A stretch of DNA of 33,671 bases from the NCBI GenBank assembly GCA_021777795.1, contig JAJYDD010000004.1, forward strand, positions 1-33,671, read 5' to 3'. Source of the DNA: Pseudomonadota bacterium (lineage in GTDB: Bacteria > Pseudomonadota > Alphaproteobacteria > Rhizobiales > Beijerinckiaceae). Made by a program: the position numbers and the translations under genes. Below, piece after piece: positions 1 through 33,671 of the stretch (position 1 is the stretch's first letter; every line of letters begins with the position of its first letter). Under the pieces are notes generated by a model, which saw nothing but the letters and a program-made list of their open reading frames with translations, was not told where the DNA came from and did not search any database.

Positions 1-1
1 C

Positions 2-682
2 TTCGAGATACTCTCCGGCTATGGCGCGACGGAGGCGGCCTCGACCATCTGCCTTTCCGGCGCGCCGCTGGAGCAGCCGGGCGAACTCGGCTGTCCGCTG
101 CCGGGCCACGAGGTCGCGCTGACCGAGAGGGAAGGGCGCTGCGAACTCAGCGTGCGCGGCCCGAATGTGGCGCCGGGATATCTGACCGAGAGCGGGCTGG
201 CGCCCTTGCCCGTCGATGAGCAGGGCTTCTATCGCACCGGCGACGCCGCCGTTGTGCGCAAGCGCGCCGACGGGCGCCTGACGCTGGCTTTCGACGGCCG
301 GCTGGCGGAGGATTTTAAGTTGTCGAGCGGGGTGAAGGTGCGCGCCGGCGCGCTGCGCGCCGCGCTTCTGGTCCATTGCGCGCCTTTCGTGGAGGAGATC
401 GTCGTCGGCGGCGAGAATCGCGACGAACTGGTCGCGGTGATCTTCGCCGGCCGTCGCCCGGACGCCGCCCAGGAAATCGGCCGCGCGCTGGCGGCGTGGA
501 ACCTCGCGCATCCCGCAGGCTCGACGCGGATCGCGCGCTTTACCCTTGCGGATTTCGCGCCCGATCGCGGTCGCGGCGAGGTCTCCGACAAGGGGCAGAT
601 CGTGCGCGGCGTGTTCCTGCGCAACCATGCCGCGTTGTTCGCGGCGCTGGCGGACGGCCAGGGATCGACCCCCGGCGCCTAA
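2..682 (+). CDS. AMP-dependent acyl-CoA synthetase, C-terminal part (feruloyl-CoA synthase-like), truncated by window start
   Basis: Open frame from base 2; GYGATEAA (adenylation motif), YRTGDAA, and EDFKLSSGVKVRAGALR near the C-terminus, typical of feruloyl-CoA-synthase-like ligases. Confidence 0.8.
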   Translation, partial: FEILSGYGATEAASTICLSGAPLEQPGELGCPLPGHEVALTEREGRCELSVRGPNVAPGYLTESGLAPLPVDEQGFYRTGDAAVVRKRADGRLTLAFDGRLAEDFKLSSGVKVRAGALRAALLVHCAPFVEEIVVGGENRDELVAVIFAGRRPDAAQEIGRALAAWNLAHPAGSTRIARFTLADFAPDRGRGEVSDKGQIVRGVFLRNHAALFAALADGQGSTPGA

Positions 683-1491
683 CCGTCGAGATCGCGGAAG
701 GGCGCCTCGCGGATGTCGAGAAACTCCTTCAGCGACTTCTCCTTGAGCAGGCGCATCCATTGCCGCCCCTCTTCGGAGGCGTGCAGAATCGCGGTCGTCT
801 CGCGGTTGTAGCTCCAGGAACTCGGCAGGCCCGCCGTCTCCTGATAATGATTGAGCGCGGCCTTGGCGAATTTGATCGCCGCGCCCGGCATACGCGCGCA
901 TTTGCGCGCGAGGCGCCTGGCCTCCGGCATCAGTTGATCGCGCGGAACCGCCTTGTTGACGAGATGGATGCGCTCGGCCTCGCGCCCGTCGATGAGGTCG
1001 CCGGTGTACATCAGATAGCGCGCGTGCGGCATCGGCACCGTCCAGGGCAGCATCAGCGTCGGCGGCGCCGAGACATGGCGCACCTCGGGCTCGCCGAGCT
1101 TGGCGTCCTCGGCGGCGATGGTCATGTCGCAGCACATCATCAGCTCCAACCCGCCGGCGAGCGCGAACCCGTTGACGGCGGCGATAACGGGGATCGGCGC
1201 TTCGCGCAGCAGCTTCATGCGCCGCATGTTGGCGCCGATGTCCTCGCGCCAGCGCTCGGCGTCGAGTTCGAAATCCTCGCCGCCGAGATCGAAACCGGTG
1301 GAGAAGGCGCGCCCGGCGCCGGTCAGGATGACGGCGCGCACGTCGGGATCGGCGACGGCGCGAACGATCGCCGCCTCCAGGGCGTCGCCAAGCGCCTGAT
1401 TCATCGCGTTCATCTTCTCGGGCCGGTTCATGGTCAAGACCACGAAGGCGTCGGTGGCGTCCTTCTCCCAGAGAATCGGGTCTGTGCTCAT
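679..1491 (-). CDS. Enoyl-CoA hydratase/isomerase (crotonase) family protein
   Basis: 270 aa; NRPEKMNAMN, GAGRAFSTGFDL, NGFALAGGLELMMCCDMTIAAEDAKLGEPEV crotonase signature. Confidence 0.93.
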   Translation of the reverse strand: MSTDPILWEKDATDAFVVLTMNRPEKMNAMNQALGDALEAAIVRAVADPDVRAVILTGAGRAFSTGFDLGGEDFELDAERWREDIGANMRRMKLLREAPIPVIAAVNGFALAGGLELMMCCDMTIAAEDAKLGEPEVRHVSAPPTLMLPWTVPMPHARYLMYTGDLIDGREAERIHLVNKAVPRDQLMPEARRLARKCARMPGAAIKFAKAALNHYQETAGLPSSWSYNRETTAILHASEEGRQWMRLLKEKSLKEFLDIREAPFRDLDG

Positions 1492-1777
1492 CTCTTCGCT
1501 CGCCGTTGTTGACCTCGCTCGCGATGCGGCTTCCGAGCCAGGCTCGGAGACGGTCGCGCTGGATTCTTATGCGCGATGAGCGAATTTCGCGCGAGCGGAA
1601 TAGCCGGTTTGCTGGAAACCGCAGCCCCCCCGCGCGGCGATCGGCCGGCGCGGCTTGACAAGCAAGAGGCGGGCAGGAAGTCTACCTGCGACCGCCGCGA
1701 GGCGCCCGAAATCGATCCCCGCCTTATGTCACGGCGCGGGATGAGCGCATGATGTCGTTTGGACGGAAATGCGATAA

Positions 1778-4144
1778 TTGTCGCGAAATGGGTGCGAGAC
1801 GACAGAAAAGTCTCCACCCGTGCCGGGATTGACAGACTTGGATAAGGTATTGGAAAGCGCGCCTTTCAGACAATTTCGCGAACTCGCCAAGTTCACCGAG
1901 TGGCTTGCGCCGTCGCGCATCATGCCCGCGTCGCCGCGAATTCTCTTTGGCGCGATGCCTGCTGCGGTGGCTAACGCGTATTTCGGCCGCCAGCACTTAT
2001 GGGCCGTCGGACTTTATACGGCGCATGACATAACTATCGGCGCAGGTCCGTGGCTCTATCACGATGGCGAGCTGTTGTCGGCGCCGGAACTGCATATAAG
2101 GCCGGAACTCGTGACGGAGACGCCTCTCCCGCCCGCGACACCGTCGCCGGGCCACAAAGCCGATGGGCCGCATGTGTTGATCGTCGGTCACGGCTATGAA
2201 ATTTACGGCCACTGGCTGGCCGAAATCCTGCCCAAGCTCGGCGTTCTGCATGCGGCCGGGCTCGATCTCGATTCACTGCGCCTGCTGCTGCCGCACGACA
2301 CGCCCGGTTTCGCGCTGGAGATGCTGCGTCTTCTCGGCTTCACGGAAGCCCAGTTCGTGCGCTTCGGCGGCCCCTTCGGCAGCGTGACCGTTGGCGAATT
2401 GATCGCCTCAAGCTTCCTGCACAACGGCGTGCGCTACGCCGCCACTCTGGAGCCGACGGTTCGGCTGCTGCGGGAGCGCGTCGAGCGGCGCTTTGGTCGG
2501 CTCGCGCAGGGGGAATATCCGTCGCGGGTCTGCATCGCGCGGCGCGGCGGCAATCGTCCTTGCGCGAACCGCGATATGTTCGAGAGCGAGTGCGCCGCGG
2601 CGGGGTTCCGCATTATCGCGCCCGAGACTTTGCCGCTGCTGGAGCAATGGCGCCTGTTCGCGGACGCGCGCGAGATCATCGGTGAATACGGCTCGGCTCT
2701 GCACGGCGCCATTTTTTCCAGGCCCGGGACGATTGTCTGCGGGCTGCGCGGATCGGGCATGCATCCCGGGTTCATCCAGAGCGGCATCGGCGAGCAGCTT
2801 CTGCAACCTACGGGCTATGTGTTCGGCGTCAACGAAAGCGACGACAAGGGTCCGTTCCACATCGACCCGACGGACCTCAAGGCCTGTCTGCAACTGGCGT
2901 TCACCGGCGCGCCGGCGCCGATGGCGGCGCCCTCCCGCGCCGCGGCGCCGGAGCCGCTCGACAGCGTCGAGGCATATCTCGCCGCCCATGACGACTATCT
3001 GCAAGCCGGATTTTTGGCAGAGGCCCATCGCGCGCTTCGCAACGCCTTGCGGCGCGACGCCGAAGCGCCGGGGGCGCAGGCGCGGCTGGCCCGACTCCTG
3101 GATCGGATGCAGGCGCCCGGCGCCCTGGCCGCCATCGACGCCGCGCTTTCTCAAGGAGAGGCCGCGCCCGAGAATTTCGCTTTGCGCGCCCGGCTGCTGC
3201 TGCGCGCGGAACGACACGAGGACGCCGTCGTCGCCGCCGAGATGGCGACCAAGCTCGCGCCCGAGAGCGCCGAGGCGTGGCGAACCTGCGCGCAGGCGGC
3301 CTTACAGGCCGGGCGCAAGGAACTTGCGATCGAGGCCGCCCGCCGCGCCGCAGCGTTGGCGCCGGAGGAAATCCGCCCGCAGCTCCTGCTCTTCGAGGCG
3401 CTGATGGCGCAGGGGCAGAGTTCCGAGGCGGCGGCGCTAATCGAGGCGCTTCATCGCAGGGCCCCGCGCAAGGCCGCAGTCGCCTGCGCGTATGCGCGCT
3501 TGCTGCTGGAGAGCGGCGAGGTTTCGCGGGCGTTGCCCGTGGCGCTCGCCGCGTTGATGGAGGGGGAGGCGCATGCCGCGCTGAAAGCGCTCGTGGACGC
3601 CCTCGTCGGCGCGCTCGCGGCGGAGCGCGCTGCGACTCCGGCAGCCTTGGCGGCCGATATTGCGGTCAAGAGGGCCTTCGCCATCGACTTCGCCGCTGCG
3701 GGCAACAGCGCCGCGCATCGCGTCTCGGGCTGGAGCGAGCAGGAAGACGAGCGCGTGTGGGCGATAGGTCCGAGCAGCGTGCTTCTGCTGCCGCCGCTGG
3801 ACCCTGCGACCGATTGGAGCCTCGAAATTCACGCCAGCCCGCTGACGCATCCGCCGTCGCTTCCCGCGCAGAGATTGACGTTGCGGATGGGCGAGGCGGT
3901 GCTGCTGGAAGAGAGCCTGACCAAGCGGGCGTGTCTACGGGCGCTTTTGCCAAAGGAACTGTTCGCGCCGGGCCAGCCGCTGTCGCTGGTGCTGGACCAT
4001 CCCGATTACGCGACGCCGAGCGAGATCGGGATGAACACGGATATGCGGCCGCTCGCCGTCAGCTTCCGCCTTATCCGCGTGGAGCCGTCGCGTATCCGAA
4101 GCGCAGATAGTCCTGGCGGTAGAAACTCTCCACCAGCGGCCTGA
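1778..4144 (+). CDS. GT61 (DUF563)-type glycosyltransferase fused to TPR repeats and a C-terminal beta-rich domain
   Basis: 788 aa; HVLIVGHGYEIYGHWLAEILPKL and EIIGEYGSALHGAIFSRPGT (DUF563/GT61), followed by Ala-rich TPR-like helices and a C-terminal module ending in PSEIGMNTDMRPLAVSFRLIRV. Confidence 0.8.
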   Translation: MSRNGCETTEKSPPVPGLTDLDKVLESAPFRQFRELAKFTEWLAPSRIMPASPRILFGAMPAAVANAYFGRQHLWAVGLYTAHDITIGAGPWLYHDGELLSAPELHIRPELVTETPLPPATPSPGHKADGPHVLIVGHGYEIYGHWLAEILPKLGVLHAAGLDLDSLRLLLPHDTPGFALEMLRLLGFTEAQFVRFGGPFGSVTVGELIASSFLHNGVRYAATLEPTVRLLRERVERRFGRLAQGEYPSRVCIARRGGNRPCANRDMFESECAAAGFRIIAPETLPLLEQWRLFADAREIIGEYGSALHGAIFSRPGTIVCGLRGSGMHPGFIQSGIGEQLLQPTGYVFGVNESDDKGPFHIDPTDLKACLQLAFTGAPAPMAAPSRAAAPEPLDSVEAYLAAHDDYLQAGFLAEAHRALRNALRRDAEAPGAQARLARLLDRMQAPGALAAIDAALSQGEAAPENFALRARLLLRAERHEDAVVAAEMATKLAPESAEAWRTCAQAALQAGRKELAIEAARRAAALAPEEIRPQLLLFEALMAQGQSSEAAALIEALHRRAPRKAAVACAYARLLLESGEVSRALPVALAALMEGEAHAALKALVDALVGALAAERAATPAALAADIAVKRAFAIDFAAAGNSAAHRVSGWSEQEDERVWAIGPSSVLLLPPLDPATDWSLEIHASPLTHPPSLPAQRLTLRMGEAVLLEESLTKRACLRALLPKELFAPGQPLSLVLDHPDYATPSEIGMNTDMRPLAVSFRLIRVEPSRIRSADSPGGRNSPPAA

Positions 4145-4745
4145 CCCGCTCGATGTCCTCCGAGTCGACCGGCGTGCCACCATCCGCATTGTGGCTGGCG
4201 ACGTCACGATGCAGGAGCGTGAGGCCCGTGCGTTGCTCCATGAGCGACACCAGGTTCTCGCCGAGGCCGTCCTCGACGCGCAAGACGTGGCAATTGGGCA
4301 ACCAGAAATCCGACTGCGGGCGAATGTGGTTCTCCGCCAGATAATTGTTGTCGATGAATTCTCGACTCATGCGCATGAACCATGCGGGCAGGGTCGGCAG
4401 GTTCCCGATCTCGCGCACCTGCATCCGATATTCGGAGACGGCGCGGCTCAACGGCTCGCGCACCGTCATGAAAACGAAATCGATGCGCGAAGGGCGCAGA
4501 AGCGCCATGATCTGGGCGGCGTCCATGTGTTGCGGCGCGCAGCGACGCAAATGGTTGAGCGATTGTGGCCCGCCGCCGTCGAAAAATTCCTCGCGGAAGC
4601 CGTTGCGCTGGAAGAAGGCGCGCAAGGCCGTCCCGGCGGTCTTCGGCACGTGCATATGCAGCACCGATTTCCCATCCCTCACGTAAAGCGGCAAGACGAG
4701 CGAGCCTCCAAGCTGATCGCGCCGCACGCCTTGGCGGCGCCACAA
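4071..4745 (-). CDS. Sulfotransferase family protein
   Basis: 224 aa; HMHVPKTAGTALRAFF (5'-phosphosulfate loop) and FMTVREPLSRAVSEYRM (3'-phosphate binding) motifs of the Sulfotransfer_2 type. Confidence 0.85.
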   Translation of the reverse strand: MWRRQGVRRDQLGGSLVLPLYVRDGKSVLHMHVPKTAGTALRAFFQRNGFREEFFDGGGPQSLNHLRRCAPQHMDAAQIMALLRPSRIDFVFMTVREPLSRAVSEYRMQVREIGNLPTLPAWFMRMSREFIDNNYLAENHIRPQSDFWLPNCHVLRVEDGLGENLVSLMEQRTGLTLLHRDVASHNADGGTPVDSEDIERVRPLVESFYRQDYLRFGYATAPRG

Positions 4746-4843
4746 AATTGCGAAAAGGGCGCAAGTCAGGCGCGATGCCGAGCTAAGGCGAACCCGGTCC
4801 CGGAGTCAAGCAAAGCGCCGCTGCGCGACGGGGAGACATTGCG

Positions 4844-5827
4844 ATGAGAAGCCTTGCCTGTTTGTTGGCTGTGGCCGCCTTCTGTGGGCTGGGCGCGGCT
4901 CCGGCGCGGGCTGTGGACTATTGGCTCGGCGGCGTTGATCCCGTCGTGCAGCAATTGGCACATAAGCCCGGCATGCAGGACTATATGGGCCTGGTGAACG
5001 ATCCCGCGGCTTGGCGCGCGAGCGCGGCCAAGGTCTCCGTGTTCAAAGTGTCGGCGCAATTCATCCTGGTCGGCTCGCCCGATATGATTCGCCGCGTCTT
5101 CAATGGCATGCACGCGCGCCATATCAGGATGGCGGTGGAGATGGGCAGCGTTGTGCGCTTGGACCCCTGCGGGGGCGGCGAAGGATACGCGCCGCAGGAC
5201 ATGGCCGACAAGATGGGCAAGAAACTGCGCGCCCTCGGCGTAACGCTCGACGACATGTCGCTCGACGAGCCGGTTTGGTACGCGCATGAGATCAAGTCGG
5301 GGATGACGCCGCTGCATCAGCCGTTCTGCGCCTATCCGTTGAAAGTCGTCGCGCAGCGCTCGGCGATGTCAGTTAAGGCGATGCGCAAGTATTTCCCGCA
5401 CGTGCAAGTCGGGATCATCGATGTCGTCTCGACGAGCCTGGTTCCTCCGGCGCAACTTGCGCATGATGAAGGGGAATATGCGCGCCTGTTGCAAGACGAG
5501 ATCGGCGCGCCGCTTGCCTATTTTCACGCCGACATCGCCTGGAGGACGAACTGGCAGGCGGCGTTGCCGCTGATGAGACGCGAGATGCGCGCGCTTCATA
5601 TCCCCTTCGGGATCGTGATTGGCGGCAGCCCTAACCAGCGCACGAACGAGGCGTGGGTTGACGTAGCGCTGCAACGCCTGAAGGCGATCGAGGCCGATCC
5701 GGCGACCCGTCCGGATCAGATCGTCGCGCAATCCTGGCAGAACCTGCCGACCCACATGCTGCCGGAGACGCAACCGGGGACAGAGACCTATCTTCTCCTG
5801 CAATCGGAGCGCATAGCCGGCCCCTGA
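4844..5827 (+). CDS. Secreted hypothetical protein
   Basis: 327 aa; N-terminal signal peptide MRSLACLLAVAAFCGLGAAPARA; no family recognised by eye. Confidence 0.75.
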   Translation: MRSLACLLAVAAFCGLGAAPARAVDYWLGGVDPVVQQLAHKPGMQDYMGLVNDPAAWRASAAKVSVFKVSAQFILVGSPDMIRRVFNGMHARHIRMAVEMGSVVRLDPCGGGEGYAPQDMADKMGKKLRALGVTLDDMSLDEPVWYAHEIKSGMTPLHQPFCAYPLKVVAQRSAMSVKAMRKYFPHVQVGIIDVVSTSLVPPAQLAHDEGEYARLLQDEIGAPLAYFHADIAWRTNWQAALPLMRREMRALHIPFGIVIGGSPNQRTNEAWVDVALQRLKAIEADPATRPDQIVAQSWQNLPTHMLPETQPGTETYLLLQSERIAGP

Positions 5828-5963
5828 CAGGCGTCCCACGAACGCTAAGCGAACGGAGAATTCTATTGTTTTTTCCGGCTGTTGCGGATAAATTCTCGCC
5901 AACCAGAAGTTGTGGACATTCTCTGTCGCGCCGCGACATCGCTCTGACGGGCCGCCCAAGCTG

Positions 5964-6314
5964 ATGCTGCAACGCCTCGACATCCAGCCGAACGAGTTGG
6001 AAGCGCACGCTGTCCAGGCGGCGGCAATGCTGCGTTCGATGTCCAATACATGGCGCCTGCTAGTGCTTTGCAATCTCGTCAAGGGCGAGAAATCGGTGGG
6101 CGACTTGCAACGCATCGTCGGCATCAGTCAATCTGCGCTCTCGCAACACTTGGCGACGTTGCGGGCCAAAAAGCTGGTCGCGATCCGCCGCGACGCGCAG
6201 ACGATCTATTATCGCTTGAACGGCCCGGAAGTCGCAGCGATTCTGACGACGCTCTATGCGCTGTACTGCGGGCCGAGTCCGCTGATCTGCGGTCTCGACG
6301 CCGACGGAATCTGA
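5964..6314 (+). CDS. ArsR-family HTH regulator, SqrR/BigR/YgaV-like
   Basis: ORF 5910-6314, ATG at 5964; winged helix VGISQSALSQHLATLRAKKLVAIRRDAQTIYYRL; Cys36 (VLCNLVKGE) and Cys102 (LYALYCG), 66 residues apart. Confidence 0.9.
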   Translation: MLQRLDIQPNELEAHAVQAAAMLRSMSNTWRLLVLCNLVKGEKSVGDLQRIVGISQSALSQHLATLRAKKLVAIRRDAQTIYYRLNGPEVAAILTTLYALYCGPSPLICGLDADGI

Positions 6315-6315
6315 G

Positions 6316-6352
6316 GCGCCCGCCAACCCGTTGGCGGCGCGTCCTTCCTTTC
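6316..6352. terminator. Hairpin between convergent ArsR and rhodanese genes (possible bidirectional terminator)
   Basis: CGCCAA-cccg-TTGGCG perfect stem extended by flanking GCGCC/GGCGC, followed by gtccttcctttc. Confidence 0.5.
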
Positions 6353-6686
6353 AGGCAAGCTCGCCGCCCTCGCGGCTCCAACCCATGACGCCGCCGCGAT
6401 AGTGTCGCACGTCATTGCGACCGCTGGCGCGAACCCGCGCGAGGGCGCTGGCGGAGCGCGCGCCGGAACGGCAGATCAGCGCTACGGGCCGATCGCTCGG
6501 CAGTTGCGCCGGATCGAAACGCGATAGCGGCAGGTTCAACGAGCCGGGAACGCGGCCTGCGTTAAACTCCTGCGGTTCGCGCACGTCGACCAACACGCAG
6601 GCCCCCGCCCGCAACGCCGCCGCGAGTTCGCTATAAGCGATCTCGTCGTTCGCGCCGCCGCCCTTGAAGACGTCAAACAAACCCAT
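6351..6686 (-). CDS. Single-domain rhodanese-like protein
   Basis: 111 aa; VLVDVREPQEFNAGRVPGSLNLPL and active-site loop CRSGARS. Confidence 0.93.
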   Translation of the reverse strand: MGLFDVFKGGGANDEIAYSELAAALRAGACVLVDVREPQEFNAGRVPGSLNLPLSRFDPAQLPSDRPVALICRSGARSASALARVRASGRNDVRHYRGGVMGWSREGGELA

Positions 6687-6701
6687 ATCCTCGCTCCTGT
6701 T

Positions 6702-7067
6702 TCAAACTTGCGATTTGGCGTCAAGGAACTGCGTCGCCGCGCCGAGCGCGTGGCTGGCGTACATCGCCGCCGGCCCTGCGCCCATGTAGATGGCCATGCC
6801 GAGGGTCTCCAGAATCTCCTCGCGCGTCGCGCCCCGTTCGACGGCGGCCTTGGCGTGAAACGCAATGCAATCGTCGCAACGCACCGCTACCGAGATCGCG
6901 AGCGCGATAAGCTCCTTGGTCTTCGTATCCAGCGCGCCTGGCTTCAGCGCAGCTTGCGCGATGGCGCCGAAGCCCTTCATCACGTCGCTGGCGCCGCCGC
7001 GCAGGTTTCTCAGTTCGCCGCTCAGCATCGTCGCGAGGTCGGGCCAGTCGGTTGTTTGCATGATCAA
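6702..7067 (-). CDS. Carboxymuconolactone decarboxylase/AhpD-like protein
   Basis: 121 aa; CDDCIAFHAKAAVERGATREEILETLGMAIYMG (CxxC-x3-H AhpD motif). Confidence 0.92.
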   Translation of the reverse strand: MIMQTTDWPDLATMLSGELRNLRGGASDVMKGFGAIAQAALKPGALDTKTKELIALAISVAVRCDDCIAFHAKAAVERGATREEILETLGMAIYMGAGPAAMYASHALGAATQFLDAKSQV

Positions 7068-10000
7068 GACTCCTTAGTGGACGTTGACATGGATTTCTCG
7101 TCGTCCCGCAGTACGACGTAGATGGCGGGGATGACGAGCAGGGTCAGGGCGGTCGAGGAGGCGAGGCCGAACACCAGGGAGATCGCCAAGCCCTGGAAGA
7201 TCGGATCGGTGAGAATAAAGGCCGCGCCGATCATCGCGGCGGCTGCGGTCAACACGATGGGTTTGAAGCGGGTCGCTCCGGCCTCGATCAGCGCCGGCCG
7301 CAGCGCGGCGCCCAGGGCGCGGCGGGAGCGGATGAAATCAACGAGCAGGATCGAGTTGCGCACGATGATGCCGGCCAGCGCGATGAAGCCGATCATCGAG
7401 GTTGCCGTGAACGGCGCGCCCAAGACCCAATGGCCGAGCACGATGCCGATCAGCGTCAACGGCACCGGCGTCAGGACAACCAAAGGAAGCGTGAACGAAC
7501 CGAACTGCGCCACCACGAGCAGATAAATGCCGAGCAACGCCACCCCGAACGCCGCGCCCATGTCGCGGAACGTCACATAGGTCACCTCCCATTCGCCGTC
7601 CCACAGCAGCGTCGGCCGGGATTCGTCGAGCGGCTGGCCGTGCAGACTGATGACGGGCTTGCCGAGCTTACCCCAATCCATTTTGTCGATCGCCGCATCG
7701 ACGGCGAGCATGCCGTAAATCGGCGCCTCAAAGCGCCCGGCGAGATCGCCGGTCACCATCTCGGCATAGCGGCCGTTGTGACGGAAGATCGGATAGGAAC
7801 TCATTTCGTGCGTTACCTTGACGACATCGCCGAGTTCGACATTGGCGCCCTGTCGCGCTGTGCCGCCGGCCGCCAGCGGGGTCGACAGCAGCTTTTCATT
7901 CAGCGTAAGTTCGGAGCGGGGCAGGGCGACATTGATGAGGATAGGTTTCAGCCCGGCGCCGCGCTGAGAATAACCAACCTTGGTTCCTGCGATTAACGCC
8001 CCAAGCGTATCATAGACCGCCTGTTCCTCGACGCCATGAAACTCCAGCGCCTCCTGATCGATGGAGAAGCGCAGCCGTTCGGCGGGAACGCCGAAACTGT
8101 CGTCCACGTCGACGATGAAGTCGACGCTCTCGAAAGCCTTGCGCACCTTGGCCGCCACCGCCCGCCGCGTCTTGGCGTCGGGCCCATAGATCTCGGCGAG
8201 CTGCGTCGCCAGCACCGGCGGCCCCGGCGGAACCTCGACGATCTTCAGCGACGAATGCGCCGGCAAGGGCAGGCCCGCCAGCCGCTTGCGAATGTCGAGC
8301 GCGATGGCGTGGCTTTCGCGCTTGCGATCGCCCTTGGGCGTCAGGTTGATCGAGAGGTCACCCATCTGCGGTTGGTTGCGCTGGTAATAGTGCCGCACGA
8401 GGCCGTTGAAGTTGAACGGCGCCGATGTCCCAGAATAGGCCTGGATCGACACAAGCTCCGGCAGCGAGGCGATGCGATCGGCCGCCGCTTTGAGCACGCG
8501 GTCAGTCTCCTCCACCGTCGCGCCCATCGGCAGGTCGAGCATGACCTGCAATTCGGACTTGTTGTCGAAGGGCAGCAGCTTCACCGTCACACTCTCGGTG
8601 AAGAACAAGGCGCAGACGGCGAGCGTCGCCGCGCCGACCGTCAGCAGGAACGCCCACGACCTCCAGCGACCCTTCAACAAAGGCGTCGCCACGCGGATAT
8701 ATAAGCGCCCCAACGCGCCGACGTGATGGAAATGCGCGTCCGCGCCGCTGGACTTGCGCTCGAAATGGCGTCCGGCGATCTTCAGCAGCAGCCAAGGCGT
8801 GATAATGACGGCGACGAAGAACGAGAACAGCATCGCCGTCGAGGCGTTGGCGGGAATCGGACTCATATAAGGGCCCATCAGCCCGCTAACGAACATCATC
8901 GGCAGCAGCGCGGCGACGATGGCCAGAGTCGCGACGATGGTGGGATTGCCGACTTCGGCGACGCCCTCGATCGCGGTCTCCACCAACCCTCGCTTGCCGC
9001 GCATTTCCCAATGGCGCACGATATTCTCGACCACGACGATCGCGTCGTCGACGAGAATGCCGATGGAGAAGATCAGCGCGAACAAGCTGACGCGGTTGAT
9101 CGTGTAGCCCATCATCCAAGAGGCGAACAGGGTCAGCAGGATCGTCGTCGGCACGATGATGAAGGTGACGACGCCCTCGCGCCAACCGATCGTCAGCGCG
9201 ATCAGCAGCACGATTGAGCCGGTAGCGAGCGCCAGATGAAACAGCAGTTCGTTGGCCTTCTCGTTGGCGGTGGCGCCATAATCGCGCGTCACCGCCACTT
9301 CGAGATTGGGGGGAATGATGCGGCCTCTGACGCTCGCTATGCGGTGCAACGCGGCGGCCGCGACTGTCACAGCGTTTTCGCCTTTGCGCTTGGCGACAGC
9401 AAGGCTGACCGCCGGACGGCGTGTGAGCTTGCCGTCTGCGCCGCGCGTCATCGTCCAGGCGCGATGGTCCAGCTCAGCGGACCCAACGACCGTCTTGGCG
9501 ACGTCCTTGACATAGACGGGGCGACCGTCGCGCGTAGTGATGAGCAGCAACCCAATGTCGGGAATCCCCTGTAGAGTCTGACCGACTACGACAGGCATGG
9601 ACTTCCCGTCCTGCCGGAACGCGCCGGCGAGGAAGGCGCGGTTGGCGTTCTGGACCTTGCTGACGAGTTGTTCCAGCGTCACGCCGTAAAGCGAAAGCTT
9701 CTCGGGATCGGGCTCGACGCGGATCTCGGAGGGCGAACCGCCGACGATGAAAGTCTCGCCGACGCCGTTGACCTTTGTGACCTCGTGCTGCAACTCCTCG
9801 GCGACCTGATAAAGACCGTTGTCGTTCCACTCAGCCGCCTTGTCGGCCTTGGCCGAGAGCGTCAGCACCAGGATCGGCACATCGTTGATGCCGCGGCCGA
9901 CGATGAGCGGCTGAGGTATGCCTTTGGGCAGACGGTCCAATGCGGCGCGAATCTTCTCATGGATGCGCAGCACCGCGGTGTCCTCGTCCGTGCCGACGAA

Positions 10001-10300
10001 GAAGCGCGCGGTGACGAGGACCTGATCGTCGGCGGTCTGCGAATAGACATGCTCGACGCCGTCAATGCCCTTGACGATGTCTTCCAGCGGCCGGGTGACG
10101 AGTTCGACCGCTTCGCTCGCCTTGTAGCCATTGGCGGCGACCATGATGTCGACCATCGGCACGCTGATCTGCGGCTCCTCCTCGCGCGGCAGCGAGACGG
10201 TCGCGATGGCGCCGGCGACCAGGGCCGCGATCAAGAAAAGCGGCGTCAGCGGCGATTGAATGAAGAGCCGCGTGAGAGTTCCAGACAGGCCCAGTTTCAT
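7064..10300 (-). CDS. Efflux RND transporter permease subunit
   Basis: 1078 aa; AcrB/CusA-like TM blocks; GILVDDAIVVVENIVRH, EEEPQISVPMVDI; overlaps the next gene by ATGA. Confidence 0.95.
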   Translation of the reverse strand: MKLGLSGTLTRLFIQSPLTPLFLIAALVAGAIATVSLPREEEPQISVPMVDIMVAANGYKASEAVELVTRPLEDIVKGIDGVEHVYSQTADDQVLVTARFFVGTDEDTAVLRIHEKIRAALDRLPKGIPQPLIVGRGINDVPILVLTLSAKADKAAEWNDNGLYQVAEELQHEVTKVNGVGETFIVGGSPSEIRVEPDPEKLSLYGVTLEQLVSKVQNANRAFLAGAFRQDGKSMPVVVGQTLQGIPDIGLLLITTRDGRPVYVKDVAKTVVGSAELDHRAWTMTRGADGKLTRRPAVSLAVAKRKGENAVTVAAAALHRIASVRGRIIPPNLEVAVTRDYGATANEKANELLFHLALATGSIVLLIALTIGWREGVVTFIIVPTTILLTLFASWMMGYTINRVSLFALIFSIGILVDDAIVVVENIVRHWEMRGKRGLVETAIEGVAEVGNPTIVATLAIVAALLPMMFVSGLMGPYMSPIPANASTAMLFSFFVAVIITPWLLLKIAGRHFERKSSGADAHFHHVGALGRLYIRVATPLLKGRWRSWAFLLTVGAATLAVCALFFTESVTVKLLPFDNKSELQVMLDLPMGATVEETDRVLKAAADRIASLPELVSIQAYSGTSAPFNFNGLVRHYYQRNQPQMGDLSINLTPKGDRKRESHAIALDIRKRLAGLPLPAHSSLKIVEVPPGPPVLATQLAEIYGPDAKTRRAVAAKVRKAFESVDFIVDVDDSFGVPAERLRFSIDQEALEFHGVEEQAVYDTLGALIAGTKVGYSQRGAGLKPILINVALPRSELTLNEKLLSTPLAAGGTARQGANVELGDVVKVTHEMSSYPIFRHNGRYAEMVTGDLAGRFEAPIYGMLAVDAAIDKMDWGKLGKPVISLHGQPLDESRPTLLWDGEWEVTYVTFRDMGAAFGVALLGIYLLVVAQFGSFTLPLVVLTPVPLTLIGIVLGHWVLGAPFTATSMIGFIALAGIIVRNSILLVDFIRSRRALGAALRPALIEAGATRFKPIVLTAAAAMIGAAFILTDPIFQGLAISLVFGLASSTALTLLVIPAIYVVLRDDEKSMSTSTKES

Positions 10301-11268
10301 GGCGCAACGATCCTGTCGCCGTCGGCGAGGCCGGAGAGGATTTCGATGGTTTTGACGCCCTTGTCGTCATGCGTCTCGCCCGGTTGCACGACAACTTCGT
10401 CGCCGTCGGCGAGTTTGACGTAATTGACGCCGGCGCGACGATAGACATAGTTGGCGGGGACTTCGATCGTGCGGCGTTTTCCGGTGTCGATATAGACGCG
10501 CGTGCGCTCGCCGACGAAATAATCGCCGAGCCCCGAGACGTCGACGTCGGCGATTACGCGCCCGCCTTGGATTTCGGGGTAGACGATACGCACGCGGCCT
10601 TCGCGCGTCGCCCCCTGCTCAGTTTCGGAAAGGCCGCGCGCGCCAATCAATACCCTATCTCCGGCGCGCAGGAACTGGGCGTGGCGCTCGGGAAGTTGCA
10701 AGCGAAGGACGTATTTGTCCTCAGCCAAGGTCGCGATGGTTTCTCCAGGCATCACGACGCGGCCGAGCGAGACCGGCACGCTCAGCACGCGTCCGGCGCC
10801 GGGCGCGAGCACCGCGCCTTCCGACGCCTGCTGCGCAATGACCTCGCGATCGCCCTTCATCGCCGCCAGATTGCGCTCGGCGACGTCGAGATTGGTTTTG
10901 GCTTGATCCAACTGCGTCTGGGTGGAGACGCCGCGGCGGGCGAGGGCGGCGATGCGGTCGTAATCGGTCTTGGCCTGGTCGCGCGTCGCCTGCTGCGAAG
11001 CGATCCGCGAATCGAGCGCCTGCATCTGCAAAGCGAGCTTCTCGTCGGTAACTTCGGCGATGGTCTGACCGGCCTTGACGTCATCGCCCTCCCTGACCGT
11101 CAGCGAGGCGATGGTGCCGCCGATGCGGGCGCGCGCAACAAGCTGATGGACAGGCTCCACGGTGGCGATCACCGCCTTGCGGTCGTTGACATAGGCCTCG
11201 CGCACGACGAGCGGCGCCGCGACCGCGGGCGTGGCGGCGAGAAGAAGGAGAAGCGCTAGGCGTCGCAT
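10297..11268 (-). CDS. Efflux RND transporter periplasmic adaptor (membrane fusion) subunit
   Basis: 323 aa; signal peptide, lipoyl-like/coiled-coil arrangement (GGTIASLTVREGDDVKAGQTIAEV); 4-nt overlap with permease. Confidence 0.93.
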   Translation of the reverse strand: MRRLALLLLLAATPAVAAPLVVREAYVNDRKAVIATVEPVHQLVARARIGGTIASLTVREGDDVKAGQTIAEVTDEKLALQMQALDSRIASQQATRDQAKTDYDRIAALARRGVSTQTQLDQAKTNLDVAERNLAAMKGDREVIAQQASEGAVLAPGAGRVLSVPVSLGRVVMPGETIATLAEDKYVLRLQLPERHAQFLRAGDRVLIGARGLSETEQGATREGRVRIVYPEIQGGRVIADVDVSGLGDYFVGERTRVYIDTGKRRTIEVPANYVYRRAGVNYVKLADGDEVVVQPGETHDDKGVKTIEILSGLADGDRIVAP

Positions 11269-11302
11269 GAGGGCTCCCGAAGTGCGGACTTGACGTATAT
11301 AT

Positions 11303-11328
11303 CACGCTATGCTAATTCAGCAAGCGTG
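11303..11328. promoter_or_regulatory. Imperfect palindrome in divergent promoter region (candidate ArsR operator)
   Basis: CACGCT(A)TGCT-aattc-AGCAAGCGTG between adaptor start (11268) and ArsR start (11346); overlaps promoter-like TTGACG-N17-TAATTC (+) and TTGCTG-N16-TATATA (-). Confidence 0.55.
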
Positions 11329-11345
11329 AAAGTAAGGTTGTAAAA

Positions 11346-11687
11346 ATGGGGCGCTTGAAGGTGAGGCGCTTGCAAGCCTCCGCCGCCGAGGCGGAATGCC
11401 TGATGAAGGCGATGGCCTCGCGCCCGCGCCTGATGATCTTGTGCGAACTGCTCGTCGGCGAACGCACGGTGACCGAACTTCAAGGGGCCGTAGGGTTGGC
11501 GATGTCGGCGGTGTCGCAGCATCTGGCGAAGTTGCGCGAGGCTGAGATTGTCGCGACGCGGCGCGAGTCGCAGACGATCTATTATTCGTTGTCGAGCGAA
11601 CCGGCGCGACGGCTGTTGTCGTCGCTCTACGAAATATATTGCGGCCCCGCGTCGGCTGCGAACAGACAACAAAGGAGAAAGTCATGA
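11346..11687 (+). CDS. ArsR-family HTH regulator, SqrR/BigR/YgaV-like (second paralogue)
   Basis: 113 aa; MSAVSQHLAKLREAEIVATRRESQTIYYSL; Cys33 (ILCELLVGER) and Cys99 (LYEIYCG), 66 residues apart. Confidence 0.93.
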   Translation: MGRLKVRRLQASAAEAECLMKAMASRPRLMILCELLVGERTVTELQGAVGLAMSAVSQHLAKLREAEIVATRRESQTIYYSLSSEPARRLLSSLYEIYCGPASAANRQQRRKS

Positions 11688-11887
11688 CATTGGATCGCGC
11701 TGTTCTCGCCTTCGCTGGCTTCGTGGTATTGCTCAGTCTGGCGCTGGCGCATCTGTTCTCGCCCTGGTGGTTGCTACTGGCGGCTTTCGCCGGCCTCAAC
11801 ATGATCCAGGCCAGTTTCACGGGGTTCTGCCCCGCCGCGATGATTTTCAAAGCCTTTGGCGTGAAAGCGGGCGTGTGCTTCAGATAA
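11684..11887 (+). CDS. DUF2892 (YgaP-transmembrane-like) small membrane protein
   Basis: ATG at 11684 overlaps ArsR stop (ATGA); 67 aa, two TM helices, FTGFCPAAMIFKAFGVKAG. Confidence 0.85.
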   Translation: MTLDRAVLAFAGFVVLLSLALAHLFSPWWLLLAAFAGLNMIQASFTGFCPAAMIFKAFGVKAGVCFR

Positions 11888-12792
11888 GCCAAAGTCATGA
11901 TGTCCGGGAGCTTCGCGAATACCTTCGGAAGGAGCGTGGCGCGTCGGCATGTGTGATGGACTCGCGCTGCTCGGCTCCGGCGGCTGCGCGGCCTGTCCCC
12001 CTGCGAATCTATCGAGGCGGCGTCCCCTCTTCGCATCTTGCGACTGATACAAGCGCCGTGGCGGTGTCCGTCAGCGCGCTCACGTAAACTGGCGGCGTAT
12101 GCCTGCGGGGGCAATGTTAAATTGGGTTGCGCCGCAGTGTTCGCTTTCGCGGGCATATTCGGCAGGGCGCTTGGGTCGTCAGCAGCCAAGCTCGTCGACG
12201 GGCCTCGTTTGTTCGGCGTCTGGATGGTGTTCATTGGCTGGCGATGCGGCGCAGGCCAAGGCGGTGGGATCGATAGGTAGTGCGGTTCCCTATGGAAGCG
12301 GCGGCGAGTTTGATCGGATCGGGGGGAGGCGTAGGAATATATCCGGTTTCACCGTAATTGGAGAAGGCCTCCTCGTCCTGTGTGCGCTTCTCGTCGCCTC
12401 GTCGATGCCGATGAGTTTCGTGGTTGGCTCGTCGCTGGTGTAGGTGGGCGCCTTCGGCGCAGCCACCGGCTTCAGTTACGCGCTGTCGCGCCCCGGTGAT
12501 CTCAGGAAGGCGACTTTGTTCGTAGTCGACGGCATTCCCGGCCGCTTCGTCCGCGTAGAGTTCGGCCGGCGCCTGGAGCCGCGCAAATACGCGATACGCA
12601 TGAGCTTGGCGTTGGCTGTTGTTGACGTCAGGCTCTTCGCTGTCGCTCGCGGGCCGCTCCCTGTCTTCGTGTTCGCTGGTTGCGCACGACGCCTCATCTT
12701 CGCGCCCGCGATTGTAACCCGCGGGCCCGGCGTGCCTCTTCAAAACAGGCTCTAAAGCGTGGGCTCCCAGGGTCTTCAAGGACGGGGTGACG

Positions 12793-14079
12793 TCAGGCGT
12801 CGGCCTTCACGCTTTTCAACTTGTCGATGCCGAGCGCGCTAAGCGCCAGCGTCTCATAGAACGGTTCGCTTTCGCCCTTGCGCATCTTGCGGATGAAATA
12901 TTTTTCGAAGCCGATCTTGGCCGCATGCACCCATTTGCCTGACGACGACCAATTGACGTTGCGCGGCGGAATCTGCGGCTGCGCGACGAAGGCGATGCCG
13001 GAATCGCCAAAGTCGGCCAGACACACAGCATTCCACGTGCCTTGAAACGTCGGTTTGCCGCCGCGCAGAATCTGCCCGAGATTGCGCGCGGTAGCCGTGA
13101 CCATCGATTCGATCATGAAGCCTGTCTTCGGTACGCCGCAGGGCACCGGCGAAGGACCAACCGGCGGAATGGCGACGCAAACGCCGACCGCGAAAATATT
13201 GGGGTAAGCAGGATTTTGCTGATGCTTGTCGACGATGACGAAGCCGCGCGGATTGACGAGGCCCTCGATGCCCCGCAAGGGCGCAATGCCGCGAAACGCC
13301 GGCAGCATCATGGAAAAGCTGAAAGGCAGCTCCTTCGTGGCCTTCACAGCGCCGTCGTCCGCGATCTCCTCGACGGTCATCTTGCCTGGTTCGACTTTCT
13401 TGACCCGCGTGCTCGTCATCCATTTGATGTGACGCTCGCGCAGTTCGCTTTCAAGCAAGCCTTTGGTGTCGCCGACGCCGTCGAGTCCGAGATGGCCGAC
13501 ATAGGGTTCCGATGTAACGAAAGTCATCGGCACCCGGTCGCGGATCTTGCGTCGACGCAGTTCCGTTTCCAGGATGAAAGTAAATTCGTAGGCCGGCCCA
13601 AAGCAGGAAGCGCCTTGCGCGGCGCCGATGATGACCGGGCCGGGATTCTTGCAGAAGGCTTCGAAATTGACGGCCGCTTTTTCGGCGTGGTCGATGTGAC
13701 AGATGGAATTGGTGTAGCCCTCGGGACCGAAACCCTCGATCTCATCGAAGGCGAGTTCGGGGCCGGTCGCGATGATGAGATAATCGTATTTGATGATTGT
13801 GCCGTCGGCGAGCGCCAGAAGGTTATCTTTGGCGGAGAGTTTGACGACAGCGCTTGGCTTGAAGGCAATGCCCTTACGCGCCAACGTCGGCGCCAAATCG
13901 ATCTCAAGGTTTTCGCGCGTGCGCCAGCCGACGGGAACCCACGGATTGGAAGGAACGAAATGGTAGACAGGATCCTTGGTGACGACGGTGAGGCTGTCCT
14001 CCCGCCGCATTTGTTCCTTCATCTCGTAGGCCATCACAGCGCCGCTGAGTCCGGCGCCCATAATCACGATCTGGGCCAT
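12793..14079 (-). CDS. sqr: Sulfide:quinone oxidoreductase
   Basis: 428 aa FAD/NAD(P)-binding; Cys127 (NSICHIDHAEKA), Cys159 (GASCFGPAYEF), Cys353 (AVCLADFG) match the SQR catalytic triad; VPKTGFMIESM. Confidence 0.9.
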   Translation of the reverse strand: MAQIVIMGAGLSGAVMAYEMKEQMRREDSLTVVTKDPVYHFVPSNPWVPVGWRTRENLEIDLAPTLARKGIAFKPSAVVKLSAKDNLLALADGTIIKYDYLIIATGPELAFDEIEGFGPEGYTNSICHIDHAEKAAVNFEAFCKNPGPVIIGAAQGASCFGPAYEFTFILETELRRRKIRDRVPMTFVTSEPYVGHLGLDGVGDTKGLLESELRERHIKWMTSTRVKKVEPGKMTVEEIADDGAVKATKELPFSFSMMLPAFRGIAPLRGIEGLVNPRGFVIVDKHQQNPAYPNIFAVGVCVAIPPVGPSPVPCGVPKTGFMIESMVTATARNLGQILRGGKPTFQGTWNAVCLADFGDSGIAFVAQPQIPPRNVNWSSSGKWVHAAKIGFEKYFIRKMRKGESEPFYETLALSALGIDKLKSVKADA

Positions 14080-14135
14080 TGCTCTTCTCCTTGCGCACCT
14101 TTAGGCGCTTTCTTGAAATTTCGAATTGAGATAGG

Positions 14136-14351
14136 TCAATCGCCGATGTGAGCGGCTCCGAAGAGCGCAAAGTAGGATGGAATCTTCGGACGGCCATTTT
14201 TGGGCCAGTCGTTGACCCCGCCTGGAAAATCCGGGCAGGGGACGGGGGAAGACCGCGGTGATGTCGATGGCTTCCTGATCGGAGAGCCTCTGGCCTTGAG
14301 GAAAGCGGGCGGAGGCCGGGAGCGGTGAAGCCAGAGGGTGTGGTGGATGAC
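14136..14351 (-). pseudogene. Degenerate C-terminal remnant of a TsdA/DsrA-type cytochrome c, frameshifted
   Basis: Fragments split over two minus frames: VIHHT, then QRLSDQEAIDITAVF (14248-14286), then PDFPGGVNDWPKNGRPK (14184-14234); resembles the LTDQEA.DVA.YFTHQPRPDFPGK..DWPKG.KPKD C-terminus of TsdA-like cytochromes. Confidence 0.6.
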
Positions 14352-14846
14352 GGAGGGGCGATGCACGCGGCGCGACGAGGGCGGAGGAGGCAACCAACCC
14401 GTCGACCATGCGGAAATCCGAGCGCACGAGAAAGCGTCTGATCGTTGAGCGGGTTGACCTCAGACACGACGGATCCTAACGGGGAGGCGACCATCTTAGC
14501 TGATGTCCAACCCGTCGGCGACAGGTGGTTGAAGGTTACGGTTCCAACCGAATATGAGCTAGCGCCAAAACGGCCAAGTCCAGCGCCGTGTGGGCGCTTC
14601 GTGGCGGCGAGGCTTCTCGAGGTTCCGGGCCGTTTTCCGCCGCGCGGCTGTTCCGCTCGTCGGGCGGCCGGGCAGACGAGTTGACCTAGTCGATACAGGA
14701 GATCATCGTCCGAACGATCCGGCGCCGCAGGCGACGGCTTGGGTGCGGAAAGCCCCTGGCCCGGGTTTCGCTTTAAGGGCAGCGAGTTCGCGCTTGGTGA
14801 TGTCGAGAGGATCGCATTCCGCCAGAATGGCCCGGAAGGATGTCCG

Positions 14847-15506
14847 TTGAGGGTTTTGCTTGTCGAAGACGATGCAATGATCGGCGAAGGGGTGGTCTGC
14901 GGCCTCAAATCGGCGGGCATGTCGGTCGATTGGGTGCGTGACGGCGTCCAGGCCGAAGCTGCGCTGCGCGAGGGCGGCTATGCGATCGCCCTGCTCGATC
15001 TCGGATTGCCCGGCGCGGACGGCTTTGAGGTTCTCAAGCGAGTGCGCGCCAAAGGCATCGAAACGCCGGTGCTCGTCATCACCGCGCGCGACGGCGTCGA
15101 CGATCGCGTCAACGGGCTCGACCTCGGCGCGGACGATTATCTCGTAAAGCCCTTCGAATTGCGTGAGTTGCAGGCGCGCATGCGCGCGCTGATCCGCCGA
15201 CGGGCGGGGCGCGCCACCTCGGCGCTGATCGCAGGCGCAAGCGAACTCAACACCGAGACACATGAATTGTCCCGCGACGGCGTCACCGAAGTGCTGCCGG
15301 CGCGGGAATTCGCCCTGATGCTCGCGCTCGTCGAGCGACCGGGCCGCATTCTATCGCGTTCGCAGATCGAAGAGCGCATCTACGGGTGGGGCGAAGAGGT
15401 CGAAAGCAATGCGGTCGACGTCTTGATCCACGCGATCCGGCGAAAATTCGGCAAAGACGTCATTCTCAACGTCCGCGGCGCGGGCTGGATGGCCCCAAAA
15501 TCATGA
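14847..15506 (+). CDS. OmpR/PhoP-family response regulator
   Basis: TTG start at 14847; LRVLLVEDDAMIGEGV, ALLDLGLPGADGFEVLKRVR, VKPFELRELQARM; winged-helix C-terminus. Confidence 0.92.
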   Translation: MRVLLVEDDAMIGEGVVCGLKSAGMSVDWVRDGVQAEAALREGGYAIALLDLGLPGADGFEVLKRVRAKGIETPVLVITARDGVDDRVNGLDLGADDYLVKPFELRELQARMRALIRRRAGRATSALIAGASELNTETHELSRDGVTEVLPAREFALMLALVERPGRILSRSQIEERIYGWGEEVESNAVDVLIHAIRRKFGKDVILNVRGAGWMAPKS

Positions 15507-16822
15507 GGCCGTCGCTCCGCCGCACGGCGCTGCTCTGGATGACGGGTCTGCTCACGGTCGTGGGCCTGGTCACGATCCTGATCGCTTATGTCTATGTCCG
15601 CGGCGAAACCGATGAATTCCTCGATGGCCAATTGCGACAGATCGCGCTCAATGCCGGAAACGGCATGTCGGCCGTCGACGCCCCGGCGGCGGCGGACCGT
15701 GACCCGGAGGACCAATTCGCCATAACGATCTGGAACGCGCACGGAGACGTCGTTCATCGATCCCTCGCCGGCGTCGATATTCCACGCCAGAGCCGGACGG
15801 GCTTCGCCGATGTGAGGGCCGCCGGCGAGCTATGGCACGTTTATACGACCAGCGACGGCAAACGCACGGTGGAAGTCGCGCAGCGCGAAACAGTTCGCGC
15901 GGAAATCATTGAAAGCGCGGCCATCGGGGCCGCCGCGCCGATCCTGATTGTGATCCCGCTCTCCTGGCTCGTTGTCGGCTGGGCGATGAATCGCATGCTC
16001 CGGCGGTTGGATGCGCTGGCGAGGGAAATTGCCGATCGAAGCGCTATGGCGCGGGAGCCGATCCCCTTGGAGGGCGCGCCGTTGGAAGTGGCGCCGCTCG
16101 TGGCCAGCATGAACGGGCTGATCGAGCGATTGCGTGCAGCGTTGGAAACGCAAAAGCGCTTTCTGGCCGACGCCGCGCACGAGCTGCGGACGCCGCTCGC
16201 GGCAATGCAGATACAAGTGGACAATCTGGCGGGCGATTGCGAGCGGCCTGACCCGCGCGTGGCGTTGTTGGCGGCCGGCGTGAAGCGCGCGGGCGCGCTG
16301 GTGAATCAACTGCTCCGCCTCGCGCGGCTCGATGCGCCCGATCCCACGGGCGGCGGGAAGGCCGATGTGGGCGCGCTCCTGCTCGATTGCGTGGCGGATA
16401 TCGCGCCGCTTGCGGAACGCAAGGACATTGACCTCGGCGCGTATATTCGAGCCCCTGCCGTCTGTGAAGCTGCGGAAGCGGACGTGCGGACTTTGTTCAG
16501 CGTCCTGATCGACAATGCTGTGCGCTACACACCCTCGGGTGGATCGGTCGACGTTTCTCTCTTTTCTCAAGGCGACCAGCCCATCGTCGAGATAGTCGAC
16601 ACGGGCCCCGGTTTGCCGCAAGGTCAGGAAGGCCGGATTTTCGACCGTTTCTTCAGGGGCGTCCCGCACGATCCGGAAGGGACGGGTCTTGGCCTGGCGA
16701 TCGCGCGGCGCATCGCCGAGCGTTACGCCTTGCGCCTCACCGTGGAAAACCGTGGCGACGGCCATAGAGGCGTATGCGCGCGGGTTGCGTTCGGAGCGGC
16801 GCCGAAAGCCGGAACGGGCTAA
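15503..16822 (+). CDS. Sensor histidine kinase
   Basis: ATGA overlap with regulator; HELRTPLAAMQIQVDNL H-box, DNAVRYTPSGG N-box, GTGLGLAIARRIA. Confidence 0.93.
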   Translation: MRPSLRRTALLWMTGLLTVVGLVTILIAYVYVRGETDEFLDGQLRQIALNAGNGMSAVDAPAAADRDPEDQFAITIWNAHGDVVHRSLAGVDIPRQSRTGFADVRAAGELWHVYTTSDGKRTVEVAQRETVRAEIIESAAIGAAAPILIVIPLSWLVVGWAMNRMLRRLDALAREIADRSAMAREPIPLEGAPLEVAPLVASMNGLIERLRAALETQKRFLADAAHELRTPLAAMQIQVDNLAGDCERPDPRVALLAAGVKRAGALVNQLLRLARLDAPDPTGGGKADVGALLLDCVADIAPLAERKDIDLGAYIRAPAVCEAAEADVRTLFSVLIDNAVRYTPSGGSVDVSLFSQGDQPIVEIVDTGPGLPQGQEGRIFDRFFRGVPHDPEGTGLGLAIARRIAERYALRLTVENRGDGHRGVCARVAFGAAPKAGTG

Positions 16823-16917
16823 TTCCCTCCTAATTCTGGAGCGCTACAGAGGCCCACAACCCGCCCGCCTCCTTGCGACGACGTCGCTCTCAGGGAACGG
16901 GCCTCTCGGAGACTAAA

Positions 16918-17235
16918 ATGAAAATAACCGCATTTCGATTCGTCGCCGCGCTCGGCACGGCGGCGCTCTTGCCGGCCATCGCCTCTCCGGCTTTCGCCTA
17001 TACCGGCCAGAACCTGGCCCACGAGGCCAAGATCAGCATCGACCAAGCCCGCAGCATCGCGCTCAAGGCCCATCCCGGCAAGATCACCGACGAGGAACTT
17101 GAACGGGAAGGCGGCGGCAGCGGGCTTCGTTATTCCTTCGACATCAAGCATGGCCGGGTCACGCAGGAAGTCGGAGTCGATGCGGCCACCGGACGCGTTC
17201 TGGAAAACAAGGCCGAAGGCGCAAATCCGGACTGA
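16918..17235 (+). CDS. PepSY domain-containing periplasmic protein
   Basis: Signal peptide; ISIDQARSIALKAHPGKITDEELEREGGGSGLRYSFDIKHG...VGVDAATGRVLE. Confidence 0.88.
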   Translation: MKITAFRFVAALGTAALLPAIASPAFAYTGQNLAHEAKISIDQARSIALKAHPGKITDEELEREGGGSGLRYSFDIKHGRVTQEVGVDAATGRVLENKAEGANPD

Positions 17236-17258
17236 GCGCCTCGAATAAACGCAAAATA

Positions 17259-17292
17259 CCCGCCCCGCGCTTTGCCGGGCGGGCTTTTCTTT
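17259..17292 (+). terminator. Rho-independent terminator/attenuator-like hairpin between PepSY and DUF347 genes
   Basis: CCCGCCC-N11-GGGCGGG followed by cttttcttt, ending 12 nt before the DUF347 start codon. Confidence 0.65.
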
Positions 17293-17304
17293 GATGAGGA
17301 AGCC

Positions 17305-18096
17305 ATGACCGAAACCCAAAACGACCATGTCTTGAGCAAAGTGCCCGCGGTGACGCTTGGCTTCTGGATCATCAAAATATTGGCGACGACGCTTGGGGAG
17401 ACCGGCGGCGACGCGGTCACGATGAGCATGTTGCATGCGGACAAGCACGCGAACAACGGCGGCTATCTGATTGGAACCGGAATTTTCCTCGTCATCTTCG
17501 TCGCCGCCGTGGTCGCCCAGATTTTGACGAAAAAGTTCAATCCTTGGGTCTACTGGATCGCCATCGTGGCATCGACGACGGTCGGCACGACCATGGCCGA
17601 TTTCTTCGATCGTTCGCTGGGCATCGGCTACACCGGCGGCTCCTCGATCCTGCTCGCCTGCGTCATCGGCTCGCTGGCGCTGTGGTATTTCACGCTGGGT
17701 TCGATCAATGTTCAGACGGTCGCGACGCCGAAGGTGGAAATCTTCTACTGGCTGACGATCACGTTTTCGCAGACCCTCGGCACCGCTCTCGGCGACTGGA
17801 TGGCGGACGATACCGGGCTCGGATTTGCCGGAGGCGCGCTCGTGTTCGGCGCGGCTCTCGCGGTGCTAGCCGCCTTCTATTATTGGACGCGCATCTCGCG
17901 AGTCTTCCTGTTCTGGGGCGCTTTCATCCTGACTCGACCGCTCGGCGCGACCGTCGGTGATTTTCTCGACAAGCCTTACCATCTGGGAGGCTTGGCGCTC
18001 AGCCGCTTCTACGCTTCGTCAGTCCTGATAGTCGCGATCGTCGCGCTGGTTGTCCTATTGCCCCAGAGGGCGGGCCGACATCCGTCCGCGACATAG
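17305..18096 (+). CDS. DUF347/COG4705-type repeat membrane protein
   Basis: ATG at 17305; four related segments TLGETGGDAVTM, TTVGTTMADFFDRS, TLGTALGDWMADD, PLGATVGDFLDKP in TM context. Confidence 0.85.
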   Translation: MTETQNDHVLSKVPAVTLGFWIIKILATTLGETGGDAVTMSMLHADKHANNGGYLIGTGIFLVIFVAAVVAQILTKKFNPWVYWIAIVASTTVGTTMADFFDRSLGIGYTGGSSILLACVIGSLALWYFTLGSINVQTVATPKVEIFYWLTITFSQTLGTALGDWMADDTGLGFAGGALVFGAALAVLAAFYYWTRISRVFLFWGAFILTRPLGATVGDFLDKPYHLGGLALSRFYASSVLIVAIVALVVLLPQRAGRHPSAT

Positions 18097-18215
18097 CGCA
18101 TCGCCGATCGGCTTCGGGATTTGCGATGTTAAGAGGCTTCTCGTTCGGGGTGTTGGCGAATCGGGGAGACTTTCGAGCTGAATTTCGTAAAAGGGCCGCA
18201 GCAACGAGGTTTGGC

Positions 18216-18986
18216 ATGGACATACACTGGGCGCATGTCGCCCCCACTCTGTTAGCGGCGTTCCTGGCTTCGCTGGTCGAGTTTGTCGAAGCCCTTACGG
18301 TCGTGCTGGCGGTCGGCGCTGTGCGAGGTTGGCGCGGGGCCGTGGGCGGCGCGGGAGCGGCGCTCCTGGTTTTGGCCGCCTTGGTGCTGGCGTTAGGTCC
18401 GGCAATCGCCCGGATTCCCCAAAACGTCGTCCAGCTTGGGCTTGGCGCGCTTTTGCTGTTGTTCGGAATGCGCTGGTTGCGCAAGGCGATCCTTCGCTCG
18501 GCGGGCGTCATACCCCTGCACGACGAGGAGGAAGCCTACGCCAAGGAAAGCGCGGCCTTGCGCGCGTTCGGCGGCATGACCCAGGGTTGGGACAAGATTG
18601 CGGTCGCCACATCCTTCAAGATCACGATGGTGGAGGGCATCGAGGTCGTCTTCATCGTGATCGCCATGGGCGGCGGGGGCCACGGGCTTTTGATTCCGGC
18701 CATCGTCGGCGCGCTCGCCGCCTTGGGGTTGGTCTGCCTTCTGGGCCTAGCCTTGCACCGGCCCGTCGCCATGATTCCTGAGAACACCCTGAAATTCGTG
18801 GTCGGATTGCTTGTCTGCTCGTTTGGCACCTTCTGGGTCGGCGAAGGAATGGGCATCGTATGGCCCGGGCAGGATTGGTCGCTTGCGGCGCTCAATGCCG
18901 GCTATCTGGCGTCGGCGCTTGTGCTGGTGTTCCTCTGCCGCGCTCGGGCCGCGCGCCCTGTCGCTGCGCGAAGGAGTCAGGCATGA
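18216..18986 (+). CDS. COG4280-like predicted membrane protein
   Basis: ATG at 18216; polytopic; paired acidic TM motifs EFVEALTVVLAVG and MVEGIEVVFIVIAMG. Confidence 0.75.
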   Translation: MDIHWAHVAPTLLAAFLASLVEFVEALTVVLAVGAVRGWRGAVGGAGAALLVLAALVLALGPAIARIPQNVVQLGLGALLLLFGMRWLRKAILRSAGVIPLHDEEEAYAKESAALRAFGGMTQGWDKIAVATSFKITMVEGIEVVFIVIAMGGGGHGLLIPAIVGALAALGLVCLLGLALHRPVAMIPENTLKFVVGLLVCSFGTFWVGEGMGIVWPGQDWSLAALNAGYLASALVLVFLCRARAARPVAARRSQA

Positions 18987-19195
18987 ACTGGCTCAGATCG
19001 ATCTGGTCGGAATTGATCGGCCTGTTCGTCGACGACGGAAAATTCGCCCTTTCCCTGTTGATCTGGCTGATCGCGTGCGGCGTGGCGCTTCCTCGCCTTG
19101 GCCTGCCCACATTCCTGCCGCCCGTGACCCTGTTCGCCGGGCTGGTCGTGATCCTGGCCTTGAGCGCAGTGCGGCGAACCGGGCCGCGACCGTGA
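18983..19195 (+). CDS. Small membrane protein of unknown function (about 70 aa)
   Basis: ATGA overlap with preceding gene; MNWLRSIWSELIGLFVDDGKFALSLLIWLIACGVALPRLG..., two predicted TM segments. Confidence 0.65.
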   Translation: MNWLRSIWSELIGLFVDDGKFALSLLIWLIACGVALPRLGLPTFLPPVTLFAGLVVILALSAVRRTGPRP

Positions 19196-19252
19196 ACGCT
19201 GTCGCCGTCGATGTGATGTAAAACGCCGGCGCGACCAAGCGGTTGCGTCGCG

Positions 19253-19371
19253 ACGCATGATCTGCACGAGGCCGACCTGTCCAAACGCGACCTGTTGGTT
19301 ATCCAGATGGACGGCATCGACATCCGCGAGGACCTTGCGCGGCGGTCGGAGTCGATGGCGAGAGAGACATG
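19253..19371 (+). pseudogene. IS256-family (Mutator) transposase fragment, frameshifted
   Basis: EADLSKRDLLVIQMDGIDIREDL, then VGVDGERDM in another frame; resembles IS256 DLSKLDLLVIQ(I/M)DG.HI..DLVLVAALGVDGEG.KH. Confidence 0.8.
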
Positions 19372-19806
19372 TAGCAGCGCGGGCATGATGTCGGCTCTTA
19401 TCCGCGGGTCGAGGTATCACCGGCCGACGTCGACTTGGCCATTGTGCTATCGCAAGCTTTGTGGGGGCTCTGCCAGAGGTGGCGTCCCGCCAGACGAACC
19501 AGGGTAGGACGGCGGGCGCAGTCGGCAGATTGCCGAGCCGTTCAGGTCTCGACGCGCATCGGTTTGGAGGACGCTCTCTGAACGGAAAGAGCTTACAGTG
19601 TCGACGCCAGTGGCTTACGTAGCGCGGTGATAGGGGCTGTCATTTCCTCGGCGGGGTAGAGTGCGGCGGGTCGTCGCGCCAAACTTTCGCTAAACTCCGA
19701 GGCGCCAAAAGACGGGGTCAATGAGGGCGCCCGTGTTGTCCGAACGTGGTCCCAAGAGGCGCGCAACGGCGCAAGCGAGATTTCCTCACGTAACTACTGA
19801 AAACAT

Positions 19807-19880
19807 TGGAGCGGGCGAAGGGAATCGAACCCTCGTATGAAGCTTGGGAAGCTTCCGTTCTACCATTGAACTACGCCCGC
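19807..19880 (-). tRNA. tRNA-Gly (anticodon CCC)
   Basis: Cloverleaf GCGGGCG TA GTTC AATGGTA GAAC G GAAGC TTCCCAA GCTTC ATACG AGGG TTCGATT CCCT CGCCCGC T CCA; anticodon loop TTCCCAA. Confidence 0.93.
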
Positions 19881-19915
19881 GCGCCGCGCCATTCTGGCCT
19901 AGCGCGGCTGGAAAT

Positions 19916-21616
19916 TCAACCCCGTTTCGCGCTTTGCCCGCGCGCTTCGAGATCGTAGAGATCCTTCTTGGAAATCTTGCCGACGGCGGTCTTGGGCAAA
20001 TCGGCGATGATTTCCAAGGCGCCGATCATCTCGTGCTTGCCGAGCTTGTCGCGCAGGAACAGCTTCATCTCGTCAAGGGTCGGCGCGGGCGCGCCCGGCT
20101 TCAGCTTGACGAAGGCCTTGGGCTGCTGGCCGCGATAGGCGTCCGGAATGCCGATGACGCTGACCTCCGCCACTGCGGGATGCTGGTAGATCGCCTCCTC
20201 GATGACGCGGGGGTAAACGTTGAAGCCGCCGCACAACAGCATGTCCTTGGTGCGGTCGACGATATAGAGATAGCCGTCATCGTCCATGTAGCCGACGTCG
20301 CCGGTGGGAAAAAAGCCGTCCGGCGTGAAGGCGTTGTGCGTCGCCTTCCAATAGCCTTTCATGATGTTGGGGCCGCGCACGAGAATCTCGCCCTTCTCGC
20401 CGAGCGTGGCGTATTCGCCGGGTTTGGAGACGTCGCCGAAGCGGAACTCGACGCCCGGCAGCGGGATGCCGCAGGAGCCGGGCTTGATCGGCCCGTCCGG
20501 CGGCGTGAACGTGCCGGTCGGCGAGGTCTCGGTCATGCCCCAGCCCTCGCACAGCCGGCAGCCGGAAAGCTCCTGGAACTGCTGCTGTACTTCGAGCGGC
20601 AGCGGCGCGCCGCCGGAGCAACAGGTCTTCAGCGAGGCGAGATCCTCGAGCTTGATCCCCGGCAGGCCGAGCACGGCGACGAACATCGTCGGCACGCCGC
20701 AGAACACGGTCGCCTTCTTGGTCGCGATGTCCTTGACCACCGCCGCCGTATCGAAGCGCGTATGCAGGATGAGTTCGGCGCCGATCGACAGGCCGAGCAG
20801 CATGTTGACCGACAGCGCATAGATGTGGAACGGCGGCAGCACCGCCAGCATCCGCTCCTCGCCCTCGCGCAGCGGGTTCGATCCCGCCGCCATGCTCTGG
20901 CGATATTGGGCGTTGGCCGCCGTCAGGTTGGCGTGGGTCAGCATCGCGCCCTTGGGCAGGCCGGTGGTGCCGCCGGTATATTGCAGCACCGCGATCGCCT
21001 CGGCGGGGTCGCCGACAGGGTGGACGACAGGCGCGGCCTTGCCGGCGAGCAGGTCTTTGAAGGCGACGATGCGCTCGCCATAGGCGACGGGGCTCAACAT
21101 GCCGCCTTTGGCCATTTGCGCGCGAACGAGATCGGGCGCCGGGGTCATCTCGGCGATCTCGCCGACGACCAGCGTCTTCAGCCGCGTCTTGGCGAGCAGG
21201 CGCTCCATCTGTGGATAGAGCGCGGCGAGATCGAGCGTGACGAGAATGTCGGTCTCGCTATCCTCGACCTTGTGCTCCAGCACGCGCTCGGCGTCGAGCG
21301 GGGAATAGTTGACGACCGCGCCGCCGGCTTTCAGCACGCCGAAGAATGCGATGACGTAATGCGGCGTGTTGGGCAGATAAAGCCCGACATGCACGCCTGG
21401 CCCGACACCGAGGCGCTGCAAGCCGGCCGCGAAACGATCCGCCGCCGCGTCCAACTCGCGATAGCTGGTGCGACGGCCCATGAATTCGAGCGCCGGCAGA
21501 TCGCCGAAGCGCGCCGCCGAGCGGGTGAGGATGTCCTGCACTGGCCCCGTCGGCAGGGCGGCATCCCAGCGCGCGCCCTCGGGATAGGATTTCCGCCAGG
21601 GTTGGGCTTCGGTCAA
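19916..21616 (-). CDS. Long/medium-chain fatty acid (or dicarboxylate) CoA ligase, AMP-dependent
   Basis: 566 aa; YTGGTTGLPKGAMLTH, GWGMTETSP, GEILVRGPNIMKGYW, YLYIVDRTKDMLLCGGFNVYP. Confidence 0.95.
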   Translation of the reverse strand: MTEAQPWRKSYPEGARWDAALPTGPVQDILTRSAARFGDLPALEFMGRRTSYRELDAAADRFAAGLQRLGVGPGVHVGLYLPNTPHYVIAFFGVLKAGGAVVNYSPLDAERVLEHKVEDSETDILVTLDLAALYPQMERLLAKTRLKTLVVGEIAEMTPAPDLVRAQMAKGGMLSPVAYGERIVAFKDLLAGKAAPVVHPVGDPAEAIAVLQYTGGTTGLPKGAMLTHANLTAANAQYRQSMAAGSNPLREGEERMLAVLPPFHIYALSVNMLLGLSIGAELILHTRFDTAAVVKDIATKKATVFCGVPTMFVAVLGLPGIKLEDLASLKTCCSGGAPLPLEVQQQFQELSGCRLCEGWGMTETSPTGTFTPPDGPIKPGSCGIPLPGVEFRFGDVSKPGEYATLGEKGEILVRGPNIMKGYWKATHNAFTPDGFFPTGDVGYMDDDGYLYIVDRTKDMLLCGGFNVYPRVIEEAIYQHPAVAEVSVIGIPDAYRGQQPKAFVKLKPGAPAPTLDEMKLFLRDKLGKHEMIGALEIIADLPKTAVGKISKKDLYDLEARGQSAKRG

Positions 21617-21664
21617 ATCCAGTTTCCTTTCCTCAGATTCACGCGCGCAACGGCGCCGATCGCC

Positions 21665-23251
21665 TCAGGCGCGGGCGCGGGCGCGCGGCTTTTTCGCCGC
21701 CGGCGCGGCGGGCGCGGGCTCGGGCGCGGGCTCGGGCGCTTTGGCCAAGCCGTAAGCGCGCTCCAGCGTCTCCAACTCCTGTGGCAGCATCAGCGCCAGC
21801 GAGTGCAACTCCGGCAGCACGTTGGCGCCGGCGATGAGGCCGAAATCGAGCTGGTCGCGATAGCCCTGCACGGTGATGTTGAGCGCCAGCGAATGGGTGG
21901 CGATGGAGACCGGGAAGATGTGGATCAACTCGGCGCCGGCCGCGTAGAGCGGTTTGCGCGAGCCCGGCACGTTGGAGATCGTCACATTCGCCGGCACCGG
22001 CAGATGGTCGGAGAGATTGGTGCGGCTGTAGAGCAGCGACAGCATCTGAATCAGCATCGGCGCGCCGAGCGCGGAAAACTGCGTCAGCTTGGGCACGAGG
22101 GGCTTGAACGGATCGACCTGGCTCTTGGAGGTCTTGGTTTCCGCGATGATCTTTTCGAGCCGCGCCTTCGGGTCGGCGATGTCGCTCGCCAGCGAGCAAT
22201 ACATGCCGAACACCTGGTTGTTGGCGGCGCCATCGCCGCTTTCGCGCAGCGAGATCGGCACGGCGGCCTTCAACGACTTCGCCGGGAGTTGGTTCGTCGC
22301 CGACAGATGGCGGCGCAACATGCCGCTGGAGATCGCCAGCACCACATCGTTGAGCTTGCCGCCCGCCGCCGCCGCCACCGCTTTCGCGCGCGACAGCGAC
22401 ACGGAGACGCCGGCGAAGCTGCGCTCGGAGGAAATCTGTTTGTTGAGGCAGGTCGAGGGCGCCGTCATGTCGCCCAGCGACTGCATCGCGCCGGGCTCGG
22501 CGAATTTGGCGGCGATGCCGCCGATCGCCTTGGCGATGTCGGGCAAGCCCTTGAGCAGCGTCAGCGGCTGCTGCAACTGCTGCATCCACATGTCGCGCAA
22601 GGCGGCGCCGAGATCGGGCGCGCGGCCGCCGAGCATGGCCGCCTGCGTCTTCAGCGCCGGTTCGAGCCCGAGCGGATCGCTCCACAGGCTCGCATAGCCC
22701 GCGAACAACTCGCCGACTTGACCCAGCGCATCGGGCGCGGCGGCCTTGGCGGCGGGCGGCGGCGCGATATGGCCGTCGCCATAGACGATCTCCGTCAGCG
22801 CCGCGCCGGCGCCGCCGTCGATGAGCGCATGATGGACCTTGGAATAGAGGCCGATCTCGTTGTTCGGCAGGCCCTCGAAGACATAGAATTCCCACAGCGG
22901 CCGGGCGCGGTTCAGCAGCTTGGCGTGCATCCAACCGACGAGCCGCTCCAGCGTGGCGCGATCATGCGGGGCGGGCAGGGCGCCGCGAAAGATGTGGCGG
23001 TCGAGGTCGAATTGCTCGTCCTCGACCCAACTCGGGTTGTCGAGGTCGAGCGGCATACGCGCCAGCTTCCATTTCAGCATCGGCGCCAGATGCAGCCGCG
23101 CGGCGATCTGTGCCTTGAAATCCTCGAAGAAATCGCCGCGATAGCCCTCCGGCAATTTGAAGATCGCCATGCTGCCGACATGCATCGGCGTCTCCGGCGT
23201 CTCCAGATAGAGGAAGGCGCCATCAACGCTGGTGAGTTTGCGCGCGCTCAT
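21665..23251 (-). CDS. Wax ester synthase/diacylglycerol acyltransferase (WS/DGAT) family protein
   Basis: Start at MSARKLTSVDGAFLYLE; catalytic HHALIDG; PLWEFYVFEGL, NVPGSRKPLYAAGAELIHIFPVS. Confidence 0.93.
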   Translation of the reverse strand: MSARKLTSVDGAFLYLETPETPMHVGSMAIFKLPEGYRGDFFEDFKAQIAARLHLAPMLKWKLARMPLDLDNPSWVEDEQFDLDRHIFRGALPAPHDRATLERLVGWMHAKLLNRARPLWEFYVFEGLPNNEIGLYSKVHHALIDGGAGAALTEIVYGDGHIAPPPAAKAAAPDALGQVGELFAGYASLWSDPLGLEPALKTQAAMLGGRAPDLGAALRDMWMQQLQQPLTLLKGLPDIAKAIGGIAAKFAEPGAMQSLGDMTAPSTCLNKQISSERSFAGVSVSLSRAKAVAAAAGGKLNDVVLAISSGMLRRHLSATNQLPAKSLKAAVPISLRESGDGAANNQVFGMYCSLASDIADPKARLEKIIAETKTSKSQVDPFKPLVPKLTQFSALGAPMLIQMLSLLYSRTNLSDHLPVPANVTISNVPGSRKPLYAAGAELIHIFPVSIATHSLALNITVQGYRDQLDFGLIAGANVLPELHSLALMLPQELETLERAYGLAKAPEPAPEPAPAAPAAKKPRARARA

Positions 23252-24066
23252 CGGCCCGCCTCCTGCGTCAGCCGGCCATAGCCGAGCGCGAACGGGCCCG
23301 AGCGCGCGAAAGGCTTGAACGCGCTCTCCGGCTGCGCCAGCCGGTCGGCGATCGCCCATAGGGCGGCGGGATTGCCGCCAAGGCCGATGTGGCTGGCGAG
23401 CAATATTTCGATGTTCTCGGCCTGCGGCCCCTCGCGGCCGATGGAGCAGCGCCAGTTCACCACGCCGTCGAGCTTGGTGTAGATGGAGGTCGCGGGGACC
23501 GGCAGATCGCCGCCCAGCGCCACGAGATCGTCGGCGCGGGCGTCGCTGGTCTTTTCGCCGGTCACCTGTTCATAGAGCCGGCGCGCGTTGGAGGCCTGCA
23601 AATCGCGCGCGAACGGGCTGCCGAGGGTGACGACGCAGCGCACCGCCTCTGGCATCGCGAGCGCGAGATCGCGCGCGAACACGCCGCCGAGGCTCCAGCC
23701 AACCAGCGAGACCTTGGCTCCGCTGTCGTTGCGCAGCCGCGCCAGCCGCGCTTTCAGCGCCTCGCGCATCCGGTAGAAGCCGCCGATGTTGCGGCCAAGC
23801 TCCCAGCCCTCCGCGCGATAGCCGAGTGCGCGCAAATAGCGGCGCATCAACAATGTCGAGCCGTCACCGGCCATGAATCCGGGCAGCGCCAGCACCGCGT
23901 GGCCGTCGCCGCGCGGGGCGAGCTTCAACAGCGGCGCAAGCGCGAGAGAGGCGGCGAATTCCTGCCAGGCGCGGCCTTCGCTCAACAGCAGCAGCGCGGA
24001 GGGCGGTTTCAGCGCGTCCTGCTGGGCGTCTTGGCGCCGCTCTGCGGTTGAGGCGCTGCCCGCCAT
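23248..24066 (-). CDS. Alpha/beta hydrolase (lipase/acylhydrolase-like)
   Basis: Start at MAGSASTAERR; nucleophile elbow GWSLGG, HAVLALPGFMAGDGST; 4-nt overlap with WS/DGAT. Confidence 0.82.
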   Translation of the reverse strand: MAGSASTAERRQDAQQDALKPPSALLLLSEGRAWQEFAASLALAPLLKLAPRGDGHAVLALPGFMAGDGSTLLMRRYLRALGYRAEGWELGRNIGGFYRMREALKARLARLRNDSGAKVSLVGWSLGGVFARDLALAMPEAVRCVVTLGSPFARDLQASNARRLYEQVTGEKTSDARADDLVALGGDLPVPATSIYTKLDGVVNWRCSIGREGPQAENIEILLASHIGLGGNPAALWAIADRLAQPESAFKPFARSGPFALGYGRLTQEAGR

Positions 24067-24177
24067 GTGTTCCCCCCGCGGCGGACGCGCCGCCGCTTGT
24101 GTTTTTCCCAATGAGCCTGATACTACGGGGGCAGGCGCGAAGCAAACGGCCGGCGCCCGCGAGGTTGAGGGAGCGCC

Positions 24178-25332
24178 ATGAGCCGGGAATTCGACATCGC
24201 GATCTATGGCGCCAGCGGCTTCACCGGCAAGCTGGTCGCCGAATATCTGGCGGGCCTCGGCGGATCGCGCCGCGTGGCGCTGGCGGGGCGCGATGCGGCC
24301 AAGCTCGCCGCCGTCAACGCCGAGATCGGCGCGGAATTCCCCGTGCTGGTCGCCGATTCCTCCGATCAGGGCGCGCTGGCCGATCTCGCGCGCCGCTCGC
24401 GCGTGGTGCTGACGACGGTCGGGCCTTATCAGCTCTACGGCTCGCCGCTGGTCGCCGCCTGCGTCGAGGCTGGAACGCATTACGCCGATCTCTGCGGCGA
24501 GACGGCGTGGATGCGGGCGATGATCGACGGGCACGAGAGCCAGGCGCGGCTGACCGGCGCGCGCATCGTGTTCTCCTGCGGCTTCGATTCGATCCCGTTC
24601 GATTTCGGCGTCGCTTATTTGCAGGCCGAGGCCAAGCGGCGCTTCGGCGTTCCCTGCGCGCGGGTGAAGGGGCGCGTGCGCAAGATGAAAGGCACGTTCT
24701 CCGGCGGCACGGCGGCGAGCTTTCGCGCCTCGATGGCGGCGGCCGCCAAAGACCCCGCCGTGCTGGCGCAGATGCGCGATCCCTTCTCGTTGACGCCGGG
24801 CTTTCAAGGGCCGAAGCAGCCGTCAGGCAACAAGCCGGAATATGACGAGCAACTGGGCGTCTGGGCGGCGCCGTTCATCATGGCGGCGATCAACACCCGC
24901 AACGTCCACCGCAGCAATTTCCTGACCGGGCACGCCTACGGCGCCAACTTCGTCTATGACGAGATGATCGTCGCCGGCCCCGGCGAGAAGGGCGAGGCGG
25001 TCGCCAAGGCGATCGCCGCCGGCATGGGCGACATGGCCGGCGACAAGGCCCCCAAGCCCGGCGAGGGCCCCTCGCGCCAGGAGCGCGAGAGCGGCTTCTA
25101 CGATCTGCTGTTCGTCGGCGCCGGGCCGAACGGCGAGCGCCTCGACGTTTCAGTCAAGGGCGACCGCGACCCCGGCTATGGCTCGACCTCCAAGATGATC
25201 TCGCAATGCGCGATCGCGTTGACCGAGACGGAGGGGCCGGGCGGGATTTTCACCCCCGTCGCGGCCTTCGGCGACGGCTTCACCGAGAAGCTGGCGCTCG
25301 CGGGCCTGACCTTCGCCGTCGAGCGCGAGTGA
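24178..25332 (+). CDS. Saccharopine dehydrogenase-like/trans-acting enoyl reductase family protein
   Basis: 384 aa; IAIYGASGFTGKLVAEYL Rossmann motif, VVLTTVGPYQLYGSPLVAACVEAGTHYADLCGE. Confidence 0.88.
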   Translation: MSREFDIAIYGASGFTGKLVAEYLAGLGGSRRVALAGRDAAKLAAVNAEIGAEFPVLVADSSDQGALADLARRSRVVLTTVGPYQLYGSPLVAACVEAGTHYADLCGETAWMRAMIDGHESQARLTGARIVFSCGFDSIPFDFGVAYLQAEAKRRFGVPCARVKGRVRKMKGTFSGGTAASFRASMAAAAKDPAVLAQMRDPFSLTPGFQGPKQPSGNKPEYDEQLGVWAAPFIMAAINTRNVHRSNFLTGHAYGANFVYDEMIVAGPGEKGEAVAKAIAAGMGDMAGDKAPKPGEGPSRQERESGFYDLLFVGAGPNGERLDVSVKGDRDPGYGSTSKMISQCAIALTETEGPGGIFTPVAAFGDGFTEKLALAGLTFAVERE

Positions 25333-25335
25333 AGC

Positions 25336-28300
25336 GTGAGCATCCCCGCGCCGCCGGCGAGGCCGCTGTTCGGTCACGCGCTGTCGCTCGACCGCCATGC
25401 GCCGCTGGCCAGCCTCAACGGGCTGGCCAAACAACTGGGGCCGATCTTCCAGCTCGACATGATGGGCGCGAAGGTGGTGTTCGTCTCCGGCGCCAAACTC
25501 GCCAGCGAACTCTGGGACGAGACGCGCTTCGACAAGGCGGTGCGCGGGCCGCTGGCGCGGGTGCGCGCCATCGGCGGCGACGGGCTGTTCACCGCCAAGA
25601 CGCGCGAACCCAACTGGGCCAAGGCGCACAACATCTTGCTCGCGCCCTTCGGCGGCCGTGCGATGCAATCCTACCATGCCGCGATGGTCGACATTGCCTT
25701 GCAACTGGTCAAGAAGTGGGAGCGGCTCAACCCGGACGAGGAGATCAACGTCGTCCACGACATGACGGCGCTGACGCTCGACACCATCGGCCTCTGTGGT
25801 TTCGATTACCGCTTCAATTCGTTCTACCGGCGCGACTATCACCCTTTCGTCGAAGCTCTGGTGCGCTCGCTGGAGACGGTGATGCTGCAACGCGGCCTGC
25901 CGCTGGAAGGCCTCGCCATGCACGGGCGCCTGCGGGCGATGAAAAAAGACCTCGCTTTCATGAACGGCATCGTCGATGCACTCGTCAAAGAGCGGCGCGA
26001 GGCGGGGCTAAGCGACAAGAAAGACCTGCTCGACGCCATGCTGACCGGCGTCGACAAACAGACCGGAACGCAACTCGACGATCTCAATATTCGTTATCAG
26101 ATCAACACGTTTCTTATCGCCGGGCATGAGACGACGAGCGGTCTGTTGTCCTACGCGATCTACGCGCTGCTGAAGAACCCCGAGGTTCTCGCCAAGGCGC
26201 GCGCAGAGGTTGACCGCGTGTTCGGCGGCGATCTCGACGCCGCGCCGAGCTACGCGCAAGTGACGCAGCTTTCCTTTGTCAACCAAATCCTAAAGGAGAG
26301 CCTGCGGTTGTGGCCGCCGGCGCCGGCGGTCGGGCTCTATCCTTACAAAGACGAGGTGATCGGCGGCTTCCCGATCCCCAAGGGCTCGACGATCAATGTG
26401 CTGATTGGTCCGCTGCAACGCGATCCCGAGGTCTGGGGGCCGCGCGCCGACGTGTTCGATCCCGAGAATTTCGCACCGCAAGTCGAGGCCAAGCGTCCGG
26501 CCTGGGCGTTCAAGCCGTTCGGCAACGGCCAGCGCGCCTGCATCGGGCGCGGCTTCGCCCTGCACGAGGCGGCGCTGGCGCTAGGGTTGATCCTGCAACG
26601 TTTCGATCTCATCGACGTGCATGGCTATCAATTGAAGCTGAAGGAGACGCTGACCGTCAAGCCCGAGGGCTTTCGCATCAAGGCGCGGCTGCGCACCGAT
26701 CGGCCGCCGCCGGCCGCCGCCGCCGTCGCCGCGCCCGCCGCGACCGTCGAGGCGCCCTTGGCGCGGCCTGCCCACAACACGCCGTTGCTGGTGCTCTATG
26801 GCTCCAATCTCGGCACGGCGGAGGAATTTGCGCATCGGCTGGCCGAGACCGCCGACATCAACGGTTTCGTCGCCACGCTCGGCGCGCTCGACGAGTATGT
26901 CGGGCCGCCGCCCAACCAAGGCGGGCTCGTCATATTCTGCGCCTCCTACAACGGCGCGCCGCCCGACAACGCCAGCAAATATGTCGAATGGCTGCGCAAG
27001 GGCGCGGCGGCGGACGCCTTCGCCGGCGTCAAATATGTCGTGTTCGGCTGCGGCAACAGCGAATGGAGCGCGACCTATCAGAGCGTGCCGCGCTTCATCG
27101 ACGAGCGCATCGCGGCGCTCGGCGGCGAGCGCATCGCGCCGCGCGGCGAGGGCAATGCGCGCGAGGACATCGACGGGCACTATGAGGCGTGGTTCGCCAG
27201 CCTGCGCCCCGCCGCCGCGCGCGCGTTCGCGCTGCAAGCCGGGCTCGACCGCGAAACCCGCAACGAACCGCTCTATCGCGTTGAGACCCTGGGGCCGCAG
27301 ATCGACAACGCAGCGGCGGCGACGTCCGGCGGCGAGCCGATGCGCGTCCTCGAAAACCGCGAGCTGCTCAACGCGACTGACCGCTCGACCCGCCATATCG
27401 AAATCGCGCTGCCTGAAGGGCGCACCTATCGCCCCGGCGATCATCTGGCCGTCGCGCCGCGCAACGAGGCGGGGCTGGTCGCAGCGGTGGCGCAGTGTTT
27501 CGGCGTGACGCCGGAGAGCGCGATCAAGCTGGACGCCGCGCCCGGCCGTCGGCCGCTGCTGCCGGTCGGCGTCCCCGTCTCTGTCGGCAAGCTGTTGACC
27601 GATTTCGTCGAGCTTCAGAGCGTGGCGACGCGCAAGCAGGTGGAGACGCTGGCCGAGCACACGCGCTGCCCGGTGACAAAGCCGAAATTGCAGGCGCTGG
27701 CGGGCGAGGGCGCCTATCGCGCCGAGGTCTATGGCAAGCGGCTTTCGGTGTTTGATCTCCTGCGCCTGCATCCCGCCTGCGAACTGCCGTTCGCGCTCTA
27801 TCTGGAGATGCTGGCGCCGTTGCAGCCGCGCTATTACTCGATCTCGTCATCGCCGTTGGCGGATGGAGAGCGGGTCAGCGTGACGGTCGGCGTCGTCGCC
27901 GGCGAGGCGCGCTCGGGGCTTGGGCTTTATCGCGGCGCCGCCTCCAACTATTTGGCCGCGCGGCGGCCCGGCGATGTCATCCACGCCGCCGTGCGCGAGA
28001 CCAAGGCGGGCTTCCGCCTGCCCGACGGTCTCATGACGCCGCTGGTGATGATCGGCCCCGGCACCGGGCTCGCGCCGTTTCGCGCTTTCCTGCGCGAGCG
28101 CGCGGCGCTGCGCGATAACGGCGCGACGCTGGGGCCTGCGATGCTGTTCTTCGGCTGCCGAAGGCGGCACGAGGATTTCCTCTACGCCGAGGAGCTGCAG
28201 GGCTACGCGGCGCAGGGGCTGGTCGATCTGCATGTCGCCTTCTCGCGCGCGCCCGACGCGCCCCGGACTTACGTGCAAGACCTCATGCGGCGCGAGGCGG

Positions 28301-28500
28301 ATGCGCTGTGGCTGCTGCTGGAAGCGGGCGCCGTCGTCTATGTCTGCGGCGACGGCGCGCGCATGGAGCCTGACGTGAAGCGCGCGCTGATTGAGATTCA
28401 CAGCGCGAAGACAGGCGCCCCGACGCCAGCCAGCGAAGCTTGGATGGCGGAGCTTGGCGCCGCCGGGCGCTATGCGCTCGACGTTTGGTCGGGCGGTTGA
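25336..28500 (+). CDS. Bifunctional cytochrome P450/NADPH-P450 reductase (CYP102/P450-BM3-type fusion)
   Basis: 1054 aa, GTG start; AGHETTSGLL I-helix, FGNGQRACIGRGFALHEA heme loop, flavodoxin segment LYGSNLGTAEEFA, FAD/NADPH domains (RYYSISSSP, MIGPGTGLAPFRAFLRER). Confidence 0.95.
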   Translation: MSIPAPPARPLFGHALSLDRHAPLASLNGLAKQLGPIFQLDMMGAKVVFVSGAKLASELWDETRFDKAVRGPLARVRAIGGDGLFTAKTREPNWAKAHNILLAPFGGRAMQSYHAAMVDIALQLVKKWERLNPDEEINVVHDMTALTLDTIGLCGFDYRFNSFYRRDYHPFVEALVRSLETVMLQRGLPLEGLAMHGRLRAMKKDLAFMNGIVDALVKERREAGLSDKKDLLDAMLTGVDKQTGTQLDDLNIRYQINTFLIAGHETTSGLLSYAIYALLKNPEVLAKARAEVDRVFGGDLDAAPSYAQVTQLSFVNQILKESLRLWPPAPAVGLYPYKDEVIGGFPIPKGSTINVLIGPLQRDPEVWGPRADVFDPENFAPQVEAKRPAWAFKPFGNGQRACIGRGFALHEAALALGLILQRFDLIDVHGYQLKLKETLTVKPEGFRIKARLRTDRPPPAAAAVAAPAATVEAPLARPAHNTPLLVLYGSNLGTAEEFAHRLAETADINGFVATLGALDEYVGPPPNQGGLVIFCASYNGAPPDNASKYVEWLRKGAAADAFAGVKYVVFGCGNSEWSATYQSVPRFIDERIAALGGERIAPRGEGNAREDIDGHYEAWFASLRPAAARAFALQAGLDRETRNEPLYRVETLGPQIDNAAAATSGGEPMRVLENRELLNATDRSTRHIEIALPEGRTYRPGDHLAVAPRNEAGLVAAVAQCFGVTPESAIKLDAAPGRRPLLPVGVPVSVGKLLTDFVELQSVATRKQVETLAEHTRCPVTKPKLQALAGEGAYRAEVYGKRLSVFDLLRLHPACELPFALYLEMLAPLQPRYYSISSSPLADGERVSVTVGVVAGEARSGLGLYRGAASNYLAARRPGDVIHAAVRETKAGFRLPDGLMTPLVMIGPGTGLAPFRAFLRERAALRDNGATLGPAMLFFGCRRRHEDFLYAEELQGYAAQGLVDLHVAFSRAPDAPRTYVQDLMRREADALWLLLEAGAVVYVCGDGARMEPDVKRALIEIHSAKTGAPTPASEAWMAELGAAGRYALDVWSGG

Positions 28501-28528
28501 GGCAGATCGCATCTTCAGGAGCAACGGA

Positions 28529-29227
28529 ATGAAATTGGCTATCGCCGCGATGTTTGTCGTCGGCCTTTGCGCGGCGCCGGTTCAGGCGGCCGAGACCTCT
28601 TGCGGCGAGAGCGTGCGCCTCAGCGTCGATCCCCCGTCGCGGTTGGACGATGTCGCCGCGACCCTTCGCCGGCGGCTGGCGGCGGCCGGCGAAAAGAAGC
28701 CCTCGGTCGAACGCGACGGCGCGGCGGCGTTGCGCGTCGTGCTGCCGCCCGGCGCCCGCGATAGTCTGCTGACCCGCCCGGCCAAGATCGAATTCCGCCT
28801 GGTCGCCAAATCCGCCGACGAGCCGGGCGCCGAAGCGTTTCCCCGCCTCGACGGCGGGACGGAGCGCGTCGAGCCGCAAATCCTCCTCGACGAGGAGCGG
28901 CTGCGCCAGATCAGGGTCAAGTCGGAGCCGAACCCAGCTGGCGGGGCGCCTATCGTCGCCATCGCCTTCCATCTCGAAACCCAGGGCGTCAACAACCTCT
29001 TGACGGGAACGTTGCAGGCGGTGGGCCGCAGGCTCGCCATCCTCGTTGACGACCGCATCATCGCCGATCCCGTACTGCGCGGGCCGGTGGCGTCGCTGAC
29101 GGGCGAGATTTCCGGCGGCTTCACGCTCGCCTCGGCCGAGGAACTGGTGGCGCTGCTCGCCAACGGCCGGCTGCGCGGCCGTGTCGCGATCCTCTCCCGC
29201 CAGCCTGCGCCCTGCGTGACCCACTGA
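28529..29227 (+). CDS. Secreted SecD P1-head-like protein without TM domain
   Basis: Signal peptide; AILVDDRIIADPVLRGPVASLTGEISGGFTLASAEELVALLANGRL resembles the SecDF P1 head subdomain. Confidence 0.72.
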   Translation: MKLAIAAMFVVGLCAAPVQAAETSCGESVRLSVDPPSRLDDVAATLRRRLAAAGEKKPSVERDGAAALRVVLPPGARDSLLTRPAKIEFRLVAKSADEPGAEAFPRLDGGTERVEPQILLDEERLRQIRVKSEPNPAGGAPIVAIAFHLETQGVNNLLTGTLQAVGRRLAILVDDRIIADPVLRGPVASLTGEISGGFTLASAEELVALLANGRLRGRVAILSRQPAPCVTH

Positions 29228-29264
29228 CGCAGAGTTTCACGCGGACGCAACCCGCCCTCGCCGG

Positions 29265-29657
29265 TCACGCTGGCTCCACCAGCCGGACGGCGGGGCTGGC
29301 GGCAAGGATCGCCTCGACCGCCTCGGCGACGTCCTCGGCCTCGACCTCGGCGGCGCCGGCATAGTCGATGCGCGCCTCGCACGGGCCGTCGTCGCGCAAG
29401 ACCAGCAGAACGAAGACGAAGCCGTCGTCGGCGTTGATCGACAAGGCCCAGCCTTCGTCCCCCGTCTGCGGACCGAGCGCCGGCACGTCACGCGCAAGCA
29501 ATTGGTCGCGCAGCCAGACCGCCAGACGCTTCTGATGCTCCGGCGCGGCGTATAGCGCGGGGGCGTCGAAGGCGAATGTCCACAAAGCGGGGCTCCGTTG
29601 GCGGTGATGGACCGCAAGGTAAGGCGAACTTGTAAAAGAAATTTGCGGGAGTTGCAT
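29265..29657 (-). CDS. Hypothetical protein
   Basis: Start at MQLPQISFTSSPYLAV; about 130 aa, acidic C-terminus; clean open frame convergent with the SecD-like gene. Confidence 0.55.
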   Translation of the reverse strand: MQLPQISFTSSPYLAVHHRQRSPALWTFAFDAPALYAAPEHQKRLAVWLRDQLLARDVPALGPQTGDEGWALSINADDGFVFVLLVLRDDGPCEARIDYAGAAEVEAEDVAEAVEAILAASPAVRLVEPA

Positions 29658-30078
29658 AGAATGACCAATATAAATTGCCGCAAAGATCGAAGCCAAAGCG
29701 TCGTTATCGTAAATCCACGGAAACGAGAGGCGTTCACGCCGGCGAAATTTTCCATCTTGGCGCGGTCGAGAGGACAATCAAGAACCCTCAGTCAGACGCA
29801 GGCTTGCATTTCACGCGCCAACCCGGCGCCTTTGAGGGGCGTCCGTTCGAGCCGAAACGGATTCTTGGTCATTACGAGCGAAGCTATCCATCGCGGCGTG
29901 ATCGTTGGCGAGCGGAAAAGCGTTTCCAGCGTTTGCGAAAATTTCATTCCGGCTATGTCATCCTGGCGTCGCCAACCACGCCCCTCTGCAAGCGTCTTAT
30001 TTTCCGCGCTTCACCGGGAAATAAATTCAGTAAAATATCGTGATTTTTTACAGTATGAACTGACAAGCGGCCACGGTC

Positions 30079-30714
30079 ATGCACGAGGATAATAAAACTC
30101 TCCGGCGGGTGCAAGTAATCAAACTGGTCGTCGCTGCGATAAGTGCGATACGGCTCGTTCCTCATATTGTGCTATTCGCGACTAGTCGGAAAAAAAAATT
30201 GCTGGATCTTGATCTTCAGGCTTGGACTCAACGATATGGCCCGTATAATGCAGGCAATGAATTCGTAAAAATTGTTAATTTCGTTTATACCATGACCTAT
30301 TTTCAAGAATACAGGTCCGTATTTTACTTTCGTCACCGCTATTTTGGTCACGTGCTGGGAGTTTTTTGTCGGGGTATGCCTGGGGTCGCCATCAATGCTG
30401 GGACGTGCGGACCGGGACTGTTCCTCCAACACGGATTTGGAACTCTGATTTCCGCCGATTCGATTGGCGCGAACGTAACTGTCGGGCAATTGAGTTCAAT
30501 CGGCTACGGCATAAACGGGATCGACCGCCCGACTATCGGCGACAATGTTATCGTCGGCGCCGGCGCGCGCGTACTCGGACGAATTCGGGTTGGCGACAAT
30601 GCCAGAATCGCCCCGAACTCGCTCGTCATCTCCAATGTGCCCGCAAATTGCGTTGTGATGGGCGTCCCGGCCAAGGTTCTCTGGGACAAGGGTGGAGCGG
30701 CGCCCTCGTCCTAG
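30079..30714 (+). CDS. Left-handed beta-helix (serine O-acetyltransferase/CysE-like) acyltransferase
   Basis: 211 aa; hexapeptide repeats GLFLQHGFGTLISADSIGANVTVGQLSSIG...TIGDNVIVGAGARVLGRIRVGDNARIAPNSLVISNVPANCVVMGVPAKVL. Confidence 0.85.
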   Translation: MHEDNKTLRRVQVIKLVVAAISAIRLVPHIVLFATSRKKKLLDLDLQAWTQRYGPYNAGNEFVKIVNFVYTMTYFQEYRSVFYFRHRYFGHVLGVFCRGMPGVAINAGTCGPGLFLQHGFGTLISADSIGANVTVGQLSSIGYGINGIDRPTIGDNVIVGAGARVLGRIRVGDNARIAPNSLVISNVPANCVVMGVPAKVLWDKGGAAPSS

Positions 30715-30743
30715 AGGTTCCCCAAACTGTTTGAGGGTCTGCT

Positions 30744-33671
30744 CTACTCCGCTGGCGACGGCAGCGCCGCATGTCCGTCGCGTTGCTCCTCGCGCGGCTT
30801 CTCCTCGCGGGCCTTTTCCTCGCGCGGCGCCAACAGCCATTTGAACAGCCGCCACGTCAGCCGCCCGATGTCGTCGAGCACCGTGAACACCGCCGGCACG
30901 AACACCAGGCTCAGCAGCGTCGACACCACCAGGCCGCCGATCACCGCAATCGCCATCGGCGAGCGGAAGCCGCCGCCGTCGCCGACGCCCGCCGCCGAGG
31001 GCAACATGCCCGCCGCCATCGCGATCGTCGTCATCACGATCGGCCGCGCGCGCTTGCGGCCGGCCTCGACCAAGGCTTCCAGACGCGGCGTCCCCTCCGC
31101 GATCGCTTCAACGGCGAAATCGACCAGCATGATCGCGTTCTTGGTGACGATGCCCATCAGCATCAGGATGCCGATGACGACCGGCATAGACATCGCCTTG
31201 TGGGTGATGAGCAAGGCGATGATCGAGCCGCCGATGGAGAGCGGCAGCGAGATCAGAATGGTGATCGGTTGCAGGAAGCTGCCGAACAGCAGCACCAGCA
31301 GGCCGTAGACCATCATCAACCCCGCGCCCATCGCCTCGGCGAAGGATTGGAACACTTCGCTCATGATCTCGACGTCGCCGGTCTCCTTGATCTCGACGCC
31401 CGGCGGCAGATGTTTCGCCATCGGCAAAGCGCGGATCGCCGCCACCGCCGCGCCCAGCGGCGCATCGCCGCGCAAATCCGCCTCGATTGTGACGCGGCGC
31501 GAGCGGTCGTAGCGGTTGATCGCGGTCGGGCCGTGGCCCATCTCGAAATCGGCGACGGCGGCCAGCGGCGTCGTGCCGCCGCCGCCCGTCGGCACGCGCA
31601 GGTTCTCCAGCACGCCGATTCGCCCGCGCGCCGCCTCGTCCAACTCGACACGGATCGGGATCAGCCGGCCGTCGACCTTGAACTTGGCGAGATTGGCGTC
31701 GATGTCGCCAAGCGTGGCGACGCGGATCGTCGTCGACAAAGCCTCCGTCGAGACGCCGAGGTCGGCCGCCACCTGCCGGCGCGGCTCGATCTGCAATTCC
31801 GGCCGGTCCAACTCGGCGGTGGAGATCGGGTTCTCCAGGATGGGAATTGTGCGCATCTCGCTGGCGAGCTGGTTGGCCGTGTTGTTGATCTCTTTCATAT
31901 CGTGGCCGGCGACGATGAGTTGCAGGTCGCGCTGGCCGTTGTCCTTCATGAACCAGAAGCGCAGATCCGGGATATCGGCCATGAAGCCGGAGATGCGGGT
32001 TTGCAGGTCCTTCTGCGTCGCCTCGCGCTTGGATTTGTGGACGAAATTGATGACGAAGGTCGCCTTGCGCGGCTCGGAATCGCCGCCCAGGATCTGGCCG
32101 CCATAGACGAGCACCGAGCGCACCTCCGGCATCGCCTTCAACTTGGCCGAGATTTCGCGGGTCACGCGGTCGGTGTCGTCGAGCCGGGAGCCCGGCGGCA
32201 GTTCCACCGCGAGCAGCGCGCGCGCCTGATCGTCGGCGGGGATGAAGCCGGAAGGCAGCAGTTGCGTCGACCACAGCGAGCCCGCGAAGATCAGCGCGCC
32301 GACGAACAGCGTCGCCCAGCGCCAGCGCACGGAGCCGCGCACGAGGCGCGTGTAGAAGCGCATGATCGCGCCGTCCTCGGCAGGCTCGGCATGGCGCGGC
32401 GTGCGCATGAAATAGGCCGCCATCACCGGCGTCACGAAACGCGCCACGCCCAGCGAGAACATGACGGCGACGGCGACGGTGAGGCCGAACTGGCGGAAAT
32501 ATTGGCCGGCGATGCCGCCCATGAAGCTGACCGGGGCGAAGATCGCCGCGATCGACAGCGAAATCGCGATGACGGCGAGGCCGATCTCGTCGGCGGCCTC
32601 AAGGGCTGCGCGATAGGCGGTTTTGCCCATCCGCATGTGGCGCACGATGTTCTCGATCTCGACGATGGCGTCATCGACGAGAATGCCCGTCACCAGCGTC
32701 AGCGCCAGCAGGCTGACCATATTGAGCGAGAAGCCGACGGCGTCCATCGCCCAGAAGGTCGGCAGCACCGACAGCGGCAGAGCCATCGCGGTGACGACGG
32801 TGGCGCGGAAATCGCGCAGGAAGATGAACACAACGATGATCGCCAGCGCCGCGCCCTCGATCAGCGTCTCCATCGTCGAATGGTAGCTGCCCAACTCGGC
32901 CTGGATGCGGCTATCAACCTGGGTGAACTTCACTTCCGGATGGCGCTTCTCGATCTCGGCGAGCTTGCGGGTGATGTCGCGGTCGACCGTCACGTCGCTC
33001 GCGCCCTTGGCGCGGGTGACGCCGAAGGCGACGATGGGTTGGTCGAACAGCCGCGTGAAGGTGCGCGGCTCCTGCGCTGTGTCGGAGACGGTGGCGAGTT
33101 CGTCGAGCCGCACGCGCCGGCCGCCGGGAAGGGCGATTGGCAGCGCCTTCAACTGGGCGAGCTTGTTGGCGCCGGCCAGCGTGCGGATCGCCTGTTCCTG
33201 GCCGGCGATCTCGCCGCGCCCGCCGCCGAGATCGACGTTGTCTTGCCGCACCTGCTCGTTGACCTGCTCGGCGGTGACGCCGAGCGCCAGCAGCTTCTCA
33301 GGGTCGAGCGAGACGCGGATTTCGCGATCGACGCCGCCATAGCGCGAGACGTCGCCGACGCCCTTCAGCGCCTGCAAATCGCGCGCGACGGTGTCGTCGA
33401 TGAACCAGGACAGTTGCTCGACCGTCATGCCCGGCGCCGAGGCGGCGTAGGTGACGATCGGCAGGCCCTCGATATTGACGCGGTTGATGATCGGCTCGTC
33501 GATGGTGCGCGGCAGGTCGGAACGAATTTTCGCGATCTGGTCCTTCACGTCGTTGAGCGCGCGGTCGATGTCGGTGGAGCCGACATGGAACTGGATGATC
33601 GTCTGCGAGGAGCCATCGCTGATTTGGCTGGCGATGTGCCAAACGCCGTTGAGGCTGGCGACCGCGTCCTC
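30744..33671 (-). CDS. Efflux RND transporter permease subunit, 5' end truncated by window end
   Basis: Open frame continues to base 33671 (EDAVASLNGVWHIASQISDGSSQTIIQFHVGSTDIDRALNDVKDQIAKIR...); GILVDDAIVEIENIVRHM; AcrB/HAE-1-like. Confidence 0.95.
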   Translation of the reverse strand, partial: EDAVASLNGVWHIASQISDGSSQTIIQFHVGSTDIDRALNDVKDQIAKIRSDLPRTIDEPIINRVNIEGLPIVTYAASAPGMTVEQLSWFIDDTVARDLQALKGVGDVSRYGGVDREIRVSLDPEKLLALGVTAEQVNEQVRQDNVDLGGGRGEIAGQEQAIRTLAGANKLAQLKALPIALPGGRRVRLDELATVSDTAQEPRTFTRLFDQPIVAFGVTRAKGASDVTVDRDITRKLAEIEKRHPEVKFTQVDSRIQAELGSYHSTMETLIEGAALAIIVVFIFLRDFRATVVTAMALPLSVLPTFWAMDAVGFSLNMVSLLALTLVTGILVDDAIVEIENIVRHMRMGKTAYRAALEAADEIGLAVIAISLSIAAIFAPVSFMGGIAGQYFRQFGLTVAVAVMFSLGVARFVTPVMAAYFMRTPRHAEPAEDGAIMRFYTRLVRGSVRWRWATLFVGALIFAGSLWSTQLLPSGFIPADDQARALLAVELPPGSRLDDTDRVTREISAKLKAMPEVRSVLVYGGQILGGDSEPRKATFVINFVHKSKREATQKDLQTRISGFMADIPDLRFWFMKDNGQRDLQLIVAGHDMKEINNTANQLASEMRTIPILENPISTAELDRPELQIEPRRQVAADLGVSTEALSTTIRVATLGDIDANLAKFKVDGRLIPIRVELDEAARGRIGVLENLRVPTGGGGTTPLAAVADFEMGHGPTAINRYDRSRRVTIEADLRGDAPLGAAVAAIRALPMAKHLPPGVEIKETGDVEIMSEVFQSFAEAMGAGLMMVYGLLVLLFGSFLQPITILISLPLSIGGSIIALLITHKAMSMPVVIGILMLMGIVTKNAIMLVDFAVEAIAEGTPRLEALVEAGRKRARPIVMTTIAMAAGMLPSAAGVGDGGGFRSPMAIAVIGGLVVSTLLSLVFVPAVFTVLDDIGRLTWRLFKWLLAPREEKAREEKPREEQRDGHAALPSPAE

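Follow-up and report, generated by a model that had tools for sequence, protein, structure and literature searches.

A Cys-pair ArsR regulator and an RND efflux pump in a probable sulfide-response locus of a Beijerinckiaceae bacterium

The window analysed here, a stretch of 33,671 nucleotides from a Beijerinckiaceae bacterium, carries an operon for an RND efflux pump that lies between two ArsR genes. The locus is real and conserved, and it is well explained as a response to sulfide or sulfane sulfur. Its gene content, the Cys pair, the subgroup to which the regulator belongs, a conserved intergenic site and a recurrent linkage with sulfide:quinone oxidoreductase (SQR) and DUF2892 genes can all be read directly from the window and its relatives. 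The general association has already been published: according to the accessible part of a 2025 study of Hyphomicrobium sHdrR and SoxR (PMC12423496), genes for ArsR proteins that keep both cysteines and respond to sulfane sulfur have RND efflux, sqr, rhodanese, pdo and TauE genes close by, and sulfur transport is proposed for such neighbourhoods. Since RND genes near Cys-pair ArsR were noted there, the window locus adds a member to an association that had already been described. How bacteria dispose of the persulfides and polysulfides that arise from sulfide oxidation is poorly known, and the literature searched contained neither a paper testing such a pump nor an RND pump demonstrated to carry sulfur species.

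The features of the locus are collected in Table 1. Pfam and NCBIfam models identify the products of the minus-strand operon as MFP, RND permease, AhpD/CMD and rhodanese, both flanking genes as ArsR, and the small gene that follows arsR2 as a YgaP-like transmembrane (DUF2892) protein. The order of the operon and the presence of an ArsR gene on each side agree with the first-pass annotation of this DNA, as does a 15-nt gap between the AhpD-like and rhodanese genes. That annotation also placed 4-nt overlaps at the first two junctions; the one between adaptor and permease stands, and the one between permease and AhpD-like protein exists only with a TTG start. The ATG at 7061, with AAGGAG 8 nt upstream, is better placed and leaves a 2-nt gap after the RND gene. 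No outer-membrane factor is encoded in the window, as had been stated, and matches to the OEP family of such factors lie on other contigs of the same genome. Newly recognised parts of the locus are the DUF2892 gene, which overlaps arsR2, the decayed remains of a TauE/SafE gene and the gene for a type I SQR. The genome assembly (4.4 Mb, 624 contigs) is about 80% complete, so that the failure to find dsrA and DsrE2 in it shows nothing. Because a genome of the same genus includes an exact match to the RND locus of Roseiarcus fermentans DSM 24875 (locus L010 lies within L043), we take the window to come from a Roseiarcus-like member of Hyphomicrobiales. Elsewhere in the window, a long ORF (25336-28500) reads, from its sequence only, like a self-sufficient cytochrome P450-reductase fusion of the CYP102 type, and Rfam places a tRNA gene at 19810-19880 on the minus strand.

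Table 1. Features of the pump operon and its flanks, in positions of the window.
Feature	Position	Strand	Remarks
arsR1, Cys-pair ArsR (C36/C102)	5964..6314	+	convergent with pump operon
single-domain rhodanese	6351..6686	-	active-site loop C72-RSGARS
AhpD/carboxymuconolactone-decarboxylase-like protein, CxxC (C64/C67)	6702..7067	-	likely ATG start at 7061
RND permease, distinct subfamily	7064..10300	-	Arg at AcrB K940 position, DD pair kept
RND periplasmic adaptor (MFP)	10297..11268	-	TIGR01730 above cut-off; 4-nt overlap with permease
operator-like site, conserved	11287..11324		spans face-to-face arsR2 and mfp promoters
arsR2, Cys-pair ArsR (C33/C99)	11346..11687	+	divergent from pump operon
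DUF2892/YgaP-like transmembrane protein (C49, C65)	11684..11887	+	ATGA overlap with arsR2
TauE/SafE (sulfite exporter) gene, decayed	11899..12653	+	pieces in three frames
type I sulfide:quinone oxidoreductase (SQR), by similarity	12793..14079	-	match to A. ferrooxidans SQR structure 3sz0, E = 2e-143

The SQR gene is oriented opposite to arsR2. In alignment with the A. ferrooxidans enzyme, C127, C159 and C353 of its product fall on the catalytic cysteines and, judged by these residues and by similarity to the A. ferrooxidans and A. aeolicus enzymes, the protein is a type I SQR. Its nearest relatives are found in genomes G006 (80%, downstream of arsR1) and G026 (79%), the latter adjoining a sulfite-reductase-like, DsrC/E/F-like cluster. 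Between the DUF2892 and SQR genes sits the decayed TauE/SafE gene, the pieces of which are collinear with intact TauE genes that adjoin Cys-pair ArsR genes in other genomes. None of the 80 RND loci surveyed contains TauE, which was therefore rejected as a gene conserved alongside the pump.

Both ArsR proteins have the pair of cysteines reported for them in the first-pass annotation, 66 residues apart in each. The ILC.L..GE context described for both holds for ArsR2; in ArsR1 the sequence is VLC.L..GE. In alignment the four cysteines share the α2 and α5 positions with the cysteines of SqrR, BigR and HlyU. Compared with known structures, both proteins match HlyU, NolR, YgaV, BigR and SqrR at about 1e-16 to 1e-21, and SmtB only at 1e-10 to 1e-6. 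The proposed kinship with SqrR, BigR and YgaV was borne out by phylogeny: in a tree of 94 rows, with these three, HlyU, NolR and E. coli ArsR as references, both proteins group with HlyU, NolR, YgaV, BigR and SqrR (98/87), and E. coli ArsR as well as two further ArsR from the window's genome fall outside this group. The inner forks of the tree are weak and the order within the group is poorly resolved. ArsR2 belongs to a 40-row clade (87/83) of ArsR from in or near this RND context, which includes none of the characterised references, and ArsR1 to a separate 6-row set (98/95), implying that the two are old paralogues rather than products of a recent duplication. Their scores of 84.4 and 83.7 bits against the BigR equivalog NF040642 lie below the curated 155-bit cut-off and, on this sequence evidence, both are kin of BigR and not BigR itself. 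Membership of the group alone proves nothing about sensing, since NolR belongs to it without a Cys pair. Among ArsR adjoining related RND genes, 68 of 70 keep both cysteines. SqrR, YgaV, SoxR and others are known to work by tetrasulfide sensing (PMC9774250; accessible part of PMC12423496), and we infer that ArsR2 is likewise a sensor of persulfide.

The intergenic regions between arsR2 and mfp can be aligned across loci, and read TTGCTAATTTAG-N6-CTAATATATNTGTCAAG in the clearest members. Within the conserved 38 bp of the window we recognise plausible promoter boxes for arsR2 (TTGACG, 11290-11295; TAATTC, 11313-11318) and, on the opposite strand, for mfp (TTGCTG, 11323-11318; TATATA, 11301-11296). 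These -35 and -10 boxes were assigned by eye and are absent from the matches of a promoter consensus scan, so that the promoter reading draws on conservation instead. A weight matrix built from 11 other loci, with the window left out, scores 32.0 at the site, compared with 7.9 at the next best place in the window and 9.0 at most on 20 random (Markov) sequences. In most ArsR2-type loci outside the training set the profile matches immediately before mfp, and it has no such placement in loci with a different ArsR arrangement; a scan of the whole window gave no further copies before arsR1 or SQR. Because the site includes the promoters, its conservation alone is no proof of repressor binding, but a TTAG-N6-CTAA dyad between the boxes suggests that a repressor may bind there. 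The SqrR box ATTC-N8-GAAT, which appears in the literature together with the tetrasulfide in YgaV (PMC9774250), is not evident by eye in the aligned intergenic site, where a different site is conserved.

How widely are such pumps linked to sulfur genes? The neighbourhood survey that the first-pass annotation proposed was carried out as a contig scan of genomes, which gave 80 RND relatives, 64-81% identical to the window RND, 53 of them well flanked (at least 3 kb on both sides). Among these 53 loci, ArsR is present in 43, DUF2892 in 47 and SQR in 28; all three occur together in 25, at least one in 49 and none in 4, and AhpD/CMD (13) and rhodanese (14) are less regular. An RND pump had been regarded as an unusual output of such regulators. 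An ArsR neighbour is instead the rule in this clade of RND pumps, the supposed rarity of the pairing is rejected, and the likely targets listed in the accessible part of PMC12423496 already include RND pumps. Within 1.5 kb on either side, ArsR or DUF2892 accompanies 22 of 28 RND orthologues, and neither ArsR nor DUF2892 nor SQR was found at any of 30 loci of a control RND from the same genome. The control is a second RND permease (30744-33548, in this reading truncated at the end of the window), the relatives of which lack sulfur genes. This result, taken with the retention of both cysteines in nearly all of the adjoining ArsR, argues that the pairing of RND and Cys-pair ArsR is more than chance. 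Type I SQR is found in 15 of 28 RND-positive relatives versus 1 of 32 RND-negative ones, and of the 79 Cys-pair-type ArsR matches in the 60 relatives, 22 are no more than 5 kb from this RND.

Relatives of the pump occur in named organisms. The plasmid locus of Paracoccus denitrificans PD1222 contains a persulfide-dioxygenase-like MBL gene, YeeE and DUF442 genes and an ArsR gene, and that of Methylocella tundrae contains SQR, DUF302 and cytochrome bd; linkage of RND and sulfur genes was confirmed on an annotated plasmid of Azospirillum. A Shinella plasmid copy has no such linkage and adjoins TetR and metal genes. Among more distant RND relatives (37-46%) linkage varies, about half of the 15 loci inspected being without such genes. 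Cytochrome bd genes are present in six RND loci, and Crp/FNR-like regulators are encoded near some (L043, 9297-9920; L038, 3142-3867). Gene linkage supports the view that the pump belongs to a sulfide-handling neighbourhood, and its recurrence in many bacteria suggests that the pump helps them cope with sulfide.

The best explanation, which we consider probable, is that this is a defence locus against sulfide and sulfane sulfur under the control of ArsR2. SQR would convert sulfide to persulfide or polysulfide. Bound to the 38-bp site, dimers of reduced ArsR2 would cover both divergent promoters and hold down the arsR2-DUF2892 and MFP-RND-AhpD-rhodanese units. When sulfane sulfur rises, added sulfur would bridge C33 and C99, ArsR2 would leave the DNA and both units would be expressed; repression by ArsR2 and induction by sulfide are expected on this model. 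Rhodanese, the CxxC AhpD-like protein and the DUF2892 protein would move or reduce sulfane sulfur, and MFP-RND, with an outer-membrane channel encoded elsewhere, would clear from the periplasm a product of sulfide oxidation or of sulfane-sulfur stress.

The nature of the permease bears on this last step. Its AlphaFold model (pLDDT 81, pTM 0.77) has TM-scores of about 0.8 to AcrB and AcrD, and the predicted fold is AcrB-like. A CusA-type (HME) assignment was rejected, given DD rather than DA in TM4, 23% identity and a score far below the cut-off of the CusA/CzcA model. In an alignment at only about 22% identity, the positions of AcrB D407/D408, R971 and T978 are kept and that of K940 is Arg in 81 of 81 sequences. 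The AcrB-like fold and the conserved DD proton-relay pair, Arg and Thr would equally suit an ordinary multidrug or solvent pump that by chance has come under a sulfur-responsive repressor as part of a general response to stress, and MarR-controlled drug pumps are reportedly induced by sulfane sulfur in other bacteria (accessible part of PMC8614764). We nevertheless think this unlikely. Identity is about 21-23% to AcrB, MdtB, MdtC and CusA alike, the Arg substitution is invariant, and the places of many pocket aromatics are taken by polar or charged residues, a hint only, the alignment being uncertain at such divergence. A general drug pump would also not be expected to show so strong and wide a linkage with SQR and DUF2892. 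That the predicted pump exports a sulfur species is plausible, and such a species is our best, if tentative, guess at its substrate.

The first-pass annotation had placed the pump under two ArsR proteins. If so, ArsR1 and ArsR2 would both bind the operator between arsR2 and mfp, much like the SoxR and sHdrR proteins of Hyphomicrobium, which have targets in common; in H. denitrificans both bind a common region (PMC10451225). Two Cys-pair ArsR are encoded beside RND also in Roseiarcus fermentans (L180), a sister genome (L178) and Methylocella tundrae (L210), but the second one varies, being of the ArsR1 type in the window and L178, SqrR-like in R. fermentans and of the ArsR2 type in M. tundrae. 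These second ArsR belong to separate branches of the family, which gives the impression of repeated recruitment. In the window, arsR1 converges on the 3' end of the operon and its promoter lacks the conserved site. The closest ArsR1 (83%) is encoded on a different contig from the pump, beside DmsC-like, DsrE2 and TusA genes. Among the relatives of ArsR1, that in genome G007 adjoins genes for DsrE2, TusA and a DmsC-like anchor, which we read as SoeC-like; in G057 the neighbours encode a sulfur transporter, DsrE2 and TusA, and in G011 and G055 an HdrB/HdrC-like and lipoate-protein-like cluster makes for an sHdr-like context. Dual control therefore appears improbable; rather than directly repressing the pump alongside ArsR2, ArsR1 more likely regulates other sulfur genes or acts as an auxiliary regulator.

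CusA-type RND pumps are metal exporters, and family-level ArsR and RND annotation would also fit metal or metalloid sensing with metal export, but we give this reading very little credence: neither ArsR has the α3N CxC motif or the α5 His site, both match persulfide-sensor structures best, the TM4 pair is AcrB-like, no metal genes lie nearby, and metal sensing was rejected on the missing motifs together with the tree.

Returning to a sulfide-defence locus under ArsR2, a bolder and more speculative extension is that the pump represents a widespread, distinct RND subfamily dedicated to export of sulfane sulfur (persulfide, polysulfide or a related anion), which would form the effluent arm of SQR-based detoxification under a dedicated Cys-pair ArsR clade acting through a conserved shared operator. 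In PMC12423496 the survey comprises one general sentence and a supplementary table, and the accessible main text contains no operator, RND subfamily analysis or pump test. From that one-line remark the present survey derives a defined target, made up of a single RND subfamily, a single regulator clade and a single operator.

With AcrB-type (HAE-1) pumps the RND shares its fold and the DD pair, and differs in its low identity (about 22%), the Arg in place of K940, other pocket residues and the lack of a linked outer-membrane factor. The SqrR-sqr system of Rhodobacter capsulatus and the bigR operon of Xylella and Agrobacterium are alike in setting a Cys-pair ArsR over sulfide-oxidation genes, and have SQR, rhodanese and DUF2892-type partners in common with the window; in contrast to both, ArsR2 is encoded divergently from an MFP-RND pump and its site does not match ATTC-N8-GAAT. 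The E. coli ygaVP genes are similar in that an ArsR is followed by a YgaP-type protein, which combines a rhodanese with a transmembrane domain, whereas in the window the transmembrane part (DUF2892) and the rhodanese each have a gene of their own, and a pump has been added.
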